In this document: positions 1 through 64,000 of the stretch, one piece after another
How the letters are laid out: every line of letters starts with the position of its first letter
Numbering within the stretch: the first letter of the stretch is position 1
Assembly (NCBI RefSeq): GCF_000422425.1
Contig: NZ_AULT01000035.1
Span: 1 to 64,000 of the forward strand
Length of the DNA stretch: 64,000 bases
From: Oceanospirillum beijerinckii DSM 7166
GTDB lineage: Bacteria; Pseudomonadota; Gammaproteobacteria; Pseudomonadales; Halomonadaceae
Reading direction: 5' to 3'
The notes under the pieces: model-generated
Seen by the model: the letters and a program-made list of their open reading frames with translations, nothing else
The model's database searches: none
What the model was told of the DNA's origin: nothing
Made by a program: the position numbers and the translations under genes

Positions 1-28
1 ATGTGAGAGTAGGGCATCGTCAAGCGCT
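1..28 (+). rRNA. rrf: 5S ribosomal RNA, 3' end only
   Basis: The first bases read ATGTGAGAGTAGG followed by CATCGTCAAGC, the conserved 3' end of gammaproteobacterial 5S rRNA. The rest lies outside the window, so an rRNA operon runs in from the left. The exact 3' end is uncertain by a few bases. Confidence 0.85.
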
Positions 29-57
29 TGTTTAGTCTTTTTAGAAAAGACAGCAAA

Positions 58-85
58 CCCCGATCAGCAATGATCGGGGTTTTTT
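58..85 (+). terminator. Intrinsic terminator of the rRNA operon
   Basis: Perfect 9-bp stem CCCCGATCA / TGATCGGGG with a GCAA loop, followed by six T. It sits about 30 bases after the 5S rRNA end, where an rrn terminator is expected. Confidence 0.9.
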
Positions 86-118
86 CGTGTGGGTGGAAGA
101 AAAGTCTGTAAGAGAAGA

Positions 119-151
119 ATGCAGAGCTTGGAAAAAAATAAAGCTCTGCAT
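119..151 (-). terminator. Hairpin downstream of the PilZ-like gene
   Basis: An 11-bp perfect inverted repeat (ATGCAGAGCTT / AAGCTCTGCAT) with an A-rich loop. Read on the minus strand it follows the stop of the gene ending at 171 and is trailed by a pyrimidine-rich stretch. A run of nine G (153-161) lies between the hairpin and the gene. Confidence 0.5.
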
Positions 152-170
152 CGGGGGGGGGAGCAAAGCA

Positions 171-1730
171 CTACTCAATATCAGTACTAAGGGCTAATGC
201 TTCAAAGCGATAGTGATCTGCGGACCTCTCAACAAGGTTGCTCAGGCTAAAATGCTTAAGTTCACCATGAATATCCAGTTCAACCTTTAGTTTTTCAGAA
301 AAAATGGATAGTGAAGGTGTAATGATATTAGCTTGAATACCCATAGCCGATAGCTCGGGTATAAAAAAAACAGATACCGAAGCTTCATTATAATCAGCAT
401 TTTCCAGTATACGAATTTGGCAACAGGTCACTTGTTCTGCCAGGGTTTGTATACCAAGTTGGCTCTCATAAAAGTCATCGCTGTTTTTGATCCAGCGAAC
501 GATACCTAAGCGCCAGATTTTATCTGTCTCTTGTATTCCAATCAGTGCACTAGTCTCAACGCTAAAGACATTTTGATCATAGCTTTGAATACAGTAGCCG
601 CCGACACTGGCATTGATTAATTGAGCTTCATCAACAGGATATTGCTCTATTTTACCTATACCTTTTTCCAGATGCTGATAGATATTCTCAAAACCAAAAC
701 AGATGGTTACGATGCCATTAGTGGGTGTTCGATCACTGTTACGCTTGCTGGGTTTGCTCCAGCAAAAAATAAGATGTTTTAATAAAGTAACTGATAGTGT
801 GTTGGGTATTTGAATAGGGAGATTGCTATCTTGGTGTTGCTGTTTGGCTTTTAGGTGCTGATAGATATAGTGAGCCAGCTGTTCAGTGAATAGACCTATA
901 TGCTGCTTGCTTAATTCGCTCTTCAGGTTCTGTTTGTAAATCGGAGGCTGATTGTGTTGGCTATTCAATACAAATAGAGCTGCTTTATGTGCAGAAGGTA
1001 TCAGCTTACTGCCATCCGACCAAAGTTCCAGTGTCTTATAAATTCGGTCCAGCTCGATAGGTCGTAACTGATTGGGTTTTGCACAGGCTAATAGCAGGAC
1101 TTGTTTAAACGCCTCTTCTATACTACTGCGTTGCTTGAAATATTTTTCTGGATCTGAGGTTTGCTGTTTAAGTAACTTGAACCTCTGAGCATAGCGAAAG
1201 AGTAGATAAAGTTCTTGCCAAACACCTTCAGTGGTTGTTGTGTATAGCTGGCAGGCTCGTAATATACTCAACCCAATTTCTGTCATAGCCCTATGGATAC
1301 TCTGGCCTAACAGATCATTAAAACTGCTGACAGTCATTTGCTGCTGTTGTGTCAGTGTCTCTGCAAATACCATTTTATAACCTGTTGAAAGCTCATGCTG
1401 TAGTGCCTGAGCCAGGTCAGAGATTTGAATTTGATGTTGAATATTATCTGCTGTCGAGTTGTGATTAAGATAGCTACGACTCAGAGTACTTAATAGGTGA
1501 TGAGCTGCAGGGCGAACAACTTCGAGCATTTGCATGCGGGTGTGTGGTAATGTTTTAAGCTCATTTAGCTCCAATAGGGCTTGATAAATTTGCTTTACAG
1601 TACCACCAATATGAACCATAGGTAGTGCCGAGACCCACTCTTCTAAGCCAGTAACACTGGTTTCAGCAAATGTCAGCTGATCACGGCAGGGTGATGGGAT
1701 ATCCAGGGCTATTGTCATAATTCTTATCAA
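171..1730 (-). CDS. Uncharacterised protein with C-terminal PilZ-like domain
   Basis: A 519-residue soluble protein with no signal peptide or membrane segment. The N-terminal three quarters looks helical and I do not recognise it. The last third carries an RNSDR string, which fits the PilZ RxxxR motif, and about 45 residues later NASVGG, which fits the PilZ (D/N)xSxxG motif. A segment like WRLGIVRW follows, as in many PilZ beta-barrels. PilZ domains bind cyclic di-GMP, so this may be a c-di-GMP effector, consistent with several GGDEF/EAL proteins elsewhere in the window; that is inference. It is divergent from the rRNA operon and same-stranded with epmB 121 bases upstream. The first start (M1) and M5 are both possible. 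Confidence 0.65.
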   Translation of the reverse strand: MIRIMTIALDIPSPCRDQLTFAETSVTGLEEWVSALPMVHIGGTVKQIYQALLELNELKTLPHTRMQMLEVVRPAAHHLLSTLSRSYLNHNSTADNIQHQIQISDLAQALQHELSTGYKMVFAETLTQQQQMTVSSFNDLLGQSIHRAMTEIGLSILRACQLYTTTTEGVWQELYLLFRYAQRFKLLKQQTSDPEKYFKQRSSIEEAFKQVLLLACAKPNQLRPIELDRIYKTLELWSDGSKLIPSAHKAALFVLNSQHNQPPIYKQNLKSELSKQHIGLFTEQLAHYIYQHLKAKQQHQDSNLPIQIPNTLSVTLLKHLIFCWSKPSKRNSDRTPTNGIVTICFGFENIYQHLEKGIGKIEQYPVDEAQLINASVGGYCIQSYDQNVFSVETSALIGIQETDKIWRLGIVRWIKNSDDFYESQLGIQTLAEQVTCCQIRILENADYNEASVSVFFIPELSAMGIQANIITPSLSIFSEKLKVELDIHGELKHFSLSNLVERSADHYRFEALALSTDIE

Positions 1731-1851
1731 GCATCCAGCTATAGGGTGAGCTTAAAGATTTATCCTCTGATATAAAAATGACTTAAACATATTTTCAGAA
1801 GATACTGTTTTTACAGCCAAATTAATACTCTGTTTGCATTGTTATCGGCGG

Positions 1852-2880
1852 CTAGAGCAAAGTCTTTGATGGCTTTCCCGGAATTTCACGTACAAGTTTG
1901 GGCAAAAGAAAACCCGGTAGCTCAGCTTGCAGGGCCTGCCAGAGTTTTATTGCCTCCTGATCTGACACATTAAAATGGGCTGCTCCTGTAACGGGATCAA
2001 AAGTATGAAGATAATATGGCAGTATGTCAGCTTCGGATAAGGCTTCACTAAGAGCTGCCAATATCGTCATATTATCGTTGATGCCTCTAAGAATGACGGA
2101 CTGATTCAGTACCAGCATGCCGTTATCTTTTAGGTTGCGGCTGACCCGGGTTACTTGATCATCAATTTCCTGGGGATGGTTGATATGTAATACCCAGACA
2201 GTCTTTAGGCGGCTCCCTTTCAATAAGCTCACCAACTGCTCTGTAACTCGTTGTGGAATCACGACGGGTAATCTGGTATGGATACGCAGTCGTTTAATGT
2301 GAGGGGTTGATTCCAGTTTGCTAACAATCTTTTGTAAACGGTAGTCACTGGTGGCTAAAGGGTCTCCACCACTTAAGATTACTTCATTAATCTCTGGGTG
2401 CTGCATCAAGTAGCTGGAGATCTGTTCCAGGCGCTCACTTGAGATCGCATTACCCTGATACTCAAAGTGACGACGGAAGCAATACCTGCAATTAATCGCA
2501 CAGGCTCCCGCAGTAATCAGTAGCACCCGGCTTTTATATTTATGCACCAAGCCTGGAATAGGATTGCTGTCTTTTTCCTGTAGAGGGTCCGTGACATAAC
2601 CGGGTGTCTGCACTGCTTCTAGCCCTAGCGGCAGCACCTGTTTTAACAGCGGGTCGTTAATATCCCCTTTTTTGATACGATCCAGATAAGGTTCTGGAAC
2701 TCTTAGCTGAAACAGCTCATTGGCTTGCTTGATCTCAGTTAGCAGTGTTTCAGGTAGTGCTAACCGCTGAACTAATTGCTCAGGTGTCAGCAAACTTTCC
2801 GAAAAAAGTTGCTGCCATGGGGTATCGGCGGAGGTTTTCTGCGTAGGTAACTGCACAGAAGATGAAGAAACAGGTATCAT
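1852..2880 (-). CDS. epmB: EF-P (R)-beta-lysine synthase EpmB (lysine 2,3-aminomutase)
   Basis: A 342-residue radical-SAM enzyme of the lysine 2,3-aminomutase family. The cluster-binding CxxxCxxC is at C127, C131 and C134, followed by FRRHF as in the family. EpmB converts L-lysine to (R)-beta-lysine, which EpmA attaches to elongation factor P. Context supports this over a catabolic aminomutase: it is divergent from efp with only 75 bases between start codons, and epmA follows efp. Length matches E. coli EpmB. The divergent arrangement suggests shared promoter control with efp. Confidence 0.93.
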   Translation of the reverse strand: MIPVSSSSVQLPTQKTSADTPWQQLFSESLLTPEQLVQRLALPETLLTEIKQANELFQLRVPEPYLDRIKKGDINDPLLKQVLPLGLEAVQTPGYVTDPLQEKDSNPIPGLVHKYKSRVLLITAGACAINCRYCFRRHFEYQGNAISSERLEQISSYLMQHPEINEVILSGGDPLATSDYRLQKIVSKLESTPHIKRLRIHTRLPVVIPQRVTEQLVSLLKGSRLKTVWVLHINHPQEIDDQVTRVSRNLKDNGMLVLNQSVILRGINDNMTILAALSEALSEADILPYYLHTFDPVTGAAHFNVSDQEAIKLWQALQAELPGFLLPKLVREIPGKPSKTLL

Positions 2881-2955
2881 TGGCGACCAGATTTTTTATA
2901 TAGCAGTCAGTGCCAGCACTGGGTGACTGAATTAAAGCGATATTGGTGAAATTTT

Positions 2956-3522
2956 ATGGCTAACTATTCTACCAACGAATTCCGTTCCGGTCTTAAAGTA
3001 ATGCTCGACGGTGAGCCTTGCTCCATTCTGGACAATGAATACGTTAAACCTGGTAAGGGTCAGGCGTTTAACCGTGTAAAACTGCGCAACCTGAATAATG
3101 GTCGTGTATGGGAGCGTACTTTTAAGTCAGGCGAATCCCTGGAAGGTGCCGATGTTATGGAACTGGACATGGAGTACCTGTACACCGATGGTGAGTTCTG
3201 GCACTTCATGTTGACAGATGGTTCCTTTGAGCAGCACGGTGCTGATGAGAAAGCACTGGGTGATACCATCAAGTGGCTGAAAGAGCAGGAAGTATACACC
3301 GTAACTCTGTTTAACGGCTCTCCTATCTCTGTATCTTCACCTAACTTTATTGAGCTGGAAGTGGTTGAAACTGATCCAGGCCTAAAAGGTGATACTGCTC
3401 AGGGTGGCTCCAAGCCTGCAACACTGACTACAGGTGCTGTAGTTCGCGTCCCTCTGTTCGTAAATATTGGGGATAAGCTGCGTATTGATACTCGCTCTGG
3501 TGACTATGTCAGCCGTGCGTAG
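2956..3522 (+). CDS. efp: Translation elongation factor P
   Basis: A 188-residue EF-P with the three-domain family length. It relieves ribosome stalling at polyproline. The modified loop reads KPGKGQAF with the target lysine at K34, which is the beta-lysylation type (rhamnosylated EF-Ps carry arginine there). The C-terminus RSGDYVSRA is typical. Modification enzymes flank it on both sides (epmB and epmA). The ATG at 2956 aligns with the family MA(N/T) start. An intrinsic terminator follows the stop. Confidence 0.97.
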
Positions 3523-3542
3523 TTGATCGCGCAGATGTTCAT

Positions 3543-3575
3543 AACCGGCAAGGCTTAGGCTTAGCCGGTTTTTTT
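3543..3575 (+). terminator. Intrinsic terminator after efp
   Basis: Stem AACCGGC (3543-3549) / GCCGGTT (3564-3570) with further pairing possible in the loop, followed by a T run to 3575. Confidence 0.85.
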
Positions 3576-3641
3576 ATACCTGCTTTTCATCTCTGTCATT
3601 TGTCTTTTCTCATTTCTTGTTATTAACCGTTGTTTGATCCT

Positions 3642-4625
3642 ATGAGCGAATCTAATCCAGTGTTATGGCAACCTTCTGCCAGTATTGAAAACTTACAGTT
3701 GCGTGCGCAGGTGCTGAGCCAGGTCCGAAACTTTTTTACGGAGCGAGAAGTATTAGAAGTTGATACTCCTGTATTGGCCCGAGGTGGCAGTACCGATCCT
3801 TATCTGGACTCTATGCAGAGCCGGTGTGATGGCGGTGGAGTTGCAGAAGCAGTGGATTTATATCTGCAAACGTCACCTGAGTTTCATATGAAGCGTTTGC
3901 TTGCGGCTGGAAGTGGTCCCATCTGGCAGCTGGCCAGAAGCTTCCGTAACGGTGAATACAGTGAGCGCCATAACCCGGAATTTGCTATGTTGGAGTGGTA
4001 TCGTCCAGGTTTCGATTTGCCGATGTTGATGGAAGAAGTACGCCAATTACTCACCGATGTGTTGGGCGACTTGGCCTGTGAGCAAGTACGTTATCGCGAG
4101 CTGTTTCAACGCTATCTGCAATTGGACCCTTTTAGTTCAAATCTGGAAGAGTTACAGCTTAGCGCACAACAAAAAACCGCTATTGATGCCCGTGAGTTGG
4201 ATCGTGATGCCTGCTGTGATCTGTTGCTGTCCCATGAGATTGAACCTCATCTGGGTAAAGAAAGCTTAACTTTTGTTTTTGATTATCCTGCATCTCAGGC
4301 TGCATTGGCTAAGGTCCATCTGGATGAGCAAGGCGATCAGGTGGCTTCCCGTTTTGAGTGTTACTACCAGGGTATTGAGTTAGCCAATGGGTATCATGAG
4401 CTGACCGATGCTGATGAGCAGAATAAGCGTTTTCAGCAGGATAATGTGATGAGGCAGGCGCTGGGCAAGCCAGAGGTTACGGTTGATGCGAGTTTGGTTG
4501 CAGCATTGGCGGCGGGAATGCCAGAGTGTGCCGGTGTGGCTTTGGGTTTCGATCGTATGCTGATGCTAAGGGCCGGTGCAGAGAAATTGGCAGAGGTGAT
4601 TAGCTTCGCTATAGACCGGGCATAA
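3642..4625 (+). CDS. epmA: EF-P--(R)-beta-lysine ligase EpmA
   Basis: A truncated class II lysyl-tRNA synthetase paralogue lacking the anticodon domain, about 327 residues from this start. It activates (R)-beta-lysine and attaches it to K34 of EF-P. Visible motif 2 region: TSPEFHMKRLL and FRNGE..RHNPEF.MLEWYRP; motif 3 region: GVALGFDRMLML. The ATG at 3642 gives MSESNPVLWQPSASI, closely matching the E. coli start; a TTG four codons upstream (3630) is open in frame but less likely. No strong ribosome binding site is visible. The stop codon lies in the loop of a hairpin. Confidence 0.95.
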   Translation: MSESNPVLWQPSASIENLQLRAQVLSQVRNFFTEREVLEVDTPVLARGGSTDPYLDSMQSRCDGGGVAEAVDLYLQTSPEFHMKRLLAAGSGPIWQLARSFRNGEYSERHNPEFAMLEWYRPGFDLPMLMEEVRQLLTDVLGDLACEQVRYRELFQRYLQLDPFSSNLEELQLSAQQKTAIDARELDRDACCDLLLSHEIEPHLGKESLTFVFDYPASQAALAKVHLDEQGDQVASRFECYYQGIELANGYHELTDADEQNKRFQQDNVMRQALGKPEVTVDASLVAALAAGMPECAGVALGFDRMLMLRAGAEKLAEVISFAIDRA

Positions 4626-4635
4626 CCCGGTCTAT
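4611..4635 (+). terminator. Hairpin spanning the epmA stop codon
   Basis: Perfect 10-bp stem ATAGACCGGG / CCCGGTCTAT with loop CATAA, overlapping the last codons of epmA. No T tract follows on either strand, so it may slow polymerase or protect the 3' end rather than act as a classical terminator between the convergent epmA and psd. Confidence 0.45.
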
Positions 4636-4691
4636 CAACGCTTCGTCGCACAGAGCTGTAACTGGATTCGTGTTAGCTGCAGCAGACTTTT

Positions 4692-5609
4692 CTAACCTTG
4701 TTCAGTCGACTCGGCTGTAGCATCAGTTTTAACGTCTACTTCAGGATGTGTCGGCTGGAACTGAGCAAAATGTTCACCCAAGCGAGTGGTAGCACCGGGT
4801 TGCATGCGTTCAACGAATTCGGCCATCTCAGGACCAAACAACATAACGACCGTAGAACCCAGCTGGAAGCGGCCCATCTCTTCACCTTTCTCAAGGGTGA
4901 TGCCTTGAGTGTCCAGGCGGTATTCACAGCTGGATACTTCACGGGCCAGTGGTGTGACCTGCCCTGCCCATACGGTTTCAATACTGGCCACAATCATCGC
5001 GCCTACGAGTACCATGGCCATAGGGCCGTATTCAGTCTCAAAGATCGCCACAACACGTTCGTTACGGGCAAACAAACCCGGTACATTCTCAGTTGTTGCA
5101 GGGTTAACAGAGAACAGACGCCCTGGTACATGAATCATCTGCTTTAATGTGCCTTTTACCGGCATATGGATGCGGTGGTAGTCCTTAGGTGACAAATAGA
5201 TGGTCGCAAACTTCCCCCCCATAAAAGGTGCAGCAGCCTCTACCTTGCCGCCTAGCAGCTCCAGTGCCGAGTAGCTATGGCCTTTTGCCTGAAATATACG
5301 GCCGTAATCGATGTCGCCTAGTTGGCTGACAGTACCGTCTACCGGACATGCTGCACTATGCTCCAGATCGATCAGATCCCGGGCATCTTGTTTTAATGGT
5401 CGGGTAAAAAACTGATTAAAGTTCTCATACTGGCGGTAATCCGGTTGCTCGGCTTCCGACATATTCACTTTAAAGATATTGATAAAGTGTTTTATCAGGA
5501 AGTTCTTCAGCCATCGAATACGTGTCTGCGCCAGGAAGCCCACCAGGCGGGAAATCAGATGATGTGGCAGTGGATACTGGATCCAGGCAAAAAGCTTTTT
5601 AATAATCAC
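4692..5609 (-). CDS. psd: Phosphatidylserine decarboxylase proenzyme
   Basis: A 305-residue enzyme converting phosphatidylserine to phosphatidylethanolamine at the inner membrane. The self-cleavage motif LGST lies at 250-253; cleavage before S252 gives the pyruvoyl alpha chain. The upstream DGTV (91-94) and YHRIHMP (144-150) hold the conserved Asp and His residues. The acidic tail after the alpha chain is somewhat long. rhdA lies 8 bases upstream on the same strand, so the two probably form an operon, as in pseudomonads. Confidence 0.95.
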   Translation of the reverse strand: MIIKKLFAWIQYPLPHHLISRLVGFLAQTRIRWLKNFLIKHFINIFKVNMSEAEQPDYRQYENFNQFFTRPLKQDARDLIDLEHSAACPVDGTVSQLGDIDYGRIFQAKGHSYSALELLGGKVEAAAPFMGGKFATIYLSPKDYHRIHMPVKGTLKQMIHVPGRLFSVNPATTENVPGLFARNERVVAIFETEYGPMAMVLVGAMIVASIETVWAGQVTPLAREVSSCEYRLDTQGITLEKGEEMGRFQLGSTVVMLFGPEMAEFVERMQPGATTRLGEHFAQFQPTHPEVDVKTDATAESTEQG

Positions 5610-5617
5610 TGTATACC

Positions 5618-6448
5618 TTAAGTTTCAATGGGTGTGTCCTGACGGTTGCCCCATTCATTCCAGGAACCATCGTAGGCGCGGATTTGCTTAAAGCCCAGTA
5701 TTTTACCTAATAGCCAGGTAAAACCCGAGCGGTGGTGAGATTGACAGTAAGTGGCAACCTCCTGATCAATATTGAGCCCGGCGGTTTCCAATTCTGACAT
5801 CAATTCAGCCATATCCCGCAGGCACAGGTTGTTATCTTTATCCATGGCCCGGGTCCATTCATAATGTACCGCGGTAGGAATATGTCCTGCACGGGCCGCT
5901 TTGCTGGTTGTGCCCTTGTACTCACCTTCTGAGCGGGAGTCCCAGATGGCAAAGCCCGTTTGACCAACCTTTTCCTGCAGCTCATCCAGTTTAATACGCA
6001 CTTGAGGCACGAGAATATCAGCCTGATATTGACTGGCAATGGCTGGTGTTTGTTCCTGACTCTGGCTTTTTCCATCGCCACGCCATGCCAGGATACCGCC
6101 ATTCAGATAGGAGTATCGGCTATGGCCCATGATTTCCAGTGTCCATAACAAACGACCGGCCCAGCCGCCGCCTTCATCATCATAAGCTACCACATGGCTG
6201 TCCCGTGTTAAGCCTAATTCAGAAAACAATTGGCTCAACTGTTCCACACTGGGCAGCTTATTGGCGACGGGCGCTGCGCCACAGAACAGGCGCTTGTAAT
6301 CCAGAAAAACAGCACCGGGCACATGCCCTTGATCATAACACTCCTTCGTGCAGGAGACGTCGATGATAAGCAAATCCTTCTCACCCAGAACAGCTTCAAG
6401 CTGGTCTGTTGAGATCAGTAACGGTAGTAAGTTCTCTTCAGAGCTCAT
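5618..6448 (-). CDS. rhdA: Thiosulfate:cyanide sulfurtransferase (rhodanese) RhdA
   Basis: A 276-residue tandem-rhodanese-domain protein. The active-site loop in the second domain reads CQSHHRSG with the nucleophile at C235, nearly the same as the Azotobacter RhdA loop and unlike the CG(S/T)G-type loop of mercaptopyruvate sulfurtransferases. The first domain has no cysteine at that place, as usual for the inactive domain. It moves sulfane sulfur from thiosulfate to acceptors. No signal peptide. It is the upstream gene of a likely rhdA-psd operon. Confidence 0.9.
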   Translation of the reverse strand: MSSEENLLPLLISTDQLEAVLGEKDLLIIDVSCTKECYDQGHVPGAVFLDYKRLFCGAAPVANKLPSVEQLSQLFSELGLTRDSHVVAYDDEGGGWAGRLLWTLEIMGHSRYSYLNGGILAWRGDGKSQSQEQTPAIASQYQADILVPQVRIKLDELQEKVGQTGFAIWDSRSEGEYKGTTSKAARAGHIPTAVHYEWTRAMDKDNNLCLRDMAELMSELETAGLNIDQEVATYCQSHHRSGFTWLLGKILGFKQIRAYDGSWNEWGNRQDTPIET

Positions 6449-6834
6449 ATTTTGGCTTCCCGATCCGTCAATATTGACTGATGTTTGATACCACTGAAAT
6501 GATTAAAAATAAAGTATCATAAAAAATGAAGCTTTATTTGACCCAAGATAGCCGTGTCATCATTTACTGTGATACACATGAATACAATTAGAGACAAAAC
6601 TCTCTTTAGAAGATAGTGTTTATCTCCAGTACACTCAGGTGTATCGTGCGAAACAAGAGCCTTTTTCTACTGCTTTATGTCTGAAAGAGTGGAGCGTGCG
6701 ATGTGATATACCCCTTGTTTTTCAGGCATAGTTTCGCGACTTAATGATATTTGCTGACGACAGCGTAGTGTTTAGTCATTGCTGAATTAGAGCAGCATTT
6801 GGACTGAAGCGATAAAGGATGAGGATAGAGTGGC
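6449..6834. other. Intergenic region between rhdA and motA
   Basis: 386 bases without a convincing gene. It must hold divergent promoters for rhdA and motA. It is AT-rich; I found no good sigma-28 or sigma-54 match. GAGG-type purine-rich sequence lies just before the motA ATG. Confidence 0.5.
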
Positions 6835-7686
6835 ATGCTTCTGATTGTGGGTTCGTTGATCGTATTGGTCAGTGTGGGTGGCGGTTATGTGCTTTCCCAT
6901 GGCTATTTGCCGATGTTATGGCAGCCTTTTGAGATGATTATTATCTGTGGTGCAGCCCTGGGGGGCTTTATCATCTCAAACAACAAACATACCCTGGTTG
7001 AGGTCTTTAAAAGCCTTCCGGGTTTGCTGACAGGCACGGGTTTTAATCGGGCGTTTTACCTTGATCTGCTTAGCCTGCAATATGACCTCTTTACCAAAAT
7101 CCGTAAAGAGGGGGTGATTGCGATTGAGGAAGATATTGAAGAACCGGAGCAAAGTCCTATTTTTGCCGGTTATCCAGCGGTAACCAAGCATACCGAGTTG
7201 GTCGAGTTCCTATGTGATTACATGCGTTTGATCAGCTCGGGGAACATGCAGGCACATGAACTGGAAAGCCTGATGGATGCAGAGCTTGAAACACTGCAGC
7301 ATGAGCTGGAAGAGCCCGCTCATGCGGTGACCAGCGTAGCAGATGCGCTGCCGGGCTTTGGTATTGTTGCAGCAGTATTGGGGATTACTATTACCATGCG
7401 TGATATTGCGGCACCACCAGAGGTACTGGGTTTGCATATTGCTGCCGCATTGGTCGGTACTTTCCTGGGGATTCTGCTGTCCTATGGCTTTGTGGGACCG
7501 ATGGGCATCGCTATGAAAAATGAAGCCCATGAGAAAATTAAAGCCTTTGAGTGTATTAAAGCGGCCCTGATTGCCAATATGAATGGCCTGGCACCGCAGA
7601 TGTCAGTGGAGTTTGGTCGTAAGATGCTGTTTACCTCCGTTCGTCCAAGCTTTAACGAACTGGAAGAACACGTACGTTCTCGCTAA
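6835..7686 (+). CDS. motA: Flagellar stator protein MotA
   Basis: A 283-residue inner-membrane proton-channel subunit. The N-terminal two helices (about 1-18 and 33-48) and the C-terminal pair (about 180-200 and 202-222) flank a cytoplasmic loop. The PGFGIVAAVLGI motif carries the conserved proline/glycine segment of helix 3. With MotB it forms the stator that converts proton flow into torque. motB starts 12 bases after the stop, so they are co-transcribed. N-terminal sequence matches pseudomonad MotA. Confidence 0.96.
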   Translation: MLLIVGSLIVLVSVGGGYVLSHGYLPMLWQPFEMIIICGAALGGFIISNNKHTLVEVFKSLPGLLTGTGFNRAFYLDLLSLQYDLFTKIRKEGVIAIEEDIEEPEQSPIFAGYPAVTKHTELVEFLCDYMRLISSGNMQAHELESLMDAELETLQHELEEPAHAVTSVADALPGFGIVAAVLGITITMRDIAAPPEVLGLHIAAALVGTFLGILLSYGFVGPMGIAMKNEAHEKIKAFECIKAALIANMNGLAPQMSVEFGRKMLFTSVRPSFNELEEHVRSR

Positions 7687-7698
7687 GGGCTAAACCCC

Positions 7699-8874
7699 AT
7701 GGAAGAAAATAAAAGCATTATCATCAAGCGAGTTAAGAAGGTTCAGGGCGGTCATCATGGCGGCTCCTGGAAAATCGCAATGGCGGATTTTGCGATCGCT
7801 ATGATGGCCTTTTTCCTCTTGATGTGGCTGTTGGCTAATACAACAGAAGCGCAAAAAATCGAACTGGAAAAATTCTTTGTTGACCCTGTGGGTTATATGG
7901 ACAAGGTTGGTCGCCTGACGGCTATTGACCTGGGTGGCTCCCCAACCATTCTGAATAATTTTAACCCCAGCTCTGAAAGTGATCAGATTAATCAGGAGCA
8001 GATGCTTAACCAGGAGCAGACTGAACAGCTGGCAGGCAGCATTCAGCAAGATAATGAACAGGCCATGTCTGAGCTGCACAGCTCTTTGTTAAACACAATT
8101 GAGGCTAATGAGACGCTGAAAAAGTTTGAGGATCAGCTTCAGGTTGAAGTTAAGCCTGATGGTCTGCATATTCAGATTGTCGACCAGAAATTGCGCCCAA
8201 TGTTTGATGCCGGTGGTGATAAGGTTAAACACTATTTTGCGGAAGTGTTGTTGCAATTAGCTCCAGTGATTGCTCAGGTGAATAATAAGATCAGTGTTAA
8301 TGGTCATACCGATGCCGACAACTACAGTGATCGGGATTATTTCAGTAACTGGGAGCTGTCTACCCGTCGTGCTAATGCCGCACGGCGTATGCTGGTTGAA
8401 GGGGGGTTGCCGGAAGATCAGGTGGCCCAGATTTCCGGTTTTGCCAGCTCACAGTTGTTTAAACCGGACAAGCCCAATGATCCGATTAACCGGCGTATTG
8501 AGATTGTGGTACTGAATCGTCCGGCATTGGAAGATATACAGGCGGAGAGGCCATTGTCGCCGGAGCAGCAGGAACGCATGCGTGAAGCGGAAGCCTTTAA
8601 GCTAAGCAACCCTGTTCCAGAGAGTCAGTTTAACTCCGATGGTCCGCTGGAAATTCAGACACAGGAGTCACAGCGCAAGCGTGCGGAGAGTCAGTCGGGT
8701 ATTGATGGCGCTGTCCAGCCGAGGAAAGAAAGCACCTTTGGTGAAGAAGGCGTTGTGATTGATCGGGATTTAAGGCGTCAGCCCAATGCGGAACCAAAAG
8801 ATGTTTTGGATACGCTTAATCAGATTCAGTCTCAGCCGGCAAAGCCATACACGCCACCACCTGAAGTCGATTAA
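7699..8874 (+). CDS. motB: Flagellar stator protein MotB
   Basis: A 391-residue partner of MotA. A single membrane helix follows a basic N-terminus, with the proton-carrying aspartate at D30 in MADFAIAMMAFFLLMWL. The OmpA-like peptidoglycan-binding domain contains NGHTDADNY and the NRRIEIVVL signature. The last 110 residues are a Glu/Gln/Pro-rich tail, longer than in E. coli MotB (308 residues). An intrinsic terminator follows. Confidence 0.95.
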   Translation: MEENKSIIIKRVKKVQGGHHGGSWKIAMADFAIAMMAFFLLMWLLANTTEAQKIELEKFFVDPVGYMDKVGRLTAIDLGGSPTILNNFNPSSESDQINQEQMLNQEQTEQLAGSIQQDNEQAMSELHSSLLNTIEANETLKKFEDQLQVEVKPDGLHIQIVDQKLRPMFDAGGDKVKHYFAEVLLQLAPVIAQVNNKISVNGHTDADNYSDRDYFSNWELSTRRANAARRMLVEGGLPEDQVAQISGFASSQLFKPDKPNDPINRRIEIVVLNRPALEDIQAERPLSPEQQERMREAEAFKLSNPVPESQFNSDGPLEIQTQESQRKRAESQSGIDGAVQPRKESTFGEEGVVIDRDLRRQPNAEPKDVLDTLNQIQSQPAKPYTPPPEVD

Positions 8875-8923
8875 GTCACTGATTGGATTGATGCTGAATC
8901 ATCCGAAGTGCTGATAACGATTC

Positions 8924-8962
8924 AAAGGCCTGTTAAATCTCTGCTTAACAGGCCTTTGTTTT
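8924..8962 (+). terminator. Intrinsic terminator after motB
   Basis: 13-bp perfect stem AAAGGCCTGTTAA / TTAACAGGCCTTT with an 8-base loop, followed by GTTTT. Likely ends the motAB transcript. Confidence 0.88.
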
Positions 8963-9017
8963 AATCGCACCTCAAGGGGGGAGAGGCGCATATAGAAAGA
9001 GGGAGTAACTTTCAGGC

Positions 9018-10043
9018 TTAAAACTCGTTCAGCGAGTTCACAATTCTATGGTAGCTTTCCATGCGCTCTTCACTGATACGGCCGTCTTCATAGGCTTCCC
9101 TTAACGAGCAGCCAGGTTCCTGGCGGTGACGACAATCACGGAACTTACAGGTGCCAAGTAGGCCATCGAACTCCCTAAAGCCTTCGGCAACATCGCGTTC
9201 TTCTATATGCCAGAGACCAAACTCTCGAATCCCCGGTGAGTCAATCAGATCACCGCCGTCTGGCATATGGAATAACATTGCTGTAGTAGTGGTATGCATG
9301 CCCTTGCGGGTTTGCTCTGATAGTTCACCCACTTTCAGGTTGATACCCGGTAGCAGGGTGTTCACCAAGGATGACTTACCCACACCGGACTGGCCGACAA
9401 ACACACTGACTTTGTGATCCAGTAAGCTTTTTAACAGTTCCAAACCATCTTCATCGACAGTGGATGCCGTTAGCACTTTATAACCGATCTGCTGATAGCG
9501 CTCTGCCATATCTAATAGACGCGGGGCATTGTCGCTATTTAACAGATCGGTTTTATTCAGTAGCAGTACCGGTTCGATGCCGGTGTTTTCTGCTGCAACA
9601 ATGTAACGATCGATCAGGTTGGCATGGGCATAGGGCTCGGGTGCGAATACGATAACGATATAATCAATATTGGCTGCAACCGGCTTGATCTGACCTTTGG
9701 TGTCCGGGCGTACCAGCGCGTTCTCACGCTTTAAGCGTGTTAATACAATACCATCGTTATCGGCTCCGGGACGCCAGACTACGCGGTCGCCGGTGACCAG
9801 AGCATCAACATTGGCGCGCATATAGCAGCGATTGATCGACCCTTTCGCTTCACCTTCCAACGACTCAACATCTACCTGGCGGCCGTAATGAGCAATGATC
9901 AGGCCTTCCTGCTCGGCTCCCAATTGACCTGAGGATAGCTGTTGATCAATCTCGCGATCTTTTTTACTGACCCTGGCAGCACGCTCTTGCTGCACCTTTT
10001 CAATGCGCCATTGTTGACGGCGATTTAATTTACGTTTGCTCAT
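9018..10043 (-). CDS. rsgA: Small ribosomal subunit biogenesis GTPase RsgA
   Basis: A 341-residue circularly permuted GTPase that matures the 30S subunit. Motifs occur in the permuted order: NKTD (163-166) first, then the P-loop GQSGVGKS (217-224), then DSPG. A C-terminal zinc site is visible as CKFRDCRHRQEPGC. A basic N-terminus precedes an OB-fold. It is divergent from orn, the usual neighbour in gammaproteobacteria. Confidence 0.96.
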   Translation of the reverse strand: MSKRKLNRRQQWRIEKVQQERAARVSKKDREIDQQLSSGQLGAEQEGLIIAHYGRQVDVESLEGEAKGSINRCYMRANVDALVTGDRVVWRPGADNDGIVLTRLKRENALVRPDTKGQIKPVAANIDYIVIVFAPEPYAHANLIDRYIVAAENTGIEPVLLLNKTDLLNSDNAPRLLDMAERYQQIGYKVLTASTVDEDGLELLKSLLDHKVSVFVGQSGVGKSSLVNTLLPGINLKVGELSEQTRKGMHTTTTAMLFHMPDGGDLIDSPGIREFGLWHIEERDVAEGFREFDGLLGTCKFRDCRHRQEPGCSLREAYEDGRISEERMESYHRIVNSLNEF

Positions 10044-10245
10044 GATGCCTGTCGGTTGGAAAAATAAGACATCATTCTACCTGCTTTTTTTAAGGGATGC
10101 CTAGCAGATGCTCAGGGCTTTTAACAGCGCACTGGTATGAGAGGCTGGCATAACAAAAGCTATGGGTGAGTTAAAAATGCCCTTATACTTTAAAGCCGTT
10201 CATTCTATTCGCCGTAAAGCGCCAGAGACTAGGAGTAAAGTTAAC

Positions 10246-10794
10246 ATGGCCAAAGCAGATAATATGGTCTGGATCGACCTTGAGATGACAGGGCTGGAGC
10301 CTGAACGTGACACCATTATCGAGATTGCGACCGTGGTAACAGATCCTGAGCTGAATATCATCGCAGAAGGCCCTGTGCTTGCGATTTACAAGCCCAAAGC
10401 GGTGATGGATGAGATGGGTGAATGGTGTACTAAACAGCACGGTTCATCAGGGCTGACCAAACGTGTCTTGGAAAGTAAGGTGACGATGCGTGAAGCGGAG
10501 CGCCAAACGCTGGAATTTCTGAAACAACATGCTGAGCCAGGCAAATCACCGATGTGCGGTAATAGTATTCATCAGGACCGTCGTTTCCTGTACAAAGAGA
10601 TGCCTGAGCTGGAGAAGTTTTTCCACTATCGCCATCTGGATGTCAGTTCTGTAAAAGAGCTGGCCAAGCGTTGGTATCCGGATGTGGCGAAAAGCATGAA
10701 AAAAAGCGGCTCTCACCTGGCGATGGATGATATTAAAGATTCCATTAATGAACTCCGCCATTACCGTGAGCATATGTTAAAACCCACGGCTTAA
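10246..10794 (+). CDS. orn: Oligoribonuclease
   Basis: A 182-residue DEDDh 3'-5' exonuclease degrading short RNAs and pGpG, the linear product of c-di-GMP breakdown. Acidic residues are visible in WIDLEMTGL, the HQDRRFL segment and HLAMDDI. The start at 10246 ([14 protein letters not shown]) matches family length and has an AGGAG ribosome binding site 10 bases upstream; the frame is open back to 10162 but that extension is not conserved in style. The gene is relevant to the c-di-GMP enzymes in this window. Confidence 0.96.
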
Positions 10795-10865
10795 AGCAGG
10801 CTTTTCTGCGAAGTGAGGCGAGTACTGCACTGTATAAGCCTCACTACGATCAGCTTTGAGCCAAA

Positions 10866-11954
10866 TTAAACATGATTGCTTTGATGCTGAGCGAGTGCCC
10901 ATTCCACATGTTCTCTGACTAATGCTGATTCTTCCTGTTGTCGGCTTTCCAGGGCTGCAATCACCTTGGGCGTGCTCGGAGCGTTACCTAGTCCGACAGC
11001 GATGTTTCTTAACCAGCGTTCATATCCCGCCCGACGAATCGGTGTGCCTTCAGTCGCTTTCAGAAATTGCTCTTCGCTCCAGGCAAACAGGGTCACCAGG
11101 TCAACGTGATCCAGATTATGGCGTGGGGTAAAATCCTTTTCCAGGGTAGTTTTGGTGAAGCGATTCCAGGGACACACCAGCTGGCAGTCGTCACAACCAA
11201 AAATACGATTGCCCACCCCTTTACGTAGGTCTTCAGGAATCGGCCCTTTTAGTTCAATGGTGAGATAGGAGATACAACGGCGGCCATCCAGTATTTTGTC
11301 ACCAACAAAGGCTTCCGTCGGGCAGGCAACATGACAGGCATTACAGGAGCCGCAGTGATCTTTGGGGTAAGCGGCATCTTCCGGTAAGCCAAGATCGATC
11401 ATAATCTCACCCAAAAAGAAAAAAGAACCCGCCTTGGGATGAATCACCATACTGTTTTTGCCAATCCAACCCAGACCTGAGCGAGTGGCCAGGGCTCGTT
11501 CCAGAATCGGCGCACTGTCCACAAAGGCGCGATAGCCAAAGGGGCCGATGGCTTGTTCGATCTGTTTCGCCAGTTGGGTCAGACGTTTGCGGATCAGTTT
11601 GTGATAATCACGTCCCAGAGCATAGCGGGAGATATAAGCTTTTTCCCCCTGAGTCAGCAGCTTGGTTGTTTCTACGTCTGCAGGCAGGTAATCCATACGC
11701 GCTGTGATGACTGTTTTGGTACCCTCGACCAGTTCGTCGGGACGGCTGCGTTTATTGCCGTGGCTGGCCATATACTCCATCTCGCCGTGATACCCCTTAT
11801 CCAGCCACTCCTGTAAATGGGCTTCATGTTCATCCAGTTGAGGACGGGCAAAGCCGATCTGCTGGAAGCCCAGTTCCCGGCCCCATTGACGAATATTATC
11901 CATCAGTTGCTGTTGTTGCTGAGAGGTGAGGCTAACGGGGATTGGTGTCGACAT
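10866..11954 (-). CDS. queG: Epoxyqueuosine reductase QueG
   Basis: A 362-residue iron-sulfur and cobalamin enzyme for the last step of queuosine tRNA modification. Two ferredoxin-like clusters are visible: C201, C204, C207, C211 and C254, C257, C261 (with C227 between). FVDSAPILER contains the conserved catalytic Asp (D146). A HEAT-like C-terminus follows. Divergent from nnr, the standard gammaproteobacterial arrangement. Confidence 0.95.
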   Translation of the reverse strand: MSTPIPVSLTSQQQQQLMDNIRQWGRELGFQQIGFARPQLDEHEAHLQEWLDKGYHGEMEYMASHGNKRSRPDELVEGTKTVITARMDYLPADVETTKLLTQGEKAYISRYALGRDYHKLIRKRLTQLAKQIEQAIGPFGYRAFVDSAPILERALATRSGLGWIGKNSMVIHPKAGSFFFLGEIMIDLGLPEDAAYPKDHCGSCNACHVACPTEAFVGDKILDGRRCISYLTIELKGPIPEDLRKGVGNRIFGCDDCQLVCPWNRFTKTTLEKDFTPRHNLDHVDLVTLFAWSEEQFLKATEGTPIRRAGYERWLRNIAVGLGNAPSTPKVIAALESRQQEESALVREHVEWALAQHQSNHV

Positions 11955-12146
11955 ACTGATATACTGAAGTTAAGAACAGAAATGATGAGAGATAAGGCTC
12001 ACAGACGCGACAAGCTTAGCCGATTCTGAAGGCAAAACAAGTCTCGCTATCTGTATTGGCAAGAGTGTAGCAGGCAAAAGCTGTGACAAGTAAAAACCGC
12101 ACTTATAAAAACAGTGATTAGACAAAACTGTAGAAAGGATCATCCT

Positions 12147-13670
12147 ATGCAATGGCCCCTCCATGAACGTATTTATACCGCCGCTCAGGTGAAAAAAATG
12201 GACCAGCTGACGATTCAATCCGGTACACCGGGTTTTGAATTGATGAAGCAGGCGGGGCGTATGGCGTTTCGTCATCTGTTACGCCAATGGCCGGAATGTC
12301 GTGCTTTGACACTATTCTGTGGTGGGGGAAATAATGGTGGTGACGGGTATGTCATGGCCGGATTGGCACGACAGCAGAATATGGTCGTACAGCTGATCAG
12401 TTTAACGCCACCAGAGCGTTTAGTGGGTGAAGCAGCCCAGGCATACCAATGGGCTCTGGAATGGGGTGTTGAGGTGCAACCCTGGCAAGAAGATTTCAAG
12501 CTAAGAGGGCAGGTTATTGTCGATGCCCTATTAGGTACAGGCCTGACCGGGGATGTACGGGGAGATTACCTGGAGGCAATTGAGCGGATCAATAGGTCAG
12601 GGCTGCCAGTACTGGCGGTGGATATTCCTTCAGGTTTGTGTGCAGATCGTGGTGTTTGTTTGGGACAGGCGGTTAAAGCGGATGTTACGGTTACCTTTAT
12701 CGGTAAAAAACTAGGCCTGTTAACTGGCCAGGGGCCTGAATACTGTGGTGAACGTCGTTTTGAGCCATTAAACGTGACGGATAGAGTAAGAGCTCAGGTT
12801 AAACCTATTGCGACTATGCTCAACGATGAAACTCTTGAGCATTTAATCGCCCCACGTGCCAGAACCGCTCATAAGGGCGACTGTGGTCGGGTACTGGTTG
12901 TGGGGGGAGACCAGGGTTATGGCGGTGCCATTATGCTCGCGTCTCAGATGACGGCTCGGGCCGGAGCTGGCTTGATTAAAGTAATGACCCGGCCTGAACA
13001 TATCCTGCCGCTATTAACCCGTCAGCCTGAGTTGATGGCGGAGGGATTAACCTCGGTACACCAGTTGGATCAACGGCTTAAGTGGTGTGATGTCGTGGTA
13101 TTAGGGCCGGGCTTAGGTCAAAACGGTTGGGGCCAGCAGATCTGGCTGAAAGTGATGCAGGCAAAATGTGCCAAAGTCATTGATGCCGATGCCCTTAATC
13201 TTATGGCGTCCCATGGAAGCTGGCTGAAAAGATTACCGGAGTGCTGTCGTGATTGGGTGTTAACACCTCATCCCGGTGAAGCCGCGCGATTGCTAAACTG
13301 TTCAGTGCATGAGGTTGAGCAGGATAGACCTGCAGCGATACGTCGTTTGTCGGATCAGTATGGTGGTACGGTGTTATTAAAAGGTGCGGGAACTCTACTG
13401 CTCAGCGAAGGTCGATTAGCGGTAAATAGCAGTGGTAATCCTGGCATGGCCAGTGGTGGTATGGGTGATGTGCTATCTGGGGTCATTGGTGCTTTGCGTG
13501 CTCAGGGGCTGACAGGGTATGATGCCGCCTGTCTGGCTGTGCAGGTTCATGGTAAAGCAGCGGATCAGCTAGCCTGCCGTTATGGTGAGCGAGGCTTATT
13601 GGCTTCCGATCTGATTGATCAAATACGAGTAATTTTAAATCCGGAGTGTAAACTGAATGCATCCCTGTGA
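12147..13670 (+). CDS. nnr: Bifunctional NAD(P)HX epimerase / ADP-dependent dehydratase
   Basis: A 507-residue fusion that repairs hydrated NAD(P)H. The N-terminal YjeF epimerase domain (to about 220) has CGGGNNGGDG. The C-terminal ribokinase-like dehydratase domain has NPGMASGGMGDVLSGV. The ATG at 12147 has a GAAAGGA ribosome binding site; an in-frame GTG at 12114 is less likely. The 3' end overlaps tsaE by 14 bases, implying translational coupling in the long nnr-to-hflC gene chain. Confidence 0.93.
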   Translation: MQWPLHERIYTAAQVKKMDQLTIQSGTPGFELMKQAGRMAFRHLLRQWPECRALTLFCGGGNNGGDGYVMAGLARQQNMVVQLISLTPPERLVGEAAQAYQWALEWGVEVQPWQEDFKLRGQVIVDALLGTGLTGDVRGDYLEAIERINRSGLPVLAVDIPSGLCADRGVCLGQAVKADVTVTFIGKKLGLLTGQGPEYCGERRFEPLNVTDRVRAQVKPIATMLNDETLEHLIAPRARTAHKGDCGRVLVVGGDQGYGGAIMLASQMTARAGAGLIKVMTRPEHILPLLTRQPELMAEGLTSVHQLDQRLKWCDVVVLGPGLGQNGWGQQIWLKVMQAKCAKVIDADALNLMASHGSWLKRLPECCRDWVLTPHPGEAARLLNCSVHEVEQDRPAAIRRLSDQYGGTVLLKGAGTLLLSEGRLAVNSSGNPGMASGGMGDVLSGVIGALRAQGLTGYDAACLAVQVHGKAADQLACRYGERGLLASDLIDQIRVILNPECKLNASL

Positions 13671-14136
13671 CGATTTTTCCATTGAACTTGCCGATGAAAT
13701 TGCCCAGGTGGCGTTTGGTGTCCAGTTAGGTCAAGCCTGTAATGGTCAGGGAGTGATATTCCTGCAGGGTACTTTGGGAATGGGGAAAACCACGCTGACT
13801 CGGGGTATTTTGCAGGCTTATGGCCATCAGGGGGCGGTAAAAAGCCCAACGTATACCCTGGTCGAGCCTTATCAGCTGGTGGATAAGCTGGTTTATCACT
13901 TTGATCTCTATCGTCTGGCTGACCCTGAAGAACTCGAGTATATGGGGATCCGGGATTATTTTGATGATGATGCCTTATGTGTTATCGAATGGCCGGATAA
14001 AGGTGCCGGTGTCCTGCCTGAACCCGATATCACTTTGACTCTGGATAAAGCCGGCGAAGGCCGCAACGCATTGTTACAGGCGCAGACAGTAAAAGGGGCT
14101 GAAATTTTACAGCAGCTCCGTACAATAACTGGCTAA
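13657..14136 (+). CDS. tsaE: tRNA threonylcarbamoyladenosine biosynthesis ATPase TsaE
   Basis: A 159-residue P-loop ATPase (GTLGMGKT at 38-45) needed with TsaB and TsaD for t6A tRNA modification. SPTYTLVEPY and VIEWPDKG are family motifs. It starts inside the 3' end of nnr. The next gene, a peptidoglycan amidase, begins about 70 bases on. Confidence 0.95.
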   Translation: MHPCDDFSIELADEIAQVAFGVQLGQACNGQGVIFLQGTLGMGKTTLTRGILQAYGHQGAVKSPTYTLVEPYQLVDKLVYHFDLYRLADPEELEYMGIRDYFDDDALCVIEWPDKGAGVLPEPDITLTLDKAGEGRNALLQAQTVKGAEILQQLRTITG

Positions 14137-14208
14137 CCGTTCCAGAGTACAGGTTTGGTCGCCGTATTGAGTGTTGCCGCCTGTAAAATAAAAACAGCAG
14201 TGATCATT

Positions 14209-15561
14209 ATGATGGTTTTATCTTCTTCTAAAAACAGATACTGGCAAATGCTGTTCAGCATCTTGCTGTTGTGCCTGCTGGTCTTACCTGCCCATGCTGT
14301 CACGATTAAAAATGTCCGTATCTGGCCTGCGCCGGACCATACTCGTCTGGTATTTGATCTGGATAAGCCCATCCGGCATCAGCTGTTTACTCTCGATAAA
14401 CCGGATCGGCTGGTGATTGATCTGGATGATACCCGGGGACAGGACAGTATTGAGAAACTGCCATTAAAAGATACCCCGATCAGTCGGGTGCGCACGGCCG
14501 TTAAAAGCGGTTCAGATCTGCGTGTGGTATTTGATCTGAACAGTAAGATTCAACCCCGTAGCTTTCTATTGAAGCCAAACAAGCAGTACGGCCACCGGTT
14601 GGTTGTTGATCTGGTTTATAAAGAGAAAAAAACGGTTAAAAATACAGCACCAATTCCCCGGGTTGACCCCACAGGTCAGAGGGATATTGTGGTGGCGATT
14701 GATGCGGGTCATGGTGGTGAAGATCCCGGCGCTATTGGGCCAGGGCGTGTACGCGAAAAAACAGTCGTTTTGGCGATCGCCAGAAAAGTTGAGCGTATGC
14801 TAAACGCTGAGAAAGGCTTTAAACCTGCGATGATCAGAACCGGGGATTACTATGTGGGGCTGCGTGCTAGGACGGAGCGAGCCCGTAAACATCGTGCAGA
14901 TCTGTTTATTTCGATTCACGCGGATGCTTTTAAAGACAGTCGCCCCAGAGGGTCTTCCGTCTTCGCTCTCTCCCAGCGGGGGGCAACCAGTGAGACCGCC
15001 CGTTGGCTGGCAAACTCGGAAAACAGTGCAGACTTAATCGGTGGTGTTAATGGTGCGCTGACTTTAGACGATAAAGACAAGGTGTTGGCGGGTGTGCTAC
15101 TGGATCTGACTATGACCGCAACACTGTCTGATAGTTTAAAGGTTGGGCAGAGTGTACTGCGCTCTATGGGGCAAATTAATAAACTGCATAAGAGAGATGT
15201 GGAGCAGGCAGGTTTTATGGTGTTGAAATCACCTGATATTCCATCGATTCTAATTGAAACCGGCTTTATCTCCAATCCGCGGGAAGCGAAGAACCTGCAA
15301 AGCTCGGCTTATCAGGAAAAAATGGCCCGTCAGATTGTCGCGGGTATTAAGCGTTACTTTGGTAGCAACCCTCCGCCAGGCACTTGGCTGGCGCATCAGA
15401 AAAAGCGCCTGAGTCAAGGATCTTATGTGGTGAGTCGCGGTGATACTCTGTCGGGTATTGCACAGAAGAATAAAATCAGCGTAGCCAGTCTTCGTAAGGC
15501 CAATAATTTGCGCAGCGATGCTTTACGTGTTGGCCAGCGTTTAACCATTCCCCGCTCTTAA
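14209..15561 (+). CDS. amiB: N-acetylmuramoyl-L-alanine amidase with AMIN and LysM domains
   Basis: About 450 residues. A signal peptide with hydrophobic core LLLLCLLVLP-like ends near AHA. Then come an AMIN targeting domain (roughly 30-120), a zinc Amidase_3 domain with DAGHGGEDPGA, SIHADAF and ETGFISNP, and one C-terminal LysM (YVVSRGDTLSGIAQ... to RLTIPRS). It cleaves the peptide from MurNAc at the septum during cell separation. The start is uncertain: the frame is open from 14155, but the signal peptide fits ATG 14209 or 14212. The position before mutL is the classical amiB location; the domain order with LysM also fits AmiB. Confidence 0.92.
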   Translation: MMVLSSSKNRYWQMLFSILLLCLLVLPAHAVTIKNVRIWPAPDHTRLVFDLDKPIRHQLFTLDKPDRLVIDLDDTRGQDSIEKLPLKDTPISRVRTAVKSGSDLRVVFDLNSKIQPRSFLLKPNKQYGHRLVVDLVYKEKKTVKNTAPIPRVDPTGQRDIVVAIDAGHGGEDPGAIGPGRVREKTVVLAIARKVERMLNAEKGFKPAMIRTGDYYVGLRARTERARKHRADLFISIHADAFKDSRPRGSSVFALSQRGATSETARWLANSENSADLIGGVNGALTLDDKDKVLAGVLLDLTMTATLSDSLKVGQSVLRSMGQINKLHKRDVEQAGFMVLKSPDIPSILIETGFISNPREAKNLQSSAYQEKMARQIVAGIKRYFGSNPPPGTWLAHQKKRLSQGSYVVSRGDTLSGIAQKNKISVASLRKANNLRSDALRVGQRLTIPRS

Positions 15562-15567
15562 TCCATC

Positions 15568-15606
15568 GCCCGGAGCTTGCGCTACCGGGCTTTAACGGTT
15601 TTTTCA
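15568..15606 (+). terminator. Hairpin between amiB and mutL
   Basis: Stem GCCCGG / CCGGGC extended by AGC / GCT across a bulged A, then TTTAACGGTTTTTT. The T run is offset, so it may be a partial terminator within the gene chain. Confidence 0.4.
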
Positions 15607-15621
15607 GGCTAAAATAGTGCC

Positions 15622-17652
15622 ATGAGCAAAATCCATATTTTAACCCCCCGGTTGGCGAACCAGATCGCCGCCGGTGAGGTGGTTGAACGTCCTTCTTCTG
15701 TCATTAAAGAGCTGGTAGAAAACGCCATTGACGCCGGTTCCACCCGTATCGATATTGAGGTGGAAAAGGGCGGTACTAAGCTGATTCGTATTCGGGATAA
15801 CGGTTCGGGTATTGCCCCGGACGATCTTCCACTGGCCCTGAGTCGCCATGCTACCAGTAAAATTGTGACGCTTGATGATCTTGAAGGGGTCGCCAGTCTT
15901 GGTTTTCGTGGTGAGGCGTTGGCGAGTATCAGCTCGGTGGCACGTTTGGATCTGGTATCCAGTACGGAAGATAACGGCGAGGGTTGGCGTGTGATCGCCG
16001 AAGGCCGTGATATGCAGACTCAGGTAACACCGGCCCCCCATCCAAAAGGCACCTCTGTTCAGGTCAAGGATCTGTTTTTTAATACTCCGGCGCGGCGTAA
16101 GTTTATGCGCACGGAGAAAACAGAGTTTAATCATATCGAGGAGACGTTTAGACGCCTGGCGCTCAGTCGTCCCGATATTGCTTTAACTCTGCGCCATAAC
16201 CAGAAACCTGTCTATAACCTGCCAGCCGGTTCCAGTCAGTTGGAGCAAGAAAAGCGTTTGGCCTCTTTGTTGGGTCGTAAGCTGATGGATCAGTCGCTGT
16301 TTGTGGATGTGGAAGCCACTGGGCTGCGTTTATGGGGGTGGGTCGGATTGCCAACCTATTCCCGCGGTCAGGCGGATCAGCAGTACTTTTTTGTCAATCA
16401 GCGTGTTGTGCGCGATAAGCTGGTGGCCCATGCTATTCGTCAGGCCTATCGCGATGTATTGTTCCATGGCCGTCATCCGGTGTTTGTACTTTATCTGGGG
16501 TTGGACCCGGCGGTTGTGGATGTGAATGTGCACCCGACCAAACATGAGGTGCGTTTTAGAGATGGTCGTCTGGTGCACGATTTCCTCTTCCGTACCTTGC
16601 ATCGGGTATTGGCAGAGGTGCGCCCGGATGCGTCTGAAGCGGTTGCGCCGACAAATATGGATCACTCAGGGCTAGGGGCTCAGCTTGATAATAGTTTAAC
16701 AACGCAGAATCGAATCCCTTTTGAGACATCTGGGTTGGGTGGTTTATCGTCTGGTTCTTCTTCAATAAATATATCGTCTTCCAATGGCCCTGCGTTTTCC
16801 AATCAGGGCAATGCGGCGAGTACAGGCTTGGCCGAGCGTAACGATACGCCACCGTGGTCTGACTCCCCCGTTGGTTCAGCAAACTCTACGGGCCATAGTG
16901 GCAGTAATAGTGGTTATGGTTTTGGCCAAGGTGCATCCAATCAAGCTTCTGCTCAAGGCCCATCGTTAAACCGCGGTCAGGTCAAAGACTATATGGCCGG
17001 TTATCAGCAGCTGAATCAGCAGGCAAAATCCCTGGCGGATCTGCCGCAAAAAGAAGGTGAAGAGGATATACCGCCGCTGGGTTTTGCCATCGCCCAGTTG
17101 CATGGCATCTATATATTGTCGGAAACCCGTGACGGGCTGGTGCTGGTGGATATGCATGCGGCCCATGAGCGCATTACTTATGAGCGTCTAAAGCAGTCTT
17201 TCCAGGAAGAGAACCTGAAAGCTCAGCCGATGTTGGTGCCATTAAGTCTGGCGGTAAGTCGCAAAGAAACGGATTGTGCGGAAGAGCATCAGGAGCTGTT
17301 CAGTCAGTTAGGCATAGAGCTGAATGTGATGGGACCGGAAACTCTGGTCGTGCGTCAGTTGCCTGTTTTGTTGATGGATTCTGATGTTGAACCATTGATT
17401 CTGGATATGCTGTCTGATCTGATGAAGTACGGCACCAGTGATCGGATTCAGGCCCATATTAATGAGATTCTGGCGACGGTGGCTTGCCATGGTTCGGTAC
17501 GGGCTAACCGCAAGCTGACCATTACCGAGATGAACGCCTTGTTAAGAGATATGGAGCGCACCGAGCGTAGCGGTCAGTGTAACCATGGACGCCCGACCTG
17601 GACTTATCTCAGCATGAATGAACTGGATAAACTTTTTTTGCGTGGTCAATAG
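15622..17652 (+). CDS. mutL: DNA mismatch repair protein MutL
   Basis: A 676-residue GHKL ATPase that links MutS to strand removal. N-terminal motifs are clear: [31 protein letters not shown] and the KHEVRF segment. A Ser/Gly/Asn-rich linker (about 340-460) separates the dimerisation domain. That domain has [12 protein letters not shown] at about 510-521, fitting DQHA(x)2E(x)4E with M for Q, plus CNHGRPT near the end. These are the nuclease-site features of MutLs from organisms lacking MutH, so this is probably a nicking MutL. Confidence 0.96.
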
Positions 17653-17711
17653 ACGGCGTATTTTGAGTCCGTATTTTTAAGCGCTCACAGGAGCGTGTAT
17701 TTTGAGAGAAC

Positions 17712-18686
17712 ATGATGTCATCTGAACCTGCTGTAATGCCTACTGACCATGATAAGCCCCTGGCGATTTTTTTAATGGGACCAACTGCGTCCGGTAAAAC
17801 GGCCTTAGCGGTTGATCTGGTCGAGCAGCTGAACTGCGATATTATCAGCGTCGACTCTGCGCTGATCTACCGGGGCATGGATATCGGTACGGCAAAACCG
17901 GATGCGGAAACCCTGGCACGGGCACCCCATCGCCTGATCGATATCTGTGATCCCTGTGAATCCTATTCCGCCGCTCAGTTTCGCGATGATGCCTTAAGAG
18001 AGATGGCTGAGATTCATCAAACGGGCAAAATTCCTCTGCTTACCGGTGGCACCATGATGTACTACAAGCGCTTGTATGATGGTGTTGCGGATCTGCCGTC
18101 TGCTGACCCGGAAGTCCGTGCTGAGCTGGATGCCTGGGCAGAAAAAGACGGCTTGGCAGCACTGCATAAACGTTTACAGGAAATAGATCCTGTTTCTGCG
18201 GAACGAATTCACCCTAATGACCCTCAAAGGTTGCAGCGGGCGCTGGAAGTGTTTCAAATTACCGGTAAAAGCCTGACGCAACACTGGCAGGAGCAGAAGC
18301 AGCACAGAGATCACTTTCCATTTCGAGTGTTGTCACTGGCGGTGAACCCCGCAGAGCGAAAAGATCTGCACGAACGTATTGCGCTGCGGTACCAGCTAAT
18401 GTTAGAACAAGGTTTTATAAATGAGGTGGAACAGCTGAGAGCCAGAGGCGATCTGGATTTGAGCCTGCCATCCATGCGTTCAGTCGGCTATCGTCAGGTG
18501 TGGGAATATCTGGATGGTGCTTACGATTATGACACCATGGTGCACAAAGGAATCGTGGCAACCCGGCAGTTGGCTAAGCGTCAGATTACCTGGTTAAGAA
18601 GCTGGCCAGATCTGCACTGGTTGCTGACAGAATCGCCGGATTTAAGCGCACAGGTGTTGAAAAAAGTAGAGTCAAGTCTTATTTAA
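17712..18686 (+). CDS. miaA: tRNA dimethylallyltransferase MiaA
   Basis: A 324-residue enzyme adding a dimethylallyl group to A37 of UNN-reading tRNAs. P-loop GPTASGKT lies near residue 23-30, and the [15 protein letters not shown] and [12 protein letters not shown] motifs are family hallmarks. Candidate starts are 17712, 17715 and a later ATG; the first follows a GAGAG stretch. It stands between mutL and hfq as in most gammaproteobacteria. Confidence 0.96.
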
Positions 18687-18722
18687 ACTGGTATGATAAA
18701 AAACGCCGCATAGTCAGATCGC

Positions 18723-18745
18723 GGTGATATTTAACTTTTATCACC
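18723..18745 (+). promoter_or_regulatory. Hairpin and A-rich leader upstream of hfq
   Basis: Stem GGTGATA / TATCACC with loop TTTAACTTT, followed not by T but by an A-rich leader with repeated AAT/AAN triplets up to the GGGAG ribosome binding site of hfq. Such A-rich repeats resemble Hfq distal-face sites, so autoregulation is possible. This is inference from sequence style. Confidence 0.35.
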
Positions 18746-18793
18746 ATAAAAATTAAATCTAATAATCTAATAAAGAAAACAAGGGAGAGCGGT

Positions 18794-19042
18794 ATGTCAA
18801 AAGGGCAATCATTACAAGACCCTTATCTGAACATCCTTCGTAAAGAGCGTGTGCCAGTATCCATTTTTTTGGTAAACGGTATTAAGCTACAAGGCCAGAT
18901 TGAGTCTTTTGACCAGTTCGTAATTTTGTTACGTAACACGGTTAGTCAAATGGTGTACAAACACGCCATTTCCACAGTAGTACCTTCCCGTAACGTTCGT
19001 CTGCCTGCACAGGAAAAAGGCGAAGGCGTGGGAACTGAATAA
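18794..19042 (+). CDS. hfq: RNA chaperone Hfq
   Basis: An 82-residue Sm-like protein, forming hexamers that pair small RNAs with mRNAs. Sm1 is seen in [20 protein letters not shown] and Sm2 in KHAISTVVP. The C-terminal tail is short, as in pseudomonads and unlike the 102-residue E. coli protein. A strong GGGAGAG ribosome binding site precedes the ATG. Confidence 0.98.
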
Positions 19043-19057
19043 TCTTCGGAGTAATAC

Positions 19058-20392
19058 TTGTTTTTCGAACGTCCCGATTCAGGTGAAGTAGCTGTTCTTG
19101 TCCATATTCATTTTCCGGATGAGAAGGACCGGGAAGATCCCGGAGAGTTTCTGGAGCTGGTGCGTTCAGCAGGTGCTGACCCGGTTGCCTTGATTGAAGG
19201 TAGCCGGTCACATCCCAGCCCCAAATTCTTTGTTGGCGACGGCAAGCTGGAGGAGATCCGGCAGGCGGTTGTTGAACATGAAGCGGAAGTGGTGTTGTTT
19301 AATCACTCTCTGTCCCCCTCCCAGGAGCGCAACGTTGAGCAGGCATTGCAATGTCGGGTATTAGGCCGTACGGGGCTGATTCTGGATATTTTTGCCCAGC
19401 GTGCACGTACCCACGAAGGTAAGCTGCAGGTTGAGCTGGCTCAGCTGGAGTATATGACGACCCGGCTGATACGTGGCTGGACTCACCTTGAGCGTCAGAA
19501 GGGTGGTATAGGCCTGCGTGGTCCTGGTGAAACCCAGTTGGAAACCGACCGCCGCTTATTGCGCGAACGGATTAAAACCATTCATAAACGTTTGGAAAAA
19601 GTGCGCAAACAGCGGGAACAGAATCGTCGTGCCCGTCGTCGCGCGGAGATTCCTTCCGTCTCTTTGGTTGGATATACCAATGCCGGCAAGTCGACGCTGT
19701 TCAATGCGCTGACTGAGTCTGATGTTTATGCTGCGGATCAGCTGTTTGCGACGCTGGATCCGACGTTGCGCCGGATCACCATGCCGGATTCTGGTCCTGT
19801 GGTGATGGCCGATACTGTAGGCTTTATTCGTCACCTGCCGCACAAGTTAGTTGAAGCGTTCCGTGCGACCCTGCAGGAAGCCAGTGAGGCGACCTTGTTG
19901 GTGCATGTGATTGATGCTGCGGATGAATCCCGTGACGAAAACGTCGAACAGGTGAATTATGTACTGGAAGAGATAGGTGCTGACGATGTTCCCCGTCTTC
20001 TGGTGTATAACAAAATTGACTGTTTAGAGGGTTATGAGGCTCGCATCGATCGGGATGATCAAGGGGTTCCGGAACGAGTTTGGCTTTCTGCGGTCAATGG
20101 TGAAGGCCTGGATCTGTTGTTACAGGCGATAGGGGAGCGGTTGTGTGATGACTTGTTTAAGGAACAGCTGGTTCTGGCTCCTTCAGAGGGGCGATTGAGA
20201 GCTCTTTTGTATCAGCAGGAAGCCATTTTATCTGAAGCAATTGATGAGCAGGGGCGGTTTGTATTGGATGTCAGAATTCCGAAAGCCGACTTTATCCAAA
20301 TGCTGTGTAAGGTAGGTGTTGATCCTAAACGCTATTTCCCAAATTACGGCATTGAAGATTTTATGCTTGATTCAGATCTGGAAGTTTCCTAA
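19058..20392 (+). CDS. hflX: Ribosome-associated GTPase HflX
   Basis: A 444-residue Obg-HflX family GTPase that splits stalled ribosomes. The N-terminal HflX domain includes GGIGLRGPGETQLETDRR; the G domain has GYTNAGKSTL, DTVGFIRHLP and NKID. The predicted start is TTG at 19058, giving MFFERPDSGEVAVLVHIHF, which aligns with the start of E. coli HflX; no ATG fits as well. It starts 15 bases after hfq and is probably co-transcribed. Confidence 0.95.
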   Translation: MFFERPDSGEVAVLVHIHFPDEKDREDPGEFLELVRSAGADPVALIEGSRSHPSPKFFVGDGKLEEIRQAVVEHEAEVVLFNHSLSPSQERNVEQALQCRVLGRTGLILDIFAQRARTHEGKLQVELAQLEYMTTRLIRGWTHLERQKGGIGLRGPGETQLETDRRLLRERIKTIHKRLEKVRKQREQNRRARRRAEIPSVSLVGYTNAGKSTLFNALTESDVYAADQLFATLDPTLRRITMPDSGPVVMADTVGFIRHLPHKLVEAFRATLQEASEATLLVHVIDAADESRDENVEQVNYVLEEIGADDVPRLLVYNKIDCLEGYEARIDRDDQGVPERVWLSAVNGEGLDLLLQAIGERLCDDLFKEQLVLAPSEGRLRALLYQQEAILSEAIDEQGRFVLDVRIPKADFIQMLCKVGVDPKRYFPNYGIEDFMLDSDLEVS

Positions 20393-20538
20393 GACTTATA
20401 TAACGTCTTGATATTTTTGAAGCACGCCATTTTTAGTTTTCGCTTCATCTTTAACGGCATTATTTACGTAAAGCACTGAACGATTCATAACTTTAACGGA
20501 AGCTGTTGATCAGTTTTTCTCGGAAAGTGGAGATAGGT

Positions 20539-21780
20539 ATGGCTTGGAATGAGCCGGGTGGCAATAAAGATAATAACCGAGACCCTTGGGGCAGCGGTAA
20601 TAACGGTGGTCGGGGTGATCAGGGGCCGCCAGATTTGGACGAAGCGCTGAAAAAGTTTAATGACCGCCTCAGTGGTATTTTTGGTGGTAAAAAAGGCGGC
20701 GGCGCAGGTGGCGGCGGTGGCGGTGGCGGAGGTAACTCCGGTGCAGCCAGTTTCGGTCTGCTGGGTATCCTGTTAGTGATCGGTGCGTCTATTTGGGCGG
20801 TTTCCGGTTTCTACCGTGTCGATCAGTCTGAGCGTGCTGTGGTACTGCGTTTTGGTGAGTATTATGAGACTGTCGGTGCGGGTTTGAACTGGAACCCGTC
20901 AATGATCGATAGCGTCAGTACCGTGAATGTGACGAAAGTGCGTTCCATGAGCCGTCGCGCACTGATGCTGACCGAAGATGAGAACATCGTACAGGTGAAT
21001 CTGTCGGTACAGTACCGTGTCAGTAATCCAAGAGACTTCCTGCTGAATGTACGTAACCCAGAGCAGAGTCTGGAGAATGCCACTGAGTCGGCGCTGCGCC
21101 ATGAGGTGGGTTCTTCCGAAATGACGGATATTCTGACAGAAGGTCGTGAAGCGCTGGCACAACGTGTCCGTGCCCGTCTGCAGCAATATCTGGATCGCTA
21201 TGGTGTCGGTCTGGAAGTACGTTCTGTGAACGTGGAGAGCACTGCGGCTCCAGATGAGGTACAGGCCGCGTTTGATGACGTAATTAAAGCCCGTGAGGAT
21301 GAGCAGCGGGTGAAAAACCAGGCTGAAGCCTACTCTAACGGTGCGATCCCTGAGGCGCGTGGTAAGGCTCAGCGTATGATCGAAGAGGCTAACGGTTATA
21401 AGGAGGAGATCATTGCTCGTGCAGAGGGTGAGGCAGACCGTTTCCTGAAGCTGTTGACTGAGTATGAAAAGGCACCTGAAGTGACCCGTGAGCGTTTGTA
21501 TCTGCAGACCATGGAAGAGGTGATGTCTAAGTCAAGTAAGGTTCTGGTTGATGTAGAAGGAGGTAATAACATGATGTACCTGCCTCTGGATCGTCTGAAT
21601 CAATCCGGCTCTGCGTCTGGCGCTAACCGTGCGACGACTAGTGACAGCCGTTTCAACTCTTCGAGCAGTATGACGACTGATTCTGAAGTAGATGCTCTGG
21701 CTGACCGTGTACTGGAACGTCTGCGTGAGCGTCAGCAACAGCAACAAAACCCCACTACTAGCCGCCGGGAGGGCCGATAA
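20539..21780 (+). CDS. hflK: FtsH protease modulator HflK
   Basis: About 413 residues. Forms with HflC the SPFH-domain cage around the FtsH protease in the inner membrane. A Gly/Asn-rich cytoplasmic N-terminus, including a run of glycine after KKGG, precedes one membrane helix (FGLLGILLVIGASIWAVSGFY), then the SPFH domain and a Gln-rich tail. ATG 20539 has a GGAG ribosome binding site; the frame opens earlier with TTG at 20506. The stop codon shares a base with the hflC start. Confidence 0.95.
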   Translation: MAWNEPGGNKDNNRDPWGSGNNGGRGDQGPPDLDEALKKFNDRLSGIFGGKKGGGAGGGGGGGGGNSGAASFGLLGILLVIGASIWAVSGFYRVDQSERAVVLRFGEYYETVGAGLNWNPSMIDSVSTVNVTKVRSMSRRALMLTEDENIVQVNLSVQYRVSNPRDFLLNVRNPEQSLENATESALRHEVGSSEMTDILTEGREALAQRVRARLQQYLDRYGVGLEVRSVNVESTAAPDEVQAAFDDVIKAREDEQRVKNQAEAYSNGAIPEARGKAQRMIEEANGYKEEIIARAEGEADRFLKLLTEYEKAPEVTRERLYLQTMEEVMSKSSKVLVDVEGGNNMMYLPLDRLNQSGSASGANRATTSDSRFNSSSSMTTDSEVDALADRVLERLRERQQQQQNPTTSRREGR

Positions 21781-22655
21781 TGCAATCTAAGTCGTTTTCT
21801 GCGTTGATCTTGATCGCTGTTCTGGCTTTGGTCGCTAGTAATAGCCTGTATATCGTTGATGAAACAGAGCGTGCGATTAAGCTGAGGTTCGGTCAGATTG
21901 TTGAATCAGATATTCAGCCAGGTCTGCACTTTAAGATTCCTGTGCTGAACACTATCCGCAAGTTCGATGCCCGTGTACTGACGATGGATGCGCGCCCTCA
22001 GCGTTATCTGACGTTAGAGAAAAAAGCGGTAATCGTAGACTCCTTTATCAAATGGCGTATTGCCAATGTACAGGCATACTACGAAGCGACTTCCGGTGAT
22101 GAGCTGGTTGCATCCCGCTTGTTAGCCCCTCGTGTTGATGAAGGTCTGCGTAACCAGTTTGGTGAACGTACCATGTATGAAGTGGTTTCCGGTGAGCGTG
22201 ATGAGATCATGACTGAACTGACCTCGAAGCTGAATACGATCACGAAAGCTGAACTGGGTATCGAGATTCGTGATATCCGTGTGAAGCGTATCGATCTGCC
22301 ACCTGAAGTAAGCCATGCGGTCTATGAGCGTATGAACACCGAACGTCAGCGTGAAGCCCGTGAACATCGTTCACAGGGTAAAGAGCTGGCCGAGGGTATT
22401 CGCGCTGATGCGGATCGCCAGAGACAGATTATTCTGGCTGAAGCATTCCGTGAATCCGAGCGTATCCGAGGTGAAGGGGATGCAACTGCTGCTTCGACTT
22501 ACGCCCAGGCTTATACTCAGGACCCTGAGTTCTACTCCTTTGTGCGTAGTCTGGAAGCTTATAGAAACACCTTTAATAACCGCGATGATATCATGGTTAT
22601 TGAGCCAGACAGTGACTTCTTCAATTACTTGAAGCAGGCCTCTCCGGCAAAGTAA
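21780..22655 (+). CDS. hflC: FtsH protease modulator HflC
   Basis: A 291-residue partner of HflK. An N-terminal membrane helix (about 7-22) leads directly into the SPFH domain (VDETERAIKLRFGQIV). The ATG overlaps the hflK TAA by one base (TAATG), so translation is coupled. An intrinsic terminator 20 bases downstream ends this gene chain. Confidence 0.96.
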   Translation: MQSKSFSALILIAVLALVASNSLYIVDETERAIKLRFGQIVESDIQPGLHFKIPVLNTIRKFDARVLTMDARPQRYLTLEKKAVIVDSFIKWRIANVQAYYEATSGDELVASRLLAPRVDEGLRNQFGERTMYEVVSGERDEIMTELTSKLNTITKAELGIEIRDIRVKRIDLPPEVSHAVYERMNTERQREAREHRSQGKELAEGIRADADRQRQIILAEAFRESERIRGEGDATAASTYAQAYTQDPEFYSFVRSLEAYRNTFNNRDDIMVIEPDSDFFNYLKQASPAK

Positions 22656-22674
22656 TCCTGTAAATGGGTTGGAT

Positions 22675-22706
22675 AAAGGCACCGCTTGTCGGTGCCTTTT
22701 GCGTTT
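22675..22706 (+). terminator. Intrinsic terminator after hflC
   Basis: 10-bp perfect stem AAAGGCACCG / CGGTGCCTTT, loop CTTGT, followed by TTTGCGTTTT. Confidence 0.88.
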
Positions 22707-22776
22707 TGTGGGTAATAAATCGGATAAAAGCCTATAGAAACCATGGTCGATCAGCATAATCGTGGTAGAATAGATC

Positions 22777-22801
22777 AAACCGGGTTCGCCCCGGTTTTTT
22801 T
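22777..22801 (+). terminator. Second intrinsic terminator before hisZ
   Basis: 8-bp stem AAACCGGG / CCCGGTTT with a TTCGC loop and a run of T to 22801, about 70 bases after the first terminator. Either a back-up terminator or the end of a short separate transcript. Confidence 0.8.
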
Positions 22802-23040
22802 GTGTGCGTTACTTTTTAGCCCGGATCCGTACTGTACCTTGTTGTATTAGTCGGCGTGTTGAGGCGCGGGGTTACCAAAAAGTCATCTTTTTTGACTAGG
22901 ATTACATTGAGTCGGTGAATCTGACGGTAGGGGCTTATTACGCGACTGATAAGCACGAAACAAACAGTCCTAATGACTTTGGTCCCACTATTTTTAAGCC
23001 CCGTTATGGATTATGACAGTAAGATAGAACAGGCAAGATT
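22802..23040. promoter_or_regulatory. Leader region of hisZ with possible sigma-70 promoter
   Basis: No gene seen; the small DUF2065 (YjeT-like) gene often found after hflC is not recognisable here. TTGACT (22892-22897), a 17-base spacer and GTGAAT (22915-22920) could form a housekeeping promoter for hisZ-purA. The -10 match is only moderate. Confidence 0.3.
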
Positions 23041-24240
23041 ATGACCATTGCAGATCGTTGGTTACTTCCAGATGGTATGGAAGAGGTGTTACCCCCTCAG
23101 GCGAGACAGATTGAAAGCTTACGTCGTGAGCTATTGGATCTGTTTCATTGCTGGGGTTATGACCTGGTATTTCCACCACCAGCAGAATATCTGGAGTCCC
23201 TGCTGACGGGCAGTGGCAACGATCTGGATCTGCAGACCTTTAAAATCACTGACCAGTTAACCGGTCGTCTGATGGGGGTTGCGGCAGATATTACACCTCA
23301 GGTGGCACGTATGGATGCTCATTCTATGCGGCGTCAGGGGCCGGCCCGTTTCTGTTACTGTGCGAATGTATTGCGCACCAAGTCCAACAATATGCTAGGT
23401 TCCCGTAGTCCGATGCAGGTCGGTGCTGAGCTATTTGGTCACGCCGGAGTGGAAAGTGATAGCGAAATTCTGGGGTTGATGATTGCGGCCCTGGGGACGG
23501 CCGGTGCGGAGAAGATCTACCTGGATCTTGGGCATGTGGGTATATACCGCGCTCTGATCAGTGAAGCGGGCCTTGAAGCAGATCAAGAGAAGCAGTTATT
23601 TAATGCCATTCTGCAAAAAGCTTACGGGGATATTGATCAAATAGTCGCAAGGGATGTTGCGAACGCCTCTGTGCGAGGTATGATCTCTCGTCTGGCACGT
23701 CTGAATGGTGGTTTTGAAGTCTTGGCTCAGGCTCAAATTGAGCTGGCAGATGCACCGACTTCGGTTAAAGAAGCGCTGGATAGCGTTGAGCAAACCGCCA
23801 AACTGATCCAAAGTCAGTATCCTAATGTTGAGATTAACTTCGACCTGTCGGAGTTACGCGGCTATAACTACCACACAGGTATGGTATTTGCTGCGTATAT
23901 CCCAGGTTATGGTCACCCTGTTGCCCAGGGCGGCCGTTACGATGAAGCCGGAAAAGTATTTGGTCGTGCCCGGCCAGCAACCGGTTTTAGTGCGGATCTG
24001 AAAACATTGGCGAAATTGTTGCGGGATAATGACCTGAACAATGGTGTTATGGCACCGGCCGGTTTCAGTGATGACGAGGAGTTGCTGTGTACAGTGCGTG
24101 CGCTACGCAGTGAAGGTACTCGCGTAGTGTATGCGATGCCGGGGCAGGATATTAACGCCTCCGAGATGGGGTGTGACAGTGAACTGGTCAGAAAAGACGA
24201 TGGCCAGTGGGTTGTAGAACCAATTAACCAAATCTTTTAA
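23041..24240 (+). CDS. hisZ: ATP phosphoribosyltransferase regulatory subunit HisZ
   Basis: A 399-residue class II synthetase-like paralogue of HisRS without tRNA-charging role. It activates the short form of HisG in the first step of histidine synthesis. MTIADRWLLPDGMEEVLPPQA and the AADITPQVARMDA motif are typical, and the C-terminal anticodon domain is missing. hisZ immediately before purA is the usual order in pseudomonads and oceanospirilla. hisG is not in the window. Confidence 0.94.
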   Translation: MTIADRWLLPDGMEEVLPPQARQIESLRRELLDLFHCWGYDLVFPPPAEYLESLLTGSGNDLDLQTFKITDQLTGRLMGVAADITPQVARMDAHSMRRQGPARFCYCANVLRTKSNNMLGSRSPMQVGAELFGHAGVESDSEILGLMIAALGTAGAEKIYLDLGHVGIYRALISEAGLEADQEKQLFNAILQKAYGDIDQIVARDVANASVRGMISRLARLNGGFEVLAQAQIELADAPTSVKEALDSVEQTAKLIQSQYPNVEINFDLSELRGYNYHTGMVFAAYIPGYGHPVAQGGRYDEAGKVFGRARPATGFSADLKTLAKLLRDNDLNNGVMAPAGFSDDEELLCTVRALRSEGTRVVYAMPGQDINASEMGCDSELVRKDDGQWVVEPINQIF

Positions 24241-24275
24241 AACCGTCCTTTTGGACAAGGCTGGCAACAGCCTGA

Positions 24276-25595
<1,320 letters not shown>

Positions 25596-25630
25596 TCTGT
25601 CAGGCCTTAGGCCTGCTGATTAGTTTTAAT

Positions 25631-25657
25631 AAAAGGCAGCTTTTGAGCTGCCTTTTT
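25631..25657 (+). terminator. Intrinsic terminator after purA
   Basis: 11-bp stem AAAAGGCAGCT / AGCTGCCTTTT with a TTTG loop and further T. A smaller CAGGCC / GGCCTG hairpin lies just upstream, after the stop codon. Confidence 0.9.
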
Positions 25658-25875
25658 GCTTCACCCTATCCGTAGATCTACTTCTCTCTCGTTATTATAT
25701 TTTCTCTGTAACCTATCTTTTTAAGACTATTGGCCTAAATTCAGCCAATTGTTGACGTATAAACTAGACTATTTGGTCAAATTTTATCCTTGTAGCAATT
25801 CTGTCATTTTTGCTTGGTGTAATAAGTCACAGTGTGCGTGGGAATTCGCTTCAGTTACGTCAGGGGTTGCACTAT

Positions 25876-27651
25876 ATGCCACAGTCCATTGATCTGCTAA
25901 GGATCATTGAAGAACAGAAAATCAATACACTGTTCCAGCCGATTATTGGTGCACGGGGCCAGTCTATTTACGCTTATGAGGCGCTGAGTCGTGGACCCGC
26001 CGATAGTCTGTATTGCAGCCCTATCCACCTGTTTGAGGAGGCAAAACGTCAGCATCAGCTGTTTGCTTTGGAGGGAGTATGCCGAGGGCGGGCGATTGAG
26101 AATTTCACTCGTCAGAAGCTGGCTGGGAAACTGTTCTTAAATGTTTCGCCTGAGACCCTGTTGCAGTCAGATCACCAGAGTGGCCTGACGCTCGATCTGC
26201 TAAATACTTATGGCCTTAAACCAGAGCAGGTGGTTATAGAGATCACTGAGCACTCTCCAACCCATGATTATGATCTGATGCGTGCCGCTGTTGAATATTA
26301 TCAGGGGGCGGGCTTCTCTATTGCGATTGATGATCTCGGTGCAGGTTATTCCAGCTTGCGTTTGTGGTCTGAGCTAAAACCTGAATACGTTAAGATTGAT
26401 CGCCACTTTGTCTCGGGTATTGAGAGCGATAAGGTCAAACGAGACTTTGTGCGCTCTATTGTAGAGATTGCCCGAGCGGTGAATAGCCAAGTGGTTGCCG
26501 AGGGCATTGAAACGCGCCAGGAATTTGAGGCTCTATCGGAGATAGGAGTGGACTATCTGCAGGGTTATTATTTTGCCCGCCCACATCCGCAGCCGATTCG
26601 AGAGGTGTGTAAATCCGCTCAAGTGGTCTGGAAACAGATCAAGGAAAGTAGGGATATGTACAAGGATGATGGACAGATTGGTCGTCTGATGTTGGATATA
26701 CCGCCCGTAACACCGGATACCTTGGTAGAAGATGTGGCAGAGCTGTTTGATCTGCATGAGCACTGGTTTTCTCTGCCTGTGGTTTCGGGTGGGATACCCG
26801 TGGGGATGATTAAGCGCACTCGACTACTACAGAAGCTGAGCAAAGCGTTTGGTCGCGACCTTTACAGCAAAAAACCAGTGAGTCAGATTATGGACTCCGA
26901 GTTTATGGCGGTTGAGCGTCATATGCGTTTAGAGAAGGTCAGCCAGCAAGTGACCCAGCGTAGTCGTAATTGTTTGGAAGAAGATTTTATTGTTACTGAA
27001 AATGGCTACTACTGCGGTATAGGTCAGGTGATTGATCTGTTAAAAAAGATCACCGAGATGCAGCTGAAAAGTGCACAGAACTCCAATCCGCTCACAGGCT
27101 TGCCTGGTAATATGCTGATTCAGGAACAGATTGATCAGCTGATAATCTCACGTTCCAGCTTTGTTACCTGTTACTTTGATCTGGATAACTTTAAGCCTTA
27201 TAACGATCAGTATGGTTATGCTAAAGGGGATGAGATCCTCTTGACGGTAGCTCGTCTGCTTCAGAAACACTGCGATGGAAGCATGGATTTTGTTGGGCAT
27301 GTGGGTGGCGATGACTTTGTAGTGATTTTTCGCAGTAATGAGTGGCAAAGTTATGTGCAGAGTGCTCTAAACGAGTTTAGTCAGGTGCGTATGGAGTATT
27401 ACAGTACCGATCATGTGGCGGACGGTGGTATCTGGGCAGAAGATCGTTTTGGTGAGAAGCGCTTCTTTGGCCTGATGAGTATCTCCGTCGCGGCAATTGA
27501 TTCTGAATCTGCTAACTTTGGTTCAGCGAAAGAAGTGGCCAGTCAGCTGACTCAGATTAAACATGAAGCGAAGCATGCCAAGGGAAATAGTCTGGTGGCC
27601 CGTTTGGCCGGCTCTATTGTAAATCTTTTTCAGGAAGAGCAGACTGCATAG
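25876..27651 (+). CDS. EAL-CBS-GGDEF cyclic-di-GMP signalling protein
   Basis: About 591 residues, soluble. An N-terminal EAL phosphodiesterase domain (EAL at 35-37; later FLNVSPE, VIEITEHS, DDLGAGYSSL, VKIDR, AEGIET and DYLQGYY) keeps all catalytic residues I can check. A pair of CBS-like repeats follows (about 255-390), then a GGDEF domain whose signature is GGDDF (477-481). The Glu-to-Asp change suggests weak or absent cyclase activity, so a phosphodiesterase tuned by the CBS and GGDEF parts is likely. The start at 25876 has AGGGG nine bases upstream; an upstream TTG frame exists from 25810. Confidence 0.85.
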   Translation: MPQSIDLLRIIEEQKINTLFQPIIGARGQSIYAYEALSRGPADSLYCSPIHLFEEAKRQHQLFALEGVCRGRAIENFTRQKLAGKLFLNVSPETLLQSDHQSGLTLDLLNTYGLKPEQVVIEITEHSPTHDYDLMRAAVEYYQGAGFSIAIDDLGAGYSSLRLWSELKPEYVKIDRHFVSGIESDKVKRDFVRSIVEIARAVNSQVVAEGIETRQEFEALSEIGVDYLQGYYFARPHPQPIREVCKSAQVVWKQIKESRDMYKDDGQIGRLMLDIPPVTPDTLVEDVAELFDLHEHWFSLPVVSGGIPVGMIKRTRLLQKLSKAFGRDLYSKKPVSQIMDSEFMAVERHMRLEKVSQQVTQRSRNCLEEDFIVTENGYYCGIGQVIDLLKKITEMQLKSAQNSNPLTGLPGNMLIQEQIDQLIISRSSFVTCYFDLDNFKPYNDQYGYAKGDEILLTVARLLQKHCDGSMDFVGHVGGDDFVVIFRSNEWQSYVQSALNEFSQVRMEYYSTDHVADGGIWAEDRFGEKRFFGLMSISVAAIDSESANFGSAKEVASQLTQIKHEAKHAKGNSLVARLAGSIVNLFQEEQTA

Positions 27652-27766
27652 GGGTTGATCAGTTGATTCATTGAATTGTCATAGGCTTGTCTCGTACCTG
27701 TCTTTTTAGGGCGTTATAAAAGATGAAATAGATAAATAAATAGAAGATAAGTCGAAGGACAAAGCA

Positions 27767-28057
27767 ATGAAAATGACCGAACTGCACAGCTTGTTGAAAG
27801 CTGAATCACATCCATCCATCCATATCCAGTCTCATCACGATGGTGTTTACTTTACAGTAGAGATCGAACATGGGGATGATAAGCAACAGCTGCGCGCGCT
27901 AAACGGTAAACCCATGGTATTTCGTGATGAAGAAGCGGCGCGTAATCTGCTGCAACAGGCTGGAATCAAGCAGGTTAAAGCTCGCCGTATCCTGTCTGGT
28001 TTTTCAACCCTGGCCCAGCCAGGCTTTCAGTCATCCTGGCCAGCCCGTTTTGCATAA
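27767..28057 (+). CDS. Small DUF6482-like protein
   Basis: A 96-residue soluble protein, MKMTELHSLLKAES at the start, with a beta-rich middle (VYFTVEIEHG) and a short helical EEAARNLLQQAG segment. It resembles the small DUF6482 proteins of pseudomonads and oceanospirilla, which have no known function; the match is from memory and weak. It stands alone between the EAL-CBS-GGDEF gene and hemH. Confidence 0.6.
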   Translation: MKMTELHSLLKAESHPSIHIQSHHDGVYFTVEIEHGDDKQQLRALNGKPMVFRDEEAARNLLQQAGIKQVKARRILSGFSTLAQPGFQSSWPARFA

Positions 28058-28291
28058 GCGATTGATCTAAACGCTTTTATCTCTCGTACGACACGTTATC
28101 ATGATGCCTCTAAACATTGTGCTTTGTTTAAACCCAAGCTTCTCGGCGTAGGAAGCAGTGTTTTACCTAAGATTGTTTACTCAATCTAATAAGTTGACAG
28201 CACTGGTCACCAGAGAGCAGACAAAGCCTATAAAATAATGGTTTAGGGATGTAGCAGCCCGGATTTTTGGCTGGATCAATTAGGAATAACG

Positions 28292-29281
28292 ATGTCCGAA
28301 CAGAGCACTTCTCAACCCGTACAGGGTATTCTGCTGGTGAATCTGGGTACTCCCGATGCCCCAACACCGGCAGCAGTAAAACGTTATCTGGCAGAATTTT
28401 TACATGACCGTCGTGTAGTTGATCTGACACGTTGGTTATGGTGCCCTATCCTTCATGGCATTATTCTCAACACCCGGCCTAAAAAAGTGGCTCATGCCTA
28501 TGCCAGCGTTTGGACGGAAGAGGGTTCACCGCTCATGGTGATCAGCCGCCAGCAACAACAGGCGCTACAGGATAAATTGGCTCGCCAGGGTTATGATCTG
28601 CCCGTTGAACTGGCGATGACCTACGGGAATCCGTCGATGGCTAAGGGGCTGGATGCTTTGATGGCCCAAGGCGTTGAAGAAGTGATTGTGCTCCCGCTCT
28701 ATCCTCAATACTCTGCGACCACGACTGGTGCTGTGTTTGATCAGTTGGCGCGGGTGATTGGCAAGCGTCCTGAATTTCCGGCGCTGACCTTTATTCGCGA
28801 CTACTACCGTTCACCGGGTTATATCTCTGCTTTGGCCCAGTCGGTGCGCGAGCATTGGCAGGAATATGGCAAAGGTGAGCGGTTGCTAATGTCTTTCCAT
28901 GGTATTCCGCAACGTTATGCGGATAACGGTGACCCTTACCCTGAGCATTGCCGCCAGACTGCACAGGCACTGGCAGCTGAATTGGAGTTAAGTGATGAAC
29001 AGTGGATCTGTAGTTTCCAGTCCCGTTTTGGTAAGGAAGAGTGGCTCAAACCTTACACCGATATCACTTTGCAACAGTGGGGTAAGGAGATAGAACAGGT
29101 GGATGTGATCTGTCCTGCATTTGCTGCAGATTGCCTGGAGACACTTGAAGAGATTCAGGTGGAAAATCATGACCTGTTTATCGAAGCTGGAGGCAAAACC
29201 CTGAGCTATATTCCGGCACTGAATGCCCGTGATGATCATATTCAGATGATGATTGATCTGTTAGTGGCAAAGCTAAACTGA
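28292..29281 (+). CDS. hemH: Ferrochelatase
   Basis: A 329-residue enzyme inserting Fe2+ into protoporphyrin IX, the last step of haem synthesis. GILLVNLGTPDAP at the start, MSFHGIPQRY with the metal-binding His, and FAADCLETLEEI with the catalytic Glu are all present. The ATG at 28292 matches family length. Confidence 0.97.
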   Translation: MSEQSTSQPVQGILLVNLGTPDAPTPAAVKRYLAEFLHDRRVVDLTRWLWCPILHGIILNTRPKKVAHAYASVWTEEGSPLMVISRQQQQALQDKLARQGYDLPVELAMTYGNPSMAKGLDALMAQGVEEVIVLPLYPQYSATTTGAVFDQLARVIGKRPEFPALTFIRDYYRSPGYISALAQSVREHWQEYGKGERLLMSFHGIPQRYADNGDPYPEHCRQTAQALAAELELSDEQWICSFQSRFGKEEWLKPYTDITLQQWGKEIEQVDVICPAFAADCLETLEEIQVENHDLFIEAGGKTLSYIPALNARDDHIQMMIDLLVAKLN

Positions 29282-29305
29282 TCCAAGATGGCACAGGTTT
29301 CTGCT

Positions 29306-29345
29306 GGCTCAGAGTATTTTTGGTCTTACTCTGAGCCGGTTTATT
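29306..29345 (+). terminator. Hairpin after hemH, between convergent genes
   Basis: 11-bp perfect stem GGCTCAGAGTA / TACTCTGAGCC with a 10-base loop, followed by GGTTTATT. Placed between convergent hemH and rsmE; T tract is poor. Confidence 0.55.
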
Positions 29346-29398
29346 CTACTTTGCCGCCCAATGGCTAATGCTTAAAGACTCAACACAGATATAGCGCT

Positions 29399-30106
29399 TT
29401 AGAATAAACGCGCCAGTAAAGCTGTGACGGCTGTTTCAACCCGCATAATGCGCTCGCCCATATGGACAGGTTTCAGGCCAGCTTCTGTTAGCTTTTCAAT
29501 CTCATAGGGAATAAAACCGCCTTCAGGGCCAATAGCCAGCGTGGTATCCTGTTCGATTCCCCTTGGACAGGCATCGGGCACGCGTGGGTGGGCCACCAAC
29601 CCTAAAGTACCTTGGCAGAGTGCCGGTAAACGGTCTTCAACAAAGGGTTTAAACTGCTTCTCCAGAATGACTTCCGGCATCACCGTATCTTTGGCTTGTT
29701 CCAAGCCGAGGATCAGTTGTTCCTGGATTTTATCTTCTGCCAGCATCGGTGACATCCAATAGCTTTTTTCCACCCGCTTGGTGTGTAGCAGAACCAGCTT
29801 CTTTACACCCAGGGTGCTGATATGTTGCAGCGTACGTCCCAGCATACGGGGCCTGGGTAGTGCCAGAATCAAGGTTAGAGGCAGAGCAGCAGGGGGCTGT
29901 TGATTCAGTTCAACTTCCAGAACTGCTTCTTGATGATTCAAGCGGATTAATTGGCCGCGACCACAGAGACCATTGACCTGACCGACAGTTAGAAAATCGC
30001 CTTCCTGTGCCCGGTGAACCGTTAAGATATGTTCCAGGCGTCTGTCAGTCAGGCGAACCTGTTTTTCGGTAATAAAATCTGAATCAAACAGTAAAATTAG
30101 GTTCAT
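29399..30106 (-). CDS. rsmE: 16S rRNA m3U1498 methyltransferase RsmE
   Basis: A 235-residue SPOUT methyltransferase. The C-terminal trefoil knot shows LAIGPEGGFIPYEIE and MGERIMRVETAVTALL; an N-terminal PUA-like domain precedes it (RHILTVHRAQEGD-type segment). It methylates U1498 in the decoding region using S-adenosylmethionine. Convergent to hemH and divergent from the DsbA-like gene. Confidence 0.95.
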   Translation of the reverse strand: MNLILLFDSDFITEKQVRLTDRRLEHILTVHRAQEGDFLTVGQVNGLCGRGQLIRLNHQEAVLEVELNQQPPAALPLTLILALPRPRMLGRTLQHISTLGVKKLVLLHTKRVEKSYWMSPMLAEDKIQEQLILGLEQAKDTVMPEVILEKQFKPFVEDRLPALCQGTLGLVAHPRVPDACPRGIEQDTTLAIGPEGGFIPYEIEKLTEAGLKPVHMGERIMRVETAVTALLARLF

Positions 30107-30168
30107 AGAACTACCCTTAGAGATGTGACTGCATCATAGTCAGGTGATTACTGAATGCAAGAGGAAGT

Positions 30169-30822
30169 ATGTCGAGTTATTTTAATCAAGTGTTAACCCG
30201 TGAAAAAACGGCGCTGATCTATGTACTGGACCCCATGTGCAGTTGGTGCTGGGCCTTTAGTCCTATCTATCAAGCGGTGAAAGCCCGTTTTCCTGAATTG
30301 GAACATTCTCTGCTGCTCGGTGGTTTGGCCCCTGATAGTGATGAGCCCATGCCTGAGAGTCAGCAGCAGTATATTCAGGGCATCTGGCGTAATATTGAGC
30401 AGAGCACAGGCACTCAGTTTAACCACGATTTTTGGCGTGAATGTCAGCCCAGGCGTTCGACCTATCCTGCCTGTCGAGCGGTGATGGTTGCTCGGGAACA
30501 GTCCGATGAGCTGGCAGGGAAGATGCTCGGTGCGATTCAACAGGCGTATTATCAGCAGGCGCAAAATCCATCTGATCTGCCCACACTACAAAGTTGTGCC
30601 CGACAAATCGGTTTATCAGAACAGGGTTTTACTGAGCGTATGCAAGTGCTAAGGGATAGCAGTACTTTGGAAGACGAAGTAGACTTTGTACAGCGTTTGG
30701 GGGTGCAGGGGTTTCCTACATTAATCTTGAAGAAGGGGATGCAATGGTTAGCGTTACCAATTGACTACAAGGATAGTGCACGGCTTATTTCTGTGATTGA
30801 ATCACGCTTGGTATCGGATTAG
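30169..30822 (+). CDS. Cytoplasmic DsbA-family thioredoxin-fold protein
   Basis: A 217-residue protein with CSWC at 24-27 in DPMCSWCWAF, the redox motif of the FrnE/2-hydroxychromene isomerase-like branch of the DsbA superfamily. FPTLILKKG contains the cis-proline loop. No signal peptide, so it acts in the cytoplasm; the substrate is unknown. It is divergent from rsmE with 62 bases between starts. Confidence 0.85.
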   Translation: MSSYFNQVLTREKTALIYVLDPMCSWCWAFSPIYQAVKARFPELEHSLLLGGLAPDSDEPMPESQQQYIQGIWRNIEQSTGTQFNHDFWRECQPRRSTYPACRAVMVAREQSDELAGKMLGAIQQAYYQQAQNPSDLPTLQSCARQIGLSEQGFTERMQVLRDSSTLEDEVDFVQRLGVQGFPTLILKKGMQWLALPIDYKDSARLISVIESRLVSD

Positions 30823-30888
30823 CGCCCATATAAGGCTGGCTAAAGTAAGAGTCACGAGCGACTGGTAAGTACCTAATTCAATAAGCGG

Positions 30889-30930
30889 TATCACAAGACT
30901 GCTCTGCTTGAGTAATCTTGTGATATTTTC
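30889..30930 (+). terminator. Terminator after the DsbA-like gene
   Basis: 10-bp perfect stem TATCACAAGA / TCTTGTGATA with a 17-base loop, followed by TTTTCTTTCTTC. Likely ends the DsbA-like transcript. Confidence 0.65.
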
Positions 30931-30958
30931 TTTCTTCTTGGTACTTTTTCTTCGTATC

Positions 30959-31132
30959 TTACTGACTTCTATGGCGTTTTAAGCTTTTGAGCTTATTGGC
31001 GTTGCGCATCATATTCTCCCGGCCTGCCTCGAGACGGCTGACAACACTCTGAAACTCAGCGACCAAGCGATCATTGTTGTCCGATATTTTTTCATTTAAA
31101 TGCACTATCTGACGAAAAACTTCAAGATCCAT
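30959..31132 (-). CDS. Small 57-residue basic helical protein, unknown
   Basis: A short reading frame, MDLEVFRQIVHLNEKISDNN at the start and KSLKRHRSQ at the end. The middle has heptad-like hydrophobic spacing and the C-terminus is strongly basic. A textbook GGAG ribosome binding site lies eight bases before the ATG on the minus strand, which is the main reason to believe it. I do not recognise the family. It is monocistronic, in a 730-base gap between a DsbA-like gene and a GGDEF/EAL gene. Confidence 0.6.
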   Translation of the reverse strand: MDLEVFRQIVHLNEKISDNNDRLVAEFQSVVSRLEAGRENMMRNANKLKSLKRHRSQ

Positions 31133-31553
31133 CTTCTTAGCTCCGAAGGCGGTTTAAAAGATGGGTTTAATGTACATTATAAAAAGTGTAGCGCGCTAGA
31201 GTCTTTGTTCTGCAAAAGTGTAGCGCTTTGCTAACAGGCGTAACTAAACGTAATGCTAATGCTTTGTGATAAGCATTCTGGTCGCGGTAAAGTAGCTTAT
31301 GAACCTTGGAATTTGATAAGCGACCAGAGTCTTTGTTTAATGGATAAAGGCAATGTTGAACTGGACAAATCTCGATCAACTTGACATATATCAATAATAT
31401 AACGTTCGTGACTTGAGAAAGTGCGAATGAGAAAGAATGCTGGTTTTTAAATACTTTATTACCCGAAGCTAGAGCGGTACTATGCGCTGTGCCTTTTATA
31501 GGTGCAATTTTAAGGTGCAAAAGGCTGTCAGTTTACAAGGGTTGTGTCACTGA
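31133..31553. promoter_or_regulatory. Intergenic region with FNR/Anr-like box
   Basis: 421 bases without a credible gene between the small minus-strand gene and the receptor-type GGDEF/EAL gene. TTGACATATATCAA at 31381-31394 matches the FNR/Anr pattern TTGAT-N4-ATCAA with one mismatch, 160 bases before the next start codon. A 117-codon minus-strand frame here has no recognisable features. Confidence 0.35.
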
Positions 31554-34286
31554 ATGAGTTTTAATCTGGGCGTTAAGGGACAAAGAAGGAAAGTGATTGT
31601 ACATAGGACAGTCTGTCAGCTGGCTGCTTTGATGGCTATGCTGTTATGTCTCAGTGCCAGTGCATTGGCCAAATCCCCAGCGGTTGAGCTGACCGCAGCA
31701 GAAAAGCAGTGGTTGCAAAACCATCAAAGCACCATACGCCTGGGTGTCAGTTATGTGCCGCCCCATACCATGATCAAAGATGAAGCTGGTCGCTACCGTG
31801 GTGTGGCCATGGATTTTCTTTATCTGATCGAAAAGAAGCTGAATATCACTTTTGAGCCGAAGTTTTTCCCCTCTTACAGTGCTATGTTGCAGGCCGCGCG
31901 TGATAAAGAGGTTGATATCGTATTTGCTGCGTCTGAAACCCCGGAGCGTCTGAAATACCTGGATTTCACCCAACCCTATACTTTTTTGTCTAACAAAATT
32001 TTTGTTCGTAAGACCTCCCCGGAATACCAGGGTCTGGATCAGTTAGCGGGTAAAAGCGTTGCTGTAATTCGCGGTACTGCTGTTGCCGAGTATTTGAAAG
32101 CTCAATTTCCGGCGATCAATCTGGTGGAGTTGAAAAGCTCTCGTGATGTAATTGTAGCGCTGTCATCAGGCAATGCGGATGCGGCAATCTCTGTGGTTGC
32201 CAGTGCCTGGATGCATATCAAAAGTGAAGGTATCAGCAATGTTGAGGTTGTGGGTGATGCCCACTATAGCTATGCGGTACGTTTTGCCAGTCGTAATGAT
32301 TGGCCCGTGCTGAATCAAATATTAGAAAAAGCGCTGTACAGCTTTAGTGATAAAGAGAAGGATGATATTCATCGACTCTGGCTCTATCCGGAAAAAGATG
32401 AGGGGATTGATCCTGAGCTGGTCACTCGCTATGCCATTATAATCGCACTTGTTTTCCTGATTGGTCTGCTGCTATCGGCAGCATACTGGATTCGGCGTTT
32501 ACGTCTTGAGGTTGATAGCCGCTTGCGTTCGGAGGCTGCCCTTAAGGCCAGTGAAGAGCGTTTTGAGCTTGCAATTCGTGGTACGAACGATGGTATCTGG
32601 GATTGGGATCTGTGCAGTAATCAGCTCTATCTGGCTCCGCGGGTGCAGGAGATCCTGTCAGCCCCGGGAAACAGTGAACAGGGGCTGGTACAAAACGGTC
32701 TTGAACCCTGGCTGAATAAAGTGCATCCAATGGATATCAGTCTGGTGCAAAGTGGTGTTGATCAGCACCTGCAGCAAAAGGTGCCTCTGGACGTAGAATA
32801 CCGTATGAAAAACAGCCGGAATGAATGGGTTTGGCTGCGTATGCGGGGACAAGCACAATGGGGCAGTAATGATAGCCCGGTGCGCCTATGTGGCTCTATT
32901 ATGGATATCACTCGTACTAAACGGGCGGATGAAGAGGTCAGACGTCTGGCTTATTTCGATAATCTTACCGGTATTCCAAACCGTGAGCGCTTTAAGATTA
33001 CCCTGCAAGGTGCAGTCAATAAGCTGAATACAACAGGCCAGGGTTTTGCCGTTCTGTTTATCGACCTGGATCACTTTAAGGTGATTAATGATAGCCTGGG
33101 TCATCGCATTGGTGACTTGTTGCTTAATCATGTGGCGCAGCAATTGCGCGATCTATTGCCTCCGTCCAACTTTATTGGTCGTCTGGGTGGCGACGAATTT
33201 GCCATTCTGATGGAGGGTACCATCGAAGGGGCTCAGGTTGAGCGCTGGGCCGATGAGATTCTTCTTATGGTGGCACGGCCACTGAAGTTAGATGGTCACG
33301 ATATCAGAACGACTGCCAGTATCGGTATCAGTTTGTGCCAACAGGCTCCAATACATTTGGATACGGTGATGGAACAGGCAGATATCGCTCTGTTTGAAGT
33401 CAAACGCCAGCAGCGAGGCCAATACCGCTTCCATAGCCCAGAGATGAGTCAGAAGATGATAGAGGCCACAGCGCTGGCCAATGATCTGGAACAGGCTCAG
33501 GACAGAGGCGAATTATTTCTGGTTTTCCAACCTCAGGTACACCTGAAGGAGGAAAGGCTTATTGGCTGTGAAGCCCTGTTACGTTGGAAGCACCCCGAGC
33601 GTGGGTTTATCTCTCCTGGGCAGTTTATTCCTCTGGCCGAAGAGCGCGGCCTGATTCATCAGCTGGGTGACTGGGTATTGTATCAAGCCTGTACTCAGGC
33701 CAAGCGTTGGTTGGAACAGGGGGTTGCGTTCCAGCAGATCGGTATCAACGTATCATCACTGCAGTTGCTGGAGCCTCAGTTTGTTGAGCGGGTCTATCAG
33801 GTGCTGCAGGAACTGGAGCTACCGGCTCACTGTATCGAGCTGGAGATTACTGAAACGGTGTTGATGAAGGATATCTCCGTGGCAGAGCAGGCGATGCGTA
33901 GCCTGAACAAACTGGGTGTTAACTTCTCCATTGATGATTTTGGAACTGGCTATTCTTCGTTGCGTTATCTTCATAAATTACCGATTAAGCGTCTCAAGCT
34001 GGCGCAGGAGTTTGTTCGTGATATGGCACCGGATGATGAAGGTGCAGTGATTGCCGCAACATTGCAGCTGGGACGCAACCTGAATATTCCTGTTATAGCC
34101 GAAGGCATTGAAACCTTCCGTCACTTTGAACAGCTACGGGAGCAGGGTTGTGATCAGGGCCAGGGGTATCTGTTTGCAAGGCCTATGGCCAGATCTGAGT
34201 TTGAAGACTTTGTTGCCAAGAGTCAGCAAGTCGGCGTGTTGCCTGAATTTTCTGATTGCAAAGAGCAGATTATGGAGGTGGGTTAA
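31554..34286 (+). CDS. Receptor-type GGDEF/EAL protein with periplasmic substrate-binding domain
   Basis: 910 residues. A signal sequence or first helix ends near ASALAKS, followed by a periplasmic SBP_bac_3-type solute-binding domain (about 45-275), a membrane helix (about 291-312), a PAS domain with PAC-like end (about 325-455), then GGDEF (RLGGDEFAIL near 543) and EAL (CEALLRWKHP near 672). GGDEF looks intact. In EAL, the usual KID segment reads KLA (LKLAQEF, residue 817 Ala for Asp), losing a metal-binding residue, so phosphodiesterase activity is doubtful. The solute-binding part suggests control by an amino acid or similar ligand. Confidence 0.88.
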   Translation: MSFNLGVKGQRRKVIVHRTVCQLAALMAMLLCLSASALAKSPAVELTAAEKQWLQNHQSTIRLGVSYVPPHTMIKDEAGRYRGVAMDFLYLIEKKLNITFEPKFFPSYSAMLQAARDKEVDIVFAASETPERLKYLDFTQPYTFLSNKIFVRKTSPEYQGLDQLAGKSVAVIRGTAVAEYLKAQFPAINLVELKSSRDVIVALSSGNADAAISVVASAWMHIKSEGISNVEVVGDAHYSYAVRFASRNDWPVLNQILEKALYSFSDKEKDDIHRLWLYPEKDEGIDPELVTRYAIIIALVFLIGLLLSAAYWIRRLRLEVDSRLRSEAALKASEERFELAIRGTNDGIWDWDLCSNQLYLAPRVQEILSAPGNSEQGLVQNGLEPWLNKVHPMDISLVQSGVDQHLQQKVPLDVEYRMKNSRNEWVWLRMRGQAQWGSNDSPVRLCGSIMDITRTKRADEEVRRLAYFDNLTGIPNRERFKITLQGAVNKLNTTGQGFAVLFIDLDHFKVINDSLGHRIGDLLLNHVAQQLRDLLPPSNFIGRLGGDEFAILMEGTIEGAQVERWADEILLMVARPLKLDGHDIRTTASIGISLCQQAPIHLDTVMEQADIALFEVKRQQRGQYRFHSPEMSQKMIEATALANDLEQAQDRGELFLVFQPQVHLKEERLIGCEALLRWKHPERGFISPGQFIPLAEERGLIHQLGDWVLYQACTQAKRWLEQGVAFQQIGINVSSLQLLEPQFVERVYQVLQELELPAHCIELEITETVLMKDISVAEQAMRSLNKLGVNFSIDDFGTGYSSLRYLHKLPIKRLKLAQEFVRDMAPDDEGAVIAATLQLGRNLNIPVIAEGIETFRHFEQLREQGCDQGQGYLFARPMARSEFEDFVAKSQQVGVLPEFSDCKEQIMEVG

Positions 34287-34333
34287 ATCACTGTTCTCTT
34301 TGAGTGGAGTGATATTCTCATCTCTCGTACAAT

Positions 34334-34375
34334 AAAAATGCGCCGCCAGAGATACTCTTTAGTGGCGCATTTTTC
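34334..34375. terminator. Bidirectional terminator between convergent genes
   Basis: 11-bp stem AAAAATGCGCC / GGCGCATTTTT with T runs on both strands. Serves the GGDEF/EAL gene on plus and the aminotransferase on minus. Confidence 0.85.
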
Positions 34376-34449
34376 TAACCTTTTTAAGGCGATCTATGCT
34401 TCAAGCCGCGTGCTCTTGTATAGAATCTGCGGGATGAAAGCCTGTGATT

Positions 34450-35646
34450 TTATTGCTGAATGGCTTTATTGATCGCTTCACTCAGTAGCTCAAGATTACG
34501 ATCATTAATACCGGCGACATTGATACGGCCGGACTCAACGGCGTAAATGCCGTAGTGCTCACGCAGATACAAGACCTCATCTTTACTCAGGCCAGAGTAG
34601 GAGAACATGCCTTTTTGCTGCTCAATAAATGAGAAGTCCCGATTGCAGTTCAGGCTTTGCAGGCTACCGACCAGTTCGCTACGCATACGGCGAATACGGT
34701 CACGCATTTCGGCCAGCTCTGTTTCCCATTGTTGGCGTAGACCTTGATCAGACAAAATGGTGGTTACAATGGCGGCACCATGAGCTGGCGGGTTGGAGTA
34801 ATTTGCGCGGATACAGTTCGCTACTTGAGAAAAAGCGCGCTGACAATGCTCCGCACTTTCGGTAACCAAACTTAAGGCTCCGATACGTTCGTTATACAGG
34901 CCAAAGTTTTTGGAGCAGGATGTAGTGATCAGTGCTTCAGGACAGAGGTCCAGCAGCATTTTCATACCGCGCACATCCTCCTCTAAACCCTCACCGAAGC
35001 CTTGGTAAGCACAGTCGATTAAAGGCACAAGACCTTGTTCGGCCACAGCCTGACTGATTAGTTTCCACTGCGCTTGTGTTGGGTCAATGCCTGTCGGGTT
35101 ATGGCAGCTGGCATGTAGCAAAATGACATCACCTGCAGGGATCTGACGGATGCTGTCCAGCATAGCGTCAATGGCCAGTGCATTATGATCTGAGTCGTAA
35201 TATGGGTAGGTGCGCACTTCGACACCTGCACCGGCAAAGACATGAAAGTGGTTAGACCAGGTCGGATCACTGACCCAGATCTTAGCATCGGGACTAACCG
35301 CATTGATCAAGTCACCGGCCACACGCAACGCTCCGGTGCCGCCTGGGGTTTGAGCTGTGGCGATACGGCCTTGTTGAATAATTGGGTGCTCGTTACCCAG
35401 CATCAAACCTTGCAGTAAAGGAGCCAGCTCCGGGGCTCCGGTGGCACCAATATAGCCTTTGCTTTGTTCATGTTCTAACAGATAGGCTTCTGCTTCTTTA
35501 ACGACATTCAGAATCGGTGTTTGACCTGAATCGTTCTTGTATACACCTACTCCTAGGTCAATCTTATTAGGGTTAGGGTCATTCTTAAAGGCAACCATCA
35601 ACGCTAACAGGGCATCGCCTGGAATAGCTTTTACATTCTCAAACAT
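34450..35646 (-). CDS. Aspartate/aromatic aminotransferase, class I
   Basis: About 398 residues. A PLP enzyme of the AspC/TyrB group: NLGVGVY-like start (DLGVGVYKND), TAQTPGGTGALRV, CHNPTGIDPT, SCSKNFGLYNERIG with the PLP lysine, and ANYSNPPAHG. It interconverts aspartate or aromatic amino acids with their 2-oxo acids; the sequence alone does not separate AspC from TyrB/PhhC function. The ATG at 35646 (MFENVKAIPGD) has GGAG eight bases upstream and matches the E. coli AspC start, so the earlier in-frame start at 35673 is less likely. Confidence 0.92.
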   Translation of the reverse strand: MFENVKAIPGDALLALMVAFKNDPNPNKIDLGVGVYKNDSGQTPILNVVKEAEAYLLEHEQSKGYIGATGAPELAPLLQGLMLGNEHPIIQQGRIATAQTPGGTGALRVAGDLINAVSPDAKIWVSDPTWSNHFHVFAGAGVEVRTYPYYDSDHNALAIDAMLDSIRQIPAGDVILLHASCHNPTGIDPTQAQWKLISQAVAEQGLVPLIDCAYQGFGEGLEEDVRGMKMLLDLCPEALITTSCSKNFGLYNERIGALSLVTESAEHCQRAFSQVANCIRANYSNPPAHGAAIVTTILSDQGLRQQWETELAEMRDRIRRMRSELVGSLQSLNCNRDFSFIEQQKGMFSYSGLSKDEVLYLREHYGIYAVESGRINVAGINDRNLELLSEAINKAIQQ

Positions 35647-36034
35647 GTGTCGCTCCGAGAGGTGCAGTGACATAAAACTATGTAACCCGAATAAACATAG
35701 ACAAGGAGGCCGTGATTAATCCCTTTCCTAACATAATCGGGGCTAAACTATCGATAGTACCGTGATTTAGCCTTGGCATAAGACAGATTTCCGTAGCAGG
35801 TATGTGTTGTAAGGCGGGTTGTTTGTAACGAATTAATGACACTGCTCATCTGCCTTAAGTATTAAGGTGTGGTGTGGTGTTGGGTGTAAAAAATAGTATA
35901 CGAAGAAGGCTTTTTGTGTCGCGATTATCATTTTTTCTCATGGGAATTATATGAAAAAGGTCTTTTTACAGCTTTATTGATACAGGTCGGTAAACCCAAA
36001 AAAAGAGCCATCTAGACTGGAAGGACAATAAAAA
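35647..36034. other. Intergenic region upstream of the aminotransferase
   Basis: About 390 bases with no credible gene. It contains an inverted repeat GGCTAAA (35741-35747) / TTTAGCC (35766-35772) enclosing the palindrome CTATCGATAG, which could be a regulatory or stem-loop element. Promoters for both divergent flanking genes must lie here. Confidence 0.4.
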
Positions 36035-36109
36035 ATGGCCAGGGACGCAGTTTTTATTCATTGGATGAATGACCGTAGATCGGAATTGGATAATGAAACT
36101 GCAACATAA
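36035..36109 (+). CDS. Possible 24-codon leader ORF
   Basis: ATG at 36035 with a GGAAGGA ribosome binding site nine bases upstream opens a 24-codon frame (MARDAVFIHWMNDRR to ETAT) that ends at 36109, past the likely start of the following GGDEF/EAL gene in another frame. The strong site before a short ORF suggests translational coupling or a leader peptide. It may be non-functional. Confidence 0.3.
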   Translation: MARDAVFIHWMNDRRSELDNETAT

Positions 36110-39100
36110 ACTCTATTTGGGCTTGGCAGCGATTTTTACCATCTTGATGGTGATCGGTGGTCTGCTGTTTTCTCAGGAGTACCAGAAACGTCGTTATACA
36201 GAACAATTGGTCAATCTGTATCAGCCTGCCTTATCCGCCTCAGAAGGCATGATCAGCGCGTTTTCTGAACTGAATAGTGCTGTGGTTAAAAGCCTTAGTC
36301 CTGTAGTGGATTCTCCTCAAGGGAGTCTATTAGCAGCGATTGAGTTGTTTAATAAAAACCAGAATGAACTGGCTTTGCTATCCGGTCATCTTGAACTATC
36401 AGGTCTGCCCAGCGAGCAGCTGGAGCAACAGTTTGATGAGACATCTGTACTGGCATTAGTTTTGGTCAATCAGTATCAGGAGATGTTGAAGCAGCAGCGG
36501 CAGCTGGAAGGCAATGTTGATATCCTGCTCTCATTACTGAAATCACCGGACCAAAGTCATCAGCCAGAACTGTTACTGCTACAAAATGACCTGTTGCGGT
36601 TAAGTCTCTATATTGCGTCTCCCCTGCATCGTAATGCCTGGTATAACAAGGATGAACTGGAGCTACTGGAGCAAAATCTGGCTCAGCGAGTCGAGAGTAT
36701 AAGGGCCCGTGATGAGCTGGCATTTACACTGAATTATTCCGAAATGGGGTATGGTGTGGGAGAGGTGCGTACTCTCTATCATCACATGCTGGCGAACTTC
36801 GACCGCTTTCATATTAAGCTCAGCCAGTATCAGCAGGCGCAGCAGGATCTTCAGCTGTTGCTGAATCAGCTCCATAAGCAGTTGGTGAAAAAACATGAAC
36901 TGTCTATGACACACGTACAGGCGGTAAGCCGTAATAATAAACGTATCGAGTATGTGTTGATCCCGCTGGGGATTATTATTGCGGGACTGCTGGCCTTTCA
37001 AACAGCCCTTCAGGTACGCAAACCGCTGAACCATCTATTGGAAGCGATTCGTTTTGCCCAAGCAGGGGATTTCTCTTACCGCATTGATATCGAGTCTCAT
37101 GACGAAGTGGCGCAATTGGCGGGGCATTTCAATGAGATGATGGACAGGCTAGGTTCGATTACCGTTTCCCGAGCTTATCTGCAGGAGGTGCTGGATACCG
37201 TTCTCCATGGTGTTATTGTGACCGATCATCGGTTTAATATCCGTTTTATCAACGCTGCGGCTGAATACTTCTTCCCTGAACAAGCTTATGTGGAGGGTTC
37301 GATTTTTAATTGTCGGACCGAAGATGGTGCTATGTTGCTAACAGCATCGGAGCGCCAGGTTCTAAACCAGCAGAAGCGCTTAACCAGTATCGAAAAAGTG
37401 GTGGTTCTGCCCTCAGGCCATCAGGTGATACTGACTCTTTCAGTGACTGAGTTGGTGATTAATGAGGCCAGTCATTGGGTAATCTCACTGCATGATATCT
37501 CACAGATCAAAGAAGCTGAGAAAAACCTTCAGCTGTATGCCAAGGTGTTTGAAACTTCCAATGATGCCATTGTTATCTCAAGCAAGCACAATGTGATTGA
37601 ACAGGTGAATCCGGCATTTAGCCGTATTACCGGTTTTGAGCCTGAAGAGGTGGTCGGGCAAAACCCCAGTGTACTCAGTTCAGGTAAACAAGATCGAGGG
37701 TTTTATCGTGAGATGTGGACACAGCTATTGATGAAAGGCTGTTGGCAGGGAGAGATCTGGAATCGGCGTAAAAACGGCGAGGTTTACGCCGAGTGGTTGT
37801 CCATTGTGACTATTCATAATGAACTGGGCTTGATTGAGCGCTTTGTCGGTGTGTTCAGTGATATAACCCAACGTAAAGAAGCAGAGCAGCTGATTCATCG
37901 TCAGGCCAATTATGATGCCCTGACCGAGCTGCCCAATCGTCGCCTGTTCTGGGATCGCCTGTCCCAGGCGTTGCTGCAAGCGCAAGCCAACGAGAGTCAA
38001 TCCAGTGAGGCTCAGGTGGCACTACTTTATGTGGATCTGGATGGTTTTAAGCCGGTGAACGATTCCTTTGGTCATGAGTACGGTGACCTGCTATTAAAAC
38101 AGGTTGCCGTGATTATGAAGTCGCTGATTCGTATTACCGATACCGTGGCGCGTTTGGGCGGTGATGAATTTGCGCTGATTCTACCGGGTTATAGTCAGGC
38201 TCAGTTACAAGAGGTCGCTCAGTCTATTGTGGATCAGTTGATGCAGCCGATCATGGTGAAGGATAAGTTGATCTATATCGGCGCCAGTGTGGGTATCAGT
38301 ATCTATCCTGAGTTGGCCAATAATCAGGAGACTCTGGTGCATCAGGCAGACTCGGCCATGTACTATGTGAAAAACCAAAGTAAGAGCAGTTTTGCTCTTT
38401 ATAACAGCGAGATGGAGGTTGTCGCTTACGAGAAAATTCAGCTGGAGCAGGATCTGAGAGATGCGCTCAATAAAGACCAGATGCAGGTGATTTTTCAGCC
38501 GCTATATGATGCTCAAAGCGAGCGTATTGTTAGCGCAGAAGCTCTGCTGCGTTGGCAGCATCCGGTACGAGGTAAGTTGATGCCTGATCTGTTTATTCCG
38601 CTGGCGGAGGAGACGGGAATTATTCATAGCCTGGGTGAATGGGCTATACGGGAGGCCTGTCAGCAGGCCGTACAGGCGCTAGGTGGTATCGGTTATGTGC
38701 GTGTGGCGGTGAATATCTCACCGAAACAGTTTGCCCAAGCGGACTTTGTCTCTCAGGTGGAAAATATTCTACTTGAAACCGGTTTCCCGGCGAAGTATCT
38801 GGAGTTGGAAGTGACCGAGCGCCTGATTATTAATGATCTCAATGCGACGGCCAGTGTGCTGAAACAGTTATCAGAGATTGGTGTTTCTGTGATTGTGGAT
38901 GATTTTGGTATCGGTTATGCCTCGCTCAATGATTTGCGCCAATATCCGGTGACTGAGCTGAAATTTGATCGTAGCTTTATTAAGGATGTTTGCCGCAGTC
39001 CTCAGGATAGCGGCATGATTCGATCTATGGCGGACTTGGCTCACCAGATGGGGATGAAGGTTGTGGCCGAAGGAGTGGAAGACGCAGATAGCCTGGAAAT

Positions 39101-39209
39101 GTTAAAGCAGATGGGGTGTGATTTTATTCAGGGTTTTGTCTATCACGAGCCCATGGCGATGAATAAGCTGGCACAGCTATTGGAGAATCAGGCCGAGGTC
39201 GGTCAGTGA
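36093..39209 (+). CDS. Membrane HAMP-PAS-GGDEF-EAL cyclic-di-GMP protein
   Basis: About 1038 residues. First membrane helix about 8-30 (LYLGLAAIFTILMVIGGLLF), a roughly 260-residue helical periplasmic sensor, a second helix near 290-308, HAMP, two PAS-type segments (the second near 480-600 with a PAC end), GGDEF (RLGGDEFALIL, about 688) and EAL (AEALLRWQHP, about 814). EAL catalytic motifs NISPKQF, EVTERL, DDFGIGY, KFDRSF, AEGVE and IQGF all look intact, and GGDEF is canonical, so both activities are possible. Start 36093 is preferred because the membrane helix then sits at the N-terminus; ATG 36069 is the alternative. Confidence 0.87.
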   Translation: MKLQHKLYLGLAAIFTILMVIGGLLFSQEYQKRRYTEQLVNLYQPALSASEGMISAFSELNSAVVKSLSPVVDSPQGSLLAAIELFNKNQNELALLSGHLELSGLPSEQLEQQFDETSVLALVLVNQYQEMLKQQRQLEGNVDILLSLLKSPDQSHQPELLLLQNDLLRLSLYIASPLHRNAWYNKDELELLEQNLAQRVESIRARDELAFTLNYSEMGYGVGEVRTLYHHMLANFDRFHIKLSQYQQAQQDLQLLLNQLHKQLVKKHELSMTHVQAVSRNNKRIEYVLIPLGIIIAGLLAFQTALQVRKPLNHLLEAIRFAQAGDFSYRIDIESHDEVAQLAGHFNEMMDRLGSITVSRAYLQEVLDTVLHGVIVTDHRFNIRFINAAAEYFFPEQAYVEGSIFNCRTEDGAMLLTASERQVLNQQKRLTSIEKVVVLPSGHQVILTLSVTELVINEASHWVISLHDISQIKEAEKNLQLYAKVFETSNDAIVISSKHNVIEQVNPAFSRITGFEPEEVVGQNPSVLSSGKQDRGFYREMWTQLLMKGCWQGEIWNRRKNGEVYAEWLSIVTIHNELGLIERFVGVFSDITQRKEAEQLIHRQANYDALTELPNRRLFWDRLSQALLQAQANESQSSEAQVALLYVDLDGFKPVNDSFGHEYGDLLLKQVAVIMKSLIRITDTVARLGGDEFALILPGYSQAQLQEVAQSIVDQLMQPIMVKDKLIYIGASVGISIYPELANNQETLVHQADSAMYYVKNQSKSSFALYNSEMEVVAYEKIQLEQDLRDALNKDQMQVIFQPLYDAQSERIVSAEALLRWQHPVRGKLMPDLFIPLAEETGIIHSLGEWAIREACQQAVQALGGIGYVRVAVNISPKQFAQADFVSQVENILLETGFPAKYLELEVTERLIINDLNATASVLKQLSEIGVSVIVDDFGIGYASLNDLRQYPVTELKFDRSFIKDVCRSPQDSGMIRSMADLAHQMGMKVVAEGVEDADSLEMLKQMGCDFIQGFVYHEPMAMNKLAQLLENQAEVGQ

Positions 39210-39282
39210 GCAGCTGGAATCGTGATATTTCTAAATCTAAAGCTTAGCTTCTGCCGTTAACATGGCGTTATATGCCACTTAT

Positions 39283-39323
39283 CTATAAAACAATGCCCAT
39301 GATAAAGGGGCATTGTTTTATAG
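39283..39323. terminator. Bidirectional terminator between convergent genes
   Basis: 16-bp perfect stem CTATAAAACAATGCCC / GGGCATTGTTTTATAG with a 9-base loop, between the membrane GGDEF/EAL gene and the ODP-type gene. Confidence 0.75.
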
Positions 39324-39353
39324 CAGGAAAAAAGCGATTGATTTTGAAGTGGT

Positions 39354-40088
39354 TTAGGCGATACCTGTACCCACTTCCAGCTCGTCCAGCCAATCCAGGA
39401 AACGCACGACATCACGGTCTCTGAAAATAGCTCCGTGCTGCGGTGCCATATATTTAATATCCAACTGGCGTACGCGACGAATCCAATCCTTCTTGGCTCG
39501 GTTAGAGGGCATCCAGCGTTGGTGGAACAGGCGCATTTTGTCAACGTGAGCATCAAAATCTTCTACGAACAGCGGCGCGCCGTCAGGTAGCAGTGCGGCG
39601 CCAATATCGCCGCTCATCAGAATCTTAGCCTGAGGATCATAAACACTGAAGTTACCGGAGGAGTGCATATAGTGCGCCGGGATAAATTGCAGCTCTACCT
39701 CATCCAAGCGAATGCTTTTACCTTCGTCGGGCAGAGGGTTGTACTTAATACTGTTACAGCCGAAGTGGCGCAGGAAGCCTTCCCATAACCAGGGGGCGTG
39801 CAGCTCTGCATGAGGCAAAGTTTTATCCCACAGGCCCAGGGAGGAGATAATATCTGGGTCCTGGTGGGAAGCAAACAGGTGCGTGATCTGTTGCACTGGC
39901 ACATGGTGTACCACAGCAGCCAGCATAGCAGAAAACAGCTCAATACCACCGGGGTCCAGCATGATAGCGTGGTTGGTGGTTTTGATCATATATTGGTTCG
40001 TATCAATAATCTTACTTGGGCGCTCTTCATCCCGGCCAAAGACCAGCCACTCGTGGCTGCGGCTTTCATGCAGTTTGACTACTTTCAT
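39354..40088 (-). CDS. ODP-type diiron metallo-beta-lactamase-fold protein
   Basis: A 244-residue soluble protein. Metal-site residues of the flavodiiron-like branch are visible: HQDPD (H75, D77, D79), H139 and H142 in PAHYMHSSGN, D161 in SGDIG and H218 in PQHG. It lacks the flavodoxin domain of FprA-type oxidoreductases, which makes it an oxygen-binding-diiron (ODP) single-domain form. From memory, such a protein acts as an oxygen/iron sensor for chemotaxis in Treponema denticola. Here it lies 38 bases after a soluble chemoreceptor-like gene on the same strand, close to a membrane chemoreceptor; an aerotaxis-related role is inferred. Confidence 0.78.
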   Translation of the reverse strand: MKVVKLHESRSHEWLVFGRDEERPSKIIDTNQYMIKTTNHAIMLDPGGIELFSAMLAAVVHHVPVQQITHLFASHQDPDIISSLGLWDKTLPHAELHAPWLWEGFLRHFGCNSIKYNPLPDEGKSIRLDEVELQFIPAHYMHSSGNFSVYDPQAKILMSGDIGAALLPDGAPLFVEDFDAHVDKMRLFHQRWMPSNRAKKDWIRRVRQLDIKYMAPQHGAIFRDRDVVRFLDWLDELEVGTGIA

Positions 40089-40126
40089 CGACTTCTTTCC
40101 GTATTCCTGATGATCTGTGCTGAGAA

Positions 40127-40780
40127 TTAGCGCTCAAGTGAATGTCGGCATTTACTGGCGATATGCTTAATGCGGTTAGCTGCTTTTTCCAGTTTTACCA
40201 CGATGCCTTCCAAGCTAGCCTGGTAGCTGTCTGCTGCTGTGGCGGCTTCCAGTCGGGAGGTTGCTGTGACTACATTGGCGGCCAGCATGCGGGACTCAAT
40301 TTCATCAAGCAGTTCAAACAATTTTCGCATATGACGTCGTAGTTGCATGGTTTGCTGATGGTGTCGGTTGGATGCTTCCTGTGCAATGGAATCCAGAGTA
40401 TCGCCAAATGCGGCTGTTTTTGAGCGCTCCTGCGCTTTTTTGAAGCGCTCATGGGCATCCGCGCTATGTAGGTCTGCCAATGAGTTTCGGGAGAGAGTCA
40501 AGGCCTCCCGGTTGATCTCTTTTACCAGCCAGATGGTGTCATTGGCCAGCTCAACCATAAAGTCCGTAATAGGTTTAAAGGTTCGGACATTGTCACCGGC
40601 ACGGGCGACCAGAGCCTTGGCATTCATCGCTTCCAAAGAGATGTTTTTTGCTTCAGTGAGCACTACGCTTAATTCAGCAGCCACAGTGGCAGCATTAATA
40701 AAAAAGTGTGCGCTGTTTCTTGGGCCTGACTGCATTCCGGGCAACCCTTTTATCGAACCAGTGAAATGGATTTCTTTCAA
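40127..40780 (-). CDS. Soluble helical protein resembling a chemoreceptor signalling tip
   Basis: A 217-residue, all-helical, membrane-free protein. Residues 52-63 (MNAKALVARAGD) align without gaps with the conserved chemoreceptor hairpin [12 protein letters not shown], and ELANDT follows where receptors have a (K/M)LA..T segment. Other tip residues, including the central Glu of the IEAAR motif, are changed, so contact with CheA/CheW may be altered. It is the upstream gene of a likely two-gene operon with the ODP-type gene and is divergent from the membrane chemoreceptor at 41166. Function unknown; a sensor adaptor for the diiron protein is the simplest guess. Confidence 0.6.
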   Translation of the reverse strand: MKEIHFTGSIKGLPGMQSGPRNSAHFFINAATVAAELSVVLTEAKNISLEAMNAKALVARAGDNVRTFKPITDFMVELANDTIWLVKEINREALTLSRNSLADLHSADAHERFKKAQERSKTAAFGDTLDSIAQEASNRHHQQTMQLRRHMRKLFELLDEIESRMLAANVVTATSRLEAATAADSYQASLEGIVVKLEKAANRIKHIASKCRHSLER

Positions 40781-41165
40781 TTATGGTGAGCTGTGTGCGG
40801 GTTGACAACTATTTGCACTGATTAATTCGCTGCTTGAGTGCTGAAAAGATCGAATATGGGAGAAGCTGTGTAAAAACCAGTGGCACTGGAATGAGTGACT
40901 TAATTGCTTCGTTGATCAATCTTGATTAGCGGGATTGAGCCTGATTCCATTGTTTTTGAGTGGTTTAGCGCATTATCTTGCTGAAGTTGTAAAAAAAAGC
41001 AGTGAAAAATGCGTAAATGCCGGTTTTTATTGTGCGACGAAAGTATTATTCTGATAAAAAGGCCTGCCTCCTAGGGATCACAGGCGGCAGAAAATAATAA
41101 CAAACCGCTTTAGGATGATTATGATTTCATCGTAAAGCCAACGGCCAAAAGCTGTTGAGGTCACA
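40781..41165. other. Divergent intergenic region of the chemoreceptor cluster
   Basis: 385 bases with no gene. It must carry promoters for the receptor on plus and the soluble receptor-like/ODP pair on minus. I did not find a convincing sigma-28 match, although TAAAT..GCGACGAA-like sequence near 41013-41040 is faintly similar. Confidence 0.35.
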
Positions 41166-43106
41166 ATGTCAAATCAACTATTTGCTCTGGGCAGTAAGCT
41201 GTTACGGCCCGTGATTATCACGATTGTTATCCTGGCAGTCGTGCAGACTCTGCTCTTTATTACGCTGACCCGTTCCGGAGGGGAAAGCCTGATTAATGAT
41301 ATCAGTGCCAAACTCAGTCTGGAGAACGGTAAGGTTTCTGAGCAGCTGGCAATGTCCAGTGAGCGGGTGCAGGGACAGATTGCCGAGATGTCCGATAAGG
41401 TATCCGTTGAACTGTCCGGTAGCCTGAAGCTGGAGCTGGAGCAGGAGAAAGATAGCACAGTTAAGATGCTGGAAGATTCCCTGCTGGATACTTCCAAGAA
41501 TATGGCGGTTATTCTCGCCGCAGTAGCCCCCCAGGCGATCTGGGATCGTGACATTCCTCAGCTGACTCGCTATGTACAGATGGCTCATGAAAGTGAGCAT
41601 GTGGTGTTTGCCGGTTACTATGATATCTACGGTAAACGTATGACCCGCTATCTGAATAGACGCAGTGATCTGGTGAAAGATCTGATTGAAGAATCTAAAG
41701 GGAGTGGTAAAAAAGGCCTTGATGGAGTGATTGCTGCTGCCGCTGATCATGAGCGTATCATTATTATCCGTCAGCCTATCAGCCCCAGTGGCTCTCCTAT
41801 CGGGGAGTTTGTCTTAGGGGTGAGTCGTGACAAGGTGATCTCTGGCACTCAGGAGATGGAAGTTGGCTTTAATGCATTAATTAATAACAGTATTGAGGCA
41901 GTGAAGAACAGTATCAATACTGCTTCCGGTGAGACAGTATCTGATTTGAAGGATCGCCTTTCGGGGATTCAGCAGAATAACGATACGGCCCGTCACTCCG
42001 TGGAGCTACGTATCGAAGAATCGTCTGATCAACTGGTTCAACAGATGACCTTGGTGTCTCTGATCAGTGCTCTGGTATTGATTGTAGTACTGGTGGTGGT
42101 GCTATCGGTACGTATCTTACGTCGTATCGGGATATTGACCGATGCACTGAGTGATCTGTCTGAAGGGGAAGGAGATCTGACGCGTCGTATCGGCATTAAG
42201 GGGGATGATGAAATCGCATTGATGGCCGGTAAGGTAAACCACTTTGTCCAAGCCATTCAGGCGATTGTGGGTGATGTGCAGTCAGTGTCCAGACATACCT
42301 CCAGCGTAGTGAATACTATGCGTCAGGGAAATATTCAGGCGTCACAAGCAACTGAACGACAACAAAGTGCCGTTTCAGAAGCCTCTGCTGCAGTGGCTTA
42401 TATTGTGGACAGTGTGGCAGAAGAGAGTGAAAGCGTGGCTCAGACACTGAAAAGTGTCGATAAGATCCGTGAGGAGACCGGACAAAGCGCGGCTATCTCT
42501 CGGGAAGTTCGCCATGATATTGAGCATCTGGTAACCAATGTGGAAGCCACTTCTGATGTGATTGATGCGCTGGCATCGCAAAGTGATCAGATTGGTGATG
42601 TACTGGATATGATCAAGGCGATTGCCGAGCAGACTAATCTCTTAGCACTGAATGCGGCTATTGAAGCAGCCCGTGCCGGTGAGAGTGGGCGTGGCTTTGC
42701 GGTTGTGGCCGATGAAGTACGTATGTTGGCCAGTAAAACCCAGCAATCGACGGAAGATATTGAGGCCCAAATCGGGCAGCTACAGGCCGGTGCCACTAAA
42801 GCCGTTACGGCGATTAATGAAGCAAGTACAGTAGCGCGTAGTAGCATTGATGGCATTCGCCAGTCTGATGAACGTTTAGCAAGTGTCAATAACGCGGTCG
42901 AAGAGCTGCATAAGATGTTCACTGAGATCACCCGTATGACGGAAGATCAGGCCGGACAGGCGGGCAGTATGCATCAGGCACTGGAGCAGATTTTTAATGA
43001 ATCCCATGTCACTGCGGGTGCTGTGGCTCAGGCCGATAGCACCAGCCTGGAGCTGGAGCAGTTGGTGCAGGATCTGGGACAGAAGGTGGGGCGCTTTAAG
43101 GTTTAA
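41166..43106 (+). CDS. Methyl-accepting chemotaxis protein
   Basis: A 646-residue membrane receptor. Membrane helices at about 14-36 and 296-318 bracket a periplasmic sensor; a HAMP domain follows, then the signalling domain with the full hairpin tip [17 protein letters not shown] and [15 protein letters not shown] near 485-512. The sensor has a coiled-coil-like N-terminal part and a compact segment with [13 protein letters not shown]. The ligand is unknown. Convergent to pseI with a strong bidirectional terminator between. Confidence 0.93.
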
Positions 43107-43164
43107 TCCATTCAGCTGATAATAGATACTCTGTGTCGTCGCTGATCGTTAGCATATAGGATAA

Positions 43165-43207
43165 AGAACCTCCGGTTTGCGTGGCAAACCGGAGGTTCTG
43201 TTCTTTA
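43165..43207. terminator. Bidirectional terminator between chemoreceptor and pseI
   Basis: 16-bp perfect stem AGAACCTCCGGTTTGC / GCAAACCGGAGGTTCT with a 3-base GTG loop, followed by GTTCTTT on plus and TTTAT on minus. Confidence 0.8.
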
Positions 43208-43254
43208 ATCGGAGTGCTGTGTATCTCTATCTGTCTTCAGAGTTCATAGCAGAA

Positions 43255-44304
43255 TTAAAAATTAACTTGTTCCAGTTTTACCGGAGTATTGGCTGCAATA
43301 TCCGTATTGACCGTTTTACCGATCAGTTGATCCAGATATTTAGGGGCGGCACCATAACCGGGACGTACACTACGAATATGGGCCTGGGTAATGGTCTCTC
43401 CTGCATTCAGTGCTTTTACAAAATACAACGAACGGCGGAACTGGACATTACCGCTTTCACTGGATTTTTTACCATAGTCTACCTGTCCACGCGCCTGCCA
43501 GGCGGTCTTGCTGTCCCGACATAAAGCGATCAGATCTTCAGGTTCCAATGAGAAACTGTCATCTGGGCCGCCACCGTTACGATCCAGAGTAAAGTGTTTT
43601 TCGATAATAGAGGCACCCAGCATCACACTGGCAATCGCGGTGGTATTATCCAGTGTATGATCTGACAAACCCGTCACTAAACCAAAGCGCTCTATCATAT
43701 CGGCAATAGTCGCTAGATTATAGTCGGCAGCCGGGGCCGGATAGCCACTGACGCAGTGCAGAATTGCCAGCTCTTTACAGCCGCCGTCCTGTGCGGCGGC
43801 AATCGCTTCAGCAATCTCATCAGCGTCCGCCATACCGGTTGAAATAATCATCGGTTTGCCGGTACTGGCGACATAACGAATAAGTGGCAGGTCGACGGCT
43901 TCAAAACTGGCAATCTTGTACGCAGGTGCATTCAGGTCTTCCAGTAGATCCACCGCGGTTGAATCAAAGGGGGAACTGAACATGGTGATGCCCAGTTGAC
44001 GGGCGTAGTCAAACAGAGGCTTATGCCAATCCCATGGTGTATGAGCTTCTTCATACAGCTCGTATAGACTTCTGCCATCCCATAAACCGCCCTGAATAGT
44101 GAATTCGGGGGCATCACAGTCAAGCGTGATGGTATCTGCGGTATAGGTTTGCAGTTTAATGGCATCTGCACCGGCTTTATGAGCTTGTTCAATAATCTTA
44201 AAAGCGGTATCAATGGAGCCGTTATGATTGGCAGACAGCTCAGCGATAATATAAGGCGCATCCTGCTGGCTGATGCGGCGCCCGGCGATTGTGATCTCTT
44301 TCAT
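43255..44304 (-). CDS. pseI: Pseudaminic acid synthase
   Basis: A 349-residue NeuB-family enzyme condensing 2,4-diacetamido-2,4,6-trideoxy-L-altrose with phosphoenolpyruvate to give pseudaminic acid. IIAELSANHNGS, ADAIKLQTYTADTIT and GLSDHT match PseI rather than sialic acid synthases, and a C-terminal SAF/antifreeze-like domain is present. It is the last gene of pseG-pseH-pseI, 6 bases after pseH. Confidence 0.93.
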   Translation of the reverse strand: MKEITIAGRRISQQDAPYIIAELSANHNGSIDTAFKIIEQAHKAGADAIKLQTYTADTITLDCDAPEFTIQGGLWDGRSLYELYEEAHTPWDWHKPLFDYARQLGITMFSSPFDSTAVDLLEDLNAPAYKIASFEAVDLPLIRYVASTGKPMIISTGMADADEIAEAIAAAQDGGCKELAILHCVSGYPAPAADYNLATIADMIERFGLVTGLSDHTLDNTTAIASVMLGASIIEKHFTLDRNGGGPDDSFSLEPEDLIALCRDSKTAWQARGQVDYGKKSSESGNVQFRRSLYFVKALNAGETITQAHIRSVRPGYGAAPKYLDQLIGKTVNTDIAANTPVKLEQVNF

Positions 44305-44310
44305 ACTTGG

Positions 44311-44850
44311 TTATCTCTTGGCTATCTGGGCCATCTCTTGGCTGTGGGTGTGCCACTCCTGCGCTAATAACCCGAAGCAGGCGATTGAGTGGAAATTCAG
44401 GCCATCATAATACTGATCTCTCAGCGTCCCTTCCTGCTGAAAACCCATCTTTAAGTGGAATCGGATTGATTTGTCATTATACCCAATGGCCTGACCGCAC
44501 ACTTTATGTAACCTGAGTTCGCAGAAAGCATAGTTCAGGGCGTGAAAGCCTAACTGACTGCCCGTACCTTTGGCGGCATCCGGTGCAAGATAAAATCCCC
44601 AGTCGGCAATCTGTTGGTGAGACTGCAGGGTAAAATGAATAAAGCCTGCCGGTAGACCCTGGTGCTCAAAGACCAGCAGTTGGCGTAAGGGATCGGGTTG
44701 GCAGCGTTCGAACCAATGGGCGTGTTCCTGCAGAGTTATCTCATGTTGAGTGTACATAAAACGGCGTACCTCAGGATGATTACGCCAATGTAACACAGTG
44801 GTCAAATCGTCTGCTGTCATAGGGCGGACAAAACTGGCAGAGGTGTTCAT
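44311..44850 (-). CDS. pseH: UDP-4-amino-sugar N-acetyltransferase PseH
   Basis: A 179-residue GNAT acetyltransferase. TAMTADDLTTVLHWRNHPEVRRFMYTQ-type N-terminus (seen as LHWRNHPEVRRFMYTQHEI) and the KGTGSQL acetyl-CoA loop are typical of PseH. It acetylates the 4-amino group of the altrosamine intermediate. It overlaps pseG by four bases and is followed by pseI. Confidence 0.88.
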   Translation of the reverse strand: MNTSASFVRPMTADDLTTVLHWRNHPEVRRFMYTQHEITLQEHAHWFERCQPDPLRQLLVFEHQGLPAGFIHFTLQSHQQIADWGFYLAPDAAKGTGSQLGFHALNYAFCELRLHKVCGQAIGYNDKSIRFHLKMGFQQEGTLRDQYYDGLNFHSIACFGLLAQEWHTHSQEMAQIAKR

Positions 44851-45974
44851 TGTGACTCCTGCTCCAGATAATTAACGACTTTCAAGCACCCCAGACCATC
44901 GCTGATCGCCTGAGCGGCCTGACTACTGTTGCTGAGATAGTTGGGGCTTAGCTGATCAAAACATTGAGCGACCTGTTGTGCAAGCTTAGGACCGATACTG
45001 AGTGATTGTGCTGCACCGGCGGCTTGCAGTTGTTTGGCAATTGTTTGCTGGTTTTCTGCCAATATGATCATCAGTGTGGGTAAACCCAGACAACATCTCT
45101 CCCAGCTGGTACTGCCTGCCGCGCCAATGGCAAAATCGGCGTTGGCCATCAACTCTGCCATATTATTGACGCCCTGGAGTACCTGGCAGGGTTGTTTGAG
45201 CTCAGCGGCGATCTGTTTGACCTGCTCAATATGAGGAGCGGTGACACCCATCACAACGGTTAATTCGCAGGATTCAGGCAGGTGGCTGTGATCAATGGCT
45301 TTGAGTAGAGTACCGGTGATATTGTCTTTATCCACCCCGCCCAGATTAATCAGTAGATTGTTTAACTCAGGAGACTGGCGACGTTTAAGGCTGGTAGTAC
45401 GCCACTCGCTAAATTCAGGCCGTAACAGCGCGTATTGAGCGCCGGTCAAAATCTGGCATCCAGCGGGAACCAGAGATTGATAGTTGTCTGCTGTGCGACC
45501 AAAGGTTTGATCCAGTAATAGATTACACCGATGTTTTCGGTCTGCCAGATCATCAATTACCATTAATTGCTTAAAACCTGCCTCGCAGGCATCCTGCCAG
45601 TGATAGTCCAGGGCATAGTGATCTACAATCAGCCAATCGACAGCCTGTCCTGAGGTGAAAAGTATTGAAAGTGTCTGAAGTGTTTGTTCGGCGTCCTGCT
45701 GCCAGGTGGCCCCTAGCCAATGGGCGTGAGGTGGCAGGTCTGAGCCAGAACTATCGGTTATTGGATCAACCTGATCGGATGCCCTAGGGGCTGAAAGAAA
45801 TTCAACATGGTAGCCTTTCTGGTGAATAAAATCCCCTAGGTGTCCCTTATGTGGTCGGCAGATAAAGCGGCATTGATGTCCCCGTTCGGTCAATGCATCT
45901 GCCAGCGTCAGGCAGCGCATAATATGGCCGCTGCCAATATTGATTGAAGCATCAGCACGAAAAACGATGTTCAT
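44847..45974 (-). CDS. pseG: UDP-diacetamido-altropyranose hydrolase PseG
   Basis: A 375-residue GT-B-fold hydrolase that removes UDP from the diacetamido sugar. The N-terminal RADASINIGSGHIMRCLTLA motif and LLINLGGVD are typical of PseG. It is the first gene of the minus-strand pseG-pseH-pseI set and overlaps pseH by ATGA-type coupling. An internal stretch around residues 65-80 looks like a lineage-specific insertion. Confidence 0.9.
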   Translation of the reverse strand: MNIVFRADASINIGSGHIMRCLTLADALTERGHQCRFICRPHKGHLGDFIHQKGYHVEFLSAPRASDQVDPITDSSGSDLPPHAHWLGATWQQDAEQTLQTLSILFTSGQAVDWLIVDHYALDYHWQDACEAGFKQLMVIDDLADRKHRCNLLLDQTFGRTADNYQSLVPAGCQILTGAQYALLRPEFSEWRTTSLKRRQSPELNNLLINLGGVDKDNITGTLLKAIDHSHLPESCELTVVMGVTAPHIEQVKQIAAELKQPCQVLQGVNNMAELMANADFAIGAAGSTSWERCCLGLPTLMIILAENQQTIAKQLQAAGAAQSLSIGPKLAQQVAQCFDQLSPNYLSNSSQAAQAISDGLGCLKVVNYLEQESQ

Positions 45975-46209
45975 AACAGCCTTTGTTTCCTAAAGAAGCT
46001 GACAAAAAGTCCAGCATATCCATCATATAGAGAGGGTTAACTGAGTCAATGTACAAAGTTGTTTACTGAAATACCAGAGCCGTAACGGGCAAAGGTTTTT
46101 GACTTAAGTGGATACTGGGTGATGGTATGATTCCATTTGACCCTGAATAGAGGAATGTGGTTAATTTGTTGGCATAACCCAGAAAAACCAAGCAAGCGCT
46201 AGATTTGAT

Positions 46210-46785
46210 ATGACTCAGACCAACAACTCAAAACGACGTAAGGAACTGGTGTCCATTGCTGCCCGCCTGTTCTTTGAACAGGGCTACGAGCGGACTACCG
46301 TAAGAATGCTGGCCGATGCGATGGGCATTAAATCTGGCAGCCTGTTTCATCATTTTAATGATAAGCAGGAGATCCTGTGTGCGGTAATTCAGGACGGTAT
46401 GGAGAGTGCGCTGGAGATTGCAGGGGAAGCATTAGATGGGGTTACTGAACCCAGAGAGCGCTTTCTGGCACTGTCCAAGGCTCATCTAAGTACCTTGCTG
46501 ACCGACCGTAATGCTCACGTTGTTGCCCTGTATGAGTGGCGTAGTTTGTCGGAAGAGTCGCTGAATGTGCTGATCGGTATGCGTGACGAGTATGAAGCTC
46601 TATGGCAACAGGTGATTGATGAGTGTGTGACTGCTGGGGTGCTAAAAGGTGATGTGCCTCTGATTCGTCGTTTTACTTTGGGGGCGCTCAACTGGACGGT
46701 ACAGTGGTATGATGCCAGCGGTGAAAAATCCCCGGACGATCTGGCCAAGGCTTTGGCTGAATTGATCGGCTTACAGCGTAATTAA
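46210..46785 (+). CDS. TetR-family transcriptional regulator
   Basis: A 191-residue regulator with an N-terminal helix-turn-helix (TTVRMLADAMGIKSGSLFHHF) and a C-terminal ligand domain. Its place just before the acyl-CoA synthetase, SDR and acyl-CoA dehydrogenase genes suggests it controls them in response to an acyl-CoA. Divergent from pseG. A terminator follows, so the downstream genes have their own promoter. Confidence 0.9.
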   Translation: MTQTNNSKRRKELVSIAARLFFEQGYERTTVRMLADAMGIKSGSLFHHFNDKQEILCAVIQDGMESALEIAGEALDGVTEPRERFLALSKAHLSTLLTDRNAHVVALYEWRSLSEESLNVLIGMRDEYEALWQQVIDECVTAGVLKGDVPLIRRFTLGALNWTVQWYDASGEKSPDDLAKALAELIGLQRN

Positions 46786-46876
46786 CTTTTTAAAAGCAGT
46801 TACCTCGTGTGACTGATGTGCTGCTGGGTGTTTTAAAGATAATCTGCGCAAATTTTTTAATCGTTATGACCTTGCT

Positions 46877-46910
46877 AAGGCTCGCTTTTTGCGGGCCTTT
46901 TTTGTTTTTT
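46877..46910 (+). terminator. Intrinsic terminator after the tetR gene
   Basis: 9-bp stem AAGGCTCGC / GCGGGCCTT with one G-T pair, loop TTTTT, followed by a long T run. Confidence 0.85.
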
Positions 46911-47168
46911 TAATCCAATGGATGAAAAAAACTGTTTTTCAGGGCTTGCACCAAAACCTCAGGATAGCTAAATTGTTATAAAACCGAGCGCTTGCTAGTT
47001 TTTCTGGTTGAAACACAACCGGTCGCATCAAGGCGCTTTTTTTAGGGATAAGGGATGACGTTAACGTAAACGTTATTTGTTCCGGTCTGGTACGAGCTAA
47101 GCCAGACCTGATGGATTGAGCCATAACAAAAACAATTTCTGGCATTTGGACTTTCGGAGACCCTAACA
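46911..47168 (+). promoter_or_regulatory. Regulatory region of the acyl-CoA operon
   Basis: No gene is evident here. A double palindrome lies at 47056-47075: ACGTTAACGT is self-complementary and overlaps AACGTAAACGTT. The pattern resembles operators of acyl-CoA-responsive regulators and may be the site of the TetR protein encoded upstream. The gene start at 47169 has a GGAGA-type ribosome binding site. Confidence 0.4.
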
Positions 47169-48828
47169 ATGCAAACAAACCACTACCCGGCCTTTATGGC
47201 TGACTTCTCAATGGATCAGGTTGAAGAGAAATTTCTGGGCAGCCTGAAGGAAGGTTTTAACGCCTGTGTGGAGTGCTGTGATAAGCAGGTACAGGCGGGC
47301 AAGGGCGATGAGATTGCGCTGTACTATGAAGGTATCGGCGGAGTCAGCTCGACCCACAGCTGGGTTGAACTGCAGAAAAAATCGGCACAGTTTGCCAACT
47401 TCCTGAAATCTCAGGGTGTTAAAGCCGGTGATCGTATCTCCTGTATGCTGCCACGTACCCCTGATCTGCTGGTAGTGGTATTGGGTACCTGGCGTATTGG
47501 CGCGGTGTATCAACCACTGTTTACCGCTTTTGGTTACGAAGCTATTGAGTATCGTATTACTCAGTGTGACGCCAAAGTGGTGGTGACTGACGATGCTAAC
47601 CGCAGTAAGTTTGACCAGGTCAACGGTCTGCCAACGGTCGTACAGGTCTGTGCTGATCAAGAGACCGCAGAAGCGAAAGGTGACCTGCACTTTGATACGG
47701 TCATGGCTTCCTTCAGTGACGAGTGTGAGCCTGTGGTTCTGGATGCTGAGCAGCCGTTCCTGCAGATGTTCACCTCGGGTACTGTCGGTAAGTCCAAAAG
47801 GTGTTGCGGTGCCTTTGAAGGCGCTGCTGGGCTTCTATATCTATATGAAGTATGCCGTTGGTCTGGATGATCATGATAAGTACTGGAACGTGGCTGATCC
47901 GGGTTGGGCGTATGGTCTGTACTACGCGATCACAGGTCCACTGTGCATGGGCATAGCCACGCACTTTAACGAAGCGGGCTTCACTACCGAAAATACCTAC
48001 GAAATGCTGGAAAAATACCAGATCACCAATCTGGCTGCGGCGCCTACTGCTTATCGCATGATGATGGCCAGCGATGCTCATAAAGAGATGAAACCTAAGC
48101 TGGCGCTGCGTCGTGCCAGCTCTGCTGGTGAACCTCTGAGTCCTGAGGTGGTGAACTGGGTATCCGATGTACTGGGTTGTCCGGTGATGGATCATTACGG
48201 CCAGACTGAAACCGGTATGACCTGCTGTAACCACCACTCTCTGGAGCATAAGGTGCATATCGGTGCTATGGGTTACGCTCTGCCAGGTTACCGTGTTGTA
48301 GCCCTGGATGAGAACTACAATGAAGTGAGTGCCGGTGAAGAAGGTCAGTTCGCAGTCGATATGGAAAACTCACCTGCGTTCTTCTTCCAGGGTTACACCT
48401 GGCAGGAGAAAAAACCGTTCCACGGTAAATACTACCTGACCGGTGACATGGTGTTTGAAAACCGCGATGGCATCTTCCAGTTCAGTGGTCGTGACGACGA
48501 TATCATCACTACTGCAGGTTACCGTGTCGGTCCTGCGGATGTGGAAGGTACTGTACTGGAGCACGAAGCCGTAGCAGAAAGTGCCGCCGTAGGTAAACCA
48601 GATGCTAAGCGTGGCCACATTATTAAGTCCTACGTGGTACTGCGTGACGGTCATGAGGGCTCTGATGAGTTGGTGCAGGATATCCAGAATCTGGTGCGTG
48701 AGCGTCTGTCTACCCACGCCTTCCCACGTGAAATTGAGTTTGTGGATCAGTTGCCAAAAACACCGTCTGGCAAGATTCAGCGCTTTATCCTGCGTCAGCA
48801 AGCACATGAAGAGGCTCAGACAGCATAA
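47169..48828 (+). pseudogene. AMP-forming acyl-CoA synthetase, disrupted by a one-base frameshift
   Basis: Two overlapping frames together give a 552-residue ANL-superfamily acyl-CoA synthetase. Frame one ends its homology at MFTSGTVGK; frame two resumes at KGVAVPLKALLGFYIYMKY. The break is at the AAAA run 47796-47799 (or the T just before): removing one base restores the canonical AMP-binding loop TSGTxGxxKG. Downstream motifs are intact: HYGQTETGM, YYLTGDM and PKTPSGKIQRF. It resembles medium-chain acyl-CoA synthetases. Codon use and all other motifs look healthy, so a sequencing error or very recent mutation is likely. Confidence 0.88.
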
Positions 48829-48952
48829 GTTGTGTGAGTCGCCCGCTAAGGTGGATAGCCGCTATATAAGATAAGGGCTGCTGGCACCCGGCAGTTTGTT
48901 TCAACGGTCGGGTGTGAGTGAAAAATAGTTAAGGTTTAGCAACCAGAATTAA

Positions 48953-49013
48953 AGGGCGAAGATGACGACCTGATCCGTTCGATCCAGGGTGCGGCACTGT
49001 CGCCCTCTTTTTT
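48953..49013 (+). terminator. Structured hairpin before the SDR gene
   Basis: Outer stem AGGGCGA (48953-48959) / TCGCCCT (49000-49006) enclosing an inner CTG-GATC-type hairpin, followed by CTTTTTTAA. May be a partial terminator or attenuator within the operon. Confidence 0.4.
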
Positions 49014-49044
49014 AATCATTGATTACCAGCATAGAGATAAGACG

Positions 49045-49806
49045 ATGCAGATTTCCGGTAAAACATTTTTAGTGACAGGTGCCAGCTCAGGTCTGGGTGA
49101 AGCGACAACCCGTAGTCTGATCGAGCAAGGCGCTAACGTGGTACTGGCCGATATCAATAAAGCCGGTATCGAACTGGCGGCAGAGCTGGGTGAAAGTGCT
49201 AGCTTTATCGCTACTGACATCACCTCTGAAGAAGATGTGCAGAATGCAGTAAATCTGGCGGTAGATTCCTACGGTGCTCTGCATGGCGTAGTACATTGTG
49301 CGGGTATTGTTGTCGTACAGAAACTGCTGGATCGTGAACTGAATCCGGCTTCTCTGGAACTGTTTGCCAAGGGTGTGAATATCAACCTGGTAGGTACTTT
49401 CAATGTGAACCGTCTGGCCGCTCAGGCGATGGCGAAAAATGAGCCTATGGCGGATAACGAGCGCGGTATCATCATCAACACGGCATCTATCGCCGCATTT
49501 GATGGTCAGATCGGTCAGGCGTCTTACTCCTCTTCTAAAGCCGGTGTAGCGGGTATGGCACTGCCACTGGCCCGTGAGCTGTCCCGTCACGGTATCCGGG
49601 TTATGACCTTGGCGCCAGGTGTGTTTGAAACACCCATGATGAGTGATATTCCGGATGAAGCAGTGGAAGCACTGGGTAATGCGGTACCTTTCCCGAAACG
49701 TTTGGGCAAACCTGCCGAGTTTGCGGCGATGGCGTGCCACATTATCGAAAATACCATGCTGAACGGCGAAGTGATTCGTCTGGACGGCGCGATCCGTATG
49801 GCTTAA
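49045..49806 (+). CDS. SDR-family dehydrogenase, 3-hydroxyacyl-CoA dehydrogenase type
   Basis: A 253-residue short-chain dehydrogenase. The cofactor loop is TGASSGLG (11-18); the catalytic set is S148, Y161 and K165 (YSSSK). The [10 protein letters not shown] segment and overall sequence resemble the type II 3-hydroxyacyl-CoA dehydrogenase branch. Between an acyl-CoA synthetase and an acyl-CoA dehydrogenase, it most likely oxidises a 3-hydroxyacyl-CoA with NAD+. The next gene starts 24 bases on. Confidence 0.9.
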
Positions 49807-49830
49807 GGCCGTTGCTGAGGAGATAACCGT

Positions 49831-50988
49831 ATGCATATGGCATTAACCGAAGAGCAGCAGATGATCCAGGATATGGCGCGTAAATTCGCTCAGACCGAGC
49901 TGGAGCCTGTTGCTGCTGAACTGGATCACACCGGTGATCAAACCATCCTGCTGGCTAACCTGAAAAAGCTGGCTGAGCTGGGCTTTATGGGTCTGAATGT
50001 CAGCGCTGAGTACGGTGGTACGGAAGCGGGTGTGGTGGCTTTTAGTGTGGCTATGACCGAGATCGCCCGTGCCTGTGCTTCAACTGCTGTGACCATGTCG
50101 GTAACCAACATGGTGGCCGAAGTGATTCAGGTAGTGGGTAACGAAGCACAGCGTCAAAAGTACCTGCCTAAGCTATGTAGCGGTGAATACCCGGCGGGTA
50201 GCTTCTGTTTAAGTGAAGCCAATGCTGGTTCTGACCCGTCTGGTATGCGTACCAGCGCCGTGAAGGACGGTGATGACTGGGTGATCAATGGCGCTAAGCA
50301 GTGGATCAGTAGTGCCGAATACGCCGGTGTCTTTGTGGTATGGGCAGTCACCGATAAGGCTGCGAAGAAAGGTAAGGGTATCAGTTGCTTCCTGGTGGAT
50401 GCCGACAACCCGGGCGTTAAGATCAGCAAAGCGGAAGACAAGATGGGCCAGAAGGCCTCTGCCACCAACGAAGTGCTGTTCGATAACTGTCGTGTACCGG
50501 ATTCTGCCATTATGGGCGAGCTGAACGATGGTTTCCGTATTGCCGTAGCGGAGCTGGCCGGTGGTCGCATCGGTATCGGTTCCCTGGCGCTGGGTATTGG
50601 TAGTGCGGCGATGGACTATGCAGCCCGTTACACCAAGGAACGTGAGCAGTTCGGTCAGCCGATTGCCAACTTCCAGGGGCTGCAGTGGATGATGGCCGAT
50701 CATTACACCGAACTAGAAGCGGCGCGTCTGCTGCTGATGAGTGCAGCGTGGAAGAAAGAGCAAGGCCAGCCGTTTGCCAAAGAAGCCTCTATGGCCAAAC
50801 TGTTTGCTACTGAAAAAGCTAATACCGCGTGTTATTCAGCGTTGCAGCTGATGGGTGGTAACGGTTATGTCAAAGAGTACCCACTGGAGCGTTTTGCCCG
50901 TGATGTCCGTGTGACCTCGATCTACGAGGGTACCAGTGAGATCCAGCGTGTGATTATCGCGCGGGAAATCCTGAAAGAGCTGGATTGA
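49831..50988 (+). CDS. Acyl-CoA dehydrogenase
   Basis: A 385-residue flavoenzyme. CLSEANAGSDPSGMRT (FAD/substrate loop), RIGIGSLALG, REQFGQPI and the catalytic-base segment YEGTSEIQR are present. It forms 2,3-enoyl-CoA from a short- or medium-chain acyl-CoA. A GAGGAGA ribosome binding site precedes ATG 49831. It is the last gene of the operon; an intrinsic terminator follows. Confidence 0.95.
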   Translation: MHMALTEEQQMIQDMARKFAQTELEPVAAELDHTGDQTILLANLKKLAELGFMGLNVSAEYGGTEAGVVAFSVAMTEIARACASTAVTMSVTNMVAEVIQVVGNEAQRQKYLPKLCSGEYPAGSFCLSEANAGSDPSGMRTSAVKDGDDWVINGAKQWISSAEYAGVFVVWAVTDKAAKKGKGISCFLVDADNPGVKISKAEDKMGQKASATNEVLFDNCRVPDSAIMGELNDGFRIAVAELAGGRIGIGSLALGIGSAAMDYAARYTKEREQFGQPIANFQGLQWMMADHYTELEAARLLLMSAAWKKEQGQPFAKEASMAKLFATEKANTACYSALQLMGGNGYVKEYPLERFARDVRVTSIYEGTSEIQRVIIAREILKELD

Positions 50989-51034
50989 TCACTGCGTTCA
51001 GTTTTACTTTTATTGTTGCCTCTGTATCTTTTGG

Positions 51035-51059
51035 CGCTGTCGTTTGGCAGCGTTTTTTT
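51035..51059 (+). terminator. Intrinsic terminator after the acyl-CoA dehydrogenase
   Basis: 7-bp stem CGCTGTC / GGCAGCG (one G-T pair) with a GTTT loop and seven T. Confidence 0.85.
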
Positions 51060-51231
51060 GTTTGTTGCTTTAAATGAAGCACAAGAGATAGCTAAAATCT
51101 ATCGTCTCTGGTGGTGGGGACAGCTTTGTTACTGATTGAAAGGAAAGGCAGTTATCGAAAGTTGAGATCTGTTAAGATTAAGCTTTGTCTATATTCATCT
51201 TCATAGCCCCTAGCGCGGTGTTAGAGGAGAT

Positions 51232-51258
51232 TAAAGCTTTTCTGGTAATGGCCGAGTA
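51232..51258 (+). promoter_or_regulatory. Sigma-28 (FliA) type promoter for flaG
   Basis: TAAAGCTT (51232-51239), an 11-base spacer, and GCCGAGTA (51251-51258) match the enteric FliA consensus TAAAGTTT-N11-GCCGATAA at 13 of 16 positions. It is 35 bases upstream of the flaG start codon, so flaG is probably a late flagellar gene. Confidence 0.7.
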
Positions 51259-51293
51259 TCAATAATAGAGAACCCTTTAATAGAGGACTTGTT

Positions 51294-51710
51294 ATGAAAA
51301 TTGATAGCCTAAGCCAAAGTGTTGTGTCCTTTGCAGACGATGATTCCACTGGGAAGAGAGTTATTGAGAATGCTCTTCCTGCTTATGAGCAAAATGATAT
51401 TTTGGGAGGGCTAGATGAGCGCTCTCCTGATATTAATGCGGGTACAGACGCTAGCGATGATGAGTTGCTCGGTATCCTGGATAAGGTGAATCAATTTGCT
51501 GAAGCTCAGCAGGTCGGTTTGCGTCTCAAGGTTGATGATGATACAAGAAGAATTGTAGTCAGCATGGTTGACAATGGCACAGGAGAGGTAATTCGGCAAA
51601 TTCCGTCAGAGTTCGCACTAAAGTTGTCTAAGGAAATTGATGAGGCGATTCAGGAGTCGTCAATGCCTAATCCTGAGCAGCTTTTTAGCTTATTTTCTGA
51701 GGAGGCTTAA
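51294..51710 (+). CDS. flaG: FlaG-family flagellar protein
   Basis: A 138-residue protein. The C-terminal half (GLRLKVDDDTRRIVVSMVDNGTGEVIRQIPSEF) is the FlaG domain; the N-terminus is variable and acidic. FlaG proteins affect flagellar filament length. It usually neighbours flagellin and fliD, but here stands next to the pseB-pseC-pseF sugar genes. A sigma-28 type promoter precedes it. AGAGGA before the ATG supports the start. Confidence 0.9.
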   Translation: MKIDSLSQSVVSFADDDSTGKRVIENALPAYEQNDILGGLDERSPDINAGTDASDDELLGILDKVNQFAEAQQVGLRLKVDDDTRRIVVSMVDNGTGEVIRQIPSEFALKLSKEIDEAIQESSMPNPEQLFSLFSEEA

Positions 51711-51786
51711 GGGTTGCTCCTGTCATAAAAATATACGAGCGAAGCGTAGCTGAGAAAGAGAGATGATTCTGTGTTTTGTCATTTAG

Positions 51787-52851
<1,065 letters not shown>

Positions 52852-52855
52852 CTCA

Positions 52856-54013
52856 ATGATCCCATATGGAAAACAGGATATTAATCAGGAGGACATTGAT
52901 GCTGTTGTCGATGTTCTGACATCTGATTTTTTGACTCAGGGGCCTCGGGTTCCAGAGTTTGAGGCTGCATTAGCTAATTATTGCAATGTTAAACACTGCG
53001 TTGCTGCCAATAGTGCCACTTCAGCGTTGCATTTGGCTTGTTTGGCATTAGGACTTAAGCAGGGCGATTGGCTTTGGACCTCTCCTGTAACATTTGTAGC
53101 GTCTGCTAACTGTGCCCGTTATTGCGGTGCGGAAGTGGATTTTGTCGATATTGATGCTGACACCTACAATATTTCCGTTGTAGAACTTGAAAAGAAGTTA
53201 ATCAATGCGGAGAAAGCAGGTCACTTACCTTCCGTTTTGGTTGCTGTTCATTTAACCGGTCAACCGTGTCAAATGGAAGATATTTACGCTTTGTCACGGC
53301 GTTTTGGTTTCAAAGTGATTGAAGATGCCTCCCATGCAATTGGTGGAAGATATAAAGGTAAGCCTGTAGGCAATTGCCAATATAGCGATATTACCGTCTT
53401 TAGTTTTCATCCTGTCAAGATTATTACAACGGCAGAAGGTGGCGCTGCCGTTACTAAATCAGAGCAACTTCATAAGAAGATGCTACTGCTGAGAAGCCAT
53501 GGCATTACCCGGGATGATGCGTTAATGACCCATGAATCGGATGGTCCTTGGTATTACCAACAGATCGATCCGGGCTTTAATTATAGGATGACTGAGTTGC
53601 AAGCAGCGCTTGGGGTCTCTCAACTCAAGCGTATTGATCGTTTTGTTAAGAGAAGACATGAGTTGGCTGACCGATACAATAAACTTCTGTCATCTTTACC
53701 AATCATATTACCTTGGCAACACCCTGATAGTTATTCAGGTCTTCATCTCTATGTTATCCGGTTGCGGCTGGATGAAATTTCAAAGTCCCATAAGAAAGTG
53801 TTCAATGAGCTTAGGGCGGCAGGCATAGGTGTAAATCTACACTATATTCCTGTCCATACTCAGCCATACTATAAGAGCTTAGGCTTTGAATATAATGATT
53901 TTCCGGCTTCAATTGAATATTACAGGACAGCAATAAGCTTACCGATGTTTCATGCAATGACTGATGAACAGCAGGATAGGGTTGTTCAGGTATTAAGAGA
54001 TATAGTGTCATGA
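52856..54013 (+). CDS. pseC: UDP-4-amino-4,6-dideoxy-altrosamine aminotransferase
   Basis: About 385 residues, a DegT/DnrJ-type PLP aminotransferase. The MIPYGKQDINQEDIDAV start, the EDASHAIGG motif and FSFHPVKIITTAEGGA with the PLP lysine match PseC. It transaminates the PseB product. The 3' end overlaps pseF by four bases (ATGA), giving translational coupling. Confidence 0.95.
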   Translation: MIPYGKQDINQEDIDAVVDVLTSDFLTQGPRVPEFEAALANYCNVKHCVAANSATSALHLACLALGLKQGDWLWTSPVTFVASANCARYCGAEVDFVDIDADTYNISVVELEKKLINAEKAGHLPSVLVAVHLTGQPCQMEDIYALSRRFGFKVIEDASHAIGGRYKGKPVGNCQYSDITVFSFHPVKIITTAEGGAAVTKSEQLHKKMLLLRSHGITRDDALMTHESDGPWYYQQIDPGFNYRMTELQAALGVSQLKRIDRFVKRRHELADRYNKLLSSLPIILPWQHPDSYSGLHLYVIRLRLDEISKSHKKVFNELRAAGIGVNLHYIPVHTQPYYKSLGFEYNDFPASIEYYRTAISLPMFHAMTDEQQDRVVQVLRDIVS

Positions 54014-54711
54014 ATTTGTGCGTTATTCCTGCTCGTGGAGGCAGTAAAAGGATACCGGGAAAGAACATTAGAGAATTCTGCGGTAAACCAATGATTGCGT
54101 GGTCTATCGAGAGAGCGATTGAGAGCGGAGCTTTCGACAAGATCATAGTCTCGACGGATAGTTCTGAGATTGCTGAAGTTGCAAAAAGCTATGGTGCCGA
54201 AGTGCCGTTCATTCGGCCTGAAGAGTTAGCTGATGACTTCACAGATACCTTGCCTGTCATAAAGCATGCAATTACCGCTATGGCTGACCTTGGCCTTAAT
54301 TACAAATATGTATGCTGCCTGTATGCCACGGCCCCGTTCGTACTGGTAAACGATTTAAAAAAAGGGCTAGGCTGTCTTATGAATAAACCTATCGATTATG
54401 CTTTTAGCGTAACCAGCTATGCTTTTCCTATACAGAGGGCGTTAAAGGTTAATGGGAACGGAGGCATTGAGATGTTGCATCCTGAGCATAGACTGACTCG
54501 TTCACAGGATCTTGAGGAATATTGGCATGATGCAGGTCAGTTTTATTGGGGGGCTGTCGATGCATGGCTATCGCAGAGAAAGATCTTTTCGGATCGATCA
54601 GCACCTGTTGTACTTGATCGTTATCGTGTGCAGGACATTGATACAATGGCCGATTGGGTTAGGGCAGAGTTGATGTTTAAAATGATGCAGACTGAAGGTA
54701 GAGGGAATTAG
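54010..54711 (+). CDS. pseF: Pseudaminic acid cytidylyltransferase
   Basis: A 233-residue CMP-sugar activating enzyme. CVIPARGGSKRIPGKN is the nucleotide loop and STDSSEIAEVAKSYGAE follows as in NeuA/PseF. It makes CMP-pseudaminic acid, the donor for flagellin glycosylation. With pseB and pseC it completes the pathway whose other half is the pseG-pseH-pseI set 6 kb away. No glycosyltransferase (maf) or flagellin gene is in the window. Confidence 0.93.
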   Translation: MNLCVIPARGGSKRIPGKNIREFCGKPMIAWSIERAIESGAFDKIIVSTDSSEIAEVAKSYGAEVPFIRPEELADDFTDTLPVIKHAITAMADLGLNYKYVCCLYATAPFVLVNDLKKGLGCLMNKPIDYAFSVTSYAFPIQRALKVNGNGGIEMLHPEHRLTRSQDLEEYWHDAGQFYWGAVDAWLSQRKIFSDRSAPVVLDRYRVQDIDTMADWVRAELMFKMMQTEGRGN

Positions 54712-54840
54712 TCAGGCCTGAGAAATTATTAACAGACTATTTTTAAAAAAATTAGCTATTTGGGCATGGATGATTTCGACCGGGGCGGTAAGTTGTGTCT
54801 TCAGTTTCTGGTCGAAAATGGCTCTGATATGCTGACTAAA

Positions 54841-55165
54841 AGCCCTTCTGATTCTGCCCAATTCAGCTTTTTCGATATCATCAATCAGCTGATGATACTC
54901 ACCCCTTACTCGCCTTAAGTCGTGCTATTGACGACTTAAGGCGCTGGAACTGGAATTTTCATCTCTTTACAGCACAATAGGACGTAAAGCTAAACTGATT
55001 CGTTTGATGACCGGCCTTCTGATGCTCAAGCAGCTGTATGACCTGAGTGATGAAGCCATTGTTGAACAGTGGCAAATGATTCCTTACTACCAGGCGTTTT
55101 GTGGTGCAACCCTCTTTCAAACAACACCGCCCGATTTTTATGGTGAAATACAGCCGCTCATTTAA
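54841..55165 (+). pseudogene. IS5-group transposase remnant, N-terminal part
   Basis: In three successive frames: QFSFFDIINQ, then DDTHPLLALSRAID, then RKAKLIRLMTGLLMLKQLYD followed by LSDEAIVEQWQMIPYYQAFCG. This is the N-terminal (DUF772) half of an IS5-group transposase, broken by at least two frameshifts and truncated at a stop at 55163-55165. The catalytic DDE half is missing. Confidence 0.72.
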
Positions 55166-55483
55166 GATTTTGTTAGCTCAAGAGTGCCTTAATGGTGCTG
55201 CAGCTCACTAGTTGAGCCGTAAGCACAACATTTCAAAGAGTATAATTCGATATTGGCGGGCGCTTTATAAAGCCAATGCAGTACGATCATTTCTCCCTAC
55301 CTACTCAGAAGTGCCCTCCACTAGTAATGTTGTGAACTTTAAAACAATGAGAACTCATTATTTCAACTCAGGATGAGGCGCTGAGTCGTCAGTATTGGCG
55401 GTCAAGTGTCCTGGGCTGGTAAGGCAGCTGATTAAACTAGGTCGATTATGCCGTAAACACTAGCTAGAAATGCATCAACTTGT

Positions 55484-55610
55484 TTACTGGCAAAGTGTCT
55501 TCCGTAATCGTCAACGGGATAAAATCAAAATTCTCTGCTGGATCGTAATGTCTCTATCTACAGTGGTTTACAGGGAGCAATATATCCATTGATAGTGCAG
55601 TGCGAGACCA
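55484..55610 (+). pseudogene. Possible IS66 TnpB remnant
   Basis: VFRNRQRDKIKILCW resembles the conserved TnpB (IS66 orf2) segment VF.NRRRDRIKIL.WD. One base appears missing directly after the W codon, since the shifted frame reads DRN as expected in IS66. Start and end limits are approximate. Confidence 0.5.
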
Positions 55611-55805
55611 GTAGCTGGGTGGTTGAGATATATATACTTTCAAGCTCATCTAACTTGAGCAAGCAGAAGCTGAGATCACTCAAAGGATTATAGGTTTATT
55701 AAAAGCGGCAATGCACTTCCGCTTTCCTTTTTTCTCCTTTTTTATCTCATCTGGATGATCTGTTTTTTGTATTTAGTTCTTTGTTTTTATTGATGTTTTT
55801 ATTTA

Positions 55806-55820
55806 TGGTATGGAAATTGT
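55806..55820 (+). promoter_or_regulatory. Weak sigma-54-like element before flgB
   Basis: TGG at 55806-55808, then TTGT with GG and GT spaced by 10 bases, resembles a -24/-12 site but with GT for GC at -12. It would start transcription about 24 bases before the flgB ATG. Confidence 0.3.
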
Positions 55821-55854
55821 ATATATATTGGGAAAGTTAATGGTGGGGCAGGCT

Positions 55855-56256
55855 ATGACCGCAATCAGTTTTGACAATGCTCTTGGTATTCACCCAGATG
55901 CACTACGTGTTCGCTCTCAGCGTTCTGAAATTTTGGCTAATAATATCGCGAACGCAGATACGCCAAATTTTAAAGCGCGTGACCTGGATTTTAAAGGTTT
56001 GCTGAAGGGTGAATATGAAAAACGAGATCGTATGGCATTGGACCGCACCCACAGTAATCATATTCCGGCGGAAGCCATTACGACTGATAGTGCGCTGAAA
56101 TACCGTATTCCTACACAGCCAGCCATTGATGGCAATACTGTAGAAACGGATATAGAGCAGGCTCAATATGCACGCAATGCCCTTGAGTTTCAGTCCAGCT
56201 TTACCTTTTTGAATAGTAAATTCAAAGGGTTAAGTAAAGCGCTGAGGAGTGAATAA
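55855..56256 (+). CDS. flgB: Flagellar basal-body rod protein FlgB
   Basis: About 133 residues. Proximal rod subunit. The NNIANADTPNFKARDLDF segment is the flagellar rod signature, and the C-terminal helix is amphipathic. The ATG at 55855 (MTAISFDNALGIHPDAL) fits family length; the frame is open from 55810 but with unlikely sequence. First gene of the flgB-flgJ run; flgC begins two bases after the stop. Confidence 0.95.
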   Translation: MTAISFDNALGIHPDALRVRSQRSEILANNIANADTPNFKARDLDFKGLLKGEYEKRDRMALDRTHSNHIPAEAITTDSALKYRIPTQPAIDGNTVETDIEQAQYARNALEFQSSFTFLNSKFKGLSKALRSE

Positions 56257-56258
56257 TT

Positions 56259-56711
56259 ATGTCTCTGGGAAAAGTATTTGATATTGCCGGTAGCGGTATG
56301 GGGGCGCAGTCACTGCGTCTGAACACCACCGCCAGTAACATGGCTAACGCGCAAAGCGTTAGTAGCAGTGTGGATCAAACTTATCGTGCCCGTAAGGCCG
56401 TGTTTGCCCCTATGCTGGAGAGTTACAAGTCCGGCGAACCAGGTAGCCCGGTGACGAGTTTTGATCCTCGTCATAGCGCAGGTGAAGGTGTGCAGGTGTT
56501 GGGTATCGTAGAGAGTGATGCTCCGCTGCAACGCCGGTTCGAACCCGATCACCCTATGGCCAATGAACAAGGCTATGTATTTTACCCAAATGTCAATGTT
56601 GTGGAAGAAATGGCTGATATGTTGTCGGCATCTCGCTCGTTTCAGACTAATGTTGAAGTCATGAACACCGCAAAGCAGATGTTGCAGCGCGTGTTGACGT
56701 TGGGTCAGTAG
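56259..56711 (+). CDS. flgC: Flagellar basal-body rod protein FlgC
   Basis: A 150-residue rod subunit. N-terminal MSLGKVFDIAGSGM and NTTASNMANAQS, and the C-terminal NVVEEMADMLSASRSFQTNVEV helix, are typical. It follows flgB almost without a gap. Confidence 0.96.
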   Translation: MSLGKVFDIAGSGMGAQSLRLNTTASNMANAQSVSSSVDQTYRARKAVFAPMLESYKSGEPGSPVTSFDPRHSAGEGVQVLGIVESDAPLQRRFEPDHPMANEQGYVFYPNVNVVEEMADMLSASRSFQTNVEVMNTAKQMLQRVLTLGQ

Positions 56712-56728
56712 GAGCGAGGTGTTGAGTC

Positions 56729-57445
56729 ATGACGAATGTAAGTAACAGCGCAGATTTTTGGGCAAGGTACAGCGTTGAGGGTAAGCAGACTGCGGCAAAA
56801 GCTGCGGAGCAGGCGACCAACGACCCGAATGCCATGGGGCAAACTGAATTCCTGGAACTGATGATGGCTCAGTTGAAGAATCAGGATCCATTAAGCCCTC
56901 AGGATAATACCGAGTTTATTGCTCAGTTGGCTCAGTTTTCATCCGTAGAAGGTATTCAAAGTATGAATACCAGCGTGGATAGTTTGGTCGACTCTTTCAA
57001 GTCTAGTCAGGCATTACAGGCGTCGGCATTAGTTGGAAGGAAAGTTCAAATCGAAGGCTCTCTTGTGCCAGCTAAAGAGGGAGAAGGGGTTTCAGGTACT
57101 GTTGAAGTGCCTGAAGGTAGTCAAAATTTATCAGTTGTTGTTCACAATGCTGCTGGTCAGGCGGTCGCTGAATTGGATATGTCTGGATATGCGTCTCCTT
57201 CTGGAGCTTATCCCTCGGGGCAGATCCCGTTTGAGTGGGATGGCAAAGATGCAGAAGGTAATCCTGCGCCAGCAGGGGTTTATTCAGTTTCAGCTGTTTC
57301 GAATGTTCAAGGCAATGCGCAAACGCTGGGTACAAATGTCAATGTCAATGTTGATAGCGTGACCTTGGGTAATGGTGGGCAGATTACATTGAATCTCGCG
57401 GGATATGGTTCAATGAGTCTTTCTGATGTTAAAGAGTTTCACTGA
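56729..57445 (+). CDS. flgD: Flagellar hook assembly scaffold FlgD
   Basis: A 238-residue hook-cap protein needed for hook polymerisation and removed afterwards. FLELMMAQLKNQDPLSPQDNTEFIAQLAQFSSVEG is the FlgD signature (seen around residues 37-75); a FlgD Ig/Tudor-like domain follows with PFEWDGKDAEG. flgE starts 22 bases on. Confidence 0.95.
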   Translation: MTNVSNSADFWARYSVEGKQTAAKAAEQATNDPNAMGQTEFLELMMAQLKNQDPLSPQDNTEFIAQLAQFSSVEGIQSMNTSVDSLVDSFKSSQALQASALVGRKVQIEGSLVPAKEGEGVSGTVEVPEGSQNLSVVVHNAAGQAVAELDMSGYASPSGAYPSGQIPFEWDGKDAEGNPAPAGVYSVSAVSNVQGNAQTLGTNVNVNVDSVTLGNGGQITLNLAGYGSMSLSDVKEFH

Positions 57446-57467
57446 TTGTTTTCAGGGGAGATAAAAA

Positions 57468-59651
57468 ATGGCAGTGTTCAGTACGGCAATCTCAGGGTTA
57501 CAAGCGTCTAATAAAAACCTGGCAACAATCGGTAATAACGTAGCAAACGCCAGTACCGTCGGTTTTAAAAGTTCACGTGTTGAGTTTGGCGATCTTTATT
57601 CAAAGAGTAGCTTGACTATGGGATCTGATCAGCCTGGAAATGGTGTTCAGGTTGCTGCAATTAGCCAGCAATTCCACGGAGGTGGTGTTACATATACCCA
57701 GAATAACCTAGATATGAAAATCCAGGGCAATGGTTTTTTTATCGTAAATAACCCAAGTCAGCAGCAGGATCTATACACTCGAGCAGGTACTTTTGGGTTG
57801 GATGATGATGGCTTTGTCGTTACAAACCAGGGTTATCGTGTTCAGGGTTTTCCGGCAAATCCAACTGGTACAGGTATTTCTGTTGGTGCTCTTGGAGATA
57901 TTCAAATTCCAGCCTCAAAGCTCAATCCTCAGGCAACAACTGAGGTTGAAATGGCATTTAACTTGGACGCCAGTCAATTGCCACCATCAAACTTTGAGTT
58001 TGATCCGGCTGATCCAGAAACCTATACCCATATGTATCCAACAGAGATTTATGATTCTTTGGGTAATGCTCACACAATGACACAGTACTTTGTTAAACAG
58101 CCATCGTATGAGCCTGAGTTTGGTGAACCATCCAGAGCACTGGAAGCGATGCTGCGCTACAGTGAGTCCGGTACTGATGCTCTGTCTGCAGGTGATGCTG
58201 CAGACGGTGCAACGATTGATAGTGATATTGCTGATTTGCTGACAACCAGCGGTTTCGCGGGATTTAATGCCGCAGCTTCAACATTTGACGTTGATCCTTA
58301 TGCCGCTGGTGATGACTATGATTCAGCTACTACCACGGATGCTCAACGGGCAACTCAGCTGCAGAATATCCATGATGGGCTGAATACGCTGGTGAATAAC
58401 AGTACGGGCAAGGAAAAAGATTTCTATCAGGCTGCTTATGATGAGCTGACAGGCTACTTGCCTGCATTGACATCTGGCTCTTTGTCTGCGGCATCGATCA
58501 GTGTTTTTGAGGGGGCAATGGATGCTGTTCGCGGTGTTTCTCAAAGTCCGCAGAATACCGCTTGCGCCAAACTGGATACTCTGGCCGGTATGGCTAAGAA
58601 CCTGTTGATTAACAGCGCTGCTACTGTTGACCCTAACTCCGATGCGTTAAATATTGATCTTGATCCCAATAATCCGGGGATGATTGATACTGCGGCAGCA
58701 CCATATAATGGAGCGGATCCGGTTCAGGATGTCGGTGACATTATCACTGACCTGAAAGACTCTATACAGGCTCTGCTCGACGGTGCGGATTTGCCGGGTT
58801 CTGTGGCGAGACCGGCAACTAGTGCTCAATGGCCTGTAGCGGGTACGGACTTTAATCTTGAATCAACCTCTCCTACGTTGCTGACTGATGAAGAAAAGTC
58901 TGTCTACAAACTGGCGTTGGATGCTCTGAATGAGTTGTCGGTTAGCTTAGATGATGGTTCTGGTAATGTAGATAGTGCCGCTGTGATTGAAACGCTGAAA
59001 ACTTTGGAAACCGGAAGTGCTGATAATCGCTGGCAAATGCATGCGTATGTTGAAGGTGAAAAAGTCACGGATGGCAACGCGGGAAGCCCAGACTACTTTT
59101 CATTTAGTTTTGATGAGTTTGGTGCCCTTTCCAGCCCTCCGCCAGTGATCTCTGTTAAGGACTGGGTGCCTGTCAATGCTCTGTCTGGACCAACAGGTTC
59201 ATCAACACCACAGGATTTTGTGATTAATCTGACAGGAACAACGCAGTTTACCGGGTCGCTCAGTGCCGACACCGTGAGTCAAGATGGTCATGCCTCTGGT
59301 GAGTTATCGGGCTTAGAGGTGGACGATGAGGGGGTTATAAGTGCTCGCTATACCAATGGTGTATCAACATTGGTTGGCCAGGTTGCTATCGCTAACTTTC
59401 GAAATGAACAAGGCTTAACACCTGTAGGTGGTACAAGCTGGGAGGCATCTGCTGATTCTGGTGTGGCCGTTGTTAATGCGCCTGGGTCTGGTGTCGCGGG
59501 TACAGTGCGTTCCGGTGCCCTTGAAGACTCTAATGTGGATTTATCAGAAGAGCTGGTGAAAATGATCCTTGCTCAGCGTGATTATCAGGCGAATGCTAAA
59601 ACAATTCAGGCTGCAGATACCCTGACGCAGACGATCATTAATCTGAGATAA
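57468..59651 (+). CDS. flgE: Flagellar hook protein FlgE, unusually long
   Basis: 727 residues against roughly 400-460 in most gammaproteobacteria. The ends are normal: TAISGLQASNKNLATIGNNVANASTVGFK at the N-terminus and SNVDLSEELVKMILAQRDYQANAKTI at the C-terminus. The extra 250 or so residues lie in the surface-exposed middle (about 210-520), acidic and rich in Ala, Asp and Ser, with few charged basic residues. The insert carries a single Cys (in NTACAKLD). It forms the hook, the flexible joint of the flagellum. Confidence 0.95.
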   Translation: MAVFSTAISGLQASNKNLATIGNNVANASTVGFKSSRVEFGDLYSKSSLTMGSDQPGNGVQVAAISQQFHGGGVTYTQNNLDMKIQGNGFFIVNNPSQQQDLYTRAGTFGLDDDGFVVTNQGYRVQGFPANPTGTGISVGALGDIQIPASKLNPQATTEVEMAFNLDASQLPPSNFEFDPADPETYTHMYPTEIYDSLGNAHTMTQYFVKQPSYEPEFGEPSRALEAMLRYSESGTDALSAGDAADGATIDSDIADLLTTSGFAGFNAAASTFDVDPYAAGDDYDSATTTDAQRATQLQNIHDGLNTLVNNSTGKEKDFYQAAYDELTGYLPALTSGSLSAASISVFEGAMDAVRGVSQSPQNTACAKLDTLAGMAKNLLINSAATVDPNSDALNIDLDPNNPGMIDTAAAPYNGADPVQDVGDIITDLKDSIQALLDGADLPGSVARPATSAQWPVAGTDFNLESTSPTLLTDEEKSVYKLALDALNELSVSLDDGSGNVDSAAVIETLKTLETGSADNRWQMHAYVEGEKVTDGNAGSPDYFSFSFDEFGALSSPPPVISVKDWVPVNALSGPTGSSTPQDFVINLTGTTQFTGSLSADTVSQDGHASGELSGLEVDDEGVISARYTNGVSTLVGQVAIANFRNEQGLTPVGGTSWEASADSGVAVVNAPGSGVAGTVRSGALEDSNVDLSEELVKMILAQRDYQANAKTIQAADTLTQTIINLR

Positions 59652-59680
59652 CCTCAGAAAAAATCTAAAAAATATTAGTT

Positions 59681-59696
59681 TGGCATAAGGCTTGCA
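59681..59696 (+). promoter_or_regulatory. Sigma-54-type promoter element before flgF
   Basis: TGGCATAAGGCTTGCA fits TGGCAYR-N4-TTGCW, with the key GG and GC dinucleotides 10 bases apart. Transcription would begin near 59707, about 90 bases before flgF. The element overlaps the left arm of the hairpin at 59687-59720. Confidence 0.6.
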
Positions 59697-59722
59697 TTTA
59701 CTTAGGTAAATGCAAGCCTTTT
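59687..59722 (+). terminator. Long hairpin between flgE and flgF
   Basis: 15-bp perfect stem AAGGCTTGCATTTAC / GTAAATGCAAGCCTT with a TTAG loop and four T at the end. It can terminate or weaken read-through from flgE. Confidence 0.7.
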
Positions 59723-59795
59723 GCCGTTTATAGGGGCTGAAAAAGCGGAAAACGGCAAAGGACATCCTGCTACAAGGCAAGAATGAGGTCTCACA

Positions 59796-60536
59796 ATGGA
59801 TAAAGCGTTATATATCGCGATGACCGGCGCCAAGAACAATATGATGGCGCAGACCGCGCGGGCCAATAACCTGGCTAATGCCAATACCACAGGCTTTAAG
59901 GCAGACTTTGAACAAGCACGGGCAATGCCTGTGTTTGGTGAAAGTTTCCCCACCCGAGTCTATTCCCTGAGTGAGCGCCCTGCGACTGACATGAGCAGTG
60001 GTGCTTTTATCGAAACCGGTCGTTCACTGGATCTTGCCATTCAGGGCGATGGTTGGATTGCCGTAGAGTCTAGCCTGGGCGATGAAGCTTATACCCGCTC
60101 AGGAGAACTGATGATTGATGCCAGCGGTGTGTTAAGAACCGGTAAAGGTCTGCCGGTGATGGGAGAGGGTGGCCCTATCGTTGTTCCTCCTGCTCAGCAT
60201 GTAGAAATTGGTGTTGATGGCGTGATCACGATTCAGCCTCAGGGTGCTGGCCCGAATGAGGTGGCCCAGATTGATCGCATTAAACTGGTAAATCCAGATA
60301 AGCAAGAGCTGGAAAAAGGCTTGGATGGCCTAATGCGTCAGCGTAATGGCGAACCGGCGGATGCGGATGGTTTTGTGCGGGTAGAATCCGGTTTTCTGGA
60401 GGCGAGTAACGTGAATGCCGCAGCAGAACTGATTAACATCTTGTCCCTGACCCGTCAGTACGAGATGCAAACCAAGATGATGAAGACAGTGGATGAGAAC
60501 TCCGCTTCGGCAGCTTCCGTAATGCGGATGCGCTAG
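59796..60536 (+). CDS. flgF: Flagellar basal-body rod protein FlgF
   Basis: A 246-residue proximal-rod protein. MDKALYIAMTGAKNNMMAQTARANNLANANTTGFKADF-type N-terminus (opening MDKALYIAMTGAKNN) and ESGFLEASNVNAAAELINI at the C-terminus. Separated from flgE by a 144-base gap with promoter and hairpin signals, so flgF-flgJ may be a separate unit. Confidence 0.95.
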   Translation: MDKALYIAMTGAKNNMMAQTARANNLANANTTGFKADFEQARAMPVFGESFPTRVYSLSERPATDMSSGAFIETGRSLDLAIQGDGWIAVESSLGDEAYTRSGELMIDASGVLRTGKGLPVMGEGGPIVVPPAQHVEIGVDGVITIQPQGAGPNEVAQIDRIKLVNPDKQELEKGLDGLMRQRNGEPADADGFVRVESGFLEASNVNAAAELINILSLTRQYEMQTKMMKTVDENSASAASVMRMR

Positions 60537-60559
60537 GGCTGAATTAAGAGGGTAAGGTT

Positions 60560-61345
60560 ATGCACGCAGCATTATGGGTAAGTAAAACAGGTTTAAGTGC
60601 GCAGGATACACAGTTGCGTACGATTTCGAATAACCTGGCTAACGTCAGTACTGTAGGTTTTAAGAAAGAGCGCGCGATCTTTCAGGATCTGTTGTATCAA
60701 CAGGTGCGTCAGCCAGGGGCTCAGTCTTCATTAAATACGCAACTGCCTTCTGGTTTGCAGCTGGGTACCGGTGTACGTACTGTCGCGACTCAGAAGATGC
60801 ACACTGAAAGCAGTCTACAGATTACGGATCAGCCGTTGGATATGGCCATTGATGGCCGTGGTTTCTTCCAGATTCAGATGCCGGACGGTACCTTGGGCTA
60901 TACCCGTAACGGTCAGTTTCAGGTGAATGCGGAAGGTCAGGTTGTTACCGCAACAGGTTTTCTACTTGAGCCAGAAATTCAGGTGCCAGAAAATGCGCAA
61001 TCTGTCAGCATCAGTCGTGATGGTATTGTTGCGGCCCGTATACCTGGTCAAACTAATGAGCAGGAACTGGGTCAAATCACAGTCGCGGACTTTGTAAACC
61101 CAGCCGGTTTACAGGCCTTTGGTGGTAACCTGTACCGTGAAACAGCGGCTTCCGGTGCGCCAATTGTCGGAGTGCCCGGTGATGAGGGCATAGGTACGAC
61201 CGAACAGGGTATGCTGGAAAATTCTAACGTAAACGCCGTAGAAGAGCTGGTGAATATGATCTCTACCCAGCGGGCGTATGAGATGAACTCTAAAGTTGTC
61301 TCTACTGCTGATTCTATGCTGCGTAATCTGACTCAGACTTTATAA
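60560..61345 (+). CDS. flgG: Flagellar distal rod protein FlgG
   Basis: A 261-residue distal-rod subunit. LWVSKTGLSAQDTQLRTISNNLANVSTVGFKKER and the C-terminal ENSNVNAVEELVNMISTQRAYEMNSKV are classical. Length equals E. coli FlgG (260). Confidence 0.97.
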   Translation: MHAALWVSKTGLSAQDTQLRTISNNLANVSTVGFKKERAIFQDLLYQQVRQPGAQSSLNTQLPSGLQLGTGVRTVATQKMHTESSLQITDQPLDMAIDGRGFFQIQMPDGTLGYTRNGQFQVNAEGQVVTATGFLLEPEIQVPENAQSVSISRDGIVAARIPGQTNEQELGQITVADFVNPAGLQAFGGNLYRETAASGAPIVGVPGDEGIGTTEQGMLENSNVNAVEELVNMISTQRAYEMNSKVVSTADSMLRNLTQTL

Positions 61346-61390
61346 CGCGCTGATCGCAATAACGAATAGATCGAATTGATAGGTGACCGT

Positions 61391-62059
61391 ATGTTGCAGG
61401 TAAAACGTTTAATGGCTATTTCGCTTCTGCTAACCCTGGCGGGTTGTCAGAAAGAAGCTATGGTAAAACCGGATGATCCTTTTTACGCACCGGTGCAGCC
61501 CAGTCATATGGCGCCACCGCCTGCCAGCAACGGTTCTCTTTATCAGCAGAATTATAGTATGTCATTGTTTGGTGATCGTAAGGCTTACCGTATTGGCGAT
61601 CTGATTACAATTCAGTTAACAGAAACAACGTCATCTAAAAAATCGACCAATGCGACTCACTCAAAAAGTAATGAAATTACTATCGCTAATCCAACGATTT
61701 TTGGTAAAAGCCCTGTAGACTTATCCACATCGGTTTCGAATGAAACTGATTTCTCGGGCAATGGTTCTGCAAATCAGAGTAATAGTTTGCAGGGTAGTAT
61801 TACTGTAACTGTTCATCAGATCTACCCTAATGGACTGATGTTCGTGAAAGGTGAAAAGTGGCTGAATCTGACCAATGGTTCAGAGGTGATTCGTGTCAGC
61901 GGTCTGCTGCGACCTGATGATGTATCACCGGAGAATATTGCACAGTCCACCAAGATGGCTGATGCCCGTCTGACATATAGTGGTACCGGTGATCTGGCTG
62001 AAAGTACCCGTCAGGGCTGGCTATCTCGCTTCTTTAATAGTGATTACTGGCCGTTTTAA
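61391..62059 (+). CDS. flgH: Flagellar L-ring lipoprotein FlgH
   Basis: About 222 residues. A lipoprotein signal with lipobox LAGC (Cys19) precedes the L-ring domain ([20 protein letters not shown]). It forms the outer-membrane ring. ATG 61391 has AGGTGA 10 bases before it; the frame opens earlier with TTG at 61376. Confidence 0.95.
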
Positions 62060-62070
62060 GGAGAGATAAG

Positions 62071-63159
62071 ATGTTTGTTCGAATTTTAATGGCAGTAGCT
62101 CTGTTGTGGAGTGGTCTGGTACAGGCTGAGCGTTTAAAAGACATCAGTAATGTGGATGGTGTGCGCACTAACCAGCTGATTGGTTATGGTCTGATTGTGG
62201 GGTTAAGTGGTACGGGTGATAAAGCACCCTTTACCAACCAGACTTTCGCGAACATGATGAATCAATTCGGTATTACCTTGCCTGCGGGTGTTGATCCTAA
62301 ATCGAAAAACATTGCGGCGGTAACCGTACATGCGGAGTTGCCACCCTTTGTTAAACCGGGTCAGCGTATCGATATCACAGTATCTTCTATCGGTAATGCG
62401 GCCAGTCTACGTGGCGGTACTCTATTGATGACTCCACTGCGTGGTGCGGATGGCAATACTTATGCTGTGGCTCAGGGGAGCTTGGTTGTAGGTGGCCTGG
62501 GCGCTGAAGGCGCGGATGGCTCCCGTATTCAAGTGAATGTACCCAGTGTGGGCCGTATCCCCAACGGTGCGATTATTGAGCGTGCTGTAGCCCATAACTT
62601 TTACGGTGGTGACTCCATCACCTTTAACCTGCATCGCGCAGATTTTACTTCTGCCAAGCGTGTGGCTGAGCGTATTAATGATCTGTTGGGCGATCAGGTG
62701 GCTCAGGCGATTGATGCGGTATCTGTGCGTGTGCGTGCACCCCGTGACCCATCTCAGCGTGTGAGCTATCTGTCGGTCCTGGAGAATCTGGAAGTCCAGC
62801 CGGGCGAAGAGGCGGCTAAGATTATTATTAATTCCCGAACTGGTACGATCGTGATCGGGCAGAATGTTAGAGTCTCTCCTGCTGCTGTGACTCACGGAAG
62901 TCTGACCGTTACTATTACTGAAGCGCCGCAAGTCGTGCAGCCAGAGCCTCTGGCCAATGGTGAGACTGCTGTTCAACCTGTGTCTAATATCGATGTGCGT
63001 CGAGATGATTCTACGATGTTTAAGTTTGCTCCTGGTATTACCTTGGATGAGATCGTACGTGCAGTGAATCAGGTGGGGGCGGCACCGGGTGATTTGATGG
63101 CAATTCTGGAAGCTCTGAAACAAGCAGGCGCATTAAAGGCCGATCTGGTGGTAATCTAA
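62071..63159 (+). CDS. flgI: Flagellar P-ring protein FlgI
   Basis: A 362-residue periplasmic P-ring subunit. A Sec signal peptide ends near LVQA; then [49 protein letters not shown] and the [17 protein letters not shown] end. Ribosome binding site AAGGAGA is strong. Starts 11 bases after flgH. Confidence 0.97.
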
Positions 63160-63184
63160 GGCTTCTGAGTTAAGGAGACAGCAG

Positions 63185-64000
63185 ATGATCAGCAACAAAT
63201 ATGATCAGTCCAGAGTATTTACCGATGTAAAGGGGCTGGAATCACTGAGAAAAGGTGCTCGTGAGGATGACCCTGAGGCGCTGAAAGAGGTCGCGCGTCA
63301 GTTTGAAGCGATGATGGTGCAGATGATTATGAAAAATGCCCGTCAATCCAATGAGCTTCTGTCCAAAGACGGTATTTTTGATAGTGAACAGCTGCGCTTT
63401 TACCAACAGATGTTTGACGAGCAGATGAGTGTCAACATCACTAAAGGTGGTACTTTTGGTCTGGCTGATGTGCTGGTGCGTCAGCTGAGTAAAGATTTTG
63501 GTATGGAGCCGGTGGATGCTAACGGCAATAAAAAGCCACCAGCGACTATCCAGGATATGTTGGACCGTGGCAGTAAGTTTCCGGCCAGTCGTTACGATCC
63601 TGAACTGATGGCACAGTGGCGGGAGAAGTTTGCCGCTGAGCGGGAAAAAGTTGCCGCTGATAAAGCGGATGCCGAAGCTGTTCAGGCTGTGGCTAAACAA
63701 GCGGAGATTAAAGCCGCTAAGTTGGAAAAAGGCTTTGAGTCACCGGAAGAGTTTATTCGTGAGTTATATCCGGCAGCAGAGCGTGCGGCAAAAGAGCTGG
63801 GTGTCAATCCTGCTGTGATGCTATCCCAGGCTGCCTTGGAAACAGGATGGGGGCGTTATATGATCCGGGATAGCTCAGGTAAAAACAGCTTCAATCTATT
63901 TGGTATTAAGGCTGATCGTCGTTGGGAAGGTGAGCACGCTGTAGTATCCACTCTAGAGTACCGTGGTGGTGTTGCTCAGCGGGAAAGTGCGGCTTTTCGT
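63185..64000 (+). CDS. flgJ: Flagellar rod cap and peptidoglycan hydrolase FlgJ, 3' end outside window
   Basis: At least 272 residues visible and still open at the window edge. The N-terminal rod-binding domain includes VARQFEAMMVQMIMKNAR and LRFYQQMFDEQMS. A charged Lys/Ala-rich linker (about 140-185) leads to the glucosaminidase domain with MLSQAALETGWGRYMI, holding the catalytic Glu, and KNSFNLFGIKA. This is the two-domain, bifunctional FlgJ that digests peptidoglycan so the rod can pass. AAGGAGA precedes the ATG at 63185. Confidence 0.95.
   Translation, partial: MISNKYDQSRVFTDVKGLESLRKGAREDDPEALKEVARQFEAMMVQMIMKNARQSNELLSKDGIFDSEQLRFYQQMFDEQMSVNITKGGTFGLADVLVRQLSKDFGMEPVDANGNKKPPATIQDMLDRGSKFPASRYDPELMAQWREKFAAEREKVAADKADAEAVQAVAKQAEIKAAKLEKGFESPEEFIRELYPAAERAAKELGVNPAVMLSQAALETGWGRYMIRDSSGKNSFNLFGIKADRRWEGEHAVVSTLEYRGGVAQRESAAFR

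Follow-up and report, generated by a model that had tools for sequence, protein, structure and literature searches.

A tandem-tip receptor-like protein paired with an ODP-family diiron protein in Oceanospirillum: a candidate oxygen-input module for chemotaxis

What might a short, soluble helical protein that resembles the tip of a chemoreceptor do beside a diiron protein of the ODP family? The question is raised by a locus of Oceanospirillum beijerinckii DSM 7166 (class Gammaproteobacteria, 5.3 Mb assembly), lying within a stretch of 64,000 nucleotides that we refer to as the window. A preliminary description, made from the letters of the window, had proposed a module for aerotaxis or oxygen sensing in which the helical protein carries one degenerate receptor tip. 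The reading that we prefer, and to which we assign a probability of roughly 0.6, is that the pair is a two-gene oxygen-input module for chemotaxis, with a single chain made up of tips alone standing in for the receptor dimer and an oxygen-binding ODP acting on CheA. The features on which the following analysis is based are

39354..40088, minus strand: ODP-family single-domain diiron metallo-beta-lactamase-fold protein, 244 aa, the proposed oxygen (and iron) sensor (PF19583, 1.5e-74)
40127..40735, minus strand: tandem-tip receptor-like protein, 202 aa from ATG 40735 (217 aa if from TTG 40780), AF2 pLDDT 89.3
40538..40657, minus strand: tip 1, residues 27-66 of 202, TEAKNISLEAMNAKALVARAGDNVRTFKPITDFMVELAND
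40190..40294, minus strand: tip 2, residues 148-182 of 202, SRMLAANVVTATSRLEAATAADSYQASLEGIVVKL
40780..40808, minus strand: promoter-like site for the two-gene unit, TTGTCA, 17, CATAAT, weak
41166..43106, plus strand: divergent full membrane chemoreceptor (HAMP + MCPsignal; MCPsignal 3.5e-37)

The two-gene unit and its ODP protein

The helical gene lies upstream and its open reading frame is separated from that of the ODP protein by 38 bases (40089-40126). With a convergent neighbour downstream (36069-39209) and a divergent one upstream, the two genes form a unit of their own. Promoter-like sites of the type found at 40780..40808 are no more numerous than in shuffled sequence, so that this site must be considered weak, and in a pattern search of the window and its shuffles no oxygen-regulator site stood out upstream of the pair; a single FNR/Anr-type match there, with 2 mismatches at 40767, was set aside since nothing singles it out. 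Over the whole window the pattern TTGATNNNNATCAA has 57 matches with at most two mismatches, compared with 39.9 in shuffles and a maximum of 55 in 100 shuffles. Beside the module are encoded two large GGDEF-EAL proteins (31554-34286 and 36069-39209), one with a solute-binding domain and the other with HAMP and PAS domains, while three genes at 43255-45974 resemble, on reading of their translations, those for pseudaminic acid synthesis (PseI, PseH, PseG).

The helical protein was initially described as a 217-residue open reading frame (40127-40780) beginning with TTG. The frame is as described, but translation probably starts at ATG 40735 to give 202 residues, since an ATG is found at the equivalent position in 5 of 5 same-genus relatives, since in one relative (L014) the frame is interrupted by a TAG 8 codons ahead of the ATG, and since the promoter-like -10 site on the minus strand ends at 40780. 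The nearest named match is O. sediminis, with a helical protein of 91% identity.

The assignment of the second protein is straightforward. It had been read as a single-domain flavodiiron-type MBL protein with HxDxD, later His sites, SGD and PQHG, and both the motifs (HQDPD, HYMHSSGN, SGD and PQHG in the 244-aa frame) and an HMM search agree, the latter placing it in family PF19583 (1.5e-74) with 250.5 bits against a cut-off of 27.2. ODP/Lactamase_B is the only domain above its Pfam cut-off, with no flavodoxin among them. The solved ODPs 6qrq and 6qnm are matched by phmmer at 2.5e-60 and 7.2e-58, respectively, with the metal-site motifs HQDPD, HxxHSxG, SGD and PQHG aligned, and all four motifs, written as HxDPD, HxxH(S/A)x(G/A), SGD and PQHG, are retained in each of 39 close paired ODPs described below. 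By sequence, then, the protein is filed as an ODP, and it is likely an oxygen-binding iron protein; ODP reportedly binds oxygen reversibly at its diiron site.

Other contexts for ODP genes were encountered as well. Two further ODP genes, with 41 and 43% identity, lie in tandem on another contig of the same genome (C40) and are followed on the same strand by a gene for an HD-domain protein (L120 5684-8635; HD_5, 5.3e-23), possibly forming an oxygen-linked cyclic-di-GMP branch. ODP-GGDEF fusions occur in three gammaproteobacterial genomes (L150 1682-3760, L151 910-2715, L152 180-1979), and in one case an ODP gene is found directly behind that of an MCPsignal + CZB protein (L156 626-2758), from which it seems that ordinary ODP-receptor pairing also occurs in Gammaproteobacteria.

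The divergent membrane receptor that had been pointed out next to the pair is real, as its MCPsignal match indicates, but it looks like a genus-level feature and not a part of the module. It stands beside the pair in this genome and in 5 of 5 same-genus genomes of the relatives sample, and beside none of the 6 other carriers in that sample within the 1.5 kb fetched. With no case outside Oceanospirillum, it was dropped as a module component.

Receptor-tip-like stretches of the helical protein

As claimed at the outset, the helical protein is membrane-free, soluble as judged from its translation and from Pfam, and residues 52-63 of the 217-residue form, MNAKALVARAGD, align gaplessly with the chemoreceptor hairpin. 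Its match to MCPsignal (PF00015) amounts to 15.1-15.6 bits (E 0.022), below the cut-off of 34.6, and the corresponding protein of L130 (21.3 bits) likewise falls under this value. A match to AAA (E 0.0037) outranks that to MCPsignal in the window protein; AAA, MltF, WXG100, PTPA and proteasome-type matches are, however, scattered and below cut-offs where these are given, with AAA common to just 3 of 16 members, and were rejected. MCPsignal is matched at E <=0.1 by 10 of these 16, the best at 1.3e-5. Single-sequence searches are too weak to decide on receptor homology and we have therefore relied on family profiles; the window protein misses the MCPsignal cut-off, but the profiles reveal distant homology with receptor tips.

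In order to treat the two halves of the protein separately, one profile was made from the N-terminal half (A3, 35 members) and another from the C-terminal half alone (A4); three MCPs of this genome that the family profile had caught (L006, L008, L010) were excluded from the A2 alignment. The genome has 77 MCPsignal places, a large receptor set, and register and scores were measured on the 30 best-scoring of these 77 receptors. The N-half profile matches soluble receptors of the PDB at 9.5e-9 and E. coli Tsr (1qu7) at 2.5e-4, aligns with the tip of the neighbouring receptor at 93.8% in hhalign, and scores a mean of 28.9 bits on the 30 receptors. For the C-half profile the mean is 13.6 bits and the lowest score 9.5. 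Controls consisted of reversed profiles together with 19 column-shuffled and 20 heptad-preserving shuffled ones, whose highest means are 4.6 (N) and 1.9 bits (C); their highest single scores, 14.3 (N) and 12.9 (C), overlap the weak C-half scores, so that individual values from 9.5 upward are not separable on their own. For each half profile the tip glutamate of all 30 receptors falls at one model position, and E163 (of 202) is in register with it in 30 of 30.

When the whole genome was searched with the C-half profile at E <=10, 79 of 80 non-self matches fell on MCPsignal places (two being second matches), all 77 places were matched, the best at 9.2e-6, and the sole match elsewhere had an E value of 8. 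With hhalign the C-half is in register with the tip of the neighbouring receptor (57.5%, E 1e-4), the two halves align with each other in register (E 1.4e-4, probability 52%), and in a distant member, L034, the second half reads TNSRTEAARAGEF and resembles a receptor tip. None of 35 single C-halves matches MCPsignal at E <=0.01, and in the PDB a designed coiled coil is the best match of the C-half with receptors behind. Judged from these profiles the helical protein is a homologue of chemoreceptor hairpin tips and carries two receptor-tip-like stretches. The tip homology proposed earlier is thus borne out; the count of one degenerate tip is not, since a second receptor-tip-like stretch is present in the C-terminal half.

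The two stretches differ in what they retain. In Tsr numbering, for which we take the receptor E of EAARAGE to be 385, residues N381, R388, G390 and F396 are each found in 100% of the 30 receptors. Tip 1 keeps them at 100, 86, 100 and 91%, respectively, over 35 sequences and has lost E385 from every one (0/35; I, L, V, M or T instead), whereas tip 2 keeps E385 at 89% and N381, R388 and G390 at 26, 29 and 31%. The division of receptor-invariant residues between the tips is not clean, because T375, L380, G393 and E402 are retained in neither. Mean conservation is highest over tip 1 (65%), followed by tip 2 (53%), the helix after tip 1 (51%) and the far-end loop (31%), and tip 1 is strongly conserved between Oceanospirillum and Terasakiella.

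Two AlphaFold2 models (pLDDT 87.8 and 89.3, pTM 0.79 and 0.82) are all-helical, with helices spanning residues of about 5-107, 111-166 and 169-201 and a break at tip 2. By DSSP the first helix is unbroken from residue 5/6 to 104/107 in both models, with no break at tip 1, so that a turn there is not visible. In Foldseek searches designed proteins of ~195 residues, which we take to be single-chain four-helix bundles, give TM scores (query length) of 0.62 and 0.59, values that would not fit a straight 100-residue helix; other matches to those designs score 0.34-0.4. No Foldseek match reaches E <=0.001, and the lists include a six-helix barrel and BAR domains as well, with receptor entries at rank 10-11 or lower. 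The predictions moderately support a four-helix bundle, and the protein likely folds in this way with both tips at one end.

No sensor domain or HAMP was found in Pfam scans of the window protein and 16 members, and a chain of 202 residues, its tips lying 40 residues from the N-terminal end, would leave no room for methylation helices. Given the curated cut-off and the lack of most defining parts the protein is not to be filed as an MCP, although a Pseudoalteromonas member is annotated 'chemotaxis protein' in RefSeq; on the evidence it would work like the tip of one.

Recurrence of the pair and its link to chemotaxis genes

A survey of gene neighbourhoods establishes that the pairing is conserved, with an ODP gene directly behind the helical gene on the same strand in 39 of 39 close family members, either overlapping or at a spacing of <=90 bases (larger overlaps in L043 and L123 are an effect of long ORF starts). 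These 39, each counted once, comprise the window locus, 11 from relatives, 4 alphaproteobacterial, 19 from a class sample and 4 from a phylum sample. Nine loci stem from named genomes, namely the four alphaproteobacterial ones and five from Oceanospirillum; the latter were equated in species with the five same-genus genomes and do not add to the count. The initial proposal would have been in difficulty had neither an MCPsignal or distant-homology match nor conserved co-occurrence of the genes emerged, and what we find is both distant homology and co-occurrence.

The helical protein was detected in 12 of 58 relatives' genomes at 1e-8 and in 20 of 369 class-sample genomes at 1e-10, own genome included in each case. 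In the phylum sample 8 of 398 genomes gave a match: our own, four with close members, one with a member of subfamily B, and two with full receptors without an ODP nearby (L127, L128), which were removed from the family. Subfamily B (L092, L094, L095, L107, L112, L117, L126) consists of divergent tandem-tip-like proteins of 171-226 aa directly before ODP genes, and in part of them (L095, for example) the C-half is weak. Since the search led to six of the seven via the ODP, their pairing is not independent evidence, and subfamily B is kept outside the 39. On a replicon of Pseudoalteromonas xiamenensis the pair appears as a 'chemotaxis protein' and an overlapping 'MBL fold metallo-hydrolase'. All 20 class-sample carriers fall within the 78 ODP genomes of the 369 (p 4e-15), as expected once the genes are adjacent. 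In a tree of ODP sequences the 39 paired ones cluster together (100/99), and with the seven of subfamily B they make up a larger group (100/99) that is apart from 19 other rows, ODPs of loci with no tandem-tip match alongside; four rows of the tree are on long branches. The pair is spread over many families of Gammaproteobacteria and some Alphaproteobacteria, and the nesting of the alphaproteobacterial copies among gammaproteobacterial ones suggests that they were acquired by transfer.

All 20 class-sample carriers have a CheA match (PF02895), as compared with 236 genomes in the full set of 369. If only strong matches are counted (1e-18 or better), 19 of the 20 carriers remain, with frames of 642-857 aa, against 23 of the 58 ODP genomes that lack a close member (p 8e-6); the threshold was set after seeing the data and the counts were taken by hand. 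In G178, the carrier that diverges most, the one CheA match falls in a frame of 1351 aa.

Four genomes have the pair inside a che cluster: the gammaproteobacterial genome G305, Terasakiella brassicae, T. pusilla and the Methylocystaceae MAG HF-Din02. In G305 the order on one strand is CheW, PAS receptor, CheW, STAS, CheR, CheD, CheB, receptor, STAS, a sub-threshold HATPase-like protein and the pair, and a CheA match lies ~1 kb before the fetched stretch. In the other three, CheR-CheD-CheB genes, whose identity was checked with Pfam in T. brassicae, precede the pair by ~3 kb on the same strand, and a single gene of opposite orientation intervenes. Behind the ODP gene of T. brassicae there is a gene for a receiver-domain protein, and a similar frame is seen by reading in T. 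pusilla and HF-Din02. The fourth alphaproteobacterial locus, L030, has no che gene over a sequence that ends 1.7 kb upstream of the pair. In Terasakiella (L028 8995-11751) the pair is near cytochrome oxidase assembly genes (COX15/CtaA, COX1-like).

We have also considered 19 flanks of up to ~9 kb per side, some shortened by contig ends. The pair is seen in each, none of CheA, CheW, CheR, CheD and CheB is found in 17 of them, and queries for che genes and receptors together give no match in 16; of the rest, one has the che cluster of G305, one has CheA/CheW ~12-13 kb off and one a receptor ~1 kb upstream. From these flank and cluster counts che linkage is the exception in Gammaproteobacteria, yet it is seen in two classes.

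A possible mechanism, rival readings and known systems

The notion of an aerotaxis or oxygen-sensing module is therefore supported in part, by ODP membership, tip homology, tight pairing, placement in che clusters of four genomes and CheA in 20 of 20 carriers, and the single degenerate tip has to be given up. As the pair recurs in many bacteria, sometimes within chemotaxis clusters, an oxygen input to swimming is its probable role. In the fold that we envisage, one polypeptide would bring its two tips to the same end and so resemble a receptor dimer tip, and the chain would join receptor arrays at their base, mixed with other receptors. On oxygen binding at the diiron site, ODP bound to the chain would alter the chain, or CheA directly, and the shift in CheA output would cause the cell to swim up or down an oxygen gradient. 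The two places that a dimer offers within a trimer are unequal, and the tips, unequal themselves, may be divided between them, with one lying at the axis and the other facing CheA/CheW. A more specific form, in which the protein is an asymmetric, ODP-gated single-chain receptor dimer with tips specialised for these places, and in which the complementary loss of N381/R388/G390 and of E385 is the trace of a division of labour, is put forward tentatively, the odds being against it.

Three other readings must be weighed against an oxygen input to CheA. The tandem-tip protein might be an array modulator or decoy that caps, breaks or loosens trimers or competes for CheW/CheA, with ODP releasing or stabilising it according to oxygen. 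Such a role would accommodate the degeneracy of both tips, which share out receptor-invariant residues or have lost them altogether, the fact that neither a methylation nor a sensor part was detected, and the altered ordering of CheA in arrays of T. denticola when ODP is deleted (PMC7666581); the conservation of tip 1 from Oceanospirillum to Terasakiella looks, however, like binding that has been kept and not like decay. Our data do not separate activation from inhibition, and we regard this reading as unlikely.

More doubtful still is that the pair controls a target other than flagellar CheA, be it a Pil-Chp-type kinase, a partner-switch (STAS/SpoIIE/HATPase) branch or cyclic-di-GMP, with the receptor fold used as a scaffold. 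In its favour, three other ODPs of this class come as GGDEF fusions and the tandem ODP genes of this genome precede an HD-domain protein; STAS, SpoIIE or HATPase-like genes are near the pair in G305 or Terasakiella (the HATPase of G305 being below cut-off), and the CheA match of G178 is in the 1351-aa frame noted above. Yet the excess of strong CheA among carriers, even if it depends on a post hoc threshold, and the CheR, CheD and CheB genes beside the pair in the linked cases argue for CheA. To the same low level of likelihood we relegate the proposal that the second tip owes its likeness to being a coiled coil, in which case there would be one receptor hairpin on which an unrelated helical pair packs and holds ODP. 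Such a view draws on the failure of all single C-halves to match MCPsignal, on PDB matches mixed with designed coils and on a probability of just 52% between the halves, but it is hard to square with the specificity of the C-half profile, which finds 77 of 77 MCP places and one chance match elsewhere, with the unanimous register at the tip glutamate, and with shuffled profiles that average near zero.

Returning to the preferred reading of an oxygen input to CheA, how does the pair compare with known systems? Tm14, the soluble receptor of Thermotoga maritima to which PDB entries 3g67/3g6b presumably correspond, reportedly partners an ODP. At 213 aa it is similar in length, it is soluble, and it is among the best PDB relatives of both halves; its tip, however, is mid-chain (the N-half profile matches 83-149 of 213), whereas the tandem-tip protein has tips near residues 46 and 165. 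In the ODP-GGDEF fusions and the ODP with a CZB-type soluble receptor, ODP likewise serves as a sensor module and it is the output partner that differs.

The T. denticola system is likewise among the closest. Its ODP (TDE2498) is coupled to a cytoplasmic receptor (TDE2496), an MCP homolog that lacks membrane and sensor parts; this receptor modulates CheA and is likely to enter the membrane arrays, and loss of the ODP changes CheA order (PMC7666581). According to a review, ODP interacts with its cognate receptors (PMC6978683). The likeness extends to an ODP coupled to a membrane-free, sensor-free receptor-like protein with a link to CheA; the Oceanospirillum partner differs in having 202 aa, two short tips and a score under the MCPsignal cut-off. 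Single-chain chemoreceptors offer a further point of comparison. As described in PMC4692393, engineered single-chain dimers (Tsr~Tsr) signal, a receptor dimer has one subunit at the trimer axis and another that can meet CheA/CheW, and natural soluble single-chain MCP domains occur in Rhodospirillum centenum and a handful of others. Compared by these descriptions, the tandem-tip protein would likewise hold two receptor signalling parts in one chain; those proteins are described as built from MCP signalling domains, whereas the tandem-tip protein has diverged tips only and an ODP gene.

In the open-access literature, with most subscription papers outside it and the negative correspondingly weak, we found no partner reduced to two unequal receptor tips per chain; ODP coupled to ordinary soluble receptors is known from Treponema, and it is the two-tip partner that appears to be new. 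If correct, the preferred reading would provide a minimal oxygen-gated chemoreceptor in many gammaproteobacterial families and some Alphaproteobacteria. It would also offer nature's own means of addressing the problem that Mowery et al. approached with engineered receptors, the role of each unequally placed dimer subunit in the trimer. The pair would fit between the ODP-coupled receptors and the single-chain receptors, combining the ODP input of the former with a tip-only, two-in-one output.
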